From: Bradyrhizobiaceae bacterium
Lineage (GTDB): Bacteria; Pseudomonadota; Alphaproteobacteria; Rhizobiales; Xanthobacteraceae
Length of the DNA: 64,000 nt
Direction: 5' to 3'
Assembly (NCBI GenBank): GCA_947481685.1
Contig: CANKHA010000007.1
Coordinates: 1-64,000, forward strand
The notes below the pieces were generated by a model, which did no database searches, was not told the origin of the DNA, and saw nothing but the letters and a program-made list of their open reading frames with translations. A program made the translations under genes and the position numbers. This document shows, one piece after another, positions 1-64,000 of the stretch. Numbering within the stretch: the stretch's first letter is position 1; each line of letters opens with the position of its first letter.

Positions 1-71
1 CCATGAGACAGTGGGAAAAACGGCTCGATCCGGCGCATCTGCGCCTCAGACAGCAAGAACAAATCAGTCAT
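1..71 (-). CDS. IS5-family transposase, N-terminal fragment
   Basis: The reverse strand from 71 reads MTDLFLLSEAQMRRIEPFFP and continues out of the window. This is the characteristic opening of IS5-family (DDE) transposases, in which a helix-turn-helix DNA-binding region precedes the catalytic DDE domain. Only about 23 residues are present, so it cannot be said whether the transposase is intact. Its presence beside orphan transport receptors supports reading the first 3.6 kb as accessory DNA. Confidence 0.7.
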   Translation of the reverse strand, partial: MTDLFLLSEAQMRRIEPFFPLSH

Positions 72-143
72 GGCGATGCCTCCTCGCACCGCCATTGAAT
101 CAACCGTTCAAGTGTTCCGCAATAACTTTAATGGGTCCTGAGC
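1..143 (-). mobile_element. End of an IS5-family insertion sequence (partial)
   Basis: The first 71 bases encode the start of an IS5-type transposase reading off the left edge of the window. The 72 bases upstream of its start codon would be the left end of the element. The sequence GGGTCCTGAG around 134-143 abuts the next gene's stop codon and is a plausible terminal inverted repeat, but the other end lies outside the window, so neither repeat nor target duplication can be confirmed. Confidence 0.5.
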
Positions 144-1121
144 CTAGCTGACGCCCTTGTAAAGCTTGTCCACAAAGCCGGAATCCGCGATTTGGCGAAC
201 GTGATGAAAATCCCAAAGCTCCATTGGGTTCACCTTTAGCGCATCCTTATCTTTGTAGATCGCTTCCTGATAAACATTGGAGATCGAATCCATCCGCGCG
301 AACAGGTTCGTCGATAACAGCGGCGCGAGCTGGTCATAGGCGGCCACGGCTTTCGCGTGATCGAGCTTGCCATCGCGCGAGTAGCGTTCCTCGATAATCT
401 TGATCGACTTCTCGCGTTGCGTCTTGAAGAAATGAATCCCTTCGATGATGCCCTTGAGGAAGCGATCCACAATGTCAGGATGCTTTTGAATGAAGGTCAG
501 GCTCGATGAAACGGTCGTGAACCAGATCATCGGGAAGGGATCGAGCTCGATCACCTTCAGGCCGTTTTCCTTGGCAAACAACGAAGCCGGCGACGTCAGG
601 AAGCAGGCATCGGCGCGTTTATCCAAGACCCACTGCCAAAGAGGAACCTTCTTGGCGGCGCCGCCGAACTTCTCTTCGGGGTCCATCGCATCCTTTTTGT
701 ATTTTACCGTCGAGATCAGCTCGTAATCGTCCTTGTCCTTGTCGAGGCCGCTCTGCTTCAGGAACAGCCAGTCATTAAGCATCGGGTGCGCGCCGCCGGT
801 TGCAACCTTGTGCCCGCGAATGCCGGCGACGGAATCGATGCCGCTGTCCGCGCGGACCACCAACGAATTATGGACGTGGTTGAGGGTCTGGCCGAGATAG
901 ACCCAGTTGTCACCGTGAGCGCGCGCCGCATAGGTCGAGACATGATTGCCGCCCACGAATTCGATTTCGTGTGCAGGAATCTTGCGATGCGCATCCGATG
1001 CGGAGATCTGGAAATCGTAGTTGCATTCAATGCCGTGCTTTTCCCAGGCACCCGACTCCGCGATCACATGCAACAAAATCAGATGGCTCGGCGCTCTGTA
1101 AGGAAACGATACCTTGTCCAT
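144..1121 (-). CDS. NMT1/THI5-like ABC-transporter substrate-binding protein
   Basis: This 325-residue protein has the two-lobed periplasmic-binding fold of the NMT1/SsuA/TauA type: an N-terminal VSFPYRAPSHL segment, a central hinge (VAGIRGHKVATGG) and a long C-terminal helical part. Relatives bind sulfonates, thiamine precursors or phthalate-like aromatics for ABC import. The ATG at 1121 is preferred; an in-frame TTG lies at 1133. No signal peptide is visible from either start, odd for a periplasmic receptor, so the protein may be cytosolic or may have lost its leader. No permease or ATPase gene accompanies it. The stop codon abuts the presumed IS5 end, so a partner operon may have been cut away. 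The ligand cannot be told. Confidence 0.7.
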   Translation of the reverse strand: MDKVSFPYRAPSHLILLHVIAESGAWEKHGIECNYDFQISASDAHRKIPAHEIEFVGGNHVSTYAARAHGDNWVYLGQTLNHVHNSLVVRADSGIDSVAGIRGHKVATGGAHPMLNDWLFLKQSGLDKDKDDYELISTVKYKKDAMDPEEKFGGAAKKVPLWQWVLDKRADACFLTSPASLFAKENGLKVIELDPFPMIWFTTVSSSLTFIQKHPDIVDRFLKGIIEGIHFFKTQREKSIKIIEERYSRDGKLDHAKAVAAYDQLAPLLSTNLFARMDSISNVYQEAIYKDKDALKVNPMELWDFHHVRQIADSGFVDKLYKGVS

Positions 1122-1249
1122 TGTGACGTCCAACTCCCTTTTTTTGCGCCGGGGGCGCCATTGTTGTCATTCCGTCCCGGCGCTTTAGGTGGAGGCCGAA
1201 GATGCGGTTGCGTGTCAAACTGGAACAGTCCGAGCACAAACCACGACCG

Positions 1250-1278
1250 TTGACAAGTTAGTATAGTAGCCATACGAT
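1250..1278 (+). promoter_or_regulatory. Putative sigma-70 promoter for the bicupin gene
   Basis: TTGACA at 1250-1255, a 17-base spacer and TACGAT at 1273-1278 fit a housekeeping promoter. It lies in the 329-base gap (1122-1450) between the binding-protein gene and the bicupin gene. The spacer holds GTAT/ATAC arms seven bases apart, a possible small operator. The leader to the bicupin start would be about 165 bases. Nothing else firm is seen in the gap except the short reading frame at 1331. Confidence 0.45.
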
Positions 1279-1330
1279 TTTAGCATAACAAGAGTGGCAA
1301 TAACGGCTTCCAGAAGCAGGGAGCGTTTCA

Positions 1331-1402
1331 ATGACCCTTGCCCTGATCCGTGCATGCGCAATGCTGCCACCAGCATTGGCTGCCGGAACGGCATGTCATT
1401 GA
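1331..1402 (+). CDS. Possible 23-codon upstream reading frame
   Basis: An ATG at 1331 is preceded by GGGAG at a seven-base spacing and opens a 23-codon frame ending in TGA at 1400-1402, 48 bases before the bicupin start. The peptide is alanine and leucine rich and resembles a signal-sequence remnant. It could be a leader peptide or chance. Confidence 0.2.
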   Translation: MTLALIRACAMLPPALAAGTACH

Positions 1403-1450
1403 GACCTTCTGGCAGGACCCGACTCACAGCAGAAAGGGTTTAGAAAAACG

Positions 1451-2560
1451 ATGGCAACGACAAAAACCTTCGAGGGCGTTCCGTGGGATGGACGTACCGC
1501 TTACGAAAAGTGGGTCGAGGACGATCTGAAGCTGGATCTGCATCGCGGCTATTCGGCCAGCAACCTGCGCAAGGTTCCGGTAAAGCTCTGGAAGGAACGC
1601 GGTATCTCAGCGGCCTTCTACGACATCATCGGCTGCGAATCGCTTGCCGGCATGTATATCGGCGAAATCGCGCCCGGCGCTTCCAGCGTGCCGTGCCGAC
1701 AGCTCTGCGACGAAGTCATCTTCATCATGAGCGGCCGCGGCACTGCCACGGTTGAGACGAAGAAGGGTCCAATGTCTTTTGAGTGGGGACCGAACAGCCT
1801 GTTCGCCGTTCCACTCAATCACAGCTACCAGCTGCACAACACATCGGGTAAAGAGCCTGCGCGTTTCGTCAGCTGCAATACGATCCCCATCGTCTACAAC
1901 CTGTTCCGCGACGCCAAGTTTGTTTTCGGCGGATGCGATTGGCAGTTCGAGCGTCTTGGCGATCAACTCAACGCCTCGGATTCCATCCTCTACAAACCCG
2001 ACGCCAATCACGAAAAGACGGCCGTGAACCTGTACGAAACGACGTTCGTGCCGGACGTCTACAATGTGCAGCGCTCAAGCTTCAAGGAAAAGGGCACCGG
2101 CAACGCGACGGCTTATTTCGAGCTCGCCGGCAGCGTGATCTCGGTACATTTCGCCGAGCATCCCGGCCTGCGCTTCTTCAATCCGCATCGCCATGGACCG
2201 TCCGCCTTCGTGTTCACGATGGGCGACAGCCGTGGCTACAGCCTGATGTGGCTGGAAGGCGGACCGGAAGTTCGCTACGACTGGCCGGTCGATGACATGG
2301 GCGTGGTGGTGCCGCCGAACATGTGGTGGCACGGACACTTCGGCACCGACCCCCTCGCCTTCCAGCTCGCGATCAAACTGCGAAGCCGCAAATATCCGCT
2401 GAACCACCTTTACGACAAGTCGCACAAGCACGTGTCGGAAGGCGGCAAACTCATTCACTACAAAGACCTGGAAGAAGGTCTGAGAAACCGCATCTGGCAA
2501 ACTTACGTGGATGAGTGCCGGGCCAACGGCTACGAAGTGAAACCTCCCGAAGCGAAATGA
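1451..2560 (+). CDS. Bicupin-domain protein, function unknown
   Basis: The 369-residue protein has two cupin units. The first, around residues 70-145, carries CDEVIFIMSGRGTATV. The second, around 240-320, has a histidine-rich metal-site candidate (FFNPHRHGPSAF) and VVPPNMWWHGHFGTD. Cupins of this size include aromatic-ring dioxygenases and sugar isomerases, but I recognise no specific enzyme signature. An AGAAAGGG stretch upstream serves as ribosome binding site. Eight bases after its stop comes the receptor gene at 2569, so the two are likely cotranscribed. The setting with two solute receptors suggests catabolism of an imported organic acid or aromatic compound; this is inference. Confidence 0.7.
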   Translation: MATTKTFEGVPWDGRTAYEKWVEDDLKLDLHRGYSASNLRKVPVKLWKERGISAAFYDIIGCESLAGMYIGEIAPGASSVPCRQLCDEVIFIMSGRGTATVETKKGPMSFEWGPNSLFAVPLNHSYQLHNTSGKEPARFVSCNTIPIVYNLFRDAKFVFGGCDWQFERLGDQLNASDSILYKPDANHEKTAVNLYETTFVPDVYNVQRSSFKEKGTGNATAYFELAGSVISVHFAEHPGLRFFNPHRHGPSAFVFTMGDSRGYSLMWLEGGPEVRYDWPVDDMGVVVPPNMWWHGHFGTDPLAFQLAIKLRSRKYPLNHLYDKSHKHVSEGGKLIHYKDLEEGLRNRIWQTYVDECRANGYEVKPPEAK

Positions 2561-2568
2561 GGCAAGCC

Positions 2569-3597
2569 ATGAAACATTGGGTTCAACGTTTCGCTGCTGT
2601 GCTGGTTTTGGCGGCGACGCCGGGCATCGCGCATGCTCAAGCCGCCCCCGATTTCTACAAGGGTGCAACCATCCGGGTGATTATCTCCGGTGAAGTTGGC
2701 GGCACCTACGATTCGGATGGCCGGCTGCTGGCCAAGCACCTCGCCAAACATATTCCCGGAAACCCCCGTGTCATTCCGGAGAACATGCTCGGCGCTTCCG
2801 GCCGGGTCGCGGCGAATTATCTCTACAATGCCGCACCCAAGGACGGCACGGTGATCGCCATCCTGCAACAGAGTGTCGCACTCGGTCAGGCTCTCGGCGA
2901 AAACGGCATCCAGTACGACGCCGCACGCTTCAACTGGATCGGAAGCCCGGTGCGGCCGGATGAAACGCTGGTCGTGTGGCACACGACCGGCGTCAAATCG
3001 ATGGAAGACGCCAAGAAGAAGGAAATCGTCATTGGCGCGACCAGCCCGACCGGGATGAACTACCTCTATCCCAAGCTGGCCAACGAGCTGCTCGGCACCA
3101 AGTTCAAAATCGTCACCGGCTATCCCGGTGGCACTCCGATCATCCTCGCCCTGGAGCGCGGCGAGGTCGAAGGCCGAGGCTCCAATCCGTGGAGCGACTG
3201 GAAAGCCCGCAAGCCGGATTGGGTCAAGGACAAGAAGATCGTCCCGCTCATGCAGATGAGCCTGTTTAAGCATCCTGACCTGCCGGACGTGCCGCTGATG
3301 GTCGATCTTGCTCCAAATGCAACCGCACGCGCAGTTTTCGAACTGGTAACGATCACCGGCGAACTGGGCCGGCCCTTCCTCACCGCGCCGGACGTCCCAG
3401 CCGACCGGGTCAAGATCCTGCGCGACGCCTTCGACGCGACGATGAAAGATCCCGACTATCTTGCGGAGGCGGAAAAGACTCAAAAGGAAATCCATCCGAT
3501 TCACTGGGACGAAATGGATGCCCTGGTGAAAAGGGTTCTCAACGCCCCGAAAGAGGCCAAGGATTACCTGAAAGCGATTCTCGCGGGCAAAGGCTAG
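2569..3597 (+). CDS. Tripartite tricarboxylate transporter (Bug/TctC-type) receptor
   Basis: The 342-residue protein begins with a clear signal peptide (MKHWVQRFAAVLVLAA, probable cleavage after AHA). The mature part has the Bug-family layout: FYKGATIRVIISGEVGGTYD near the start, then a segment around RVIPENMLGASGRVAANYLY. Bug proteins capture carboxylates in the periplasm for the TctAB membrane pair. No tctA or tctB gene is visible nearby, so the receptor is an orphan or works with a distant permease, as is common for this family. The ATG at 2569 is chosen over an upstream in-frame ATG (2515) because it gives the signal peptide and has GAGG upstream. Confidence 0.85.
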   Translation: MKHWVQRFAAVLVLAATPGIAHAQAAPDFYKGATIRVIISGEVGGTYDSDGRLLAKHLAKHIPGNPRVIPENMLGASGRVAANYLYNAAPKDGTVIAILQQSVALGQALGENGIQYDAARFNWIGSPVRPDETLVVWHTTGVKSMEDAKKKEIVIGATSPTGMNYLYPKLANELLGTKFKIVTGYPGGTPIILALERGEVEGRGSNPWSDWKARKPDWVKDKKIVPLMQMSLFKHPDLPDVPLMVDLAPNATARAVFELVTITGELGRPFLTAPDVPADRVKILRDAFDATMKDPDYLAEAEKTQKEIHPIHWDEMDALVKRVLNAPKEAKDYLKAILAGKG

Positions 3598-3801
3598 CCG
3601 AGCGCGGCGGAACGTCGCTGCATCAAATAGAGCGCGGGCGGATGCCCACCCGTCATCATTCCGGCGAGGAAAATGCCGCCGCTACCCCGAACCCGTAAAA
3701 ATACATGCGGGTAGTTGGCTAATCGACCCGATTGCGGTCGCCTAACCGCGTGCAAGCTCTGACGAAATCCAGTAATCTTCGCCGGAAAGGGTATTGAGCC
3801 G

Positions 3802-4488
3802 ATGAAGATTTTGGTGGTCGACGATCACGTTCTGATCCGTCAAGCCATGCATGGGATGCTAAAGAAGCTGCGGCGGGACGTCGTGGTCCTTGAGGCGCCG
3901 ACCTCCGAACGGGCAATGCAACTCGTCGCCGACCACCAGGACATCAGCCTGATCCTGCTGGATCTAACCCTTCCGGACCGGGACGGATTTTCCGTACTGA
4001 CCGAGTTGCGCCAAACCCATCCTTCAATCGCGGTGGTGGTGGTATCGGCTGTCCATGACCCCGGCTATGTCATGAAGGCGCTCGACCTCGGCGCGCTTGG
4101 ATACATCCCGAAGTCCGCTCAGGGAGATGTGATTCTCAGCGCGCTCCGGTTGGTCATTTCCGGTGGAATTTATGTCCCGCCGGAAATCCTGAATCGCCAT
4201 GCTTCGCCGCAGGCTCCGGACATGGAATCGTCCACCGGAATTCCCAACCACCCCTCCGACTATCTTGGGCTCACCGAACGCCAGCTGGATGTGCTTGGCC
4301 TGATGATGCAGGGCAAGAGCAATAAAACGATTTGCCGTATTCTCCAGCTCGCCGAGCCGACGGTTAAAAACCACGTCACTGCTATTCTAAAGACATTGAA
4401 CGTCACGAACCGCACAGAAGCGGTGGTGGCTGCGAACAATCTCGGCTGGAGGCCGCGCGTACCCGTCGCACGCGCGCAAGGGCAATAA
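3802..4488 (+). CDS. NarL/FixJ-family response regulator
   Basis: The 228 residues form a receiver domain (1-120) and a LuxR-type helix-turn-helix (about 152-212). Receiver residues are visible: acidic pair D7-D8, phospho-acceptor D54 in ILLDLTLPD, S82, and K104. The DNA-binding part reads LTERQLDVLGLMMQGKSNK followed by TVKNHVTAILKTL. It should bind DNA after phosphorylation. The gene converges with the hybrid kinase next door (two bases apart), and such kinase/regulator pairs are common in this bacterial group, so the kinase is the likely but unproven partner. GGAAAGGG precedes the start. The 204-base gap before it (3598-3801) shows no other gene. Confidence 0.9.
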   Translation: MKILVVDDHVLIRQAMHGMLKKLRRDVVVLEAPTSERAMQLVADHQDISLILLDLTLPDRDGFSVLTELRQTHPSIAVVVVSAVHDPGYVMKALDLGALGYIPKSAQGDVILSALRLVISGGIYVPPEILNRHASPQAPDMESSTGIPNHPSDYLGLTERQLDVLGLMMQGKSNKTICRILQLAEPTVKNHVTAILKTLNVTNRTEAVVAANNLGWRPRVPVARAQGQ

Positions 4489-4490
4489 CG

Positions 4491-7199
4491 TCACATGGCT
4501 GAAGCGGCGCGCTTGCTCACGATTTGAGTGAGTGTAGCCCTTAGCGTCATCGGCTCCACCGGCTTGTGCAGCAAGGTGAAACCCTTCGATCGCGCCGCAC
4601 GCAACGGCTCCGCATCCATATCACCGCTCATCAGAAACGCCGCGATCGGCGCATCCAGCGCGATCCGCAATTGTCCTATAACATCGATACCGTTTTTGCC
4701 GTCCTGCAGGTGGAAGTCAGAGATGATCAAGTCAGGAAGCCGGGCATAATCGGACAGCGCGTTGAGCACGGCGGTTTCATTTTCACCGGCGACCACATCG
4801 CATCCCCAGCTTCTGATGAGCCCGCTCATGCCTTCCAGAACCAGGCGATCGTTGTCGACCACGACAATCAATTTCCTGTCGGTGAATCCGAGCTGGCGTC
4901 TTGGTACGGCGGCGACCTCAATTTTCTCCGGAGCAGCATCGACTTCGGCAACCGAAATAGCAAAGCAAGAGCCTTTCCTGACTTCGGACTTCACAGAAAT
5001 CGAATGCTTCATCAACTTGGAGAGCCGGTCCACGATCGCAAGCCCCAGACCGAAACCGACTGCGCCGCCCTCAGACGACTTGAGCCTGTAAAATTCACCA
5101 AAGATGTTCTGGTGCTGGTCGGCGGGAATGCCCGCGCCCGTGTCCCATACCTCAATCCGCACATGCTTTCCGGCTTTGCGGCAACCCACAAGGATTCGCC
5201 CCGTGGAGGTGTAACGAATGGCATTGGAGACGAGATTGAAGACAATCCTCTCGAGGAGAATCCGATCGCTGCGTATCCAGGCGCTGCTTCCGACAACATG
5301 CAGGGAGAGGCCCTTTTCCCTTGCCGCCTCGCCGAAGGTCGGCTCGACCCGCCGCAACAATTGCGCAACGGGGAAATTAACGAGCTTCGGAGCAAGCGCC
5401 CCGGCGTCCAGCTTGGTCACGTCGAGCAGCGCGTTGAACAGCTCATTCATGACGGATAGCGAAGCCTGAATGCGCTCGACGATTTTTTTGCGCTCTTCGG
5501 CGCGGGTGCGCGACTGAAGCTGCGCCACGAACAGGCCTAGCGCATGCAGCGGTTGGCGCAGGTCATGACTCGCTGTTGCCAGGAATCGCGATTTGGCTTG
5601 TGTCGCGAGTTCGAGCTGCTTGGTGCGCTCATCCACCTTGCGTTCCAGATTCGAATAGGAGTCCTGCAGTTGCCCGGCCATCCGGTTGAACTGCCTGCCA
5701 AGCTCTTCAAGCTCGTCGCCGGTATCGATGGCGATACGCTGGCTCAAGTCGCCGCTGCCGAGCCTGACAGCGCCTCCCGTCAATGTCCGTATGGGGACGA
5801 CCATTTTCCGGGCGAAAAAGAGTCCGCCCAATACCGCCAAAATCAAACCCGCAAGCAGCAAGAGCCCCGACCTCAACAACCGGTCATACAGAGGCTCAAA
5901 GGCCTCTTCGATCGGCAGCTCGGCAAAGACAAACCAGCCAAGTCCTTCAACGGGAGCATAAGCCGTCAAAACCTGCCGGCCGGACAGATCCGTTGAAAGG
6001 CCGGAATACTCACTTGGCTTTCCGGACAAAACTTCCGCGCGGGCTGCCTGTACATGTGCCAGACTCGAGAGATCCATCTTCCGCAGCACGAGGCTGATGT
6101 CGGGGTGCGCAATGAGCCGGCCAGCGGAATCGACGACGTAGGTCTTGCCCTCTTTGCCAACCTTGATCTGCCACACCACGTCCCAGATGAATTTGAGATT
6201 CACTTCTGCGGTAACCACGCCGTAGTCCGGACGGGCGCCGGCCAAAGCGATCGTCATGTAGGGCTCTGATTCACGAAGAAAGTAGACCGGTCCGTAATAC
6301 GACTTGCGCGCGAGCGCCTGGATAACCGCCGGATTTTCCGAGAAATCGGCCATGCTTCCGATCACGTCCATGGACTGGCGTGATGACCGGTATCGCTCCC
6401 GGCCCTCGGCATCGAACTGCGCAATTTCAGTGACGGGAGGCGCCTGGCGGAACAGGCGGGCGGCATCGAAGCGCCATTCGTCGGCGGTTTTGGTGCGCAC
6501 GGGCAGTTGCGTGGCCCAGGACAGCTGTCCCTCGACCTCTTTTACGAACTGGCTGATTTTACTGGCTGCGGACTTGGCTTGTTCCCCCTGAACCCGCAGG
6601 AGCAATCTGGCGTCATCCAAATACGACCGCGCTTGCTCGCGGGTAATGTCCAAGGGTTGCGATGCTATCTTCATGTGAGCCGTTAGATCAACGTACACAG
6701 AACTCAGCCGAACCTTCTCACGCTTCTTCACGCCCTCTTGTATCAGCTGCTCAATATCACCCTTTTCTGGTTTCATTCGCCCTAGAATTATTTGTGCCAT
6801 CCCTTCAGGATTCTTCCACCCGCACGAACGCGCAAAATGTTCGATCACAACTGATAGTTCGTCCGAAGAAGCTTCCCATACGCCGACACTCTGAGCTGAA
6901 TGCATAAGATATAGGATCGAGAGCGCACCCGACACGAACCACGGCGCGCCGAGAACCCGATGCTTAGGCGCATGCTTGAACCGCTGCTCGAACACCTCAA
7001 CTGGCAGGTGACCTTTGCTATAGACCATCAAAAACTTCGCGCATTCCTCGCCCGCAATGATCGCGAAATGCGCGGCGAGCGGAAATTTCCTGCGGCGATA
7101 AAGCAGCTGTGCAGCCCCCAAGAGGTCGCGGACGTTTTGATCCAGGGCCTCCAAAACATCGGCGGCGCTGGATGATGCTGAATGTGTGTCCGATATCAT
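4491..7199 (-). CDS. AbiV-type HEPN domain fused to a hybrid histidine kinase
   Basis: This 902-residue protein joins two unrelated parts. Residues 1-205 match AbiV-type HEPN proteins (abortive infection): FPLAAHFAIIAGEECAKFL at 39-57, FKHAPKH at 74-80, and VYVDLTAHMKIASQPLDIT at 168-186. From about 207 the protein follows a common rhizobial hybrid kinase: Cache-like sensor (210-435), one clear membrane helix (443-463), HAMP (464-515), coiled coil, HisKA with H545 in SHDLRQP, HATPase_c (N655, N659, DTGAGIP at 686-692, GFGLGLAI), and a receiver with D828 and K879. Such kinases normally start with a membrane helix before the sensor; here AbiV takes its place, and only a weaker hydrophobic stretch (86-105) could substitute. 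The AbiV half has GC near 48-57%, the kinase half about 62%. No stop or frameshift separates them. A recent gene fusion by horizontal transfer is the simplest reading. Confidence 0.8.
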   Translation of the reverse strand: MISDTHSASSSAADVLEALDQNVRDLLGAAQLLYRRRKFPLAAHFAIIAGEECAKFLMVYSKGHLPVEVFEQRFKHAPKHRVLGAPWFVSGALSILYLMHSAQSVGVWEASSDELSVVIEHFARSCGWKNPEGMAQIILGRMKPEKGDIEQLIQEGVKKREKVRLSSVYVDLTAHMKIASQPLDITREQARSYLDDARLLLRVQGEQAKSAASKISQFVKEVEGQLSWATQLPVRTKTADEWRFDAARLFRQAPPVTEIAQFDAEGRERYRSSRQSMDVIGSMADFSENPAVIQALARKSYYGPVYFLRESEPYMTIALAGARPDYGVVTAEVNLKFIWDVVWQIKVGKEGKTYVVDSAGRLIAHPDISLVLRKMDLSSLAHVQAARAEVLSGKPSEYSGLSTDLSGRQVLTAYAPVEGLGWFVFAELPIEEAFEPLYDRLLRSGLLLLAGLILAVLGGLFFARKMVVPIRTLTGGAVRLGSGDLSQRIAIDTGDELEELGRQFNRMAGQLQDSYSNLERKVDERTKQLELATQAKSRFLATASHDLRQPLHALGLFVAQLQSRTRAEERKKIVERIQASLSVMNELFNALLDVTKLDAGALAPKLVNFPVAQLLRRVEPTFGEAAREKGLSLHVVGSSAWIRSDRILLERIVFNLVSNAIRYTSTGRILVGCRKAGKHVRIEVWDTGAGIPADQHQNIFGEFYRLKSSEGGAVGFGLGLAIVDRLSKLMKHSISVKSEVRKGSCFAISVAEVDAAPEKIEVAAVPRRQLGFTDRKLIVVVDNDRLVLEGMSGLIRSWGCDVVAGENETAVLNALSDYARLPDLIISDFHLQDGKNGIDVIGQLRIALDAPIAAFLMSGDMDAEPLRAARSKGFTLLHKPVEPMTLRATLTQIVSKRAASAM

Positions 7200-7590
7200 G
7201 GATTATGGTTCATCGTGAGCGAACTTCTTGAGCGCACTGCGGATCGCTAACATTGGTGCGCGAGGCTTACCCGGACTTACTTGCTCGAAAGAATGGATTG
7301 CGGATTTTATTGTCGATTCTTGCATCGCCCGGGGATGGCTTGCGAAGCATCCGCAGGAATGAGGTGCGTTCTGTTTGCTCCGCAATGAGAGGGAAGTCGA
7401 GCAAAAGCGATTAATGCTAGGGTCACCCAGCGCGTAGGGTGGATTAGCGAAGCGTAATCCACCGACCGAAAAATCAGAGCGGCGGGTTACGCCTTCAGCT
7501 AACCCGCCCTACGGGCTAGGGCCCGGCGGGTGGCACCTACCTCGGCTAAGGCTTGGCGGGGAGAGATTTTTCGCTATAACGGCGACGTGT
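7200..7590. other. Intergenic region between the AbiV-kinase gene and tRNA-Thr
   Basis: This 391-base stretch holds no convincing gene. A 60-codon reading frame (7203-7385, minus) ends four bases before the AbiV-kinase start codon, which itself has no obvious ribosome binding site. A palindromic repeat occupies 7433-7513. The promoters of the kinase gene (minus) and tRNA-Thr (plus) must lie here but none is clear. Confidence 0.5.
7433..7513. repeat. Palindromic intergenic repeat (CGTAGGGTGGATTAGC type)
   Basis: The element opens with CGTAGGGTGG and closes with CCCGCCCTACG, so its ends are inverted. It contains two inner hairpins, one around GGATTAGCGAAGCGTAATCC and one around GGGTTACGCC...GCTAACCC. 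Elements of this kind are widely dispersed in Bradyrhizobiaceae-type genomes. Only one copy is seen in the window. Confidence 0.7.
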
Positions 7591-7666
7591 GCCGCAGTAG
7601 CTCAGTCGGTAGAGCACCGCATTCGTAATGCGGGGGTCGTAGGTTCGAATCCTATCTGCGGCACCA
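7591..7666 (+). tRNA. tRNA-Thr (anticodon CGT)
   Basis: A full 76-base cloverleaf is visible. The acceptor stem GCCGCAG pairs with CTGCGGC and is followed by A and an encoded CCA. The D-arm is GCTCAGTCGGTAGAGC. The anticodon stem CCGCA/TGCGG encloses loop TTCGTAA, and the T-arm carries TTCGAAT. The anticodon CGT reads ACG (threonine). Confidence 0.95.
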
Positions 7667-7738
7667 TTCGAAAAAGCCCAGGCTTTGCCGTAAGCGTTCC
7701 GCGCTCCGCTGCGCCATTACCGCCCTGTTTGCGCTGAT

Positions 7739-9307
7739 TTATTTGAAAATCCGGGGCATTTGGCCGGGCTGCGGGTCCGGCTCGGGTTCCGCCTCCGGCC
7801 CGGGATCGTCCGGCGCATGCACCAGCGGGATGACGGCCTCCACCTTTGGCTTGCGCGGCCGCTTTTCGGGCTCGCTTTTCGGTGCAGGGGCAACGCGTTC
7901 CGTGACCGGTGCAGCAGGCCGGATTTCCATGGGCGCCGCCGGTACCACGGGGCCGGGCGGCGGCGCGGCTTCGATCATCGAGGCCTGGACGCGGTCGCCG
8001 GCACGCGTTTCCACCACCGGAGCCGCAAGCTCTTCCAGCGGCACGCGCCACTGGAATGCATCGAGCCGGCCGCTCACCGGCGACACCGGTAGCCACCGAT
8101 CCGACACAACGCCATCCGCGGTCCAGGCCGGATCGCGCGCCGCATGCACCGCCCGCGCCATCCATTCGCGCGCGCGGCCGTTGTCGCCGTGTTCGGTTTC
8201 TTCGATTTCCGCCATCAGCAGCGTCACACGCTGGGTCGGGTTGGTGAGAAGCGGCGCGAGCGCGGTGCGCGCGACGCTAAATTCGCGGGCATCAAGCGCG
8301 GCGCGCGCCACCACCAGTGCGCTTTCGACATGCCCGGGCGCTTTCTTCGCCAGCGACTGCGCGCGCGTCAGCCGGTCGCGGGCGGAATCGCCAAACCGCA
8401 GATGCGTGTAAGCGTCGGCCAGGTCGGGATGCGGATTGGCCTTCCAGGCTTTCTCCACCACCCGTCCGGCATGGCGCAGGTTGCCTGCTTCCGCCTGAAG
8501 CCGCCCGCCCAACGCAGCAGCGGGAATGAGCGTGGGCTCAAGCTTCAGCGCTTCCTGCACCAGATTGTTCGCCGTATCGCGATCGGTTTCCTCGATGCCT
8601 AGCGCACGCGCGGTCAGCAGCACGGCGCGCTGGCGGCGCCAGGTTGGACGATCCACCAAACCGCTGCGCATATTTTTGTCGAGCGCCGCCAGCGCGCCGG
8701 CCCAGTCGCCGGACGCACAGCGGAATTCCAATACGGCTTGTCCAGCCCAACCCGGCGACGGCGCAATCTTCGCCGCTTCTTCGGCGTAAGCGCGGGCCGA
8801 CGGCATGTCGTCGCGGCGTTGCGCTTCCACGAACAGGCCGCGCAGGCCAAGTAGTTTGGTGTCATCGCGGCGCGCCATTTCGGTGAAGGCATGTTCCGCC
8901 GCCTTGCGGTCGCCGGACAATTGCGCGGTCTGCGCACTCAGCAGCAATGCCAGCGGCTCGCCGGGCGCAAGCTTGCGCGCATCGCGTGCGTATTTGCGCG
9001 CGGCATGAGCGTCGCCGCTGCCGATCGCGATCAATCCGCGAGAGATCGCCTGATACCCCTTGGCGCCGCGCCGGGAGCGCAGGAACAGCGCGAACAGATC
9101 GGGCGCGCGCACGATCGTGCGCAACACCGACCACAGAAAGATGAGCAACGCCGTGACCATAGCGACGGCAAAGATCGCAACCATCACCGAGGTCTCGATG
9201 CGCAAGCCCATCCACAGCACGGTGATCTCGCCGGGGCGGTCGGCAAGCCAGGCAATCCCAAGCGCGAGGACGCCAACGGCGAGAAGAAAAATAATGATGC
9301 GGATCAT
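7739..9307 (-). CDS. hemY: HemY-type TPR membrane protein
   Basis: The 522-residue protein starts with two membrane helices (about 2-22 and 40-62) around LADRPGEITVLWMG, the hallmark of the HemY N-terminal domain, then a TPR-like helical region (about 90-400), and ends in a proline-rich tail. This is the COG3071 HemY family found at the end of hemCD operons, not protoporphyrinogen oxidase. Its role is unsettled; it is thought to organise late tetrapyrrole enzymes at the inner membrane. An in-frame start 16 codons upstream is possible, but ATG at 9307 places the first helix right after the start. The gene follows the mitofilin-like gene by 13 bases in the hemC operon. Confidence 0.85.
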   Translation of the reverse strand: MIRIIIFLLAVGVLALGIAWLADRPGEITVLWMGLRIETSVMVAIFAVAMVTALLIFLWSVLRTIVRAPDLFALFLRSRRGAKGYQAISRGLIAIGSGDAHAARKYARDARKLAPGEPLALLLSAQTAQLSGDRKAAEHAFTEMARRDDTKLLGLRGLFVEAQRRDDMPSARAYAEEAAKIAPSPGWAGQAVLEFRCASGDWAGALAALDKNMRSGLVDRPTWRRQRAVLLTARALGIEETDRDTANNLVQEALKLEPTLIPAAALGGRLQAEAGNLRHAGRVVEKAWKANPHPDLADAYTHLRFGDSARDRLTRAQSLAKKAPGHVESALVVARAALDAREFSVARTALAPLLTNPTQRVTLLMAEIEETEHGDNGRAREWMARAVHAARDPAWTADGVVSDRWLPVSPVSGRLDAFQWRVPLEELAAPVVETRAGDRVQASMIEAAPPPGPVVPAAPMEIRPAAPVTERVAPAPKSEPEKRPRKPKVEAVIPLVHAPDDPGPEAEPEPDPQPGQMPRIFK

Positions 9308-9320
9308 CGCGCGCGCGGCC

Positions 9321-10598
9321 TCATGGTGATGTCTTGCCAAGCGCCGCGAGCGCATCGGTCACCACGCGGCGGCCCGCCACGATGGCCGCGTTGCGCGCGT
9401 CTGCTTTCTTGATCCAGTCTTCCGCCGGAGCGCGCACATCGGCAGGCAAGGCTTTCAGTTCGGCCGATGCGCCCGCAAGATCGCCACGCGATGCTTTGCC
9501 TTGCGCCCGGCTGATCACAGCGGCGGGTTCGTCGCCCGGCACTTCATCGATGGGACGGATGCGCACCAGCTTTTCTGCGTTGGCCTGCAACCGGTCGAGG
9601 AAGCCGCCGGCGGGCGCGGGCGCAACAACAGCCTTCAGCATCGTTGGCGCAAGACCGGACAATTGCCGCGCCAGAACGGCGGCACTTGGTAAGCCGCTTG
9701 CGGCGAACGGCTCAAGCGCCGCGAGCATTTGAGGATTGGCAGTCACTGCTTTCACAGCAGATAATTCCGCGGCAAAAGGATCGCCGCGCTCGACGGCGGC
9801 TTGCAATGCCTGCGCCGCTACCGCCGCACGCAATGGCTTGTCGCCGGCCGCCGCCAGATTTTTTACGGTGTCTTCGTTCAGCACCTTCGATGCCTGTTCC
9901 AGCGCAGCAAGGCGACTGTTCAGTGCATCGACATTACTGCGGTCTGTCGCGGCACGCGCCGCTTCCTGCGCTGCGTCGGCACGGCCGCGCGCTTCGCGAA
10001 TGGCTGTCGCATTGTCTTCAACGCGGCGCGTGAGATCGGCGATCGCATCGCGCAATGGCTTGATCGCTTCATCCAACCCGGCAGCCGATGTGTTGCGTGG
10101 CGCTGCCTCCAGCCGTCCCAGCCGCCCGGTGAGATCTTCGATCATGCGCGCATCGGGATTGGGCTGCGCCGGACGGCTCGACATCTCGCGCAGCCGCGCT
10201 TCCATCGACGCCAGACGCTGACCGGATCCGCTGTCGTCGTTGCCGGAAAACATCCCGCCGAGCCACACCACGACAAAAATGACGATCGCAACCAGAGCGC
10301 CCGCAAGGCCCGCTTCAACCACGGGCCGACCGATGAACGAGCGCCACGCCGGATCGTGGGGAGGCGTAGGCGGCGGTTCGGGCGGAAGTTCGGAATCCGC
10401 ACCGGTGTCGTAGGATGGCGGCGGTTCGGTCGAATATTCCGGCGGAACGGGGTTGTCCGAAACCGGTGTGCCGGTTTCCGCAGCGGCGGGCTGCTCGACC
10501 GCGACTTCCGTGGCTTTCAGCTCGATGGTGGGCGCCCTTCGGCGCACCCGTGGCATTTGTACCGTTGCGGACGGGGGATCTTCGTTCTCATCCGCCAT
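9321..10598 (-). CDS. Mitofilin/COG4223-family membrane protein in the hem operon
   Basis: The 425-residue protein has a proline-rich cytosolic N-terminus (about 45-82), one membrane helix (about 95-118) and a long alanine- and arginine-rich coiled coil (about 125-270) before a helical C-terminal domain. This layout matches alphaproteobacterial mitofilin-like proteins, relatives of mitochondrial Mic60, which shape cristae and intracytoplasmic membranes. Placement between hemD and hemY is typical of the class. The start at 10598 (MADENEDPP) is chosen because upstream codons run through the intergenic region and into hemD. Function here is inferred from family and position. Confidence 0.8.
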   Translation of the reverse strand: MADENEDPPSATVQMPRVRRRAPTIELKATEVAVEQPAAAETGTPVSDNPVPPEYSTEPPPSYDTGADSELPPEPPPTPPHDPAWRSFIGRPVVEAGLAGALVAIVIFVVVWLGGMFSGNDDSGSGQRLASMEARLREMSSRPAQPNPDARMIEDLTGRLGRLEAAPRNTSAAGLDEAIKPLRDAIADLTRRVEDNATAIREARGRADAAQEAARAATDRSNVDALNSRLAALEQASKVLNEDTVKNLAAAGDKPLRAAVAAQALQAAVERGDPFAAELSAVKAVTANPQMLAALEPFAASGLPSAAVLARQLSGLAPTMLKAVVAPAPAGGFLDRLQANAEKLVRIRPIDEVPGDEPAAVISRAQGKASRGDLAGASAELKALPADVRAPAEDWIKKADARNAAIVAGRRVVTDALAALGKTSP

Positions 10599-10689
10599 AA
10601 CCAGAGCTCCTGTCGCGTCCCTCTGTCGCGTCCCTTGCCGCGATTCCCGAGGCCCGGGCATACTGCGGTCGCGGCAAGGCCGCAACGTG

Positions 10690-11406
10690 TCAACGCGCCG
10701 TACCGATAAGCTCCAGCAGCGACGTTTCGTTCGGCCGTTCCGAGACGCGGACCGTGGTGGCCCCGGCCTGCAACAGCGGCCGGGCAACCTGCGCGGACAG
10801 GCAATAATGAAAGGGTGCAAGCGCCCTGTCGAGCAGCCCGACGCCGGCCGCGCAGCCCAAATAGGCCTCGACCGTGCGCCGGGAAAAATAGAGCACGCCA
10901 TCGATTTCGCCAGCGGCCAGGGCATGGCGCGTGGCGGCGGGAAATTCCGTCGCCTTTACCGCGCGATAGATGACGACTGTTTTCATCGCAATGCCGTGCT
11001 CGGCGAGGCTGGCGGCCAGATCGGCAGCCCGGTCCTCGCCCGCGAAATAAAGCAGCCGCCGGTCACGCGCTCTGAACCGAGCGGTCAGCAGCCGCGCCAG
11101 TTCAACGGCGTCACCTTCGGCCGACGTGACATCCCGGAAACCGGCCGCGCGCGCAGCCTCCGCGCTCTGCGCACCGACGGTGAAAATCGGGCGCTGCACG
11201 AGTTCCGCGATACGCGGGTGGCTCGCGACCGCGCGGCAGGAATTGGCGCTGGTGATCACCAATGCGTCCCACGGCCCCGGGCCAAGATCCGCGGGGACGC
11301 TCTCGATTTTGAGCATTGGCACGATAGCCACGTGATGGCCGCGCGCGCGCAAAGCAGCGGCGGTGCGTTGCGCGTCAGGGTCGGGGCGAGTGAGGAGCAG
11401 GCGCAT
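10690..11406 (-). CDS. hemD: Uroporphyrinogen-III synthase
   Basis: The 238-residue protein begins MRLLLTRPDPDAQRTAAAL, typical of HemD, and has the conserved ITSANSCRAV and FTVGAQSAEAARAAGF segments of the two-domain fold, then YFSRRTVEAY in the second domain. It closes linear hydroxymethylbilane into uroporphyrinogen III with inversion of ring D. It lies three bases after hemC, so the two are almost certainly cotranscribed and act consecutively. Length is normal for the family. Confidence 0.92.
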   Translation of the reverse strand: MRLLLTRPDPDAQRTAAALRARGHHVAIVPMLKIESVPADLGPGPWDALVITSANSCRAVASHPRIAELVQRPIFTVGAQSAEAARAAGFRDVTSAEGDAVELARLLTARFRARDRRLLYFAGEDRAADLAASLAEHGIAMKTVVIYRAVKATEFPAATRHALAAGEIDGVLYFSRRTVEAYLGCAAGVGLLDRALAPFHYCLSAQVARPLLQAGATTVRVSERPNETSLLELIGTAR

Positions 11407-11409
11407 GAT

Positions 11410-12348
11410 TCAACTCAGAAAGAAATCCGGGCCGCCCCGGCTTTTCAGCTCCTGCCCCGCATCGGTACCGATCGCCGCGGCATCGCGCCAATCCCCGGTG
11501 CGAGACGTCTCGAAACACTGGCTGCCATCCGGTTTCAGAATCATGCCGCGGAAACTCAGCGTTTCCCCGCCGATGATGGCATGGCCCGCGATCGGTGCGC
11601 GGCACGAACCGTCGAGCACCGCGAGAAAGGCGCGCTCACAGCGCAACGCCGCAGCGGTCGGCGCGTGATCGATGGATGAGAGCAGTGTATTGGTCCTGGT
11701 GTCGTTCTCGCGCGTCTCCATTGCGATGGCGCCCTGCCCCACCGCGGGGAGAAATTCTTCCGGCGTCATGATGGTGGCGATTGCGTCGGTAAGGTTGAGC
11801 CGCTTCAATCCGGCCAAAGCCAGAATGGTCGCATCGGCGACACCTTCGCTCATTTTGCGCAGCCGCGTTTCGACATTGCCACGAAAATTGATCACCTTCA
11901 GATCCGGACGCATGCGCCTGACGAGCGCCTCGCGGCGTGGCGACGCGGTGCCGACGGTCGCGCCGCGCGGCAAATCCTGCAAAGTCTTCGCTTTCGGGCT
12001 GATCAGGACATCGCGGGAATCCTCGCGCGGCAGATAGGCCGACAGCATGAGGCCGGGAGGCAGGAATGTCGGGACATCCTTGGACGAATGCACCGCGAGG
12101 TCGATCTTGCCCGCGAGCAGAGCGTCCTCGATTTCCTTGGTGAAAAGACCTTTGCCGCCCGCCTCTGCCAGTGGCCGGTCCTGGATCATGTCGCCGGAGG
12201 TACGGATGACGTCGATGGTGATGCGCGTGGGATCGACGCCATGGGCTGCCGCGAGCTGATCGCGCACCGCCCGCGTCTGAAAAAGCGCAAGCGGACTGCC
12301 GCGCGACCCTATGCGCAGGAATGCCGGCTCGACCGAGGATTGCGCCAT
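11410..12348 (-). CDS. hemC: Hydroxymethylbilane synthase (porphobilinogen deaminase)
   Basis: The 312-residue protein opens with LRIGSRGSPLALFQTRAV and contains the dipyrromethane-cofactor cysteine C249 in VLDGSCRAPIAGHA. Substrate-binding segments HSSKDVPTFLPPG and RGNVETRLRKM are present. It polymerises four porphobilinogens into hydroxymethylbilane. The ATG at 12348 gives the usual family length; a start at 12411 would add 21 residues. It is the first gene of the hemC-hemD-mitofilin-hemY operon and diverges from tsaD across a 121-base gap that must carry both promoters. Confidence 0.95.
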   Translation of the reverse strand: MAQSSVEPAFLRIGSRGSPLALFQTRAVRDQLAAAHGVDPTRITIDVIRTSGDMIQDRPLAEAGGKGLFTKEIEDALLAGKIDLAVHSSKDVPTFLPPGLMLSAYLPREDSRDVLISPKAKTLQDLPRGATVGTASPRREALVRRMRPDLKVINFRGNVETRLRKMSEGVADATILALAGLKRLNLTDAIATIMTPEEFLPAVGQGAIAMETRENDTRTNTLLSSIDHAPTAAALRCERAFLAVLDGSCRAPIAGHAIIGGETLSFRGMILKPDGSQCFETSRTGDWRDAAAIGTDAGQELKSRGGPDFFLS

Positions 12349-12469
12349 ATAACCCTGCAATGCTACGCCGGTCTCAATGGGTGGGGCCGGCCCCGGCGCG
12401 ATCATAGGCACTGCATCGGAAATGGAAAGCAGGCAGGCATCCTAACAGGTGTCGGCCTGAAAAAGCGGG

Positions 12470-13531
12470 ATGATAGTTCTCGGCATCGAGACGACCTGCG
12501 ATGAGACGGCGGCGGCGCTGGTCGAGCGCTTCGACGACGGGCGCGGCCGAATCCTGTCCAACATCGTGCTCTCGCAAACTGAAGAACACGCCGCTTTCGG
12601 CGGGGTCGTGCCGGAAATCGCCGCACGCGCTCATGTCGAGGCGCTCGACGGCATTATCGCTGCTGCGATGAAACAGGCCGGCGTGACCTTCAAATCCATC
12701 GACGCTGTCGCTGCAGCAGCCGGCCCGGGTTTGATCGGCGGTGTGATGGTCGGGCTCACCACCGCCAAAGCGATTTCGATGGTTTCCGAAAAGCCGCTGA
12801 TCGGCATCAACCATCTGGAAGCGCATGCGCTCACGGCGCGGCTGCTCAATCCGACGCCGTTTCCCTATATTTTGTTTCTGGCGTCAGGCGGGCATACGCA
12901 GATCGTCGCGGTGCGCGGCGTCGGCGACTATGTGCGGCTTGGCACCACGGTCGATGACGCCATCGGCGAGGCATTCGACAAGACCGCGAAGCTGCTGGGC
13001 CTCGGTTATCCCGGCGGCCCACAGGTGGAGCAGGAAGCGCTGCAAGGCAATGCCGCGCGTTTCCGCCTGCCGCGTCCGATGCAGGGACGGAAAGAGCCGG
13101 ATTTCTCCCTCTCGGGATTGAAAACCGCGTTGCGGCTGGAAGCGGAACGCATTGCGCCGCTCAACAACCAGGACGTGGCGGATCTTTGCGCATCCTTCCA
13201 GCAGGCCGTCGGAGACGTGGTCATCGATCGCCTGCGCGCCGGGATGCGCGTATTCCGGGAGCGTTACGGCGCACCTACAGCCTTGGTGACTGCGGGCGGC
13301 GTCGCGGCCAATCAATCGATCCGCAAGGTGCTCAACCGCGTTGCTTTCGAAGCGGGGACCGTGCTGGTCGCGCCGCCGATGGAATTATGCACCGACAATG
13401 GCGCGATGATCGCATGGGCCGGCTGTGAGCGGCTGGTGCTTGGACTCATCGACACGCTCGACGTGAATGCGCGTGCGCGCTGGCCGCTTGATGAAGTCAC
13501 CGGCGTACAGCCCACGAACGCCCGCAGCTGA
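12470..13531 (+). CDS. tsaD: tRNA N6-threonylcarbamoyladenosine transferase TsaD
   Basis: The 353-residue ASKHA-fold protein begins [19 protein letters not shown]. The metal-binding histidines H115 and H119 sit in GINHLEAHA, and the nucleotide-binding signatures [25 protein letters not shown] and [12 protein letters not shown] are intact. With TsaB and TsaE it transfers threonylcarbamoyl to A37 of ANN-decoding tRNAs. Neither partner gene is in the window. It heads a tight plus-strand run with gpsA (11 bases apart), as in many alphaproteobacteria. Confidence 0.96.
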
Positions 13532-13542
13532 ACGGAGCCGGA

Positions 13543-14520
13543 ATGTCGATCGATCGTGTCTCGGTTTTAGGTGCGGGCGCCTGGGGAACGGCACTGGCCA
13601 ATCTCGCCGCACAGGCGGGGCACTCGGTCACGCTATGGTCGCGCGATGCCGACCGCGCCGCATTGATGGAAAAAAGCCGCGAGAACCCGCGCCTGCCCGG
13701 CGCGCGGCTGGACGATCGGGTCGAAGTGACCTCGGTGCTTGCCGATGCGACCGATGCGGATGCCATCCTGCTGGTGGTGCCTGCGCAATCCCTGCGCGCG
13801 GTTGCCGAGGCATTGCGCAACGTCAAAGACACGCCGGTAATCGCCTGCGCCAAGGGCATCGAACACGGCACCCACAAATTCATGACCGAGGTCATTGCCG
13901 AAGTAGCGCCACACGTTACGCCCGCCATCCTGTCCGGCCCGAGCTTTGCGGCCGATGTGGCGCGCGGGCTGCCAACTGCGGTGACGCTTGCAGCGAGCGA
14001 TGAAAGCCTCGCCGAGATGCTGGCGCGGACGCTCAGCACGCCGACGTTCCGTCTCTATCATTCCACCGACATCCGTGGTGTCGAGATCGGCGGCGCGGCC
14101 AAGAACGTGCTCGCCATTGCCGCCGGCATCGTGGTCGGACGCGGATTGGGTGCGAGTGCCGCCGCAGCGCTGACGACGCGCGGTTTTGCCGAGCTCTCGC
14201 GCTTCGGGCGTGCGCTTGGCGCGAAGCAAGAGACCCTGACAGGACTTTCCGGACTCGGCGATCTCATCCTGACCTGTTCCAGCCCGCAATCGCGCAATTT
14301 CGCGCTCGGTATCGCGCTCGGGCAAGGCAACGCGGATACATTGAACGGCGGCAAATTGGCAGAAGGCGCTGCGACCGCACCGGTGCTGGTGGAGATGGCG
14401 GAACAGCACGGCATCGACATGCCGATCGCCACCGCGGTCGCTCATGTGCTTGATAGCGCTTTGACGATCGACGAAGCAGCGGAATCTTTGCTCACGCGCC
14501 CTTTGCGGGCGGAGCACTGA
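13543..14520 (+). CDS. gpsA: NAD(P)-dependent glycerol-3-phosphate dehydrogenase
   Basis: The 325-residue enzyme has the Rossmann motif [10 protein letters not shown] at residues 10-19. Catalytic-site lysines are at K104 (ACAKGIE) and K187 ([14 protein letters not shown]), with [10 protein letters not shown] and [12 protein letters not shown] between and after them. It reduces dihydroxyacetone phosphate to sn-glycerol 3-phosphate for phospholipid synthesis. It starts 11 bases after tsaD and ends one base before the next gene, so the run is an operon. Confidence 0.95.
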
Positions 14521-14521
14521 C

Positions 14522-15070
14522 ATGTTCTTGGCGCGTCGGCTTCTGATCGTTGCCGGAGCGACAGCAATCGTCGCATTTCTCGGCTTGATCGGCTGGGACT
14601 TCTTTCAACTGAACCGTCACATTCCAGCTCAGCTCACACCGGCCACCCGTGCAACATCTGTCGTTGTAGATAAGAAAAACAGGCGGATGACTCTGCTTAA
14701 GGATGGCGAAGTCATGAAGACCTATGCAATTTCCCTCGGAGGCGATCCGGTGGGACCGAAGCATCAGGAAGGCGACGGCCGGACACCGGAAGGTGCATAT
14801 AAAATCGACTTCAAGAATGAGCGGAGCCGTTTTCATCTGGCGCTGCGCATTTCCTACCCCGGGCCTGCCGACCGCGATCAGGCACATCAGCGTGGCATTT
14901 CACCCGGCAGCGATATTATGATCCATGGCCTGCCGAATGGCCTCGGCTGGCTTCGGAGCCTGCATCTCCGGCGCGACTGGACGGACGGGTGCGTTGCCGT
15001 GACAAATACCGAGATTGAGGAAATCTGGGCGATGATCGATGTCGGCACTCCGGTGGACATCAGGCCCTGA
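14522..15070 (+). CDS. L,D-transpeptidase (YkuD) family protein, membrane-anchored
   Basis: The 182-residue protein has an N-terminal membrane anchor or signal (about 5-25) and a YkuD domain. Catalytic H135 lies in MIHGLPNG and C157 in DWTDGCVAVTN. The EGDGRTPEGAYKI segment is typical of the YafK/ErfK-like branch. Such enzymes act in the periplasm on peptidoglycan, forming 3-3 crosslinks or attaching lipoproteins. Its start overlaps closely with gpsA (one base between). It is one of three YkuD proteins in the window. Confidence 0.85.
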   Translation: MFLARRLLIVAGATAIVAFLGLIGWDFFQLNRHIPAQLTPATRATSVVVDKKNRRMTLLKDGEVMKTYAISLGGDPVGPKHQEGDGRTPEGAYKIDFKNERSRFHLALRISYPGPADRDQAHQRGISPGSDIMIHGLPNGLGWLRSLHLRRDWTDGCVAVTNTEIEEIWAMIDVGTPVDIRP

Positions 15071-15082
15071 AGGAGACCCGCG

Positions 15083-15496
15083 ATGGCTTACTGGCTTCTG
15101 AAGACCGAGCCCGATGACTATTCTTGGGACGACCTGAAGAAAAAGGGCGCCAAGGGCGATGCCTGGACCGGCGTGCGCAATTTCACCGCACGCAATCATA
15201 TGAAAGCGATGAAAAAAGGCGATCAGGTTTTCATCTATCACACCGGCGATGAGAAGCAGGTCATGGGCATCGCCGAGGTGGTGAAGGAAAGCTATCCCGA
15301 TCCCACCGACGAGAAGGGTGCTTTCGTTGCGATTGACGTGGAGATGGTGAAGCCCATGCCGAAGCCAGTGACACTGGCGGCGGTAAAAGCGGAAAAGAAG
15401 CTCGCCGAGACTGCTCTGGTGAAATACGGTCGCTTGTCGGCGCAACCGGTGACCGATGTGGAATGGAAGCTCATCGGCAAGATGGGCGGGCTCTAA
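15083..15496 (+). CDS. EVE-domain protein (thymocyte nuclear protein 1-like)
   Basis: The 137-residue protein starts AYWLLKTEPDDYSWDDL and contains TGVRNFTARNHMKAM and GDQVFIYHTG, the standard EVE-domain sequence. EVE is a PUA-like fold thought to bind modified bases in DNA or RNA. It is a complete single-domain protein of ordinary length, translated 12 bases after the L,D-transpeptidase gene with AAGGAGA upstream. In this bacterial group it usually sits near housekeeping genes as here; the ligand is not known. Confidence 0.88.
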   Translation: MAYWLLKTEPDDYSWDDLKKKGAKGDAWTGVRNFTARNHMKAMKKGDQVFIYHTGDEKQVMGIAEVVKESYPDPTDEKGAFVAIDVEMVKPMPKPVTLAAVKAEKKLAETALVKYGRLSAQPVTDVEWKLIGKMGGL

Positions 15497-15514
15497 GTTT
15501 CAGGGGACGGCGCG

Positions 15515-15946
15515 ATGACGTTTGCAGGAATGAATTATCTCGCGATTCTCGCTGCCGCTGTCGCCGCGTGGTTCTTCGGAGCGATTTATTACACCGTGTT
15601 GTCCAAGCCATGGCTCGCAGCGCTCGGCGTCAGCATGGCGGAGATGAAACGGAGGCAGGAGGGCCGCAGCAAGCTCAAGAGCGCCGCGCCTTTCATCCTG
15701 TCATTCGTCGCGGAAATCGTCATGGCCTGGGTGCTGGCCGGCGTGCTTGGACACCTTGGCCCCGGTCAGGTGACTTTGCGCAATGGTGTGATCTCGGCGT
15801 TGTTCCTGTGGGTGGGCTTTGTGCTCACCACCGTCGCCACCAACAACGCCTATCCCGGGCGCAAGCCGATGCTGACCGTGATCGATACCGGCCATTGGCT
15901 CGGCGTGATGCTGATCATGGGCGCGATCGTTGGCGCTTTCGGCTAG
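15515..15946 (+). CDS. DUF1761-family membrane protein
   Basis: The 143-residue protein has four predicted membrane helices, around 5-25, 55-75, 82-103 and 120-142, with a short basic loop (EMKRRQEGRSKLKS) after the first. This matches small DUF1761 integral membrane proteins of unknown function. It is the last gene of the tsaD-led run and starts 18 bases after the EVE gene. No catalytic residues are evident. Confidence 0.75.
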   Translation: MTFAGMNYLAILAAAVAAWFFGAIYYTVLSKPWLAALGVSMAEMKRRQEGRSKLKSAAPFILSFVAEIVMAWVLAGVLGHLGPGQVTLRNGVISALFLWVGFVLTTVATNNAYPGRKPMLTVIDTGHWLGVMLIMGAIVGAFG

Positions 15947-15960
15947 GGTTAGAGCAACCG

Positions 15961-16456
15961 TCAGAGCTTGTGACCTCGTTTGCGGAGTTCTTCTATCAAG
16001 CTTTTCTTAATGTCTTCCGTGAGCCCCGGAAGAAGTTTCTGGCTAAAGCTTATAACTTCCTGAGTAATTTCTGGCTGCTTTTGCAGTAATTTTGCGCCGG
16101 TCGGTGTTTTGTAAAAAGCCGTTAGTTGCCTAAGTTCGTCGATACTGAAATGGCGCGCATAGATTTGCGCTGTCTCGTTCACAAACGAGTCCGCATAGGA
16201 ATTCATAACACCTGCAACGACCGGAATCGCCTCATCAAAATCTCGCGCCGTGTCCGCGCCCTTGGCGGCCATGGGCTTTAGCCCTTGCATGATCATTGGG
16301 AACATCATCTTCATTTGATCTCCCATTTTACTCGCCGTCGTAAACTCTCTTGCAGCAGCAAGCTGCCTCCGGCGAGGCCGTTTGGGACAAGGCCCTCCCA
16401 GTCGAAAAAATAGAAATCACGAGCAAGCAAACCACCACCCCGAGATGCTTTGGCAT
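15961..16456 (-). pseudogene. DUF2059-family exported protein, split by a frameshift
   Basis: The signal peptide and the mature domain are in different frames. From 16456 the strand reads MPKHLGVVVCLLVISIFSTG and on to SQTASPEA, a clear leader, then runs to a stop at 16328. The DUF2059 domain continues one frame over, reading LAAAREFTTASKMGDQMK and ending at 15961 with EELRKRGHKL. Removing a single base near 16364 would restore one protein of about 164 residues. DUF2059 proteins are periplasmic and poorly characterised. Whether this is a real mutation or a sequence error cannot be decided here. Confidence 0.75.
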
Positions 16457-16613
16457 GGAACCGTCCCCTTCCACGTGTGATGCTGAGTATACGCCTTTTG
16501 GCGCAGCCAAAACGGGCGCTGCGCGTCTTGTCCATCCGCCACGGACCGTCGCATAATAAAGGCTTGGCAATAACGTCCGCGCGGACAAACCGCGCGTCCG
16601 GGGAGGCAGTGCG

Positions 16614-18677
16614 ATGTCGGACAAGATTTACGAAATTCCAGCCGAATGGAAACAGCGCGCTTTTATCAACGAAGCGAAATACCAGGAAATGTATGCGCGC
16701 TCGATCAACGACCCGAACCGGTTCTGGGCGAACGAGGCCAAACGGCTCGACTGGATCAAGCCCTTCACCAAAGTGAAGAACGCATCCTTCGCACCCGGCA
16801 ATGTCTCGATCAAATGGTTCGAGGATGGCAGCCTCAACGTCGCCCACAACTGCATCGATCGCCATCTCGCGAAACGTAGTGGCCAGACGGCAATCATCTG
16901 GGAAGGCGACGACCCCAAGGACGACAAGAAGGTCACCTACCGCGAACTGCACGCGGAAGTCTGCAAGTTCGCCAATGTGCTGAAGGCGCGCGGCGTCAAG
17001 AAAGGCGACCGCGTCACCATCTACATGCCGATGATCCTGGAAGCGACCTACGCAATGCTCGCCTGCGCGCGCATTGGCGCGGTGCATTCCGTGGTGTTCG
17101 GTGGCTTCTCGCCGGATTCGCTGGCCGGCCGCATCAGCGATTGCCAGTCCACCATCGTCATCACGGCCGACGAAGGCGTGCGCGGCGGGAAAAAGATTCC
17201 GTTAAAGGCCAATACCGACGCGGCCTGCGACAAGGCGGGCGGCGTCAACTCGGTAATCGTGATCAAGCGCACCGGCGCAGCCATCGAGATGAAGCCGCGC
17301 CGCGATGTCTATTACGACGATGTGGCGAAAACGGTTGAAGCCGATTGCCCCTGCGAAGAGATGAACGCGGAGGATCCGCTGTTCATCCTCTACACCTCAG
17401 GCTCGACTGGAAAACCGAAGGGCGTGCTGCACACCACCGGCGGCTATTTGCTGTTCGCAGCCATGACGCATCAACTGGTGTTCGATTATCACGATGGCGA
17501 CATCTACTGGTGCACCGCCGACGTTGGCTGGGTTACCGGCCACAGCTATATCGTTTACGGCCCGCTCGCCAACGGCGCGATCACGCTGATGTTCGAAGGC
17601 GTGCCGAATTACCCGACCAATTCACGCTTCTGGGAAGTCATCGACAAACACAAGGTCAACATTTTCTACACCGCGCCGACCGCGATCCGCGCGCTGATGC
17701 AGGCGGGCGACGATCCGGTGAAGCGCACGTCGCGCGCGTCACTGAAACTGCTGGGTACTGTCGGCGAGCCGATCAATCCGGAAGCCTGGGAGTGGTACTA
17801 CCACGTGGTCGGCGACAGCCGCTGCCCGATCGTAGACACCTGGTGGCAGACCGAAACCGGCGGCCACATGATCACCCCGCTGCCCGGCGCGACGCGATTG
17901 AAGCCCGGCTCCGGCACCAACCCGTTCTTCGGCATTGTTCCACAGCTCGTCGATGCCGATGGCAAAATCCTGGAAGGCGCGGCGAGCGGCAATCTCGTCA
18001 TCGCCGATTCATGGCCGGGCCAGATGCGCACGGTCTATGGCGACCATCAGCGTTTTATTGAAACCTACTTCAAGACTTACGCCGGCAAGTATTTCACCGG
18101 TGACGGCTGCCGCCGCGACGAGGACGGCTACTACTGGATCACCGGCCGCGTCGATGACGTCATCAACGTCGCCGGCCACCGCATGGGCACCGCCGAAGTG
18201 GAAAGCGCGCTGGTAGCGCACAGCAAAGTCTCGGAATCTGCCGTGGTGGGCTATCCGCACGACATCAAGGGCCAGGGCATCTATGCCTATGTCACGCTGA
18301 TGACAGGCGAAGCACCGAGCGACGAACTCCGCAAGCAGCTTGTCACCTGGGTGCGCAAGGAGATTGGACCTATTGCCTCGCCGGACATGATCCAGTTCGC
18401 ACCGGGCTTGCCGAAGACGCGCTCCGGAAAAATCATGCGGCGCATCCTGCGCAAGATCGCGGAGGATGATTTCAGCAACCTCGGTGACATCTCGACCCTT
18501 GCCGATCCGGCCGTGGTCGAAGACCTCATCAACAACCGGCAGAACCGCAAGGACGGTCCGCCACCGGTGGAAAAGAAAGCTGAGCCGCAGCAGGCGACAA
18601 AGATGCCGGCGCCCGAACCACAGCCCGCGGTGCAGGTGAAACCGACCGGGATTTTCAATAAGCTCTTCGGAGGGTAA
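16614..18677 (+). CDS. acs: Acetyl-CoA synthetase (AMP-forming)
   Basis: The 687-residue enzyme shows the adenylation motif [12 protein letters not shown] near 260-270, [11 protein letters not shown], and the C-terminal catalytic lysine K606 in [11 protein letters not shown], a known target of regulatory acetylation. It converts acetate, ATP and CoA to acetyl-CoA in the cytosol. The last 40 residues form a proline-, lysine- and glutamine-rich tail ending in IFNKLFGG that is not part of the usual 650-residue enzyme. A GGGGAGG ribosome binding site precedes the start. It stands alone, with no acetylase or deacetylase gene beside it. Confidence 0.95.
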
Positions 18678-18711
18678 TCACGGCGCCATTCTCCGGCGCG
18701 GAAAGTTTGGA

Positions 18712-19425
18712 ATGCGTTCTGTATTGCGCGTCACAAGTATTGTTTTCACACTGATTGTCGTCGGCCTTGGCATTGCCAGTTGCGGCGACAATGAACCGGC
18801 GGAACGCAAGGCCTTCACGGCATTCCTGCAAACTTATATCCTCGACCGGCCGGGCGTACACATCCCGAAGCCGACAGAGGCGGATATCAAATCCTTCGGT
18901 GCTTATGCCGCGCATTACAAAGTCATCACGGATTTCACCGCCGACCCGGAAATGATGGCCATGGGCCAGCAGCTGTCGCAGGCGATCCAGGCCGGCGCGC
19001 CGCGCACCCTGCCCGATGTGATGGCGCGCCAGCAGGACCTCAAAACTGTCCGCGAAGGGCTCGCAAAGATGCGTGGCCCGCTCGATCAGAAATTCGCCGC
19101 CGCCAAGGCCGCGCGCGATGCGCTGAAACAGCCGCCGGATCTGAAGGCAGTGTTCGATGCCGCATTCGATCGGGATGTTGGCGATCCTGCCCGGGCGTTT
19201 GGCGAAGCCCTTCCCGTGGTCGATGACGGTTTGGATGCCGTTCTGAAGATGGCCGCCTATATCGACGCCAACCACAGCAAAGTGAAGATCAGCGGCGCGA
19301 CCGTCGAGGTTAACGATCCGAAAATCCGCGCGGAGCTCAACAGGTTGTTCGAAACCGTCGCTGCCAAGGGCCGTGTCTTGCAAGAATACCAGCGCAAGCT
19401 TCAGGCCGCGTTAACCGGAAGCTGA
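18712..19425 (+). CDS. YiaF/DUF3053-family lipoprotein
   Basis: The 237-residue protein has a lipoprotein signal with the lipobox around IASCGD, acyl cysteine at C24. The next residues (ERKAFTAFLQTYILDRPG) and the ALKQPPDLKAVFDAAFD segment match DUF3053 proteins such as E. coli YiaF. Much of the chain is predicted helical. It should sit in the periplasm anchored to a membrane; the function is unknown. It starts 34 bases after acs and could be read from the acs promoter. Confidence 0.78.
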   Translation: MRSVLRVTSIVFTLIVVGLGIASCGDNEPAERKAFTAFLQTYILDRPGVHIPKPTEADIKSFGAYAAHYKVITDFTADPEMMAMGQQLSQAIQAGAPRTLPDVMARQQDLKTVREGLAKMRGPLDQKFAAAKAARDALKQPPDLKAVFDAAFDRDVGDPARAFGEALPVVDDGLDAVLKMAAYIDANHSKVKISGATVEVNDPKIRAELNRLFETVAAKGRVLQEYQRKLQAALTGS

Positions 19426-19493
19426 AGCAAACGAAAGCTTCGGAACCAAAGCAAGTTAACCTGCGTTGAGGGCGTGGAGTTCGAGGGTGTGCG

Positions 19494-20012
19494 ATGCGTA
19501 CCGTTTTCCGATTTGCCATTTCCGTCCTGCCGTTGATCGGCGTTGCCACATTTGCTGGACCGGCAAATGCCCGCCAGGCGGCGGCGGCGCCTGCTGCTTT
19601 TTCCGCTCCTCCCAACACCATCGTCATCAAGACCAGGGAGCGAAAGCTCTACTACGTCCAGAGTGACGGCAGTGTGCTTCGCTACACCGTAGGTGTCGGC
19701 CGCCAGGGCAAGCAGTGGTCGGGCGAGTCCTATATCGACGGCAAATACATCCGCCCGGCGTGGTCGCCGCCGGAAGAAATCCGCGCCGAGCAGCCCAACC
19801 TGCCAATCGTCATTCCGGCAGGCGCGCCCAACAATCCGATGGGCGCCGCGGCAATGACACTGGCCGGCGGCGAATATGCCATCCACGGCACCAACGCACC
19901 GAACTCGATCGGCGGTTTTGTGTCCTATGGCTGCATCCGGATGTACAACCAGGACATCGTCGATCTGTTTGATCGCGTCCAGGTCGGTACCCGCGTCATC
20001 TTCGAAAACTAA
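19494..20012 (+). CDS. L,D-transpeptidase (ErfK/YbiS-type), secreted
   Basis: The 172-residue protein has a signal peptide (MRTVFRFAISVLPLIGVATF, cleavage near ANA) and a complete YkuD domain. Catalytic H131 lies in YAIHGTNAPNSIG and C147 in SYGCIRMYNQDI. This HGT...SYGCIRM arrangement is the classic ErfK/YbiS signature of periplasmic peptidoglycan transpeptidases. It forms 3-3 crosslinks or links outer-membrane proteins to peptidoglycan. It is a single gene with a palindromic repeat at its 3' end. Confidence 0.9.
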   Translation: MRTVFRFAISVLPLIGVATFAGPANARQAAAAPAAFSAPPNTIVIKTRERKLYYVQSDGSVLRYTVGVGRQGKQWSGESYIDGKYIRPAWSPPEEIRAEQPNLPIVIPAGAPNNPMGAAAMTLAGGEYAIHGTNAPNSIGGFVSYGCIRMYNQDIVDLFDRVQVGTRVIFEN

Positions 20013-20015
20013 TTT

Positions 20016-20116
20016 TCTCCTCACCCTGAGGAGCCGCCGAAGGCGGCGTCTCGAAGGGCGATATCCGGGCCGCATCCTTCGAGACGCGATCCTGCGGAGC
20101 GCTCCTCAGGATGAGG
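20016..20116. repeat. Palindromic repeat, CTCATCCTGAGGAG family, copy 1
   Basis: The element begins TCTCCTCACCCTGAGGAG and ends GCTCCTCAGGATGAGG, with TCTCGAAGG and CCTTCGAGA as inner arms. Two further copies lie at 52251-52345 and 54802-54942. All sit in spacers at gene 3' ends. It contains the stop codon now used by the frameshifted cfa gene. Confidence 0.85.
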
Positions 20117-21452
20117 GGATAGATTGAATCACCGGTATAGATCGGCGCGCGTCGGCGGCAACCCGGACGTGCCTTTGCTGCGTTTGGATGCCAGCGTCTG
20201 AAAAATCCGCAGCGTGTTGCGCTCGAAGCGCGATGGACACGCCCGCGAGATAAGCCAGCCAAAGCCGCATCTTGTGCTTGCCGACTTCGCGCTCGGCGGC
20301 TTTCCGGTTTTCCAGCAGCCGGTCATGCCAGAGACGGCAGGTGCGGGCGTAATGCTCGCGCCAGGCTTCGACGTCATGCACTTCAAACCCGCCGCTTTCC
20401 AGATTGGCCGCCGTCATGCCGATATGATCGAGCTCTCCGCCCGGAAAAATGTAGCGCGCAATCGCGACAGCTTCCGGCCGCTTGCGGCGGAATCCTTTGG
20501 CATCCGCCTTGGTCGAACGCGCGATGGCGTGGTGCAGATAAAGCCCCTGCGGCTTCAGCAGACGATTGATGGTCTGGAAATAGGTGCGGTGGTTGGCGAG
20601 CCCGACATGCTCGAACATGCCGATGGAGGCGATCTTGTCGAAGCTGCCTTCAAGACGCGTGTAATCCTTCAGCTCAATGGTGACCCGGCCTTCCAGGCCA
20701 AGTTTTGCAACCTTCTCATTGGCCAACGCGAATTGCGTTTCCGACAGCGTCACGCCGTGCGCGCGCACGCCGTAGTTCTGTGCGGCATGACAGACCAGCG
20801 CGCCCCAGCCTGAACCGATGTCGAGAAAAGTCTCGTCCTGCTTCAGCCGCAACTTGCGGCAGATTATGTCGAGCTTGTCGCGCTGCGCGGTGGCGATGTC
20901 GTTCGACCAGTCGGTGAAGTAACCACAGCTATAGACCATCTGCGGATCGAGAAAGAGCGCATAGAAAGCGTTGGAGACATCGTAGTGATACTGGATGTTG
21001 TCTTTGTTCTCGGTCTCGGTGCCGGAGCGCGCCTTGTCGCCGTGAATATCTTCCAGTGGCCAGGGCCCACCGCGCGGCACCAGCAGGAATTTCGCAAGCG
21101 TCTTGACCAGCAGCGTTTTGTCGAGGGTCTTGCGCAGTTCGCGCGTGCGCACGGTCGGCCGCCGCGCCACCAGATCGAACAGCGTGCCATTGCGAAGATC
21201 AATGCGTCCCGCGACCCAGAGATTGGCTAGCGTTTCGATTTTCGGCCGGCGGATGAGCGCGCCTATTGCCCCCTCATCGGCGAAGGAGAGCGCAAAAGCA
21301 TTCGGTGCAAGATCGCTGGGAACCGTCGAGCCGTCCCACAGCACGAATCCGAAATCGACGCCCAGGCGTTCTCGTGCATGCACGAGCAACTGCCGGAAAC
21401 TTTTCAATCGCTCGTCGGCGCCCAAAATCCACTCTCCCTGGCGAGGAGGCAT
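20106..21452 (-). CDS. cfa: Cyclopropane-fatty-acyl-phospholipid synthase, C-terminus frameshifted
   Basis: The protein (448 residues as read) has an N-terminal lipid-binding domain and a SAM methyltransferase domain with FLDIGSGWGALVCHAA, YSCGYFTDW and EMFEHVG-like segment IGMFEHVGLANH. It transfers a methylene from SAM to unsaturated phospholipid acyl chains. After LAGVSIA the frame goes wrong: it reads LRAQHAADF and stops inside a repeat at 20106. One frame over the DNA reads FERNTLRIFQTLASKR and ends PPTRADLYR at 20129, the expected family ending. One extra base near 20226-20230 explains this. The start at 21452 is preferred over the upstream frame, which overlaps rsmB's divergent leader. 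Confidence 0.85.
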   Translation of the reverse strand: MPPRQGEWILGADERLKSFRQLLVHARERLGVDFGFVLWDGSTVPSDLAPNAFALSFADEGAIGALIRRPKIETLANLWVAGRIDLRNGTLFDLVARRPTVRTRELRKTLDKTLLVKTLAKFLLVPRGGPWPLEDIHGDKARSGTETENKDNIQYHYDVSNAFYALFLDPQMVYSCGYFTDWSNDIATAQRDKLDIICRKLRLKQDETFLDIGSGWGALVCHAAQNYGVRAHGVTLSETQFALANEKVAKLGLEGRVTIELKDYTRLEGSFDKIASIGMFEHVGLANHRTYFQTINRLLKPQGLYLHHAIARSTKADAKGFRRKRPEAVAIARYIFPGGELDHIGMTAANLESGGFEVHDVEAWREHYARTCRLWHDRLLENRKAAEREVGKHKMRLWLAYLAGVSIALRAQHAADFSDAGIQTQQRHVRVAADARRSIPVIQSIPSS

Positions 21453-21573
21453 GAGTAACGGAGAGCTCCCGGCTATTCTATAAGAACTTAATCCTAAGCA
21501 CCTGATTTGTTTGTGACTGCGGCAGGTTACGGTATCGCTCGCATCCCCGCGCCGTTTATGCGACTGCTCCCGG

Positions 21574-22941
21574 ATGGACCGCCCCAAGCCGAAACCCAAA
21601 CCCAAGATCGACCATTCGCAGGATTCGCCCGGCTTGGCCGCGCGCCGGATTGCCGCTGAAATCCTAGAAGCCGTGCTGCTGCGCGGCCGGCCGCTCGATG
21701 AGCAGCTTGAGGGGCATTCAGGTCTGGCAGGGTTGCCCGACCGCGACCGCGCGCTGGCGCGTCAGCTGATCGGGACCGTACTGCGGCGGCTCGGAACGCT
21801 GCGGCATTTGCTGATGCAGTTCCTGAAGAAAGGCCCGCCCGCCAACGCTCCGCGCGTCGAAGCCGCGCTGCTGATCGGGGCCGCGCAAATCCTTTGGCTC
21901 GACGTGCCGGACCATGCTGCGGTCGATCTCGCCGTGCGCTCTGTGCAGGCCGATTTCCGCGCCAAGCATTTTGCCGGTCTCGTCAATGCCGTGCTGCGGC
22001 GCGTGACCAAGGAGGGCCCGGCGTTTCTCGCAAAAATCGATCCAGCGGATTTCGACATGCCGCCGTGGCTGCTACAACGCTGGCAACGCATCTACGGCGT
22101 CGATACAGCGCGCGCCATCGCGCGCGCCAACGGACATGAACCGGCGCTCGATCTCACCGTCAAAGCCGAACCGGAATCCTGGGCGGCGCAGTTGCAGGGA
22201 ACGGTGCTGCCGACCGGCACTGTCCGCGCTGTCGCACAGGGACGCATTTCGCTGCTGCCGGGATTTTTCGAAGGCGCATGGTGGGTGCAGGACGCCGCCG
22301 CCGCGCTGCCCGCAAAACTATTTGGCAATGTGCGCGGCAAACGCATCGCCGACCTCTGCGCCGCGCCGGGCGGCAAAACCATGCAACTCGCCCATGCGGG
22401 TGCGCAGGTGACGGCCGTCGACCGTTCCGAGACACGGCTCGTCCGCGTGCGCGACAATCTTCAGCGGGTGGGATTGCAAGCCGAAACGGTCGCGGCGGAT
22501 GCCACCCAATGGAGCGCCGAGCCGTCTGTCTCAGAGTCTTTCGATGGCGTGCTGCTCGACGCGCCCTGCTCATCCACCGGCACCATCCGCCGCCATCCCG
22601 ATGTGCCGTGGATCAAGCAGGAGGAAGACATCACCGCGCTGGTGCCGCTGCAGCAGAGCCTGCTCGATCATGCCACTTCGCTGGTGAAAATCGGCGGCAC
22701 GCTGGTTTATTGCGTCTGCTCGCTGGAGCCGGAAGAAGGCATCGATCAGGTGACGGCCTTCCTTGCGCGCAACCCGGCGTTTCGCCGCCAGCCGATTGCC
22801 GCCTCCGAAGTCGGCGGCCTTTCCGAATTGCTCACCGCCGACGGCGACTTGCGAAGCCTGCCATGCCACCTGGCCAACGCCGATCCGCGATTAAGCGGGC
22901 TCGACGGATTTTACGCGGCGCGGCTTGAACGGCTGTCATAG
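21574..22941 (+). CDS. rsmB: 16S rRNA m5C967 methyltransferase RsmB
   Basis: The 455-residue protein has an N-terminal NusB-like RNA-binding domain (about 20-150) and a C-terminal SAM methyltransferase domain. The SAM loop reads DLCAAPGGKTMQLA at 260-273. The two cysteines are C332 in DAPCSSTG and C382 in YCVCSLEPEEG, the latter the likely catalytic nucleophile. It methylates C967 of 16S rRNA. A lysine-proline stretch (KPKPKPK) opens the protein. It heads a run with the heparinase gene and purH and diverges from cfa. Confidence 0.92.
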   Translation: MDRPKPKPKPKIDHSQDSPGLAARRIAAEILEAVLLRGRPLDEQLEGHSGLAGLPDRDRALARQLIGTVLRRLGTLRHLLMQFLKKGPPANAPRVEAALLIGAAQILWLDVPDHAAVDLAVRSVQADFRAKHFAGLVNAVLRRVTKEGPAFLAKIDPADFDMPPWLLQRWQRIYGVDTARAIARANGHEPALDLTVKAEPESWAAQLQGTVLPTGTVRAVAQGRISLLPGFFEGAWWVQDAAAALPAKLFGNVRGKRIADLCAAPGGKTMQLAHAGAQVTAVDRSETRLVRVRDNLQRVGLQAETVAADATQWSAEPSVSESFDGVLLDAPCSSTGTIRRHPDVPWIKQEEDITALVPLQQSLLDHATSLVKIGGTLVYCVCSLEPEEGIDQVTAFLARNPAFRRQPIAASEVGGLSELLTADGDLRSLPCHLANADPRLSGLDGFYAARLERLS

Positions 22942-22942
22942 A

Positions 22943-22986
22943 GCGCAATCCGGCGAAGTGGGAACCGGTTCGCCGCAAGATTGCGC
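22943..22986 (+). repeat. 44-bp palindromic repeat (GAAGTGGGAACCGGTTCG core), copy A
   Basis: Eight-base arms GCGCAATC and GATTGCGC enclose the core GAAGTGGGAACCGGTTCG. It lies just after rsmB. Other copies are at 48508-48551 and, inverted, at 49389-49432; all are exactly 44 bp. Confidence 0.85.
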
Positions 22987-23148
22987 GACAAGCCAAAGAA
23001 TCCGGAGTCCGATCCGTTTCAGTCTGAACGGATCGGACCTGGAGGGATTTTCCACCGCACTTCCAAATAGTTGCCAAGCTCCCCCCCGGCTGCGATATTC
23101 TTCACAGCGCGGGACACCGGGGGCCCGCAGTCCTGAAGGGGGGCCTTG

Positions 23149-24909
23149 ATGTCGCGCGTCTCGGTCGCCGAACGTGCGAAGCTCTCCGCGCTGTTGCTGC
23201 GAGGCGGGCTGCGCAAACTTGGCGGACGTTTGACCGGCCATCCGCTCCTGCGCTGGCGCTTTCTCCCCAGCAAGACCGACCGCCTGATCATCGCACCGCA
23301 AGACCTGCGCACGTCCGATGCGACGCGGGCGGCGGAAATCTATGCCGGCCGTTTCGCGTTTGCCGGCAAGGTGGTGATCTGCGACGGACGCTCGCCGTTC
23401 GAGATCATCCCGCCATCGGACGAATGGGCCGTCGGCTTGCTGGGATTCGGCTGGCTGCGGCATCTACGCGCCGCCGACTCCGGCATCACCCGCGCCAATG
23501 CCCGCGCGCTGGTGGACGAGTGGATTACCTTGCAAGGGTCATGGCACACCACCGCCTGGCGTCCCGACATCCTGTCGCGCCGCATCCTGTCCTGGCTGTG
23601 CCAATCTCCGCTGCTGCTGAACGACGCGGACGTGCGTTTTTATCGCCGCTTCCTGCGCAGCCTCGGGCGACAGGTGCGCGCACTGAAACGCACCGCCCAT
23701 CAAACCCGCAGTGGCGTGCCGAAACTCCAAGCCTTGATCGTCCTGACATACGCAACGCTGTGCATGGCGGGACAGGCGCGGTCGCTGCGCAAAGCCTCGC
23801 GGCGGCTGGTGGATGAACTCAACTTCCAAATCCTGTCCGATGGCGGACACATCAGCCGTAATCCCGATGCGCTGATCGAATTGCTGCTCGACCTGCTGCC
23901 GTTGCGCCAGGCGTACTCGTCGCGCAATGTTGCGCCGCCGCCCGCCTTGCTGAATGCGATCGACCGCATGATGCCGATGCTGCGCTTTTTCCGCCACGGT
24001 GACGGCAACTTCGCGCATTTCAACGGCATGGGTGCCACGCATCCGGATCTGCTTGCCACTGTACTAGCCTATGACGACGCGCGCGGCGCGCCGCTCTCCG
24101 CCGCACCTCATTCGGGATATCAGCGAATCGAAAACGCAAACGCCGTTTTGTTGATGGATACCGGCCGGCCGCCGCCGATGGCGTTCAGCCAGGAGGCACA
24201 TGCGGGCTGCCTTTCTTTCGAGCTGTCGTCACGGACGCAGCGCATCATCGTCAATTGCGGCGTGCCGGGAACCAACCGGGAGACCTGGCGTCAGGTCGCA
24301 CGCGCAACCGCGGCGCATTCCACCGTCACCTTCAACGATACATCGTCATGCCGTTTTCTGGAGTCCCCGGCACTGCGTAAACTGGTGTTCGGATCGCCGA
24401 TCATTGGAGGCCTTTCCGATGTGCGCGTCAGCCGCGACGATCGGCCGGACGGGGTGGTGCTGCGCGCCTCGCACAACGGCTATTCCCATCACTCCCACAT
24501 CATCCATCATCGCTCGGTAATGCTGACGGCCGATGGCGGATTGCTCGAGGGCGAGGATTCCTTCGAGCTTGCGGATGCCAGCAAGCTGCCCGACAACGGC
24601 AGCGATGAATTCGCCGTGCGCTTCCATCTCCATCCTTCCGTGAAAGCCAACCGGCTGACCGACGGCCACGGCGTGATGCTGCTGATGCCGGACCGCAACG
24701 TCTGGGCCTTCAATGGGTTTGAAAATCCGGTGGAAATCGAGGAAAGCGTCTATCTCGCGGGCGCCGATGGGCCGCGCCGTACGGTGCAGATTGTGATCTA
24801 CGGCGCAGCACGTAAAAACCCGCGGGTACGCTGGAGTTTTGCACATAAAACGCCCGCGTCGCACAGCGAACGCGTGATAGAAGAACACCAACCCGAACTA
24901 CCGCTTTAG
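23149..24909 (+). CDS. Heparinase II/III-family protein
   Basis: The 586-residue protein has an N-terminal alpha-toroid-like helical half (about 60-300) and a C-terminal beta-rich heparinase II/III half (about 310-570), with segments such as [14 protein letters not shown] and [19 protein letters not shown] rich in histidines. The family cleaves acidic polysaccharides by beta-elimination, but the genes next to purH and rsmB in alphaproteobacteria are conserved and their substrate is unknown. No signal peptide is evident, which raises doubt about an exported lyase role. The ATG at 23149 follows AGGGGGG; a TTG lies one codon earlier. Confidence 0.8.
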
Positions 24910-24928
24910 AACTGGAACCAATGCACCG

Positions 24929-26521
24929 ATGACCACTTCGCCTCGCCGTATTACCCGTGCTTTGCTGTCCGTTTCCGACAAGTCCGGCCTGATCGATTTT
25001 GCCCGGGCGCTCACAGGTTATGGCGTCGAGCTTGTTTCCACCGGCGGCACCGCCAAGGCCATCAAGGACGCCGGGCTGAAGGTGATCGACGTTGCCGAAC
25101 TGACCGGCTTCCCGGAAATGATGGACGGCCGAGTGAAGACACTGCACCCGAAAGTGCACGGCGGCTTGCTCGCGATCCGCGATAACAAGGAACACGCCGG
25201 AGCGATGAAGGCGCATGACATCCGCCCGATCGACCTCCTGGTGGTGAGCCTTTATCCGTTTGAGGAAACCGTCGCCAAAGGCGCGGACTACGACGACTGC
25301 ATCGAGAATATCGATATCGGCGGCCCGGCGATGATCCGCGCCGCAGCCAAGAACCATGGCGACGTCACGGTGGTGGTCGATGCCGCGGATTACGCTCCGC
25401 TGCTTGATGAGCTGAAGGCGCAGAACGGCGCGACCTCGCTTGCGCTGCGCAAGCGCTTTGCCGCCAAAGCCTATGCACGCACCGCTGTCTATGATGCCGC
25501 CATCTCCAACTGGTTTGCGCAACAGCTCGGTGATACGGTGCCAACGTTCCGCGCCGTCGGCGGCAAACTGGTGGAAGCATTGCGCTACGGCGAAAACCCG
25601 CATCAGAACGCAGCCTTCTACCGCACCCCGGATCAACGCTTCGGCGTCTCGACCGCGCGGCAGGTGCAGGGCAAGCAGCTTTCCTACAACAACATCAACG
25701 ACACCGATGCCGCTTACGAGTGCATCGCGGAGTTCGATCCGAAACGCACGCCCGCAGTGGTGATCGTGAAGCACGCCAATCCCTGCGGCGTGGCGGAGGG
25801 TGCGAGCCTGCTTGAAGCCTATCGCAAGGCGCTGGCCTGCGATCCCACGTCAGCCTTCGGCGGCATCGTCGCGCTCAACCGCAAGCTCGACGCAGAAGCA
25901 GCAAAGGCCATTACCGAGATTTTCACCGAGGTGATCATCGCGCCGGATGCCAGCGAAGAAGCTATCGCCATTGTCGGGGCCAAGAAAAACCTGCGCCTGT
26001 TGCTGACCGGCGGCGTTCCCGATCCGCGCGCCGCAGGCCTGACCGCAAAGACCGTGGCCGGTGGATTGCTCGTGCAGTCGCGCGACAACGCCGTGGTCGA
26101 TGACATGATTTTGAAGGTTGCCACCAAACGCGCGCCGACCGCAGGCGAGCAACGCGACCTCGCCTTTGCTTTTCGCGTGGCAAAGCATGTGAAGTCGAAC
26201 ACCATTGTCTACGCGAAGGATCTCGCCACCGTCGGCATCGGCGCCGGCCAGATGAGCCGCATCGACTCCGCCCGCATCGCCGCGCGCAAGGCAGAAGATG
26301 CCGCGAAAGAATCTGGCGCTTCAGCGCCTCTGACAAAAGGCTCAGTGGTGGCGTCGGATGCGTTCTTCCCGTTCGCCGATGGTTTGCTGGTGGCGATCGA
26401 AGCCGGCGCGACGGCGGTGATCCAGCCTGGCGGCTCGGTGCGCGACGATGAAGTCATCAAGGCCGCCGATGAGCATGGCATCGCCATGGTCTTCACCGGC
26501 ACCCGGCATTTCAAGCATTAG
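24929..26521 (+). CDS. purH: Bifunctional AICAR transformylase/IMP cyclohydrolase
   Basis: The 530-residue enzyme combines an N-terminal IMP cyclohydrolase domain ([44 protein letters not shown]) with a C-terminal AICAR transformylase domain ([34 protein letters not shown]). It performs the last two steps of IMP synthesis in the cytosol. Length and motifs are normal. It starts 20 bases after the heparinase gene, as in many related genomes, and its stop codon overlaps the stop of the convergent glutamate dehydrogenase gene. Confidence 0.97.
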
Positions 26522-29500
26522 GCCTTCGCCAGATCGCCCAGCAGGCTCGCGGCAACGGAGAGCTTCGACAGCGTCAGTCCCGAACCGGCGATCTGATGCA
26601 CCGCACCGCGAATGCGCTCGATCTCGGCGGTGCGCGGCTTGATCCAGGCTTCCACCGCCGCTTCGCCGGATGCACCGGTTTCGACCATCGCCGCCGTGAT
26701 CCGCCGCTCCGCTTCGCCGATGGAATCAAGCGCGCGGTCCAGAGCGAGCCGGTCGAAATAATCCGACGTCTTGATCTCGCCCGCCGCCGCGACGATGCGG
26801 TCGAGGCGGAAGAACGCTTCAGCCGCGAAATAGGTTGCCGTAACTTCGGCGATCGGCTTCTTGGTGCGGTCCGCGACCAGCACGATATCGGTCGCCGCCG
26901 CCAGCAACGGCAGACTGGCGAACCGCTGCGCCAGCGCTTCAGGAACGCCGGCCTTGGTGAGTTCAGTCAATCGCGCCGCCCGCGCTTCTGCGGCTTCTTT
27001 CGGCAGCGCCGTTTCCAGCGCCAACGCGACGCCGGCAATGCCTTCGCGATAATGATCGACCAGCGATGCCAGACCTTTCGTCAGATCCACATTGCGCAGG
27101 AACCACACCAGCCGGTCCAGCAGCAAATCCTGCACGTCGGCATAGAGCGACAACTGCACGTCGCCTTTGATCTTGCCGTCGAGCGTGTTGATCTCGCCGT
27201 TCAGCGCCGGCATGCCGTAGCTGTCGCGCACGGCGGCAAAGGCGGCGGCGATGCCGGCAGCGGATGCGCCGGTTTCGTCGGAAATGCGCGCGACCAACGC
27301 AGGCCCGCCACGGTTGATCATCGAATTCGCAAGCTGCGTGGCGATGATGTCGCGCCGCAGCCGGTGCTTCTCCAGCGCGTCGGGGAATTTTTCGCCCATG
27401 GCGTTGGGGAAATAGCGGCTCAGTTCGCGGCCGAGATAAGGATCGTCCGGTACAGCGCTGTCCAGCAGCTCCGATTGCAGCGAGAGCTTGGCATAGGCCA
27501 GCAGCACGGAGAGCTCCGGCCGGGTCAGCGCCTGTCCGCGTTTCTGGCGCTCCATGATCTCTGCGGTGTCGGGCAGGAATTCCACCGCGCGATCGAGTTC
27601 GCCCTTGGCTTCCAGAACCTGCATCAGCCGCTGCAAGAAGCCGAGTTCCTCCAGACCGCGCCGCTCGGCGAGCGAGAGCGCCAGCGTCTGGAGATAATTG
27701 TTGCGCAACACCAGCGCGGCAACATCGTCGGTCATCTCCGTCAGAAACGGATCGCGCGTTGCGGTGGTAAGCCGCCCATCGCGCACGGGAATGCTCAACC
27801 CGATCTTGATATTCACCTCAAGATCGGAGGTGTTGACGCCCGCGGAATTGTCGATGGCATCAGTGTTGAGCCTGACCTTGTGCATCGCCGCCTCGATGCG
27901 GCCGAGTTGGGTCATACCGAGATTGGCGCCCTCGCCGATCACGCGGCAACGCAACTCCTTGGCGGGAATGCGAATGGCATCGTTGGCGCGGTCACCGACG
28001 CTTTCGTCGCTTTCCGCCGAGGCGCGGATATAGGTGCCGATGCCGCCGAACCACAGCAGATCGGACTTCATCTTCAGGATGGCCTTGATCACATCCTGTG
28101 GCGTCGCCTTGTCGGTCTTCAGATCAAGTAGAGTAACTATCTCTGGCGAGAGCTTGATCTCCTTGGCGGAACGCGAGAACACACCGCCACCCTGCGAGAT
28201 CAGCGTCTTGTCGAAGTCCTGCCAGCTGGAGCGCGGCAGATCGAACAACCGCCGCCGTTCGGCCAGGGTCTTTACCGGATCAGGCGCCGGATCGATGAAG
28301 ATGTCGCGGTGATCGAAAGCCGCCACCAGCTCGATGGTGTTTTCGAGCAGCATACCGTTGCCGAACACATCGCCCGACATGTCGCCGACACCCGCGACGG
28401 TGAACGGCGTTTTCGTGATGTCGGTGTCGCGTTCGCGGAAATGCCGCTTCACGGCTTCCCACGCGCCGCGTGCGGTGATGCCCATTTTCTTGTGGTCGTA
28501 GCCGGCAGAGCCGCCGGATGCGAAAGCGTCGCCCAACCAGAAATGCCGCTCCAGCGAAATCGCATTGGCGATGTCGGAGAAGGTTGCCGTGCCCTTGTCG
28601 GCCGCAACGACCAGATAAGGATCGTCTTTGTCGTGCCGCACCACCTTGTCGGGCGGAATGACCTTCTCGCCTTCCAGATTGTCGGTGACATCCAACAGCG
28701 CGGAGATGAAGAGCTTGTAAGCGGCCACGCCTTCCGCGGCCACCGCTTCGCGCGGGCCGCCGACCGGCAAAAGCTTCGGCAGGAAACCACCCTTGGCACC
28801 AACGGGCACGATGACCGCGTTCTTCACCTGCTGCGCTTTGACGAGGCCAAGGATTTCGGTGCGGAAATCCTGCGGCCGATCGGACCAGCGAATACCGCCA
28901 CGCGCGACCTTGCCGAACCGCAGATGCACGCCTTCGACCCGCGGCGAATAGACGAAGATTTCATAAAGCGGACGCGGTAGCGGCAAGCCGTCGAGCTTGC
29001 GGCTGTCGAATTTGATCGCGACAACCGCCTTGGGTCGACCTTCGGCATCAAGCTGATAGAAATTCGTGCGCAGCGCCGACGTCACCGCGTTGACGAAGTG
29101 ACGCAGGATGCGATCTTTATCGAGGCTCGCGACCGCTTGCAGCGCCTCTTCGATCTTGGCCAGCGCTTCGGCTTCACGCTTCTCCCGTTCCTTCACATCC
29201 GCACCAAGACGCGGATCGAAGCGCATGTGGAACAGCAGAACAATCGCGGCGGCGATCCCGGGATGCTTGCGCAGCGTCCCCCACATATAACCTTGCGAAA
29301 ATGCGACGCGGATCTGGCGCAGGAAACGCGAGATCGCGCGCAGCAACGCCACGTCACGCCACATCAGACCTGCCGCCAACACCAGTGCGTTGTAGCCATC
29401 ATCTTCCGCGACGCCGCGCATCACGACCAGGAACAGCGCTTCCAGCCTTTCGGTGGCTTCGCCCAGTTCCGCCGGGCCGCCATCGGCGCGCTCCAGCAGC

Positions 29501-31338
29501 ATGTCGTGGAACCACACCTCCTGCCCGGCTTCGCCATCCGGCGCGATGTGATACGTGCGCTCATCGACAACACGGAAGCCCATGTTTTCCAGCACCGGCA
29601 CCCGTGCCGAGAGTGGAATGGGACGTGTACGGCTCCAGACCTTCAGGCCAATGCCGTCAGCGCGTTTGTGAAAATCCACATTGAGCGGACGCTCGGACGA
29701 CAGGCCCTCGATAATGCGGATGTCCTGAACCGCGACCTGGGCGGGATAGCCTTCCTGATAACCGGCGGAGAAAGCATCGCGATAGCGTTCATAAAGCCCG
29801 CGCGCCTTGACCGGATCGAAGCTCGCGCCAAGCGCATTTGCCAGCGCATCGTTCCAGGTGCGGACGATCTCGGCGACAACCTGCTCCAGCGTCGCGCGTT
29901 CCGGATTGGGCGTCTCGCCTTCGGAACGGCCGATGATGAAATGAATACGGACCAGCGATCCTTCGGGGAAGAACAAATAATGGGCCGAGACGCGCCCGTT
30001 ATAGATTTGCGCCAGGTAAGCGCCGATCTTTTCGCGCAACACGCCATCGTAACGGTCGCGCGGCAGATAGACCAGCACGGAGACAAAGCGGTCGAAGCGG
30101 TCGCGGCGCGATAGCACGCGGATGCGCGGCCTTTCGTCAAGCTGCAAAACCATCAGCGCAAACTGGAAGAGCGTGTCCTCCTCGATCTGGAACAGCTCGT
30201 CGCGCGGATAGCTTTCCAGCACGTTGACCAGCGCCTTGCCGGAATGGCCCGCGGTATCAAAACCCGCGCGGGTGAGGATGGCATCGACCTTGCGCCGCAG
30301 ATACGGGATCGTCCGCACTGAGCGGGTATAGGCCGTCGATGTGAACAGTCCGACGATGCGCGTCTCGCCGATCAGCCTGCCTTCGGCATCGAAGCGCTTG
30401 ACGCCGATGTAATCCAGATAGACGTGGCGGTGAATCCGCGACCGCACATTGGCCTTGGTGACGATCAGCGATTTCGGCTGTTCCAGAAACGCCCGGATCT
30501 GTGGCGTGATGGCAACGGGCTGGTCGTTGCGCCGCAGCACCTGCAGATCCTGCGCGCGCAGGATGCCGAGTGCCGTATCCGGCACTTCCTGAAAGTTGGC
30601 GCTCTTGTCCGAGAACACGTAATCGCGAATACCGACGAAGGTGAAGTTGCCGGCGACCAGCCATTGCAGGAACTGGATCGACTCGGCGATTTCTTCCACG
30701 AAGATCGGCGGCGGATTGGCCTTCATCTCCGCGATGATTCCGGCGACCCGATTGAGCATCGGCCGCCAGTCCTGCACCGCAAGACGTACCTGGCTGAGAA
30801 CCTGCTCGATCGCCTGCACGATTTCCGTGCGCCTGGTCTCTTCACCGACCGGCGCGACATGAATCTGCATCACGCCCTCGCGCGGCGGCAACTCGCCCGC
30901 GAAAACCGTGAGATGACCTTCGCCGTCGCGCTCCACGGTAAAGACCGGATGCACCACCAGACGAATGTCGACGCCATGTTCCGTCAACTCGGACATCACC
31001 GAGTCGACAAGGAAGGGCATGTCATCGGTCACGATCTCGATGACCGAAACCGGCTTGGTCGGCTTCGCGCCCGGCTGCGTGTCTTGCAGCGTATCGAACC
31101 GGATCTTCGGTTCACCCGGCCGGCGCATGCGCAGCGAGGCCCAGGTTTCTTTCGCGAGCTGCGCCAGAGTCGCGGGCTGATAGCCGGCGAGATCGTCCGC
31201 GACCGCACGGCCATAAAGCTGGGACAAAAAGCTCTTGGGAATTTTCGGCTCAAGGGAAGCCAGCGCCACGCTCGCCCGCTCAATGAGCTGCCGTGCGGCG
31301 CTTTCCTCTTCGGTGCCTAAGAGGCCCTCAACGGACAT
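26518..31338 (-). CDS. gdhB: NAD-specific glutamate dehydrogenase, large (180-kDa) type
   Basis: The 1,606-residue protein is the L_180 class of NAD-glutamate dehydrogenase known from Streptomyces, Pseudomonas and alphaproteobacteria. The catalytic core is near residue 810 ([19 protein letters not shown], then [18 protein letters not shown]), with long N- and C-terminal regulatory extensions. It deaminates glutamate to 2-oxoglutarate and ammonium in catabolism, and is often allosterically controlled. It is a single minus-strand gene. Glutamate catabolism fits the adjacent gamma-glutamyltransferase and the ammonium-transport genes further on, though no joint regulation is shown. Confidence 0.95.
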
Positions 31339-31472
31339 GGGAATTCCAGGGTGGCGGAGGTATCCGGGGGACGCGAATCAACTGTCGCCCATTGCGGGCA
31401 GGCCGTCGAGGGGCGACATCAGGACTAAGCTTGGCATATGGCATCCGGATGGTAGCTCAGGCATACCGGGCC

Positions 31473-33206
31473 ATGGCCGTGAAGCATCCGATGCGCCTGC
31501 TGGTCTGCGTTTTGGCCGCGCTGGCTCCCGCCGCCGCGATTGGGCAGCTCGCGCCGCGCTTTTCTCCCGAGGTTCCGCCGGCGCAAGCCGTCATTGCGCG
31601 CAATGGCATGGTCGTCAGCCAGGAAACCCGCGCAACCCGCGTTGGGGTCGAGATTCTGCAAAAGGGCGGCAATGCCGTGGATGCAGCGGTGGCTGTCGGC
31701 TTCGCGATGGCCGTGACCTATCCGCGCGCGGGCAATATCGGCGGCGGCGGCTTCATGGTGATCCACCGCGCCAACGCCGAGCCCGTCACCATCGACTATC
31801 GCGAAACCGCACCGCGCGCGATCACCCGTGACAGCTTCCTCGACGCCAACGGCAATGCGGACCCGGCAAAGTCGGAGGACTCCGCGCTGGGTGTGGGTGT
31901 ACCGGGTACGGTCGCCGGTCTCGCGCTGGCTTACGAGAAATTCGGTTCGGGCAAACTCACCCTCGCGGAACTGATTGCGCCCGCTATCGCTCTCGCCCGC
32001 GACGGCATTCCGGTAGAGGACGACACCGCAGCGTCGCTGCCCGATGCAGAAACTCGGCTGGCGCGCTGGTCCGGCTCAAGGAAAATTTTCTTCAAGCAGG
32101 ATGGCCGTCTGCTTGGTCCAGGCGATCGGCTGGTCCAGACCGATTTGGCAAATACGTTGGACGCTATCGCACAAGGTGGGCCGCGCGCCTTCTACGAAGG
32201 CCTGATCGCGGAGAAACTCGCGGCGGCGCTGCAGGCTGAAGGCGGCGTGATGACGGCGGACGATCTGAAGAGCTATCGCGCGGTCGAACGCGCACCCGTG
32301 CGCGGCACCTATCGCGGCTATGACATTGTCTCGATGCCGCCACCCTCTTCCGGCGGCGTGCACCTGATCGAGATGCTGAATATTCTCGAAGGCTATGACC
32401 TGAAAGCTATGGCTGGCGATCCCGGCGCGGGCACTCATCTCATGCTGGAAGCCATGAAGCGCGCTTATGCGGATCGCGCCATTTTTCTGGGCGATCCCGA
32501 CAGTGTCACCGTGCCGGTCGCGGGTCTGACATCGAAGTCCTACGCTGCAGCATTGCGCGCGCAGATCGACCCCGCCCGCGCACGGCCATCCGCCGACATC
32601 CGCGCCGGGGAGCCTGCGCCGCGTGAAGGCGACAACACCACGCATTATTCGGTGATCGACCGCGACGGCAACGCGGTGTCCAACACCTATACGCTGAACT
32701 TCAGCTACGGCGTCGGGATGGTCGCGGACGGCACCGGCATTCTGCTCAACAACGAACTCGACGATTTTGCCGCCAAGCCGATGACGCCGAATGCCTACGG
32801 CCTGGTGGGCGCCGAGGCCAATGCACCGGGTCCGGGCAAAAAACCTCTGTCCTCAATGACACCAACCATTGTGTTGAAGGACGGCAAGCCGTTCCTGATC
32901 ACCGGCTCGCCCGGCGGCAGCCGAATCATTACCACTGTGCTGCAAATCATCACCAACGTGATCGATGACGGGATGACACTGGCGCAATCCGTCACAGCGC
33001 CGCGTCTGCATCATCAATGGCTGCCGGATCAGGTGATCGCCGAACCCGGCGTAGCGTCCGATCTGATCATAGCGCTGCAAGCGCGCGGACACCGCGTCAG
33101 AATCGGACGAAACGCTACGTCGGCGAACTCCATCGCGGTGACCGCGGACGGTTACGCCGGCGTGGCGGATACGCGCACGCGCGGAGCCCTGGCGGTGGGC
33201 TACTAG
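31473..33206 (+). CDS. ggt: Gamma-glutamyltransferase
   Basis: The 577-residue precursor has a signal peptide (LLVCVLAALAPAAAIG). It matures by self-cleavage before T389 in GDNTTHYSV, giving a large and a small subunit. Other family segments are YPRAGNIGGGGFM, PRAITRDSFLD and GSPGGSRIITT. It hydrolyses glutathione and gamma-glutamyl peptides or transfers the glutamyl group, normally in the periplasm. Starts at 31449, 31473 and 31491 are all possible, and none has a strong ribosome binding site. The gene diverges from gdhB and its last four bases overlap the stop of the convergent hydrolase gene. Confidence 0.92.
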   Translation: MAVKHPMRLLVCVLAALAPAAAIGQLAPRFSPEVPPAQAVIARNGMVVSQETRATRVGVEILQKGGNAVDAAVAVGFAMAVTYPRAGNIGGGGFMVIHRANAEPVTIDYRETAPRAITRDSFLDANGNADPAKSEDSALGVGVPGTVAGLALAYEKFGSGKLTLAELIAPAIALARDGIPVEDDTAASLPDAETRLARWSGSRKIFFKQDGRLLGPGDRLVQTDLANTLDAIAQGGPRAFYEGLIAEKLAAALQAEGGVMTADDLKSYRAVERAPVRGTYRGYDIVSMPPPSSGGVHLIEMLNILEGYDLKAMAGDPGAGTHLMLEAMKRAYADRAIFLGDPDSVTVPVAGLTSKSYAAALRAQIDPARARPSADIRAGEPAPREGDNTTHYSVIDRDGNAVSNTYTLNFSYGVGMVADGTGILLNNELDDFAAKPMTPNAYGLVGAEANAPGPGKKPLSSMTPTIVLKDGKPFLITGSPGGSRIITTVLQIITNVIDDGMTLAQSVTAPRLHHQWLPDQVIAEPGVASDLIIALQARGHRVRIGRNATSANSIAVTADGYAGVADTRTRGALAVGY

Positions 33207-34032
33207 TTCGGCGCGGCGCCGGTGGTGTTCTTGTCAAAGGCCTCGTGGAACAGGTCCTGCATCGCAGCCCATGATTTCTGGTCGGCCCGTTCGTTGTAGA
33301 TCGTCTTCTTGCCGGGACCGCCTTTGTTTTCCGGCTCCGTGAAGCCGTGAACCACGCCACTGTAAAGCTCCAACTGGAAATTGACGTTGGCCGCCTTCAG
33401 CTCATTCGCCAGTTTGTAGGCGTCGGTGACCGGAACGCTGGTGTCGTCGATGCCATGCATCACCAGCACGCGGCCTTTGATGTTTTTCACATCTTCCGGC
33501 GTCGGCGAGTCAAGCGTGCCGTGGAAGATCGCCACCGCCTTTATCGGAGCACCACTGCGCGCAAGCTCAAGCGCGACCATGCCCCCAAGCAATATCCACT
33601 GACGGCGAGCTTGGACGTGTCGACATGGCTGTCGGCAGTCAAAACATTCAGCGCCGCCTGGATACGCGCGCGTGTCAGAGCGCGGTCCTTCTTCAGCTTC
33701 TGCGATTGCACAGTCGAGCCATCGTCGTCTTCCTTGGTGAAGCGAATGCCCTTGCCGTAAGAGTCGGCGGCAAATGCGACATAGCCAAGCTTCGCCAGTT
33801 TGATGGCAAGCCCTTCGGTATGTTTTGAAAGACCGCGCTTGTTATGAGCGATCAGAATGCCGGGGCGTTTGTCCTTGATCGCGTCGTCATAGGCCATAAA
33901 GCCTTCGAAGACGTCGTTGCCGACCTTGTGGTCGATATTCTGGGTGCGGATTTCTGCGCGGGCTGCGCCAGCAGCAAACACACCGGCAGCGACAAGCGCG
34001 CTGGCGAGAATATTCAGATGTGATTGTTTCAT
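33203..34032 (-). pseudogene. Dienelactone hydrolase-family protein, frameshifted
   Basis: The 5' part reads MKQSHLNILASALVAAGVFA, a signal peptide, then DHKVGNDVFEGFMAYDD and LAVSGYCLG, where C is the nucleophile of the alpha/beta-hydrolase elbow. The frame then fails. One frame over the sequence resumes as GGMVALELARSG, continues through VLVMHGIDD and VVHGFTEP with the acid and histidine of the triad, and ends at 33203. The break is a run of five Gs at 33582-33586 (minus strand) where six would keep the frame. A corrected protein of about 277 residues would be a normal exported hydrolase. A homopolymer error is as likely as a real mutation. Confidence 0.8.
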
Positions 34033-34418
34033 ATTTGTCCTCCCTGAGGGGAAGACTACGCCGAAGACTGCGCTCGGCAAGAGACCGGGCGATCAAATTC
34101 GGCGGCGCAGCTGGAAGAATTCAGGTTGGGCGGCGGAGCCGGGATTCCGCAACGCGGCGATGCGCCGGGTGGCTCGCGATCAAACGGATCGGCAAGGAGG
34201 CCGAACGCTGCGGCAGGAAAATATTCGCAACCGGCACAGAACCACCCCGCCCCTGAACTTCGGCAAGCACCTTGGCAACAACGAAAGCAGGGCCGCGGGT
34301 CATAGCGACGATCCTTGAGAACGGGCGTTCTTGAATGGCCGATAGAATAGTCCGGAGACCGGCAAAGAGTCAAGAAAAACTGCGTTAATTGGCCAATTTA
34401 CGGCAGTTTTTACGCCAA
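34033..34418. other. Intergenic region upstream of the hydrolase gene
   Basis: No gene can be supported in these 386 bases. Short open frames, such as 34121-34303 on the minus strand, look like chance. A perfect 12-base palindrome AATTGGCCAATT lies at 34387-34398 just after the EamA gene's end. The hydrolase gene has AGGGAGGAC in front of its start codon. Confidence 0.5.
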
Positions 34419-35513
34419 TCAGGGCCACTGCCAATGCAGGAAGGGCTGCCAGGCATCCGGCAAATAGGCGGCGAAGGTTTCAACACTGAGTGACAGGGCC
34501 AGGGCGCCGGATAGCGAAATGACGGTTCCAACGATCATCTGGCTACCAAAAATCTCATGATGCGGATTGAGTAGCCGCGAAAAATACAGCCGGAACAGGA
34601 TCGACAGACGGCTAATCGGCGCCGTCACAGTCACCGGCGCGATCGATTGCGCCATGAACAGAAACAATTGGGAGAACGAAACCAGGATGCCGGAAATCGT
34701 GAACCACTTCGCAGATTCACGTTTCACCGCGAGAGCATGTTTGATCCGTCCCGGCCACAGCAGGAACAGCGCAAAGAACGCGGTAGACGCGAGGTAGGCG
34801 ACCAGTCCCGCGGCAACGCTGTATGACAATCCCCTTCCTTCCAGGGCAAGACGGATCAGGATCGGGCTCGTGCCATAACCGGTGGCGGACAACAGGCTGA
34901 AGATGACGCCTTCGGTATATTTGGGAACGAACGGCGCTGGCTTGTTCGCGCTCTCGGGGCTGTCCTGTTCAGGCGCTGCAGCCGCAGCTTCAGCGATTGT
35001 CTCGGTCGCCGGCTTTTTATCGGCGCGCATTGCGAAATACGGCCCTGCCAGCACGAGGCCGATTCCCAAAACGCGTAACGGCGTGAGCGTCTCGCCCAGC
35101 ACCAGGATTGCAAGGCCCAGCGAGATGATCAGGTTCACCTGCTGGATCGGCGCGGTGAGATTGGTGCCGATCGCGCGCGTCGCACGGAAATTACAGTAGC
35201 GTCCCCACACGAAGTGCAGGATGCCGGACGCACTCAAGATCAGAACCGACTGGCGAGAAAATTCAGTAATCGACCCGAGTGTGCCGCTGAGCAGTGCCGC
35301 CAGGAAAAACACCGGTGCACCGATCGGGATGCTGATGGCCATCGCCTGCCACACCGAGCCGGTGAGAACGCCGCGCCGCAGTGACGCATTGTTGAAGGCA
35401 AAGGTCGCCGCCGACAGCAACGCGAGAAAACCTGCAAGCACTGAGCGCGCACCTTTTGCTTGCCTCGCGCCCGGGGGCCCAAGGCAAGTGGCCCGACCCG
35501 CCGCAACGGGCAT
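34419..35513 (-). CDS. EamA/DMT-family transporter
   Basis: The 364-residue protein has about ten membrane helices in two EamA repeats, separated by a charged cytosolic linker near the middle (EAAAAAPEQDSPESANKP). The repeats include FLALLSAATFAFNNASLR and AILVLGETLTPLRVLGI. The family exports or imports small metabolites such as amino acids; the substrate is not predictable. ATG at 35513 is the first start after tRNA-Gly; a GTG at 35441 (reading into LAGFLALLSA) would start the protein right at the first helix and may be the true start. Confidence 0.8.
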   Translation of the reverse strand: MPVAAGRATCLGPPGARQAKGARSVLAGFLALLSAATFAFNNASLRRGVLTGSVWQAMAISIPIGAPVFFLAALLSGTLGSITEFSRQSVLILSASGILHFVWGRYCNFRATRAIGTNLTAPIQQVNLIISLGLAILVLGETLTPLRVLGIGLVLAGPYFAMRADKKPATETIAEAAAAAPEQDSPESANKPAPFVPKYTEGVIFSLLSATGYGTSPILIRLALEGRGLSYSVAAGLVAYLASTAFFALFLLWPGRIKHALAVKRESAKWFTISGILVSFSQLFLFMAQSIAPVTVTAPISRLSILFRLYFSRLLNPHHEIFGSQMIVGTVISLSGALALSLSVETFAAYLPDAWQPFLHWQWP

Positions 35514-35533
35514 CACTATCTGCGCGGAAAAAT

Positions 35534-35608
<75 letters not shown>

Positions 35609-35747
35609 ATCCGATTGGCGACAGCAGCCGTGTGGGTACACGTTGGCCGCCCGAGGTTGCTATGCCAAAAGGAGCGGACATTTGCAACCTCGCCGGTTTC
35701 CTGTTGCCCAAGAGGGACTTGAGGAACTCGCCAGCTCCGGTCACGCC

Positions 35748-36263
35748 ATGCCTGCCAGCCCAGAAGACCTTTTCGCCTATCTCGGCCGGCTCGGGATCGC
35801 GCATTCCACGGTCGATCACCCGCCTTTGTTCACCGTGGAACAGTCGCAGGCGCTGCGCGGACGGATTCCTGGCGGGCATACCAAGAACCTGTTTTTGAAG
35901 GACAAGAAGGACGCGTTGTTCCTCGTGGTCGCGCAGGAAGACACCAAAGTCGACTTGAAAGGCCTGCACCGGGTCGTCGGCGCCACCGGCCGCTTCTCTT
36001 TCGGCTCCGCCAATCTGCTGGAAGAGGTCTGGGGGGTATTACCCGGCTCGGTGACGCCCTTCGGCGCCCTGAACGATGCCGAGGGGCGCGTGACCGTGGT
36101 GCTCGACGCGGAAATGATGCGGCACGACATCCTGAATTATCATCCGCTGGTGAATACCAAAACCACGGCGATCGCCTCCGCGGACCTGATCAAATTCCTC
36201 GAGGCCACCGGGCATCCACCCCGGATCACCGTGGTCACCGGCGAATCCGACGCATTTCCCTAA
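35748..36263 (+). CDS. YbaK/ProX-type aminoacyl-tRNA deacylase
   Basis: The 171-residue protein has the YbaK/prolyl-editing fold, with LFTVEQSQALRGRIPGGHTK, KNLFLKDKKDALFLVV and FSFGSANLLEEVWGVLPGSV. This pattern is closest to the ProXp-ala (PrdX) group, which removes alanine mischarged to tRNA-Pro. The start at 35748 is chosen because the upstream frame runs toward tRNA-Gly; homologues begin at this point. It acts in the cytosol as a translation quality-control factor. The gene stands alone; the 138 bases before it hold no other gene. Confidence 0.85.
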   Translation: MPASPEDLFAYLGRLGIAHSTVDHPPLFTVEQSQALRGRIPGGHTKNLFLKDKKDALFLVVAQEDTKVDLKGLHRVVGATGRFSFGSANLLEEVWGVLPGSVTPFGALNDAEGRVTVVLDAEMMRHDILNYHPLVNTKTTAIASADLIKFLEATGHPPRITVVTGESDAFP

Positions 36264-36334
36264 ACATGATGTGATTGCATTCCGGCCCCTGTTCACCCAT
36301 TTAATCAGGTGAATAAGAGGCTTGGTGAGGACAG

Positions 36335-37240
36335 ATGGCGCAGAACGGCGAAATGACGATGACGGGTGACACGCTGGTCGCGGACGCGACCACGCAGAGC
36401 TTCGTCAAGGATGTCATCGAGGAATCCAAGCACCAGCCGGTGCTGGTGGATTTCTGGGCGCCGTGGTGCGGCCCCTGCAAGCAACTCACGCCGATCATCG
36501 AAAAAGCCGTGCGCGCCGCAAAGGGCAAGGTGAAGCTCGTCAAGATGAACATCGACGAGCATCCGGCCATCCCCGGCCAGATGGGCATCCAGTCGATCCC
36601 GGCCGTGATCGCCTTCTCCAACGGCCAGCCGATCGACGGCTTCATGGGTGCTTTGCCTGAAAGCCAGGTCTCGGACTTCATCAAGCGGTTGATCAAGGAG
36701 CCGCTTGAGGGCAACGACACCGCTGAATTGCTCAAGAATGCCGAGGCCGCGCTGGTTGCAGGCGACGCCGCGGGTGCGGCAAACATTTTTGCGGAAGTCC
36801 TTTCGGTCGAGGCCGATAATGTAACGGCCCTCGCCGGCCTGGCACGCACGCAGGTGCAAACCGGTGCAATCGAAGAGGCGAAGCAGACGCTGGCGCTCAT
36901 TCCCGAGGCCAAGCAGAAGGAGCCTGCCGTCGCAGCCGCGCGCGCCGCGCTGGAATTGGCGGAGCAGGCCCAGTCAGTCGGCCCTGTCGGCGAGCTCGAA
37001 CAAAAAGTCGCCGCTAATCCCGCCGATCATCAGGCGCGCTTCGATCTTGCCGTTGCGCTCAATGGCGCCGGCAAGCGCGAGGAAGCAGCGGAGCATCTGC
37101 TGACGATCGTGCGGCGTGACCGCAAGTGGAACGACGACGCCGCCCGCAAGCAGCTCGTGCAGTTCTTCGATGCCTGGGGCTTTGCCGATCCGGCGGCGGT
37201 GGAAGGACGAAAGAAGCTGTCGTCCGTCCTGTTCTCGTAA
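36335..37240 (+). CDS. cnoX: Thioredoxin-TPR protein (CnoX/YbbN type)
   Basis: The 301-residue protein has an N-terminal thioredoxin domain with active site WCGPC (C45 and C48) in DFWAPWCGPCKQ, followed by TPR-like helices from about 125 to the end. This layout matches CnoX/YbbN, a chaperone-redox protein that protects substrates from over-oxidation and hands them to GroEL or DnaK. The intact CxxC suggests it keeps thioredoxin activity, as reported in alphaproteobacterial CnoX and unlike E. coli CnoX, which has a degenerate site. It starts a tight run with the Lon-domain gene and the Trm112-like gene. Confidence 0.88.
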   Translation: MAQNGEMTMTGDTLVADATTQSFVKDVIEESKHQPVLVDFWAPWCGPCKQLTPIIEKAVRAAKGKVKLVKMNIDEHPAIPGQMGIQSIPAVIAFSNGQPIDGFMGALPESQVSDFIKRLIKEPLEGNDTAELLKNAEAALVAGDAAGAANIFAEVLSVEADNVTALAGLARTQVQTGAIEEAKQTLALIPEAKQKEPAVAAARAALELAEQAQSVGPVGELEQKVAANPADHQARFDLAVALNGAGKREEAAEHLLTIVRRDRKWNDDAARKQLVQFFDAWGFADPAAVEGRKKLSSVLFS

Positions 37241-37265
37241 ACAGCCATCCGGCGGAGCAGATGCA

Positions 37266-37940
37266 ATGCCGATGAATGCAGACTATCGCGGGCCTCACGA
37301 TCTTCCCGAGGTGATTCCGGTTTTCCCGTTGCCCGGCGCATTGCTGTTGCCGCGCGGCCAAATGCCGCTCAACATTTTCGAGCCGCGCTATCTTGCGATG
37401 ATCGATGACGCGCTGCGCGACGGCACCCGCCTGGTCGGCATGATCCAGCCCGATGAGGCACATCCGGCCGACGAAGAGAATCCGCATCTCTACAAAATCG
37501 GTTGCGTCGGCCGCATCACGCAGATCGCGGAAACCGGCGACGGACGTTATGTGCTGCAGCTGACCGGCGTTTGCCGCTTCCGCGTGCAGGAAGAAATAAA
37601 GGGCGAAACGGATTATCGCCGCTGCCGCGTGACCTATCAGCCGTTTTCCGGTGACTTTGTTGCCCGCAAGGGCGAGGAAGACGTCGATCGCAAAAAGCTG
37701 TTGAAAGCGCTGACGTCATTCCTGAAGGCCAACAAGTTGGAGGCCGATTGGGACGGCATTGAGAAGGCGCCGAACGAAGCGCTGGTCAATGCACTGGCGA
37801 TGATGTCTCCTTACGGGCCGGCCGAGAAACAAGCACTACTGGAAGCGCCGGACCTGAAGACACGCGCCGAGGTGCTGATCGCACTGACGGAGATCGAGCT
37901 GGCCAAAACCGATTCGTCGGACGACACACCATTGCAATAG
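37266..37940 (+). CDS. Lon N-terminal (LonSB) domain protein
   Basis: The 224-residue protein consists of a Lon-type substrate-binding domain without protease or ATPase parts. It opens with [19 protein letters not shown], then [18 protein letters not shown] and a [19 protein letters not shown] segment. Stand-alone LonSB proteins are common beside cnoX-like genes in Hyphomicrobiales; their role is undefined but may involve binding unfolded proteins. ATG at 37266 follows the GGAGCAGATGCA stretch. It lies 25 bases after the thioredoxin gene. Confidence 0.87.
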
Positions 37941-37951
37941 CGAGAGCACCC

Positions 37952-38152
37952 ATGACCACCACGCCCGACCGTCCGCTTGGCGGAGTTGATTCGAAGCTGC
38001 TGGAAATTCTTGTGTGCCCGCTGACCAAGAGCACGCTCGAATACGACGCAGAGAAGCAGGAATTGATTTCCCGCGCCGCCAAGCTCGCCTATCCGATCCG
38101 CGACGGCATCCCGATCATGTTGCCGGAAAAAGCGCGCAAGCTCGAAGGCTGA
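37952..38152 (+). CDS. Trm112-family small protein (UPF0434/YcaR-like)
   Basis: The 66-residue protein reads [17 protein letters not shown] in the first half and [17 protein letters not shown] in the second, the standard Trm112/YcaR pattern. Only one cysteine remains of the usual zinc pair positions, which is common in bacterial members. Trm112 proteins stabilise methyltransferases in other domains of life; the bacterial role is unclear. It follows the LonSB gene by 11 bases and ends the run. No clear terminator is seen in the 147 bases after it. Confidence 0.88.
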
Positions 38153-38299
38153 CCCGTCAAAAAAAATGAGCCCCGGGACAGACCGGTGCTCTCAGAAAGG
38201 CGGGGCCAGAACGGGGGTCTTGCCCGCGCGCATTGGAGCTTCGGTTCATGACATACGCGCGACAGTTTTAACGCCTTCCCCATGCAAATAAGTGCGCGG

Positions 38300-39544
38300 C
38301 TAAAGCGCTTCGCCACGCAGCAGGCGGGGCACATCGCCGACCAGCCCTTCCGCTTCCTTGATGAAAAGCTGCTTTAGCAGCGGCGCGCGATCGACCAGTC
38401 CCATGCCGGCATCGCGCACCGCGCGCAGCAGGTCCGAGCGGGTGGAGAACAGCCGGTTGAGCCCGTCGGTAGCGACACCCATTGCCATGGTGTCGAAGCG
38501 CCGCCAGCGCTGATACCGATCGAGCACGGTGGCGCCGCCGGGATCGAGACCGAGCCGCGCGGCATCGACGATGGCTTCCGCCAGGGCCGCGACATCCTTC
38601 AGACCCATGTTGAGGCCCTGCCCCGCGATCGGATGAATGACGTGCGCGGCGTCCCCGACCAACGCGAGCCGCTCACCGATGAACGAACGCGCCACGGCAA
38701 GACCCAGCGGAAACGCGCGGCGCGAGCCTTCCGCTTTGATCTCACCGAGATGCAAACCGAAGCGCCGTTCGAGTTCAGCGTGAAAGTCTTCGTCGTTGAG
38801 CGCGATGATGCGTTCGGCTTCGTGTGACTCCTCGGTCCAGACCAGCGACGAGCGGCGACCTTTCAGCGGGAGAATGGCGAAAGGTCCGGCGGGAAGAAAA
38901 TGTTCTTCCGCGCGCCCGTTGTGATCGCGCTCATGGGAAACGGTGGTGACGATGCCGGATTGGCCGTAGTCCCAGCCATGCGTGGCAATGCCGGCGCGTT
39001 CGCGAATCACCGAGTGCGCGCCATCGGCGCCGACCAGCAATTGCGCGGAAATATTTCCACCACCCGACAATGTGACATCGACGCGATGCGCGAGCGAAGA
39101 TGCCAGGGAGAAATCCGTCACGCTGGTGGCACGAAGTCCGACGCCTTCTTCGGTTGCCTTGTCCATCAGCGCGCGCATCAGCGGACCGTTCTCGACAATA
39201 TGCGCGAACGGTTCGTCATGCGCGACTTCACGGCCGAAGGAGAGAAAAGCGGGGCGCACAGCGTCTTCCAGCCGGCTGTCGGTCACCACCATGTCGAGGA
39301 TCGGCTGCGCGTCTTGCGCGACGCGATCCCATACACCGATAGTCTGAAACAGCCGCCGCGCAGCGGCAGCAATGGCGGAAGCCCGCGTATCGGTCGGCCG
39401 CCCGCGCGCAAAGGCAGGATCGGCCACGGTGACTGCAAAGCTGCTGCCGAGCCCCTGACGCAACGCGACGCCAAGCGCGAGGCCGGCAAAGCCGCCGCCT
39501 CCAATCAGGACATCGATCTTTTCCGCGGGATCCGGCAACGACAT
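38300..39544 (-). CDS. UbiH/UbiF-family FAD-dependent ubiquinone hydroxylase
   Basis: The 414-residue flavoprotein has the FAD-binding motif VLIGGGGFAGLALGVALRQG at its N-terminus, the DGAHSVIRE segment in the middle and the C-terminal FAD motif LVGDAAHVIHPIAGQGLNMG. These are signatures of the UbiH/UbiF/UbiI/UbiL ring hydroxylases of ubiquinone biosynthesis. Which ring position it hydroxylates cannot be told from sequence. The start at 39544 (MSLPDP) is three codons into a longer frame. It is a single minus-strand gene divergent from tesB. Confidence 0.85.
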   Translation of the reverse strand: MSLPDPAEKIDVLIGGGGFAGLALGVALRQGLGSSFAVTVADPAFARGRPTDTRASAIAAAARRLFQTIGVWDRVAQDAQPILDMVVTDSRLEDAVRPAFLSFGREVAHDEPFAHIVENGPLMRALMDKATEEGVGLRATSVTDFSLASSLAHRVDVTLSGGGNISAQLLVGADGAHSVIRERAGIATHGWDYGQSGIVTTVSHERDHNGRAEEHFLPAGPFAILPLKGRRSSLVWTEESHEAERIIALNDEDFHAELERRFGLHLGEIKAEGSRRAFPLGLAVARSFIGERLALVGDAAHVIHPIAGQGLNMGLKDVAALAEAIVDAARLGLDPGGATVLDRYQRWRRFDTMAMGVATDGLNRLFSTRSDLLRAVRDAGMGLVDRAPLLKQLFIKEAEGLVGDVPRLLRGEAL

Positions 39545-39606
39545 TCTCCTCACACCATTATAGCATTGTCATTGCCCGTGCCGGGCATCCCGCAGGGACC
39601 CATATT

Positions 39607-40473
39607 ATGCCCTCCGCCGTCCAGGACCTGCTGACGCTGCTCGACCTCGAACAACTCGAGGTGAACATGTTCCGCGGCAATTCCCCTGCCTCCACCTGGC
39701 AGCGCGTGTTCGGCGGACAAGTCATTGCGCAGGCGCTGGTGGCCGCTTGCCGCACCATGGACGACCGTCCCCCGCATTCGCTGCATGCTTATTTCCTGCT
39801 GGCCGGCGATCCGAAGGTGCCCATCGTCTACGAGGTCGATCGCATCCGTGACGGGAAAAGTTTTTCCACCCGCCGCGTCATCGCGATCCAGCACGGCCAT
39901 CCGATTTTCACCCTCGCGGCGTCGTTTCACGCCGACGAGGAAGGGCTCGAGCATCAGGCCAAAATGCCGGATGTGCCCACCCCGGATCAGCTCCCGAGCG
40001 AAGCCGAGGTGAAGCAGACCTACATGCAGATGATGCCGGACCCGGTGCGCCGCTATTACGAGCGTGAACGGCCAATCGAGCTGCGGCCGGTGGAATATGA
40101 GCGTTATCTCGGAAAGAAATTCGACGACGCGCGATTCAACGTCTGGATTCGCGCTACCGGCCGGCTGCCGGACGATTCGAGCATCCATCGCTGCGTGCTG
40201 GCCTATGCCAGCGACATGACGCTGCTGGATTCCGCGCTGGTGCCCCATGGCCGCTCGGTGTTCAACCCGGACATCATGGCGGCGAGCCTGGACCACGCCT
40301 TGTGGATCCATCGGCCATTCCGCGCCGACGAGTGGCTGCTGTATGCCCAGGACAGCCCGAATGCCGGCGGCGGACGCGGATTTTCCCGCGGGCTCATCTT
40401 CACGGAAGCCGGCAAGCTGGTTGCATCGGTGGCACAGGAAGGGCTCGTTCGAATCCGCCACGGGAAATCATGA
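39607..40473 (+). CDS. tesB: Acyl-CoA thioesterase II
   Basis: The 288-residue protein contains a double hot-dog fold. Signature parts are QRVFGGQVIAQALVAACRTM in the first half and PDIMAASLDHALWIHRPF, which carries the catalytic aspartate, then GGGRGFSRGLIFTEAGKLVASVAQEGL at the end. It hydrolyses acyl-CoA to fatty acid and CoA in the cytosol. The length matches E. coli TesB. It diverges from the ubiquinone hydroxylase gene, sharing a 62-base gap. Confidence 0.93.
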   Translation: MPSAVQDLLTLLDLEQLEVNMFRGNSPASTWQRVFGGQVIAQALVAACRTMDDRPPHSLHAYFLLAGDPKVPIVYEVDRIRDGKSFSTRRVIAIQHGHPIFTLAASFHADEEGLEHQAKMPDVPTPDQLPSEAEVKQTYMQMMPDPVRRYYERERPIELRPVEYERYLGKKFDDARFNVWIRATGRLPDDSSIHRCVLAYASDMTLLDSALVPHGRSVFNPDIMAASLDHALWIHRPFRADEWLLYAQDSPNAGGGRGFSRGLIFTEAGKLVASVAQEGLVRIRHGKS

Positions 40474-40719
40474 ATGCTCACAACCTGAGCGTCGTGATGC
40501 GTCTATGAGCATTTATCTGGGTATAAAATAATCAAACTGGTTATATTTCAGGCATCGTCCTTGCTGACCGCTGCCGCCCTCAATGTTCCAATAATCAAGT
40601 AATTTCAAAGTCTTACTGTGCAGCATCGTTTGCGGCATGAACCTTGAAGATGTGCGGTGGCGTCGCCGGGACGCCTGGGCCCGAACCTGTGTGGTTCGCT
40701 GGCCTGCGCTAGCGTTTGA

Positions 40720-41082
<363 letters not shown>

Positions 41083-41116
41083 GCAAAAAAAATCTTTTAC
41101 AGGGGGGGAGACACCA

Positions 41117-42439
41117 ATGACGAAACGGGCGTCACACGGCGCAATCGCATGCGCGACAGCCGTACTCGGAACGATCGCCGCATCGCCGGCTTTCGCACAA
41201 ACATCGAAAATCGATCCGGCCGATACCGCCTGGATGATCGTCGCCACCGGCTTCGTCCTGATGATGACGCTACCGGGCCTTGCCCTCTTCTATGCGGGCA
41301 TGGTGCGCAAGAAGAACGTGCTTGCCACGATGGCGCAGAGCCTGGTTGCAACCGGCATCTGCTCGCTGTTGTGGTTCGCTGTCGGTTATTCACTCACCTT
41401 CGCGGGCGACGGCCCGGTGATCGGCACGTTCCAGCGCGTCTTCCTCAACGGCATCGGCATGGACACAACGCATCCGGGAGTTACTAACATCCCGGAAATC
41501 CTGTTCATGCTGTATCAGATGACCTTTGCGGTCATCACCGTTGCGCTGGTTGCCGGATCGGTCGCAGACCGCATGCGCTTCGGCGCTTTTGTCTGGTTTT
41601 GCGTCGGCTGGCTGTTGCTGGTGTATGTGCCGCTGGCGCACTGGGTATGGGGTGGCGGCTTTCTGCAACAGGCGGGTGTGCTCGATTTCGCCGGCGGTAC
41701 TGTCGTGCATCTGAACGCGGGCGTGGCAGGTCTCGTCGCCGCGTATGTTGTCGGAGCACGACGCGGATATGGATCGGAAAATCTCGCGCCGTTCGATCTG
41801 TCGCTCGCGGTAATCGGCACCGGTTTGTTGTGGGTCGGCTGGTTCGGCTTCAATGGCGGTTCAGCGCTGGGCGCGAATTCGCGTGCCGTGTTCGCAATCG
41901 TCGCCACGCATCTGGCGGCGTGCGCCGGCGCGTTGACGTGGATGGCGTTGGAGTGGTGGAGGCGCGGCAAGCCCTCGGTGCTCGGCATGATTTCGGGAGC
42001 GGTTGCAGGTCTCGGCACCATTACGCCGGCATCCGGCTTCGTGTTGCCATGGCAGGGCGCGGTTATCGGAGTCATTGCCGGCGTGGTTTGTTTCTGGGCC
42101 TGCACCAAGCTGAAGACGAAGCTCGGCTACGATGACTCGCTCGACGTGTTCGGCGTGCACGGCGTCGGTGGCTTGACCGGCACGCTGCTTGTCGGTGTGT
42201 TCGCTGCGGGCGCTATTTCCGCCACGCCCGAAGTGCCGGGCGGATTCCCGGGATTGCTGGAAGGCAATCCGAAGCAACTCCTGCTTCAAGCCTATGGCGT
42301 CATCGTCACGATTGTCTGGGCTGGCGGCATCACGTGGGGGTTGCTGAAACTCATCAATGTGTTCTCGCCGTTGCGCGTAAGTCAGCAGAACGAGATCGAA
42401 GGCCTCGACATCAGCCAGCACGGCGAAGCACTGCAGTAA
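41117..42439 (+). CDS. amtB: Ammonium transporter, first copy
   Basis: The 440-residue protein has a signal peptide-like N-terminus (ATAVLGTIAASPAFAQ) and eleven membrane helices. Family motifs are DTAWMIVATGFVLMMTLPGL, DFAGGTVVHLNAGVAG with a pore histidine, and YDDSLDVFGVHGVGG with the second pore histidine. It conducts ammonium and is gated by GlnK from the gene just before it. AGGGGGG gives a strong ribosome binding site. A hairpin terminator follows, so this pair may be its own transcription unit. Confidence 0.95.
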   Translation: MTKRASHGAIACATAVLGTIAASPAFAQTSKIDPADTAWMIVATGFVLMMTLPGLALFYAGMVRKKNVLATMAQSLVATGICSLLWFAVGYSLTFAGDGPVIGTFQRVFLNGIGMDTTHPGVTNIPEILFMLYQMTFAVITVALVAGSVADRMRFGAFVWFCVGWLLLVYVPLAHWVWGGGFLQQAGVLDFAGGTVVHLNAGVAGLVAAYVVGARRGYGSENLAPFDLSLAVIGTGLLWVGWFGFNGGSALGANSRAVFAIVATHLAACAGALTWMALEWWRRGKPSVLGMISGAVAGLGTITPASGFVLPWQGAVIGVIAGVVCFWACTKLKTKLGYDDSLDVFGVHGVGGLTGTLLVGVFAAGAISATPEVPGGFPGLLEGNPKQLLLQAYGVIVTIVWAGGITWGLLKLINVFSPLRVSQQNEIEGLDISQHGEALQ

Positions 42440-42466
42440 ATCCACAGTTTTGCCGCAAACTAACCA

Positions 42467-42493
42467 CGCGCCCGGCCCCAAAAGCCGGGCGCG
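42467..42493 (+). terminator. Terminator after the first glnK-amtB pair
   Basis: A ten-base stem CGCGCCCGGC/GCCGGGCGCG with loop CCCAAAA starts 27 bases after the amtB stop codon, followed by ATGCGTTTATT. The T-run is imperfect, but stem strength is high. The rest of the 348-base gap to glnK2 (42440-42787) holds the sigma-54-type element and the leader. Confidence 0.7.
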
Positions 42494-42538
42494 ATGCGTT
42501 TATTGCCCAAGCCATATGCAGGTGTGAATCAGACGTAA

Positions 42539-43126
<588 letters not shown>

Positions 43127-43163
43127 TCCAGCAACAACAACGTATCGCGAATAGGAGTTGGAC

Positions 43164-44651
43164 ATGACGTTTAAGCTAACCTACCGCGCGGGATTGGGGC
43201 TTGCTGCCCTGGCCGCCGGTGTTCTGATGGCGAACTTTGCGCTCGCGCAAGGTGCCGTTGCGCCGGCGGTTGAAGCTGCGCCCACCGCGCCGACTTTCAA
43301 CAAAGGCGACAACACCTGGATGCTCGTATCCACGGTGCTCGTATTGTTGATGACGATCCCGGGCCTCGCGCTGTTCTACGGCGGCCTGGTGCGTTCCAAG
43401 AATATGCTCTCCGTGCTGGCGCAGGTGTTCTACATCGTCTGCATCGTCACGCTGATCTGGGTGATCTACGGCTACAGCCTGGCCTTCACCGGCGGTAATG
43501 CCTTCATCGGCGGATTGTCGAAAGCCTTCCTGATGGGCGTCACGCCTGACTCGCAGGCCGCGACCTTCTCCGTCGGCGTCACCATCACCGAATACATCTA
43601 CATCGCCTTCCAGATGACCTTCGCGGCCATTACGCCGGCCCTGATCGTCGGCGCCTTTGCCGAACGCATCAAGTTCTCGGCGCTCGCGCTGTTCATCCCA
43701 CTGTGGGTGACTTTCATCTACTTCCCGATCGCGCACATGGTTTGGTACTGGGCCGGCCCGGATGCGATCGACGCTGCTGCCAAAGCTCTTGCAGCGGCGA
43801 CCGATGACGCCACCAAAAAGACTGCACAGGATGCACTCGACGCCGTCCTGGCTGACGCCGGGCAAGTGTTCCTCTGGGGCGCCATCGATTTCGCTGGCGG
43901 CACCGTGGTGCACATCAACGCGGGTATCGCCGGCTTCGTCGGTGCGCTCGTGATCGGAAAGCGTATTGGCTACGGCAAGGAGCTTATGTCTCCGCATTCG
44001 CTGACCATGACCATGATCGGTGCTTGTCTTCTCTGGGTTGGCTGGTTCGGCTTCAATGCCGGTTCCAACCTGGAAGCAAACGGCGGCGCAGCTCTTGCGA
44101 TGATCAACACCTTCGTGGCCACCGCTGCTGCGGCCATGTCGTGGATGTTCGTCGAATGGGCAGCCAAGGGTAAGCCTTCCTTGCTTGGTGCATTATCGGG
44201 TTGCGTTGCTGGTCTCGTGGCGGTGACGCCTGCGGCCGGCTTCTCTGGCCCGATGGGCGCAATCGTTCTCGGCCTGGTTGTCGGCGGGGTATGCTTCTTC
44301 TTCTGCACCACCGTGAAGAACGCTTTCGGCTACGACGACTCGCTTGACGTGTTCGGCGTGCACTGCATCGGCGGGATCATCGGCGCCATCGGCACCGGCA
44401 TCCTTGTCAATCCGGCGCTCGGCGGCGCGGGCATCATGGACTACACCACCGGCAAAATCGCCGATTACGACTTCGTTGTGCAGGTGATTGCCCAGTGCAA
44501 GGCCGTCGCGACGACGCTGGTGTGGTCGGGTGTTGGCTCGTTCATCCTCTTCAAGGTCGTGGACCTGCTGGTTGGCCTGCGTCCGACGGTCGAGGAAGAA
44601 CGCGAAGGCCTCGACATCTCCGAGCACGGAGAGCGCGCCTACAACATGTAA
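43164..44651 (+). CDS. amtB: Ammonium transporter, second copy
   Basis: The 495-residue transporter has a signal peptide (LAALAAGVLMANFALAQG), the NTWMLVSTVLVLLMTIPGL opening helix, and pore-histidine segments DFAGGTVVHINAGIAG and YDDSLDVFGVHCIGG. It is longer than the first copy chiefly because of an alanine-rich insert of about 35 residues (IDAAAKALAAATDDATKKT and after) in the loop before the first pore-histidine helix. ATG at 43164 is six bases after AGGAG. Two hairpins follow the gene. It forms an operon with glnK2. Confidence 0.95.
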   Translation: MTFKLTYRAGLGLAALAAGVLMANFALAQGAVAPAVEAAPTAPTFNKGDNTWMLVSTVLVLLMTIPGLALFYGGLVRSKNMLSVLAQVFYIVCIVTLIWVIYGYSLAFTGGNAFIGGLSKAFLMGVTPDSQAATFSVGVTITEYIYIAFQMTFAAITPALIVGAFAERIKFSALALFIPLWVTFIYFPIAHMVWYWAGPDAIDAAAKALAAATDDATKKTAQDALDAVLADAGQVFLWGAIDFAGGTVVHINAGIAGFVGALVIGKRIGYGKELMSPHSLTMTMIGACLLWVGWFGFNAGSNLEANGGAALAMINTFVATAAAAMSWMFVEWAAKGKPSLLGALSGCVAGLVAVTPAAGFSGPMGAIVLGLVVGGVCFFFCTTVKNAFGYDDSLDVFGVHCIGGIIGAIGTGILVNPALGGAGIMDYTTGKIADYDFVVQVIAQCKAVATTLVWSGVGSFILFKVVDLLVGLRPTVEEEREGLDISEHGERAYNM

Positions 44652-44663
44652 GAGCTACGGTTT

Positions 44664-44734
44664 GGGGCGGCTTCCCGGCGCCGCCCCTCGCCGTCGAGAG
44701 GCCCTGGCTTCACAGCCGGGGCCTCTTGCTTTTT
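44664..44734 (+). terminator. Double hairpin terminator after amtB2
   Basis: Two hairpins lie in tandem. The first (44664-44687) has stem GGGGCGGC/GCCGCCCC. The second (44697-44726) has stem AGAGGCCCTGGC/GCCGGGGCCTCT with loop TTCACA, followed by TGCTTTTT. The second is a standard intrinsic terminator. Confidence 0.8.
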
Positions 44735-44754
44735 GGGGCCCCGTTTGCCGATGG

Positions 44755-44769
44755 TTAATCACGTCTTAA
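44755..44769 (+). promoter_or_regulatory. Perfect CtrA-type box (TTAA-N7-TTAA)
   Basis: TTAATCACGTCTTAA fits the full CtrA binding consensus of Alphaproteobacteria, and a C follows. It is 57 bases upstream of the aminotransferase start and so in promoter position for the aminotransferase-ftsK pair. CtrA is the cell-cycle master regulator, so control of ftsK is plausible. Confidence 0.5.
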
Positions 44770-44826
44770 CCCGGCCCTCCTAAGCTTCCTTGTCGCGGCC
44801 GGGGCCCTGTTTCAGTGTTCGTTGCA

Positions 44827-46026
44827 ATGACAAAGTCAGACGTTTCCGCCATGCCCGCGTCAGGGCCTACCGACGCTCGCTCGCCGTTTGCGCGGCTCAA
44901 CGAGCTTTTGGCCGATGTGACGCCGGGAAAGGCCCCAATTTCCCTTGCCGTAGGCGAGCCGCAGCACCCGGTTCCGGCCTTTGTCGGCCCGGTGCTGGCC
45001 GCGCATCTTCCCGATTTTGGCCGCTACCCCGCCAACCGCGGCATCGATCCGTTCCTGGCCGCCGCCGCCGGCTGGCTCGGCAAGCGCTTCAGGCTGCCGC
45101 GTCCTGTGGACCCGGCAACCGAAGTGCTGGTGCTGAGCGGCACGCGCGAAGGTCTTTTCCTCGGCGCGATCACCGCGAAGCAATGGGTCAGCCCACGCAA
45201 AGGCAAACCCGCGATCCTCATTCCGAATCCGTTTTATGCAGCCTATGCCGCCGGCGCGATGGCCGCGGATTGCGAAGCTGTCTATCTCCCAACGACGAAA
45301 GACAATGACTTCCTTCCCGACCTCGACGCCCTGTCAGACGAATTGCTTGCACGCACGGTCGTGTTCTATCTCGCCTCGCCCTCCAATCCGCAGGGCGCGG
45401 TAGCCGACGCTGCATATCTGACCAGGCTTTGCGCGATGGCCCGGCGCTTCGGTTTCGTGATCTTCGCCGACGAATGCTATTGCGAGATCTATGGAAAGTA
45501 TCCACCCGCTGGAATGCTGGAAGTGTCGGGCCCGGACTTTGCGAATGTGATCGTGTTCCATTCGCTGTCGAAGCGCTCGAACATGCCAGGCCTGCGTGTT
45601 GGTTTCTGTGCCGGCGATAAACGCTTCATTGCCCGCTTCATCGAATTGCGCAACGTCGCCGCACCGCAGGTGCCGGTGCCCGCACAGCATGTCGGCATCG
45701 CCGCGTATAACGACGAAGCGCATGTGAAAGAAAACCGCCGGATGTATTCCGAGAAGTTCGATCTGGCCGATCAAATCATCGGCGATCGCTACGGCTACAA
45801 GCGTCCGGCCGGCGGATTTTTTCTCTGGCTCGATGTTTCCGACGACGAAGCCGTGACGGTAAAGCTGTGGCGCGAAGCCGGGTTGCGCGTCATTCCCGGC
45901 CGCTATCTCGCGCGTAACCAGGCGGACGGCAGCAATCCCGGCCTGGGTTATATCCGCATCGCGCTGGTTCACGACAATGCAACGACGGCCGAGGCGCTGC
46001 ATCGCCTCGTCGATGTGCTGGGCTGA
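44827..46026 (+). CDS. Class I/II aminotransferase, DapC-like
   Basis: The 399-residue PLP enzyme carries ISLAVGEPQHPVPAFV near the N-terminus, FYLASPSNPQGAV, FADECYCEIYG and the PLP lysine K249 in HSLSKRSNMPGLRVGF. In Hyphomicrobiales the homologue next to ftsK is annotated as succinyldiaminopimelate aminotransferase (DapC) of the lysine/peptidoglycan pathway; the sequence alone supports aminotransferase and only suggests DapC. ATG at 44827 is chosen; another M lies eight codons later. ftsK follows after 12 bases. Confidence 0.85.
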   Translation: MTKSDVSAMPASGPTDARSPFARLNELLADVTPGKAPISLAVGEPQHPVPAFVGPVLAAHLPDFGRYPANRGIDPFLAAAAGWLGKRFRLPRPVDPATEVLVLSGTREGLFLGAITAKQWVSPRKGKPAILIPNPFYAAYAAGAMAADCEAVYLPTTKDNDFLPDLDALSDELLARTVVFYLASPSNPQGAVADAAYLTRLCAMARRFGFVIFADECYCEIYGKYPPAGMLEVSGPDFANVIVFHSLSKRSNMPGLRVGFCAGDKRFIARFIELRNVAAPQVPVPAQHVGIAAYNDEAHVKENRRMYSEKFDLADQIIGDRYGYKRPAGGFFLWLDVSDDEAVTVKLWREAGLRVIPGRYLARNQADGSNPGLGYIRIALVHDNATTAEALHRLVDVLG

Positions 46027-46038
46027 CGGGGGAAGAAG

Positions 46039-48423
46039 ATGTCGGTCATTGATAGTTTTGCGGCCGTCTCCGATCACTTCAACGATGTGATGCGCCGCCG
46101 CTTGCGCGAGCTGGCAGGCATCGGAATGATTGGCCTCGCCTTCACCGGCGCAACTGCGCTTGCCACCTGGTCGGTGCAAGACCCGAGCTTGAGCCATGCC
46201 ACCAATGCGCCGGTGCGCAACATGATCGGCCTGCAAGGCGCCATTACCGCAGACCTGATGATGCAACTGCTTGGGCTCGCATCTATTGCGATGCTCTTGC
46301 TGGTGGCGGTTCTGGGCTGGCGGCTGCTGACGCATCGAGCGCTCTATCGCGAACGCTGGCGGCTGTTGATGTGGATCGTCACCGCGGTCTTCGCGGCCGC
46401 TTTCGCGTCTTGCCTGCCGCGCACTGCGGCCTGGCCACTGCCGACAGGCCTCGGTGGCGTTGTCGGAGACGCGCTCCTGCGCATGCCGGCCTTTTTCCTG
46501 GGATCGATCACCGGCATGGCCCGCCTGGCGATGACTGGCATCACCGGCCTGCTGACGCTCGCGGCCTTTGCCGTGGCTTCCGGCGCGGTATGGCGCAACC
46601 CCGATGCGGAAGAAGAACAGCAACCGCGCGCCGAGCGCGAAGAATATATCGAAGACGAAGAGCGCACGTCGATCTCACTCGGTTGGCTGGTGCATGGCTT
46701 CCTGAGCCTGAAGGCGCGCCTGCGCCTGATGCTGGCCGAACGCGAACCGTCGCCCGCCCGCGCTGCGGTCGCCCGCGCACGGCTTGAGCCGCGCTTCACT
46801 GCACCCCAGGAAGCAGAAGAAGAAATCGAAGCTGAGGAGGAAGAGGAAGAAGCCGCCGCTGCCGCACCCCGCAAACGTCGCGCGCGTGCAGCCCCCAAGC
46901 CTTCGGGACGCAAGGGCGGCTATACCCTTCCCTCCCACGACCTCCTGAGTTCGCCGCGCGCTTCAGAGCGATCGAAGCTAAGCAGCGCCGAGATCGAGGA
47001 AAACGGCCGGGCGCTGGAAAGCGTGCTGGGAGACTTCGGCGTGCGCGGAGAGATCATCAATGCGCGTCCCGGTCCCGTGGTCACCCTCTATGAGCTCGAA
47101 CCCGCACCCGGCATCAAATCCTCGCGCGTCATCGGCCTGTCGGACGACATCGCGCGCTCCATGAGCAAGCTGTCCGCCCGCGTCGCCGTGGTGCCCGGAC
47201 GCAACGCCATCGGCATCGAATTGCCGAACCCGGTGCGTGAAAAGGTTTACCTGCGCGAATTGCTCGACGATGACGATTACGCCGACAACACCGCGAAGCT
47301 GCCGCTCTGCCTCGGCAAGACCATCGGCGGCGAGAGCGTTATCGCAGACCTGACTCGCATGCCGCATCTCTTGATCGCCGGCACCACCGGCTCGGGCAAA
47401 TCGGTCGCGATCAACACCATGATCCTGAGCCTGGTCTATCGCTTCAAGCCGGATCAGTGCCGGTTGATCATGGTCGATCCCAAGATGCTCGAACTCTCCG
47501 TTTATGATGGCATCCCGCATCTGCTTACGCCGGTCGTCACCGATCCGAAGAAGGCGGTGGTGGCGCTGAAATGGGCCGTGCGCGAGATGGAAGAGCGCTA
47601 CAAGAAAATGTCGAAGCTCGGCGTGCGCAACATCGACGGTTACAATTCGCGCGTTGCAGAAGCGCAGGCCAAGGGTGAAACGCTCACGCGCACTGTCCAC
47701 ACCGGCTACGACAAGGAATCCGGTCAGGCGATCTACGAGAAGGAAGCGCTCGAGCTGGACGCGCTGCCTTATCTCGTCGTGATCGTCGATGAGATGGCCG
47801 ACCTGATGATGGTCGCGGGTAAAGACATCGAAGGCGCGATCCAGCGCCTCGCGCAGATGGCGCGCGCCGCGGGCATCCATGTCATCCTCGCCACGCAGCG
47901 GCCATCGGTCGACGTTATCACCGGCACCATCAAGGCGAACTTCCCGACCCGCATCTCCTTCCAGGTCACCTCGAAGATCGACAGCCGCACGATCCTGGGC
48001 GAGCAGGGCGCCGAGCAGCTGCTCGGCCAGGGCGACATGCTCTACATGGCGGGCGGCGGACGCATCAGCCGCGTGCACGGACCTTTTGTGTCGGACGAAG
48101 AGGTCGAGAAGGTGGTTCGCCACCTGAAGTCACAGGGCCAGCCGCAATACCTTGAGGCCGTCACCGCAGAAGAAGAGCTGACCGAGGATGGCGCGGTGTT
48201 CGATGCCACCGGCATGGGCTCGGGCGACGCTACCGACCTTTATCAGCAGGCGGTGCAGATCGTGACCCGCGACCGCAAGGCCTCAACCAGCTACATCCAG
48301 CGCCGGTTGCAGATCGGCTACAACCGCGCCGCGTCCATCATGGAGCGGATGGAACTGGAAGGTGTGGTTGGCCAGCCAAACCACGCCGGCAAGCGCGAAA
48401 TCCTGGTGGAAGAGGCCTATTGA
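46039..48423 (+). CDS. ftsK: DNA translocase FtsK
   Basis: The 794-residue protein has four N-terminal membrane helices (about 25-180), a glutamate- and alanine-rich linker (about 250-290, with [16 protein letters not shown]) followed by a basic patch, and the SpoIIIE/FtsK motor with Walker [15 protein letters not shown] near 447-460 and [15 protein letters not shown]-terminal winged-helix gamma domain ([20 protein letters not shown]) recognises polar KOPS-type DNA. It pumps DNA through the division septum and helps resolve chromosome dimers. It shares an operon with the aminotransferase. Confidence 0.96.
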
Positions 48424-48507
48424 GTATTCGGCGCGCTGTCCTTAACTCGGCAAGATGCGAATCGGGCCGCGAAATCGCCACAGGCAAGCGTTAGCGGATG
48501 TAACATA

Positions 48508-48551
48508 GCGTTTTCAAGCGAAGTGGGATCCGGTTCGCGTAAAGAAAACGC
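48508..48551 (+). repeat. 44-bp palindromic repeat, copy C (variant arms)
   Basis: The arms are GCGTTTTC and GAAAACGC, different from the other two copies but still perfectly complementary. The core reads GAAGTGGGATCCGGTTCG. It lies between ftsK and the LolA-like gene. Confidence 0.8.
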
Positions 48552-48585
48552 GTCATTATTGAGTTAGAGCGAACTGGAGCGATAC

Positions 48586-49293
48586 ATGACGCCAATCGGC
48601 CGGGCGGCTCTTCTCGGGACATTGATCTGGATTTCGGCGCCGGCGCTGACTTTGGCGCAGTCGTCCAAGATTCCGGCGCGGCCAACCACGACTGGTCAGG
48701 CTGCCGCCCCCGGTGGGGCGCGCACCGTGAAGCCCGGCGAGACCCTGACACTCAATGACAATCAGCGCTCGCTGATCGATCGCGTCACACTTTATCTTTC
48801 GACCATTAATACGCTGGTCGGCGATTTCGTCCAGGTTGGGCCTGACGGCGCCAAATCGACGGGCCAGTTTTACATCTTGAAGCCCGGCCGCGTGAAATTC
48901 GAATACAACGCTCCGAATCCGATCGACATCACCGCCGACGGCCGGCTGGTTTCGGTGCGCAACCGCAATCTCGGCACCCAGGATCTTTTTCCGCTCTCGC
49001 AGACGCCGCTGCGTTTCCTGCTGTCGGAGCGCACGGATCTCCGGCGTGAGACAAATATTGTTGGCGTCTATTCCGACGATATCTTCGCCACCGTTGTGAT
49101 CGAAGAAAAACAGCCGCTGGTCGGAACCAGCCGTCTGATGATGATGTTCGACGCCAAGACCTTGCAGCTCAAGCAGTGGACGGTGACGGACGCGCAGAGC
49201 TTCGACACCACCGTTGCGGTTTCCAACCTGGATTTTTCCACACGGCCGGACCCGGCGATCTTCACCATCGACACGTCCAGCAAGAAAAACTAG
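48586..49293 (+). CDS. LolA-like outer-membrane lipoprotein carrier protein
   Basis: The 235-residue protein has a signal peptide (ALLGTLIWISAPALTLAQ) and a LolA-type beta-domain: STINTLVGDFVQVGPDGAK, GQFYILKPGRVKFEYNAPNP, and DISSDG-like ITADGRLVSVRNRN. LolA ferries lipoproteins across the periplasm from LolCDE to the outer membrane. Alphaproteobacteria often place the gene after ftsK, as here. A proline- and alanine-rich stretch of about 30 residues follows the signal. No LolB is seen. Confidence 0.85.
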   Translation: MTPIGRAALLGTLIWISAPALTLAQSSKIPARPTTTGQAAAPGGARTVKPGETLTLNDNQRSLIDRVTLYLSTINTLVGDFVQVGPDGAKSTGQFYILKPGRVKFEYNAPNPIDITADGRLVSVRNRNLGTQDLFPLSQTPLRFLLSERTDLRRETNIVGVYSDDIFATVVIEEKQPLVGTSRLMMMFDAKTLQLKQWTVTDAQSFDTTVAVSNLDFSTRPDPAIFTIDTSSKKN

Positions 49294-49388
49294 TCTTTCT
49301 CTTCGCGACGGCATTCGCCCGGCCGCGCCTTTAGTGTCTGATTCGATCGGTTGAAACACGAACCGAACTACAGATTTATTAGTTTGTC

Positions 49389-49432
49389 GCGCAATCTTGC
49401 GGCGAACCGGTTCCCACTTCGCCGGATTGTGC
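49389..49432 (-). repeat. 44-bp palindromic repeat, copy B
   Basis: On the minus strand it reads arms GCACAATC/GATTGCGC around GAAGTGGGAACCGGTTCG, almost the same as copy A. It ends just before the exonuclease III gene. Confidence 0.85.
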
Positions 49433-49440
49433 TTTGAGCC

Positions 49441-50256
49441 ATGCAGCTTTCCATCACAACCTGGAATGTCAATTCGGTGCGCTTTCGCATCGACCTGGTC
49501 GCGCGCTTTATCAAGGCTGCGCGGCCGGACGTCTTGTGCCTGCAGGAAACGAAATGCCCGGACGACAAATTTCCGCTCAAGCGTTTCAAGCGGCTTGGCT
49601 ATGAGCACGTCGCGCTGAACGGACAGAAGGGCTATCACGGCGTCGCCGTGCTTTCACGCCTGCCGTTCGATTCCTTCAGCTTTCAAAATTTTTGCGAGAA
49701 GACCGATTGCCGGCATATGTCTGCCGTGCTCGGCGAACGCGCGGGATTGCGCGATCCGATCGCGCTGCATAATTTTTACGTCCCCGCGGGCGGCGACGTT
49801 CCCGATCCAGCCGTCAATCCGAAATTCGAGCACAAACTCTCGTTCCTCGACGAGCTTCGCGCCAGCATTGCCTTGCGATGCGACGACAAGAATCGCGCGA
49901 TATTGATGGGCGATCTGAATGTGGCGCCGCTCGAGAACGACGTCTGGAGCCACAAGCAAATGATCCGCGTGGTGTCACACACGCCGCTGGAGTGCGAAAA
50001 GCTGCTCGCCTTCCAGAAAGGCGGAAGCTGGTTCGATCCGATGCGGCATTTCGTGCCGGAGCCGGAAAAACTTTACACATGGTGGAGCTATCGCGCGGCG
50101 GACTGGAAGACAGCCAACAAAGGCCGCAGACTCGATCATATCTGGACGTCGCCGGCGCTGGCTGACCATGTGCGTGGCATCAAGATCACCAAGGAAGCGC
50201 GGGGCTGGGCCCAGCCTTCGGATCATGTTCCGGTGACACTGACGGTCGAAGTGTAA
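49441..50256 (+). CDS. xth: Exodeoxyribonuclease III
   Basis: The 271-residue protein has the exonuclease-endonuclease-phosphatase fold. Catalytic segments are ITTWNVNSVR, CLQETKCPD with the metal-binding glutamate, MGDLNVAPLENDVW with Asp and Asn, and a C-terminal RLDHIWTSP...SDHVPV with the final Asp-His pair. It cleaves at abasic sites and degrades one strand of duplex DNA in base-excision repair. Length and motifs fit XthA. It is a single gene preceded by a palindromic repeat. Confidence 0.95.
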   Translation: MQLSITTWNVNSVRFRIDLVARFIKAARPDVLCLQETKCPDDKFPLKRFKRLGYEHVALNGQKGYHGVAVLSRLPFDSFSFQNFCEKTDCRHMSAVLGERAGLRDPIALHNFYVPAGGDVPDPAVNPKFEHKLSFLDELRASIALRCDDKNRAILMGDLNVAPLENDVWSHKQMIRVVSHTPLECEKLLAFQKGGSWFDPMRHFVPEPEKLYTWWSYRAADWKTANKGRRLDHIWTSPALADHVRGIKITKEARGWAQPSDHVPVTLTVEV

Positions 50257-50260
50257 CGCG

Positions 50261-50728
50261 CTATTTCGCGCCTTTGGTCTGCAAGCCGGCGCGTACGTTC
50301 TTCATTTCGCGCGCCCACTGATCGGCCCGGTCGGCGAGTGCATCGCGCAGCTTGAGCGCGGTTTCGGGATAGCCTTCCAGCATCTTCAAAAACAGGCCGC
50401 GCGAAATTCGAATTACGGTGGAAGGCTCAAGCGCGGTTGCGGTGGCAAGTCGCGTGGTGGGCGTGAGCATCGCCAATTCGCCGAGCAACACGCCACGCAC
50501 CGCGACAATCTCCTGATCGTCGCTTTGGGCGCGCTGCGGCAGCAGCCCGAAAGAGCCTTCCTGAATCACATAAGCGGAGTCGGCCTGATCGCCCGCATGG
50601 AACAACACTTCGCCGCCCTGGAGGAATCTGCTTTCGGCGCCGATGGCAAGAATGCGCAGCGCCGGGCGGCCGAACGCGTTCAGCGTCGGCACCCGCTCGA
50701 AGAAGGCGATGTCATCCTCAATGGTCAA
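50261..50728 (-). CDS. Cyclic nucleotide-binding domain protein
   Basis: The 155-residue protein contains a Crp-type effector domain only: GGEVLFHAGDQADSAYVIQEG followed by LLGELAMLTPTTRLATATAL, which is the phosphate-binding cassette region. There is no helix-turn-helix, so it is not a DNA-binding Crp/Fnr regulator. The cassette has an R (TRLATA) at the usual cyclic-nucleotide phosphate site, so cNMP binding is possible. The gene lies after the OmpR-type regulator gene on the same strand, 62 bases downstream, and may share its transcript. Its role is unknown. Confidence 0.85.
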   Translation of the reverse strand: MTIEDDIAFFERVPTLNAFGRPALRILAIGAESRFLQGGEVLFHAGDQADSAYVIQEGSFGLLPQRAQSDDQEIVAVRGVLLGELAMLTPTTRLATATALEPSTVIRISRGLFLKMLEGYPETALKLRDALADRADQWAREMKNVRAGLQTKGAK

Positions 50729-50790
50729 GGAAGCCTGCCGGTTTTGGTGAAGCGAATAATCTGGTTTTAAATTTGCGCATGATCACGCGC

Positions 50791-51474
50791 TCACGGCACG
50801 AGCTTGTAGCCACCGACTTCGGTCACCAGGATAGTGGGATTGGCCGCGTCGTTCTCAATTTTCTGACGCAGGCGATAGATGTGCGTTTCCAGCGTATGGG
50901 TAGTGACACCGGAGTTGTAGCCCCACACGTCCTGCAACAGCGTTTCGCGCGACATCGGCGTCTGGCCCGCGCGGTAAAGAAAGCGCAGGATCGCCGTTTC
51001 CTTTTCCGTGAGACGGATTTTCTGTCCCTTGGAATTCAGCAGGACCTTCGCGCTCGGCCGAAAGCTGTAAGGCCCGATGGTGAAGACCGCATCTTCGCTC
51101 GCCTCATGTTGCCGCAACTGTGCGCGGATGCGTGCGAGCAGCACCGCGAAGCGGAACGGCTTGGTGACGTAATCGTTGGCGCCGCTTTCAAGGCCGAGGA
51201 TGGTGTCGGAATCGGTATCGTGGCCGGTCAGCATAATGATCGGTGACTTGAAGCCGTCCTTGCGCAGGATGCGCACGACTTCGCGGCCGTCGATATCCGG
51301 CAGACCCACATCCATAATGACGAGATCGACCTGTTCGGCCTTCGCCGCGCTCACCGCTTTGGTGCCGCTATCGACCGGAACGGCTTCAAATTCGTCATGC
51401 AGTGCGATCTGCTCGACCAGGGTCTGAAGCAGGTCGGCATCGTCATCGACGATCAGGATCTTGCGGACGTTCGG
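50791..51474 (-). CDS. OmpR/PhoB-family response regulator
   Basis: The 227-residue protein has a receiver domain (ILIVDDDADLLQTL, phospho-acceptor D56 in VIMDVGLPDIDGRE, K near NDYVTKPF) and a C-terminal winged helix (LTEKETAILRFLYRAG and VTTHTLETHIYRLRQKIEND). No sensor kinase gene is adjacent, so it is an orphan in this window. The ATG at 51474 gives the usual N-terminus; an open frame runs 11 codons farther. It is divergent from the L,D-transpeptidase gene with a 244-base gap that shows no other gene. Confidence 0.9.
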   Translation of the reverse strand, partial: PNVRKILIVDDDADLLQTLVEQIALHDEFEAVPVDSGTKAVSAAKAEQVDLVIMDVGLPDIDGREVVRILRKDGFKSPIIMLTGHDTDSDTILGLESGANDYVTKPFRFAVLLARIRAQLRQHEASEDAVFTIGPYSFRPSAKVLLNSKGQKIRLTEKETAILRFLYRAGQTPMSRETLLQDVWGYNSGVTTHTLETHIYRLRQKIENDAANPTILVTEVGGYKLVP

Positions 51475-51718
51475 CATCGACAATGGCCCCAGCCACGGCC
51501 TCCTCAAAAATCAATATTTTCCGGCGCAACCGCTTCGGCCGGCCGCCGTAGAAAACGCAGTGTCCTAAGTCACCGTGCCCAAACCTTTACCGCGAAATCC
51601 GGGAAGGCGAATTTTCACCCATAGTAGGGTCATAGGTTCATGGAGTAAAAAACATTCGGCGGCAAAAGGGCAAGTTAGAACTAGGCTTTAGCGTGTAGCC
51701 AAAGGTATGTGACAGGAA

Positions 51719-52246
51719 ATGCAGGACTGTCTCCACACCATCTACGTCCGACAACGCCCTGGGTTCCGTTCCCAGGGCTGGCTAATCGCCGGGGGCATCC
51801 AGATTCCGGTCGCAATCGGCCGGGGCGGCATCCTTGCCAACAAGCGAGAGGGTGACGGCGGCACGCCGCGCGGGATTTTCCGGCTGGTGCGGCTGTGGTG
51901 GCGCTCCGACCGGACATACCGGCCTCGGACCTTCCTGCCCGTCCGCAGAATCGGCAAACATGATGGCTGGTCGGAAGACCCCAGGGACCGGCTCTATAAC
52001 CGTCCGATTCGGGTGCCTGACGGGTCCCCGGGCGATCGCCTTTGGCGCGAGGATGGGCTCTACGATTTCATTATTGAGCTCGACCACAATACCCGCCCGC
52101 GGATCGCCGGCCGTGGCAGCGCGGTGTTTATTCACGTGGCGCGGGAAGGGTTTAAGCCCACGGCTGGTTGCGTGGCATTGCAGGTCCCGCGGCTGCGATG
52201 GTTGCTGGAACGCGTGGGACCGAAAACCCGCATCGTCATCGCCTGA
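51719..52246 (+). CDS. L,D-transpeptidase (YkuD) family protein, no signal peptide
   Basis: The 175-residue protein carries the YkuD pattern EGDGGTPRGIFRL, catalytic H139 in VFIHVAREGF and C151 in PTAGCVALQ. It is the short single-domain type and lacks a signal peptide in the present frame, unlike the other two YkuD proteins here, which raises the question of export. AGGAA lies close to the ATG. A palindromic repeat follows its stop codon. Confidence 0.82.
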   Translation: MQDCLHTIYVRQRPGFRSQGWLIAGGIQIPVAIGRGGILANKREGDGGTPRGIFRLVRLWWRSDRTYRPRTFLPVRRIGKHDGWSEDPRDRLYNRPIRVPDGSPGDRLWREDGLYDFIIELDHNTRPRIAGRGSAVFIHVAREGFKPTAGCVALQVPRLRWLLERVGPKTRIVIA

Positions 52247-52250
52247 TCCG

Positions 52251-52345
52251 CCTCATCCTGAGGAGGGCGCAAGCCCGTCTCGAAGGACAGGTGACCACAC
52301 GTGCCCATGGTTCGAGACGCACCTTCGGTGCTCCTCACCATGAGG
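52251..52345. repeat. Palindromic repeat, CTCATCCTGAGGAG family, copy 2
   Basis: It begins CCTCATCCTGAGGAGGG, contains TCTCGAAGGAC and GGTTCGAGA inner arms and ends CTCCTCACCATGAGG. It fills the gap between the convergent L,D-transpeptidase and yggS genes. Confidence 0.85.
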
Positions 52346-52348
52346 CAC

Positions 52349-53020
52349 CTACCCACGGTGCCCAAAAATTGCGCTGCCGACCCGGACATGGGTGGCGCCG
52401 AACTGCACGGCAATAGCGAAGTCCGCGCTCATGCCCATCGAGAGAAGCGGCAGGCCGTTGCGATTCGCAATTTTCGCCGTCAGGGCAAAATGCGGAGCCG
52501 GGGCTTCATCTACTGGCGGGATGCACATCAGGCCGGAAACCGCGAGGCCATAGTCCTCACGGCATGCGCGCAGAAAAGCGTCGGCATTTTCCGGCAAAAC
52601 GCCGGCCTTCTGTGGCTCGGCACCGGTGTTGATTTCCACGAACAGGATCGGCCGCCGGTTTTGCCGGACAATCTCTTTCGCCAGGGCCTCACACAGGCTT
52701 GGCCGATCGACGGTGTGGATCGCGTCGAACAACGCTACCGCTTCTTTGGCCTTGTTGGATTGCAGCGGCCCGATCAGATGGAGCTCGATGTCCGGGTGTG
52801 CCGCTTTCAGGTCCGGCCATTTTGTTTTGGCCTCCTGCACCCGGTTTTCACCGAACACGCGTTGACCCGCCGCGATCACCGGCGCGATCGCCTCCACACC
52901 AAAGGTTTTCGATACTGCGACAAGAGTTACGGGCCGGGGCGCAATGGATGCTGCGCTGGCAAGCGCCAGCTCAGCCCGCACTTTGGCAAGTCCTGACGCA
53001 GATTCAATGAGTTGGTTCAT
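52349..53020 (-). CDS. YggS-family PLP homeostasis protein
   Basis: The 223-residue protein is a YggS/PROSC-type alanine racemase-N fold protein. Segments include TLVAVSKTFGVEAI with the PLP lysine, FGENRVQEAKTKWPDL, LHLIGPLQSNKAKEAVALFD and LSMGMSADFAIAVQFGATHVRVG. YggS binds pyridoxal 5'-phosphate and keeps free PLP in balance; no enzymatic reaction is known. The gene is convergent with the L,D-transpeptidase gene and divergent from the diguanylate cyclase. Confidence 0.93.
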   Translation of the reverse strand: MNQLIESASGLAKVRAELALASAASIAPRPVTLVAVSKTFGVEAIAPVIAAGQRVFGENRVQEAKTKWPDLKAAHPDIELHLIGPLQSNKAKEAVALFDAIHTVDRPSLCEALAKEIVRQNRRPILFVEINTGAEPQKAGVLPENADAFLRACREDYGLAVSGLMCIPPVDEAPAPHFALTAKIANRNGLPLLSMGMSADFAIAVQFGATHVRVGSAIFGHRG

Positions 53021-53122
53021 GAGGCATGGTCTTCACAATATGCACGATCCGTAAAACTTTAAGGACCGTACGAAAGCGGCTTTCACCCCTCACCAGCTAT
53101 CTTGCACTGGGTCGGGTAAAAT

Positions 53123-54781
53123 ATGTCGTCTGCAGATTCCCATATTAGCAAGCCAACCGCCAAACCGATTTTCGGTATTCGGGCGCGCCTGATGCTGCTG
53201 GCGCTGCTGGCGGTGGTGCCGCTGACGCTCGACCGCGTCCGCACTCTGGCAGAGAGCCGCACCGAACGCATCGAAGCCACTGCCGGCGAGATGATGGAAT
53301 TGGCGCGACGCGGCGCCGAACAGCAGAACGAAATGGTGATCACCGTGCGCGCGCTGCTAAAAGCAGCCGCGCATTCTTACGTCACCGCTTCGGCCCCCGC
53401 CACCAGCCAGTGCACCGGACTGCTCAACAGTTTTGTCCAGGATATGCCTTGGGTCAGAAGCCTTTCCGTGGTCGGCGCGAACGGCAGGGTCGGTTGTTCC
53501 ACCGACTCCAGGGTGGTGGGCCTTGATGTTTCCGACCGCAGCTATTTCCGCCGCGCGCTGAGCTCCAGCGAATTCGTCATGAGCGATTATCTGGTCGGCC
53601 GCGCCAGCGGATTGTCGATGGTGATGGGCGCTTATGCAGCGACGACGAAAGATCTGGAAAGCGTAGTCGTCATTGCGACCGTGAATCTGGAATGGATGGG
53701 TGGCTTTGCCACGCTCGTCAACCGGCGCCCCGGCATCGTGGTCACGCTGGTCGACGCCAATGGCATCCTTCTGGCGCGTTATCCGCAGATGGGCACTGCG
53801 CCCGGCCAGGAACGCAAGGGCCATCCACTGGTCGACGCGATGCTGGCGAACAACGAAGGCTTCATCACCACCGAAGGCCTGGACAACACGCGCCGCATCT
53901 ATGCCTACGTCGCGCTGCCCTGGGCCCGGGCGAAGCTCGCGGTCGGCCTGTCGGAAGCCGAAATCCTCAAAAACGTCGATAATCAGATATTCATTACCTA
54001 TGCGCAGCTCGCATTCTTTGGCTTCCTTGCGTTGCTTGCAGCATGGTTCGCCGGCGAGAAGTTGATCGTGGCGCCGATTCGCATGCTCACGAGCCGCGCC
54101 GCGCGTTTCGGCCGCGGCGAATTCGATGCGCCGATGCAGCCTGTCGCCTGGATCGCGGAATTCCGATCACTCGCGACTGCATTCGACGACATGACGCGTA
54201 AACTCGCCGAGCGCGAGAGCGAATTGCGCACCGCGAATCGGCACCTGGCAGCGCTTGCCACCAGCGACGGACTCTCCGGCCTCGCCAACCGGCGCGGCTT
54301 CGATGCGCGGCTGGAAGCGGAATGGGAATTAGCGGCGGAGCTGAAACGTCCGATTGGGTTGCTGATGATCGACGTGGATCATTTCAAGCTGTTCAATGAT
54401 CGCTACGGACATCTCGAAGGCGACCATTGCCTGCGTGGCGTCGGCGAAGTGTTGTTGAAGATCTCGAAGGACGAAGCGGATTTCGGTGCGCGCTATGGCG
54501 GCGAGGAATTCGTGCTGCTGCTGCCCGGCGCGAGCATTGAAAAAGCCACCGAGATTGCCGAGCAGCTGCGCCGCACCGTGGAAAGCCTGAGCTTCACCAA
54601 TACGCAATCGCCCTGGGGCTTTGTCACCGTCAGCGTAGGCATTGCCTCGATGGTGCCGAAAGACAACGACACCTCGGAAAAACTGGTCGAAGCCGCCGAT
54701 GCCGGCCTCTATGACGCCAAGCGCCGGGGCCGCAATACCGTGGTCGTCCACGATGCAGTGGTTTTGTCGGAAGCCTGCTGA
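53123..54781 (+). CDS. Membrane diguanylate cyclase with Cache sensor
   Basis: The 552-residue protein has a first membrane helix (about 20-38), a periplasmic Cache-type sensor (about 40-290) including SDYLVGRASGLSMVMG, a second helix (about 294-314), a HAMP-like region and a GGDEF domain from about 370. The active site is GGEEF at 459-463, so it should make cyclic di-GMP. The inhibitory RxxD site five residues before is DEAD, lacking the arginine, so product inhibition is likely reduced. No EAL domain is present. It stands alone. Confidence 0.9.
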   Translation: MSSADSHISKPTAKPIFGIRARLMLLALLAVVPLTLDRVRTLAESRTERIEATAGEMMELARRGAEQQNEMVITVRALLKAAAHSYVTASAPATSQCTGLLNSFVQDMPWVRSLSVVGANGRVGCSTDSRVVGLDVSDRSYFRRALSSSEFVMSDYLVGRASGLSMVMGAYAATTKDLESVVVIATVNLEWMGGFATLVNRRPGIVVTLVDANGILLARYPQMGTAPGQERKGHPLVDAMLANNEGFITTEGLDNTRRIYAYVALPWARAKLAVGLSEAEILKNVDNQIFITYAQLAFFGFLALLAAWFAGEKLIVAPIRMLTSRAARFGRGEFDAPMQPVAWIAEFRSLATAFDDMTRKLAERESELRTANRHLAALATSDGLSGLANRRGFDARLEAEWELAAELKRPIGLLMIDVDHFKLFNDRYGHLEGDHCLRGVGEVLLKISKDEADFGARYGGEEFVLLLPGASIEKATEIAEQLRRTVESLSFTNTQSPWGFVTVSVGIASMVPKDNDTSEKLVEAADAGLYDAKRRGRNTVVVHDAVVLSEAC

Positions 54782-54801
54782 AGCGCAACAACCACCAATC
54801 T

Positions 54802-54942
54802 CTCCTCATGGTGAGGAGCGCCGCCATAGCAGGCGCAGCCTGCGTACACTTGGCTGCGGTGCGGCGCGTCTCGAACCATGCAGGCCCGAGTTCTTTGGCC
54901 ATCCTTCGAGACGCCCGCTAACGCGGGCTCCTCAGGATGAGG
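54802..54942. repeat. Palindromic repeat, CTCATCCTGAGGAG family, copy 3 (long)
   Basis: It opens CTCCTCATGGTGAGGAGCG, has TCTCGAACCATGCAGG and CCTTCGAGACGCC internally and ends CTCCTCAGGATGAGG. A short extra CTCAGGATGCAG follows at 54961. It lies between the diguanylate cyclase and the DUF2171 gene. Confidence 0.8.
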
Positions 54943-54989
54943 GGAGTGTGTGGCGCAATCCTCAGGATGCAGTGGTAGGTGTTGCGCTT

Positions 54990-55250
54990 CTAGCGCGCCT
55001 TCTCCGTCGGAGCCGCCGGCTGCTCGGTGTGCCACTGATCCATGGCTTCCCGGCTGGTCTTCGACAGATGCACATGGGCGCCGACCCGTTCCACCCAATG
55101 ACGCGGGATGAAATGGTGCTTGCCGTCGGCCTTCGGGTCCGCCTTGGCGAGCTTGATCAGGTCGCCGACCATCCGGTCGACAATGCCGACATGCTTGCCG
55201 TCGGAACCGACGACTTCCATGTGCTCTTTCAGTGGCATTCCGCTGGCCAT
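54990..55250 (-). CDS. DUF2171-family small protein
   Basis: The 86-residue protein reads MEVVGSDGKHVGIVDRMVGD and then HHFIPRHWVERVGAHVHLSK, the usual DUF2171 pattern resembling PRC-barrel-like folds. The function is unknown. The ATG at 55250 is preferred because GGAGG lies five bases upstream; an ATG four codons earlier (55262) is weaker. It is divergent from the MFS gene. Confidence 0.8.
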   Translation of the reverse strand: MASGMPLKEHMEVVGSDGKHVGIVDRMVGDLIKLAKADPKADGKHHFIPRHWVERVGAHVHLSKTSREAMDQWHTEQPAAPTEKAR

Positions 55251-55305
55251 GGTCGCCTCCATCGCTGCGAGAGAGAACCGGCTCGGGCCCGGGAAGTTCC
55301 TGCGA

Positions 55306-55393
55306 CCGGTTGACCGTCCGGAGCTTTGGTGTTCTTACGAAGTTCATAAATTGCCGCCGAACCACCTGAAACACCTGCGTTTCGATGGTCATC
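55306..55393 (+). repeat. Upstream copy of the leuS leader repeat
   Basis: CCGGTTGACCGTCCGG, then GCTTTGGTGTTCTTAC and a later CCTGAAACACCTGCGTTTCG ending in ATGGTCATC resemble the sequence at 56738-56818 in front of leuS. The two copies bracket the MFS gene in the same orientation. TTGACC could be a -35 element. Confidence 0.65.
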
Positions 55394-55444
55394 CCGCGCC
55401 ATGGTGCGCGCGAAGCGAAGCATGCTGACAAAGTTGGGGTGAGG

Positions 55445-56704
55445 ATGACCGAGCGAGAAAGCGCACCGGCCGGGGGAACGGAAAATCCGGAAGCGGCAAC
55501 GTCGCCGCGTGGTGTTTCCAAAGCGGTTTCCTGGGGCGCGTTTTTCACCACCTATTTCCCGGCATTTCTTCTCGCCTTGGGCACCGGCATCGTGCTGCCC
55601 GCCATCCCGGCGATGGCGCAATCCTTCGATGTCAGCTTCGGTGTTGCGAGTACCGTTGTGACCTCGTTCCTGATCGGCAACCTGGCGGGCACGCTCCCGT
55701 CGGGATGGATGATCGATCGCTTCGGTCGCCGGATGGTCATCATCACGGGTCCCCTGATTGCAGCAACAGCTTCGCTGGCGATTGTCTTCGCGGAGTCATT
55801 CACCCAGCTTGTGATCCTTCGTTTCGTGGCGGGGTTCGCTGCGCAGATGTGGCTGATGGGACGCCTCGCCGCTATTTCGCACGGCGCCGCCGCCAGCGAG
55901 CGCGGCCGGCAGGTAAGCTGGCTCTATGGCATGGACAGCGTGGGCAAACTTTCCGGCCCGCTGGTCGGCGCCTTCATCGCCACCTCGTGGGGACTACGGG
56001 GCGGCTTTGTTGTTTATGCCGTCCTCGCGCTGATCGCTCTCATACCCACCATCCTCTACGCCGAAGACACACCGCGCCACGCCCGGAACGAGACAAGCGC
56101 CACCGTCCGCAAGCTGTCGCTGTGGGAAATCGTGGTGCCGCGCCTGCCCTATTTCGGTGTCGCGCTGTTCGCCGGCCTCGCGCGCGGACCGATCTATGCC
56201 GACCTGCTGCATCTCTATGCGGCCTTCGCCTACAATCTCGGTCCGGCGCAGATCGGCTTTCTCGCGACCGGCGCGATCGTCGTCAACATGCCGATTGCGC
56301 TTGCCGCGGGCTGGATGATGGACCGCTTCGGCCGCAAGCACACGATGGTTCCCGGCTTCACCGGCGTGGCTGTTGCCATGACGGCGCTTGCGATCTGCGC
56401 CTTCATCCCCTTGTCCTATTCTTGGTACGTGGTGCTGTTCTTCTTCGCGAGCGCGATGCAGGGGCTCACCGGCAGCTCGATCCAGACTGTCGGCGCCGAC
56501 GTCGCGCCGCCGGAAGCGCGCGGCATGTTCCTCGGTCTGTGGCGCCTGACCGGCCAGGGCGGAGCAACCATTGGCCCCATTATCTTCGCGGTGCTGGCGG
56601 AAACACTGGGCTACACGTCATCGTTCCTGTTCACCGCCGCCGCGGGTACGGTGGTGGCTTTCCTGCTGATCTTCTATGTGGCGGAAACCCGGACGACGAC
56701 GTGA
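55445..56704 (+). CDS. MFS transporter
   Basis: The 419-residue protein has twelve membrane helices in two halves. The A-motif GWMIDRFGRRMVIITG lies between helices 2 and 3 and its second-half counterpart GWMMDRFGRKHTMVPG between 8 and 9, so the fold is intact. The substrate is unknown; related carriers handle drugs or organic acids. The start at 55445 is chosen; an in-frame ATG at 55385 lies in a copy of the leuS 5' region and may be a relic. The gene is bracketed by two copies of that region. Confidence 0.85.
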   Translation: MTERESAPAGGTENPEAATSPRGVSKAVSWGAFFTTYFPAFLLALGTGIVLPAIPAMAQSFDVSFGVASTVVTSFLIGNLAGTLPSGWMIDRFGRRMVIITGPLIAATASLAIVFAESFTQLVILRFVAGFAAQMWLMGRLAAISHGAAASERGRQVSWLYGMDSVGKLSGPLVGAFIATSWGLRGGFVVYAVLALIALIPTILYAEDTPRHARNETSATVRKLSLWEIVVPRLPYFGVALFAGLARGPIYADLLHLYAAFAYNLGPAQIGFLATGAIVVNMPIALAAGWMMDRFGRKHTMVPGFTGVAVAMTALAICAFIPLSYSWYVVLFFFASAMQGLTGSSIQTVGADVAPPEARGMFLGLWRLTGQGGATIGPIIFAVLAETLGYTSSFLFTAAAGTVVAFLLIFYVAETRTTT

Positions 56705-56737
56705 GGCCGCTGTGCGGAGGCCGCAAAGGCATTCGCG

Positions 56738-56818
56738 CCGGTTGACCATTCCGGGGCTTTGGTGTTCCTACTCGGGCATCCAGTAACCGCCTGAAAAAGC
56801 TACGATTCAATGGCCATC
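56738..56818 (+). repeat. leuS-proximal copy of the leader repeat
   Basis: CCGGTTGACCATTCCGG, GCTTTGGTGTTCCTAC and CCTGAAAAAGCTACGATTCA run into the leuS ATGGCCATC. It matches 55306-55393 over most of its length, apart from a gap of about seven bases in the middle. Confidence 0.65.
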
Positions 56819-59437
56819 GAACGCTACAACGCCCGCGACGCCGAACCGCGCTGGCAGCGCATTTGGGACGAGCGGGGCATCTTCGCGACCCGCAACGACG
56901 ACCCGCGCCCGAAATACTACGTGCTGGAGATGTTCCCCTACCCGTCCGGGCGCATCCACATGGGCCATGTGCGCAATTACACCATGGGCGACGTGGTGGC
57001 GCGCGCGAAGCGGGCCATGGGTTACTCGGTGTTGCATCCGATGGGCTGGGACGCCTTCGGCATGCCCGCGGAAAACGCCGCGATGGCGAGCAAGAGCCAT
57101 CCCAAGACCTGGACCTACGCCAACATCGCCACGATGAAGAAGCAGCTCCAGTCGATGGGGCTGTCGCTCGACTGGGCGCGCGAGATCGCGACCTGCGACC
57201 CGAGCTACTACAAGCACCAGCAGCGCATGTTTCTCGACTTCCTGAAAGCAGGACTGGTCGAGCGCAAGCAATCGAAGGTGAACTGGGATCCGGTCGATCA
57301 AACCGTGCTTGCCAACGAGCAGGTGATCGATGGCCGCGGCTGGCGCTCCGGTGCGCTGGTCGAGCAGCGCGAACTGATCCAGTGGTTCCTCAAGATCAGC
57401 GACTACTCGCAGGATTTGCTTTCCGCGCTCGACGGTCTCGACCGCTGGCCGGAAAAAGTTCGCCTGATGCAGAAGAACTGGATCGGCCGGTCGGAAGGCT
57501 TGCTGGTTCGCTTCATGCTCGAACCTTCGACGACACCAAACAACGAGAGCGAGCTGGAGATTTTCACCACGCGGCCGGACACGCTGTTTGGCGCGCGCTT
57601 CCTTGCGATCTCGCCCGACCATCCATTGGCGCAGGCAGCAGCGAAGAAGGACGACAAGCTCGCGGCCTTCATCGTCGCGTGCAAGCACATGGGCACGTCG
57701 CAGGCCGAAATCGATACGGCGGAAAAGCTCGGCTACGACACCGGCATCAAGGCAACACATCCCTTCGATGCGAACTGGAAGCTGCCGGTTTATGTCGCCA
57801 ACTTCATCCTGATGGAATACGGCACCGGCGCGATCTTCGGATGCCCGGCGCACGACCAGCGCGACCTCGACTTCGTCAACACATACAACCTCGGCAACAC
57901 GCCGGTGGTTTGTCCGCCTGGTATCGAGCCGCAGGACTTCATCATCACCGACACCGCCTATGATGGCGACGGCACGATGATCAATTCGCGCTTTCTCGAC
58001 GGCATGACCATCGAGCAGGCGAAAGAGGACGTTGCGCGTCGACTTGAAAAAGATACGCGCGGCAACCGGCCGGTGGCGCAGCGCCAGGTCAATTATCGCC
58101 TGCGCGACTGGGGGATCTCGCGTCAGCGCTACTGGGGCTGCCCGATTCCGATCATCCATTGCGAGAAGTGCGGCGTGGTGCCGGTGCCGGCGAAAGACCT
58201 GCCCGTGACGCTGCCCGAGGATGTCACCTTCGATCGTCCCGGCAATCCGCTCGACCGTCACCCGACATGGAAGAACGTTGCCTGCCCGCAATGTCATGGT
58301 GACGCGCGGCGCGAGACCGACACCATGGACACCTTCGTCGACTCGTCGTGGTACTTCGCGCGCTTCACCGATCCGTGGAACACCGAAGCGCCGACCGGCC
58401 GCAAGGCGGTCGATCACTGGCTGCCGGTCGATCAGTATATCGGCGGCATCGAACACGCGATTTTGCATTTGCTCTACAGCCGCTTCTTCACCCGCGCGAT
58501 GAAGAAGACAGGACATATCGGCCTCGACGAACCGTTCGCCGGTTTGTTCACGCAAGGCATGGTGGTGCATGAGACCTACCGCAAGGCGGACGGCAGTTTC
58601 GTCACGCCGGCGGAAGTCACGATCGACGGCGCGGGCGATACCCGCACGGCCAAGCTCATTACCACCGGCGAAGCCGTGGAGATCGGCTCCATCGAGAAGA
58701 TGTCGAAGTCCAAGCGCAACACCGTGGACCCCGACGACATCATCCGCGAATACGGCGCCGACACCGCCCGCTGGTTCATGCTGTCGGATTCGCCGCCCGA
58801 GCGCGACGTGATCTGGACCGAAGAAGGCGCGCAAGGCGCGTGGCGCTTCGTGCAGAAACTTTGGCGCATCGTTGGCGAGATCGCACAACTCGATGCACCG
58901 GCGTCACGCCCCGCCGAATTCAGCGAAGCGGCGATGGCGGTGCGCAAGGCTGCGCATGGCGCCTTGTCCAAAGTCACAGACGATGTGGAGAAGATGCGCT
59001 TCAACCGCTGCATCGCGCATATCTATGAACTGGCCAATGCGCTCAACGACGCCATCGGCAATGTGACCTCGCCCCAGGCCCTGACGCCGGACCTCGCCTT
59101 CGCCTTGCGCGAAGCCGCCGATATCCTGGTGCAGCTTTTCCACCCGATGATGCCCCACCTGGCGGAAGAGTGCTGGGCCGCGCTCGGGCACAAGGAATTG
59201 GTCGCCCAGCAAAGCTGGCCGAAGCTTGAGGCCGACCTGCTGGTGGAAAACAGCATCACCCTGCCGGTCCAGGTTAACGGCAAGAAGCGGGCGGATATCA
59301 CGGTCCCCCGTGACGCCGGAAAGTCCGAGATTGAGGCTGCCGTTCTGGCTTTGGATGCGGTACAATGGGCGCTTGAGGGGAAGCCACCCAAAAAAGTCAT
59401 CATCGTCCCGCAGAGGATCGTGAATGTCGTCGCTTGA
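56810..59437 (+). CDS. leuS: Leucyl-tRNA synthetase
   Basis: The 875-residue enzyme is a class Ia synthetase with the HIGH-type motif in [15 protein letters not shown], a CP1 editing domain and the KMSKS motif in [15 protein letters not shown], then the anticodon-binding domain. It charges tRNA-Leu and hydrolyses mischarged tRNA. Length is normal. Its last 14 bases overlap lptE, so the leuS-lptE-holA run is an operon. Confidence 0.97.
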
Positions 59438-59990
59438 TACCCGCGGGATCTGGGCCAGTCTGAGCCGGTTTGCGCCTGCCCTCGCAGTCATCGCACTGCT
59501 CAGCGGCTGCATGCAGCCCATGTACGGTGCGCAGTCCCCGCTCGGCGGCCCCGGCCTGCGCGATGCGCTCAGCGCGGTGCGCGTCACCACCATCGAAGCC
59601 CCGAAAGGCACCACCGAAGAGCGCTTGGCGGTTGAGCTGCGCAACCAGTTGCTGTTCAGCTTCACCGGTGGCACCGGTTCGACCGCGCCGACCCATGAGC
59701 TGACCATCCGGCTTACGTCCCAAAACGCCAAAGTCATCGTCGACATCACCTCGGCCCGGCCTGAGGTGGAAAATTTTGGTCTCGATGCGACGTATCGCCT
59801 GACCGAGGTAGCCACCGGCAAGGTGGTCGTGACCGGGCAAACCTTTGCCCGCGTGTCCTACGACATTCCCGGCCAGGTCCAGCGCTTCGCCCGCCTGCGC
59901 GGTTTGCGTGACGCTGAAACCCGCGCGGCCAAGGTTATCTCCGACAATATCAACTCGCGGCTCGCGTCCTACTTTATCGCCGGGACGTAG
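59424..59990 (+). CDS. lptE: LPS-assembly lipoprotein LptE
   Basis: The 188-residue protein has a lipoprotein signal with lipobox LLSGC, acyl cysteine C29, followed by [13 protein letters not shown]. LptE plugs the LptD barrel that inserts lipopolysaccharide into the outer membrane. The leuS-lptE-holA order is standard in Proteobacteria, and this supports a call that sequence similarity alone makes only moderately. It overlaps leuS by 14 bases. Confidence 0.9.
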
Positions 59991-60031
59991 CATCCCATTC
60001 GCTTCGCGCGGCAGGACGAAGTCGGGAGATC

Positions 60032-61060
60032 ATGGTCGCTCTCAAAACTGCCGAGATCGAAAAGTTCGTCGCGCGGCCTGATGCAGCGCGCCCTGTGGTT
60101 TTGATTTTCGGCGCCGACGCCGGACTCGTGCGTGAGCGCGCAGAGAAAATCATCCGCGCTTCGGTAGACAATCCCGACGATCCGTTTTCACTGGTACGGC
60201 TGGAAGGCGAAGACCTCTCCAGCGATGCGGGTCGCCTGGTCGACGAAGCCAATACGATTCCGCTGTTCGGCGGCAAACGCGCGGTTTGGGTCAAGGCGGG
60301 TGGGCGCAACATCGCGCCCGCGGTCGAAGCTTTGCTTGCATCCCCGCCCAACGATTGCCGTGTGGTGATCGAAGCAGGCGATCTTAAAAAGACCGCGCCG
60401 CTGCGCAGCTTGTGCGAACGCTCCAAGAGCGCCGTTGCCATTCCCTGTTACGTCGATGGCGAACGCGAGATTTCCCGCTTGATCGACGAAGAAATGCAGG
60501 CGGCATCACTGTCGATATCGCCGGATGCGCGCGCAGCACTGATGCCGCTCCTCGGTGGCGACCGCCAGGGTTCGCGCAACGAGATCCGCAAGCTTGCTCT
60601 CTATGCCCATGGCAAGGGTCAGGTCGGTCTGGACGATGTTGTTGCCGTGGTGTCGGAAGCGTCTGCGCTCGCGCTCGATGGCGTGGTCGATGCGATGTTC
60701 GCCGGCCGCGTCGCCGAGGCCGAAAGTCAGTTCGCCAAGGCGCACGCGGCCGGCACCTCGTCAGGGTCCATTATGTCCGCAGCGTTACGGCAGCTCTCGT
60801 CCCTGCACAAAATGCGTTTGTCGGTGGAAGACGGCAAAAGCGTCGGGCAGGTTGTCGAGCAGGTCATGCCGCCCATCCATTTCCGCCGCAAGCCTCTGTT
60901 CGAAGCGGCGCTTAAGGTGTGGACGGCGGAGCGGCTTGAACGCGTCATGGCGCAACTTGCGGAGGCGGCGCTGGAAGTACGGCGTCAGCCAAACCTTGCC
61001 GATGCCATCGCACATCGCGCGGTGCTGTCGATTGCCAGCGCGGCCTGGCGGCGAGACTGA
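60032..61060 (+). CDS. holA: DNA polymerase III delta subunit
   Basis: The 342-residue protein has the AAA+-like fold of the delta subunit: VVLIFGADAGLVRERAEKII near the start, LVRLEGEDLSSDAGRLVDEA, and C-terminal clamp-loader helices (MSAALRQLSSLHKMRLSVE). Delta opens the sliding clamp. It lies 41 bases after lptE in the usual order. A hairpin follows it. Confidence 0.93.
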   Translation: MVALKTAEIEKFVARPDAARPVVLIFGADAGLVRERAEKIIRASVDNPDDPFSLVRLEGEDLSSDAGRLVDEANTIPLFGGKRAVWVKAGGRNIAPAVEALLASPPNDCRVVIEAGDLKKTAPLRSLCERSKSAVAIPCYVDGEREISRLIDEEMQAASLSISPDARAALMPLLGGDRQGSRNEIRKLALYAHGKGQVGLDDVVAVVSEASALALDGVVDAMFAGRVAEAESQFAKAHAAGTSSGSIMSAALRQLSSLHKMRLSVEDGKSVGQVVEQVMPPIHFRRKPLFEAALKVWTAERLERVMAQLAEAALEVRRQPNLADAIAHRAVLSIASAAWRRD

Positions 61061-61085
61061 TTTGTTTGCCTCGGCTGAAAAGAAT

Positions 61086-61114
61086 AATCCCGCCGGGGTG
61101 GCCACGGCGGGATT
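61086..61114. terminator. Bidirectional terminator between holA and parB
   Basis: A nine-base stem AATCCCGCC/GGCGGGATT with an eleven-base loop lies 25 bases after the holA stop. It has no long T-run, only GTCTTCTC on the plus side. It sits between two convergent genes and may serve both. Confidence 0.6.
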
Positions 61115-61233
61115 GTCTTCTCTGAACGCGGTGGGTCGAGTGGCACGGTCAGATTCGATGCCACCAAATTACGCGAAACATGGTTAAAAATGGTTAACGC
61201 TACCGAAACGTTAAAATTCGGTTGCGTGCCGGG

Positions 61234-62115
61234 TCATGCCTTGCGTTCGAGCCGGCGGATCACATCATCCAGCTGGTCGAGATCGCGGTATTGGACGCGC
61301 AGGACGCCTGCCCCGTTCCGATCGTCAATGGTGACTGCAAGCCCCAGCGCATCGGACACACGCTTTTCCAAAGCAGTTGTGTTTGCATCCTTGGCCGCTG
61401 GCTTCGAGGCTTTCTTCCCTGATGCCGGTTTGTTTGATTCCTCGCGCGCGAGCGCTTCCACCTGGCGCACGTTCAGTCCCCGCGCCACGATATCCTCGGC
61501 AAGTTTCTCGGCGTTCGCCTGCCCTATCAGCATACGTGCATGACCGGCTGACAGCTTGCCGTTACGAACGTAGGTCTTCACCTGCTCCGGCAGCTTCAGC
61601 AACCGCAGCGTGTTGGCAACGTGGCTGCGACTCTTGCCGACGATCTGCGCGATATCTTCCTGGCTGTGTTTGAATTCGTTGGCGAGCGCTTCGTAGCCCA
61701 TCGCTTCTTCGATCGCATTGAGATCGGAACGCTGCACGTTTTCGATAATCGCAAACTCGAGCGATTGCTCGTCCGTCGCTTCCGTCACCACCACCGGCAC
61801 GTCATGCAGACCCGCGCGCTGCGCCGCGCGCCAGCGCCGCTCGCCGGCGATGATCTCATAGGCGTCGTTGGCGCCGCGAACGGCGCGAACGAGAATCGGC
61901 TGAATGATTCCACGCTCCTTGATCGACGCCGACAACTCTGTGAGATCGGTCTCGACAAATGTCTGGCGCGGGTTGCGCGGGTTTGGCCGGAGGAACTCGA
62001 TCGGAATGCGACGCTGCCCACGCGCACGTTCCGTGGTCTGCGATTCGTCGCCGACGTCGCCCATCAGCGCGGCAAGGCCGCGCCCCAACCGCGATCGCGT
62101 TGCATCATCGGCCAT
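61234..62115 (-). CDS. parB: Chromosome partitioning protein ParB
   Basis: The 293-residue protein has the N-terminal ParA-activating stretch (SRLGRGLAALMGD), the CTPase domain with IIAGERRWRAAQRAG and VVVTEATDEQSLEFAIIENV, a helix-turn-helix (QEDIAQIVGKSRSHVANTLR) that binds parS and a C-terminal dimer domain. ParB loads at parS and spreads as a sliding clamp. The start at 62115 has GGAG nine bases upstream. It is the last gene of the mnmG-rsmG-parA-parB run. Confidence 0.95.
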   Translation of the reverse strand: MADDATRSRLGRGLAALMGDVGDESQTTERARGQRRIPIEFLRPNPRNPRQTFVETDLTELSASIKERGIIQPILVRAVRGANDAYEIIAGERRWRAAQRAGLHDVPVVVTEATDEQSLEFAIIENVQRSDLNAIEEAMGYEALANEFKHSQEDIAQIVGKSRSHVANTLRLLKLPEQVKTYVRNGKLSAGHARMLIGQANAEKLAEDIVARGLNVRQVEALAREESNKPASGKKASKPAAKDANTTALEKRVSDALGLAVTIDDRNGAGVLRVQYRDLDQLDDVIRRLERKA

Positions 62116-62190
62116 CGGATCAACTCCAGTATTCCTCACGACTCATCCTTTTCTTATTGATCGCGCGCAGCAAACTCACACCCGCTGGTG

Positions 62191-63075
62191 CTAGCCTGCC
62201 TTCAATTCCTTTTCGCGCTGGATGACTTCCGTTGCGAGCCGCAGATACGCTTCGCTGCCGACGCATTTGAGATCGTAGACCAGCACGGGCTTGCCGTAGG
62301 ACGGCGCTTCCGAAATGCGCACGTTGCGCGGGATCATTGTCTCATAGACTTTGCGGCCCATGAATTCGCGGACGTCAGCGGCAACCTGGTTGGAGAGATT
62401 GTTGCGCGAGTCGTGCATCGTGAGCACGATGCCGTGGATGGTGAGACCAGGATTGAGCGTGGTCCTCACCTGCTCGACGGTCTTGATCAGTTGCGACAAA
62501 CCTTCGAGCGCGAAGAATTCGCACTGCAGCGGCACAAGGATCGCATTCGCCGCGGCCATCGCATTGACCGTGAGCAAATTCAGCGACGGCGGGCAATCGA
62601 CCAACACATAGGTGTAATCGTTGCTGCCGCCGTTGTTCACTGCGGCCAGCGCGGTGCGAAGACGAAAGGCGCGATCGCGCGCGGTGCCGATCTCAAGTTC
62701 AAGACCGGAAAGATCAAGCGTCGACGACGCGATGTGGAGACGCGGCACCACGGTCTCAAGAATGGCATCGCGCATTGGCGCTTCGCCTGTCAGCACATCA
62801 TAGGTGGAGCAGCGGCGGTCGCGGCGGTCGATGCCGAGACCCGTCGATGCATTGCCCTGCGGATCGAGATCGACGATCAAAACTTTTTCGCCAATAGCAG
62901 CGAGGGCCGTGCCGAGATTGATAGCGGTGGTGGTCTTGCCAACACCGCCTTTCTGGTTGGCGATGGAGAGCACCCGCGGTTGCCGCACCGGCTCCGGCTT
63001 GGGCGCAAACGCGATGACCTCTGCCTCGGGGGCCTGGTCGGTGGGGGTGTCGGTGTCGGTCATGACAATGTCCAT
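62191..63075 (-). CDS. parA: Chromosome partitioning ATPase ParA
   Basis: The 294-residue protein (from the ATG at 63075) has a deviant Walker A motif, NQKGGVGKTTTAINLG, the Walker A' segment LIVDLDPQGNAST and VLVDCPPSLNLLT. ParA forms DNA-bound gradients that ParB stimulates to hydrolyse ATP, moving the origin region. Starts at 63063 and 63075 are both possible. It begins two bases after rsmG ends and 75 bases before parB. Confidence 0.95.
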   Translation of the reverse strand: MDIVMTDTDTPTDQAPEAEVIAFAPKPEPVRQPRVLSIANQKGGVGKTTTAINLGTALAAIGEKVLIVDLDPQGNASTGLGIDRRDRRCSTYDVLTGEAPMRDAILETVVPRLHIASSTLDLSGLELEIGTARDRAFRLRTALAAVNNGGSNDYTYVLVDCPPSLNLLTVNAMAAANAILVPLQCEFFALEGLSQLIKTVEQVRTTLNPGLTIHGIVLTMHDSRNNLSNQVAADVREFMGRKVYETMIPRNVRISEAPSYGKPVLVYDLKCVGSEAYLRLATEVIQREKELKAG

Positions 63076-63077
63076 CG

Positions 63078-63758
63078 TCAACGGTCTAAACGTCGGGCGG
63101 GTCTGCGCGATTCCAGGTTGTCGATGACAACGATCCGGGCCCGATCATCGGTCCGGCTTGGGACCAGCTTATGGCTGATAATCCAATATTTAGCGGCTTC
63201 CGTCAATTCAGCCCCTACATCTTGACCCTTGAGGAATAGCCCGCGAGTCCCTCGCTTCAACAGAGGGAACGCCATTTCAAGCAGCTTAGGCAATGGCGCA
63301 AGCGCCCGGGCGGTCACGACATCCGGTTTGGTGGGGAAAGTGGGGACAAAGTTTTCGATGCGCTGGCAATGCACTTCGGCAGGGAGGGCAAGAGAATCGA
63401 TGACAGCCTGCAGGAAGGCACATTTTTTCGCGGTGCTTTCGACCAGATGGATCTTGGCTCCAGCCCGCTCCATCAAGGCAATGGCGAGCACAAGACCCGG
63501 AAAGCCACCACCCGAGCCAAGATCCACCCAGGTTTTCGCATCCGGCGCCAAATCGAGAAGCTGAAGCGAGTCCGCGACATGCCGCGTCCAGATAATGGGG
63601 ATGGTGGAAGGCGATATGAGATTCCGCGTTTGCTGCCATTCCAGCAACGTTTCGACCAAGCGGTCGAGCCGCCCCAATGTTTCACGTGAAACAGGTGTGA
63701 GTTCTTGCGCGCGGGCCCTGTCGGCAGCGAGCGCAGCGCTTTGATCCGGCACGTTCAA
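63078..63758 (-). CDS. rsmG: 16S rRNA m7G527 methyltransferase RsmG
   Basis: The 226-residue protein has the SAM-binding loop [18 protein letters not shown] and the [10 protein letters not shown] segment typical of RsmG (GidB). It methylates G527 of 16S rRNA. It starts with TTG overlapping the stop codon of mnmG (TTGA), a sign of translational coupling. A parS site lies inside the coding sequence near residue 25. Confidence 0.95.
63678..63693 (+). promoter_or_regulatory. parS centromere site, inside rsmG
   Basis: TGTTTCACGTGAAACA is a perfect 16-base palindrome matching the bacterial parS consensus. It encodes VSRETLG-type residues of rsmG. ParB from this locus should load here. No second copy was seen in the window. 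Confidence 0.92.
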
Positions 63759-64000
63759 TGCGTGGCGGCGCGCTTGCGCCGGCGGGCATGGGCAACCAGA
63801 AGCGTCAAAGCAGCTGGCGTAATGCCGTCGATGCGTCCGGCCTGGCCGATGGTGCGTGGCCGGGTCGAGGCCAATTTCTGCCTGACTTCATTGGAAAGCC
63901 CTGGCAACGTTGCATAATCGAACTCGGACGGGAGTTCGAAGCTTTCGTCACGGCGATAGGATTCCACGTCCGCAGTCTGGCGCTGCATATAGACATCGTA
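63755..64000 (-). CDS. mnmG: tRNA uridine-5-carboxymethylaminomethyl modification enzyme MnmG, C-terminal part
   Basis: The fragment enters from the right edge and reads [60 protein letters not shown], ending [13 protein letters not shown]. This is the conserved C-terminal helical domain of MnmG (GidA), which with MnmE modifies the wobble uridine of several tRNAs. Only the last 81 residues are inside the window. The position before rsmG is standard. Confidence 0.95.

Follow-up and report, generated by a model that had tools for sequence, protein, structure and literature searches.

We describe a gene that fuses an AbiV-type HEPN domain, in frame, with a dCache hybrid histidine kinase, and we regard it as probably the product of a recent, lineage-specific deletion-type fusion between an AbiV-type HEPN gene and a dCache hybrid kinase gene, one that left the HEPN and kinase cores intact and cost the protein its membrane arrangement for outside sensing. 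On this favoured account, the gene is a well-defined snapshot of a sensor kinase losing its outside sensor arrangement and gaining a cytosolic N-terminus in one step. If functional, the fusion would connect an abortive-infection domain with two-component signalling, a connection for which no description was found in the literature searched. Coordinates (Table 1) refer to the window, i.e. the entire 64,000-nucleotide stretch of DNA analysed.

Table 1. Position of the fusion gene, its parts and the adjacent regulator gene in the window
Feature	Window coordinates	Strand	Evidence
Whole fusion gene, HEPN_AbiV - dCache_1 - TM2 - HAMP - HisKA - HATPase_c - REC, 902 aa	4491..7199	-	frame and Pfam
AbiV-type HEPN domain, residues 14-199	6603..7160	-	Pfam PF18728 and stand-alone relatives L092 and L065
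Junction; AbiV similarity to residue 199, kinase similarity from residues 192-200, best point 6602/6603	6600..6626	-	alignments
dCache_1 sensor domain, residues 206-426, lacking the TM helix that precedes Cache in relatives	5922..6584	-	Pfam, E 5.8e-21
Residues 445-463, the only strong candidate for a transmembrane helix (hydropathy 2.55), corresponding to TM2 in relatives	5811..5867	-	hydropathy
HAMP domain, residues 461-513	5661..5819	-	Pfam
HisKA domain with H545, residues 535-600	5400..5597	-	Pfam and residue check
HATPase_c domain, residues 645-750	4950..5267	-	Pfam and residue check
C-terminal receiver (REC) domain with D828, residues 778-890	4530..4868	-	Pfam, E 7.4e-9
LuxR/NarL-type response regulator, convergent with the fusion gene	3802..4488	+	Pfam and relative L058

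The AbiV-type N-terminus and its relatives

An earlier note on this DNA had reported one continuous 902-residue frame at 4491-7199, and this is borne out: the gene runs on the minus strand (a detail absent from that note) from an ATG at 7199 to a stop codon at 4493-4491, through 902 codons without interruption. The Cache, HAMP, HisKA, HATPase_c and REC domains that it placed after the AbiV part were all recovered by Pfam, each domain call on the protein exceeding its curated cut-off, and the key residues H545, N655 and D828 lie exactly where they were said to be. With HisKA, HATPase_c and REC domains, the phospho-acceptors H545 and D828, and N655 together with N659 (a residue of the same N box and likewise a candidate metal ligand), the protein has the make-up of a hybrid sensor histidine kinase.

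The N-terminal part, judged from its sequence, is a genuine AbiV-type HEPN domain. The earlier note had given it as residues 1-205 and proposed a Pfam check, in which HEPN_AbiV (PF18728) matches residues 14-200 with an E-value of 1.8e-12 and a score of 48.1 bits (curated cut-off 27.1). Among the relatives found for it, the closest two stand alone: an AbiV protein from a genome of the same family (L092; 35% identity over residues 15-199, E 5.5e-38) and one from another genome of the order (L065; 30% identity, E 2.2e-34). Residues E51, E52, K55, R73, H76, R164 and Y169-V-D171 are invariant across four aligned sequences (the HEPN part of the fusion and three relatives). According to Anantharaman et al. 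2013 (PMC3710099), AbiV is a HEPN family that has retained the R of the Rx4-6H motif but not its H, and another conserved H precedes the motif. H76 and R164 fit this description, the assignment of their roles being our reading of the alignment. AbiV of Lactococcus is a homodimer that binds the phage protein SaV directly and appears to inhibit translation (PMC3231927); it and the stand-alone proteins L092 and L065 share with the fusion the HEPN core (residues 14-199), including E51, E52, K55, H76, R164 and the YVD motif. Unlike the fusion, AbiV proteins known or found have no kinase joined to them, the Cache-kinase part standing in place of the C-terminal tail of the closest relatives. No solved structure matched the HEPN part by sequence, and structure predictions made without an alignment (pLDDT 36.5 and 45.7, the latter model being all-helical) are too poor to judge the HEPN fold.

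Defence-like neighbourhoods surround the genes of the two closest AbiV relatives but not that of the third. The gene of L065 overlaps an AbiTii gene by 4 bases, the two possibly forming an AbiV-AbiTii operon (L077:8235-9886), and a conflict-system nucleotidyltransferase (PF20697) is encoded a few kilobases away. The gene of L092 is overlapped by 4 bases by a small gene with sub-threshold HTH matches, the two possibly forming a regulator-AbiV pair (L093:7744-8759); the L092 gene adjoins the gene of a SIR2-like protein of 1265 aa, with a phage-type integrase about 6 kb off. The neighbours of the third relative (L060), judged from sequence only, look metabolic.

PF18728 was searched for in four overlapping genome samples: 385 genomes from the class, 398 from the phylum, 397 from the order and 392 from the family. 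The earlier note would have counted the same fusion in more than one genome as support, yet no second AbiV-kinase fusion appeared in these samples, in plasmid and phage records, in IMG/VR or in GTDB contig scans, the second of which returned only a stand-alone AbiV; as these were samples and pattern scans, rare relatives of the fusion could be missed. Nor did the searches return the unfused ancestral arrangement of an AbiV gene and a kinase gene. The longest other AbiV-bearing frame above the cut-off in the four genome samples has 545 residues, and inspection of other long frames (326-545 aa) showed that those with additional sequence have different N- or C-terminal regions and no kinase. Within the open-access literature, we found no description of a fusion of AbiV, or of HEPN, with a histidine kinase, in keeping with the earlier note, which knew of none. 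The AbiV-kinase fusion has thus been seen in one genome only among those searched, and it looks like neither an established family nor an established new defence system.

Other AbiV architectures came to light in these searches. Three proteins of 404-545 aa (L067, L086 and L088) have an AbiV-type HEPN domain followed by a long shared C-terminal region, with 24-50% mutual identity over most of their length; L086 has no Pfam match besides AbiV, and the arrangement is a recurrent and apparently undescribed AbiV architecture. Two further proteins (L066 and L084; 38% identity over 307 residues) share an N-terminal region of about 130 residues ahead of the AbiV-type HEPN domain.

The kinase part and its regulator

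From residue 200 onward, the protein reads as an ordinary kinase. Two relatives in the same family (L058 and L059) are 51-52% identical to it from Cache to REC, and these and other NahK/ErcS-like dCache hybrid kinases share with the fusion the order Cache, TM2, HAMP, HisKA, HATPase_c and REC. In NCBIfam, the kinase comes closest to NahK/ErcS-type hybrid kinases, with 373 bits for NF041832 against a cut-off of 400, which puts it near this family and, by the curated rule, outside it. The relatives differ from the fusion in having a cytosolic stub and TM1 ahead of Cache, where the fusion has the AbiV-type HEPN domain. A scan of IMG/VR for kinase relatives found none.

The convergent LuxR/NarL-type regulator, separated from the fusion gene by 2 bases, is the likely partner of the kinase; its best NCBIfam match is ErdR, at 121 bits far under the cut-off of 390. 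A convergent regulator is likewise shared by the kinase relatives: clearly so for L058 (genome G017), where kinase and regulator are convergent as at the fusion gene, and probably for L059 (genome G040), where an adjacent frame resembles the antisense of a LuxR-type regulator. The genome with the fusion also encodes a paralogous hybrid kinase with a convergent LuxR-type regulator (G000:C3:139321-141329; L002 and L073), each 38% identical to its counterpart in the window.

The junction and the pieces lost

The earlier note placed the junction at about 6580; alignment to the genome of a test query in which an intact kinase N-terminus was placed after a complete AbiV moves it to 6602/6603 (residues 199/200). 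The query aligned as two abutting pieces, window 6603-7160 and 6501-6602, leaving AbiV residues 194-245 and the kinase stub with TM1 unaligned, and both partners are therefore truncated at the join. On the AbiV side, the two closest stand-alone relatives extend about 50-65 residues past the C-terminal end of the AbiV part of the fusion. On the kinase side, 11 relatives have TM1 at the same place, directly ahead of the Cache helix and of the type LFxKYVALFVAVV, and in L010 the contig starts within the TM1 helix.

Cache domains take up the stretch from one TM helix to the next, with a long first helix that directly continues TM1 (PMC4822843). The topology of the fusion protein was judged solely from hydropathy, by which TM1 is absent and residues 445-463 are the only TM helix left to flank Cache; segment 82-100 of the HEPN part, at 1.42, is borderline. 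The last HEPN helix appears to occupy the former TM1 position. The join disrupts the pair of membrane helices that usually frames a Cache sensor, and both truncations had been overlooked by the earlier note.

Origin and possible function of the fusion

Third-position GC content (GC3) is 0.70 in the kinase part but only 0.59 in the HEPN part, falling to 0.51 over residues 101-198; this difference suggests that the HEPN part is of foreign origin. In a three-way comparison of sites unique to each protein, the window protein has 27 in Cache (29 and 30 in two relatives), 39 from HAMP to HATPase (34 and 33), 19 in REC (11 and 6; p 0.03, uncorrected) and 26 in the HEPN part (16 and 24; not significant). 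The lack of drift in Cache points to a recent fusion, to continued constraint or to an assembly error, rather than to a long-established, unconstrained Cache domain, and because the HEPN and kinase residues are intact and Cache has no extra divergence, the fusion is probably recent.

An erroneous joining of two unrelated genes by the assembly is unlikely. The source genome is a draft of 107 contigs and 3.26 Mb and the only one of its genus in the collection, the join sits just where both partners are truncated, and the absence of drift in Cache is also what such a chimera would give; against this, the region around the junction occurs once in the assembly, the junction itself has no repeat, and the assembly yielded no leftover AbiV tail or TM1 piece elsewhere (a weak test for short pieces).

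The account we favour, a recent deletion-type fusion, would run as follows. An AbiV-type HEPN gene, probably laterally acquired, would have landed upstream of a dCache hybrid kinase gene paired with its convergent LuxR-type regulator, and a deletion-type event would then have cut away the last part of the AbiV gene together with the first part of the kinase gene, TM1 included, leaving the remainder in frame. In the product, the last helix of an intact HEPN core would continue into the long first Cache helix. Lactococcal AbiV forms a homodimer and histidine kinases work as dimers, so the HEPN part could give the kinase a new N-terminus through which to dimerise; such a HEPN dimer could lock the kinase in one state, and ligand binding to it could in principle, if one speculates, shift that state. 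With TM1 lost, Cache no longer has a membrane helix on each side, and most likely the kinase core has been disconnected from its former periplasmic ligand and is either constitutive or inactive toward its regulator, the HEPN part then being a passenger or a crude cytosolic input. Against this account stand the clean 902-codon frame and the key residues kept in both halves, which may also reflect a useful fusion, and the absence of the unfused ancestral arrangement from what the searches returned.

The earlier note had suggested that joining an AbiV effector to a kinase may link phage sensing to two-component signalling. The AbiV domain is indeed genuine and its two closest relatives lie in defence-like neighbourhoods, but no second genome with the fusion turned up in the samples and scans, and no finding connects the protein with phage sensing. 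It is quite improbable that the AbiV-type HEPN domain is the cytosolic input of a two-component phosphorelay in which the histidine kinase reports phage infection to a transcriptional regulator. The broader reading of an adaptive fusion, in which HEPN senses a cytosolic phage protein or RNA and acts through the shared helix on HAMP and HisKA, infection being signalled to the convergent regulator, is unlikely: the retention of conserved HEPN and kinase residues, the neighbourhoods just mentioned and the direct binding of SaV by AbiV (PMC3231927) agree with it, whereas its presence in a single genome among those searched, the truncation of both partners with the loss of TM1 and the want of any link to phage sensing speak against it.

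Very improbable is an effector gated by the Cache-kinase part, which would control a HEPN RNase or translation inhibitor in a manner loosely like that of IRE1 or RNase L. In those two proteins, the HEPN (KEN) domain has a different position, on the C-terminal side of a kinase domain of the Ser/Thr type; the literature searched showed no RNase activity for AbiV, and gating by Cache would be broken by the loss of TM1. This reading gains from H76 and R164, which fit an alternative active site proposed for AbiV, and from the proposal, in the same work, of membrane-linked, stimulus-gated HEPN RNases (PMC3710099). Such membrane-associated or sensor-linked HEPN proteins, and IRE1 and RNase L, resemble the fusion in having HEPN joined to sensory or membrane modules; unlike in the fusion, the partners are TM helices, CBS, HD or Ser/Thr-type kinases, and the words histidine kinase are absent from the text of that work (PMC3710099).

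Integration of an island at the nearby tRNA-Thr gene was considered and set aside. Relative to the tRNA, the fusion gene is on the 5' side; there is no conspicuous flanking repeat, and the neighbouring genes were scanned without finding an integrase, and tRNA integration is therefore not claimed. Between the fusion gene and tRNA-Thr (window 7430-7500) there is an imperfect palindrome, GGTGGATTAGCGAAGCGTAATCCACC, which we take to resemble interspersed repeats of this bacterial group.
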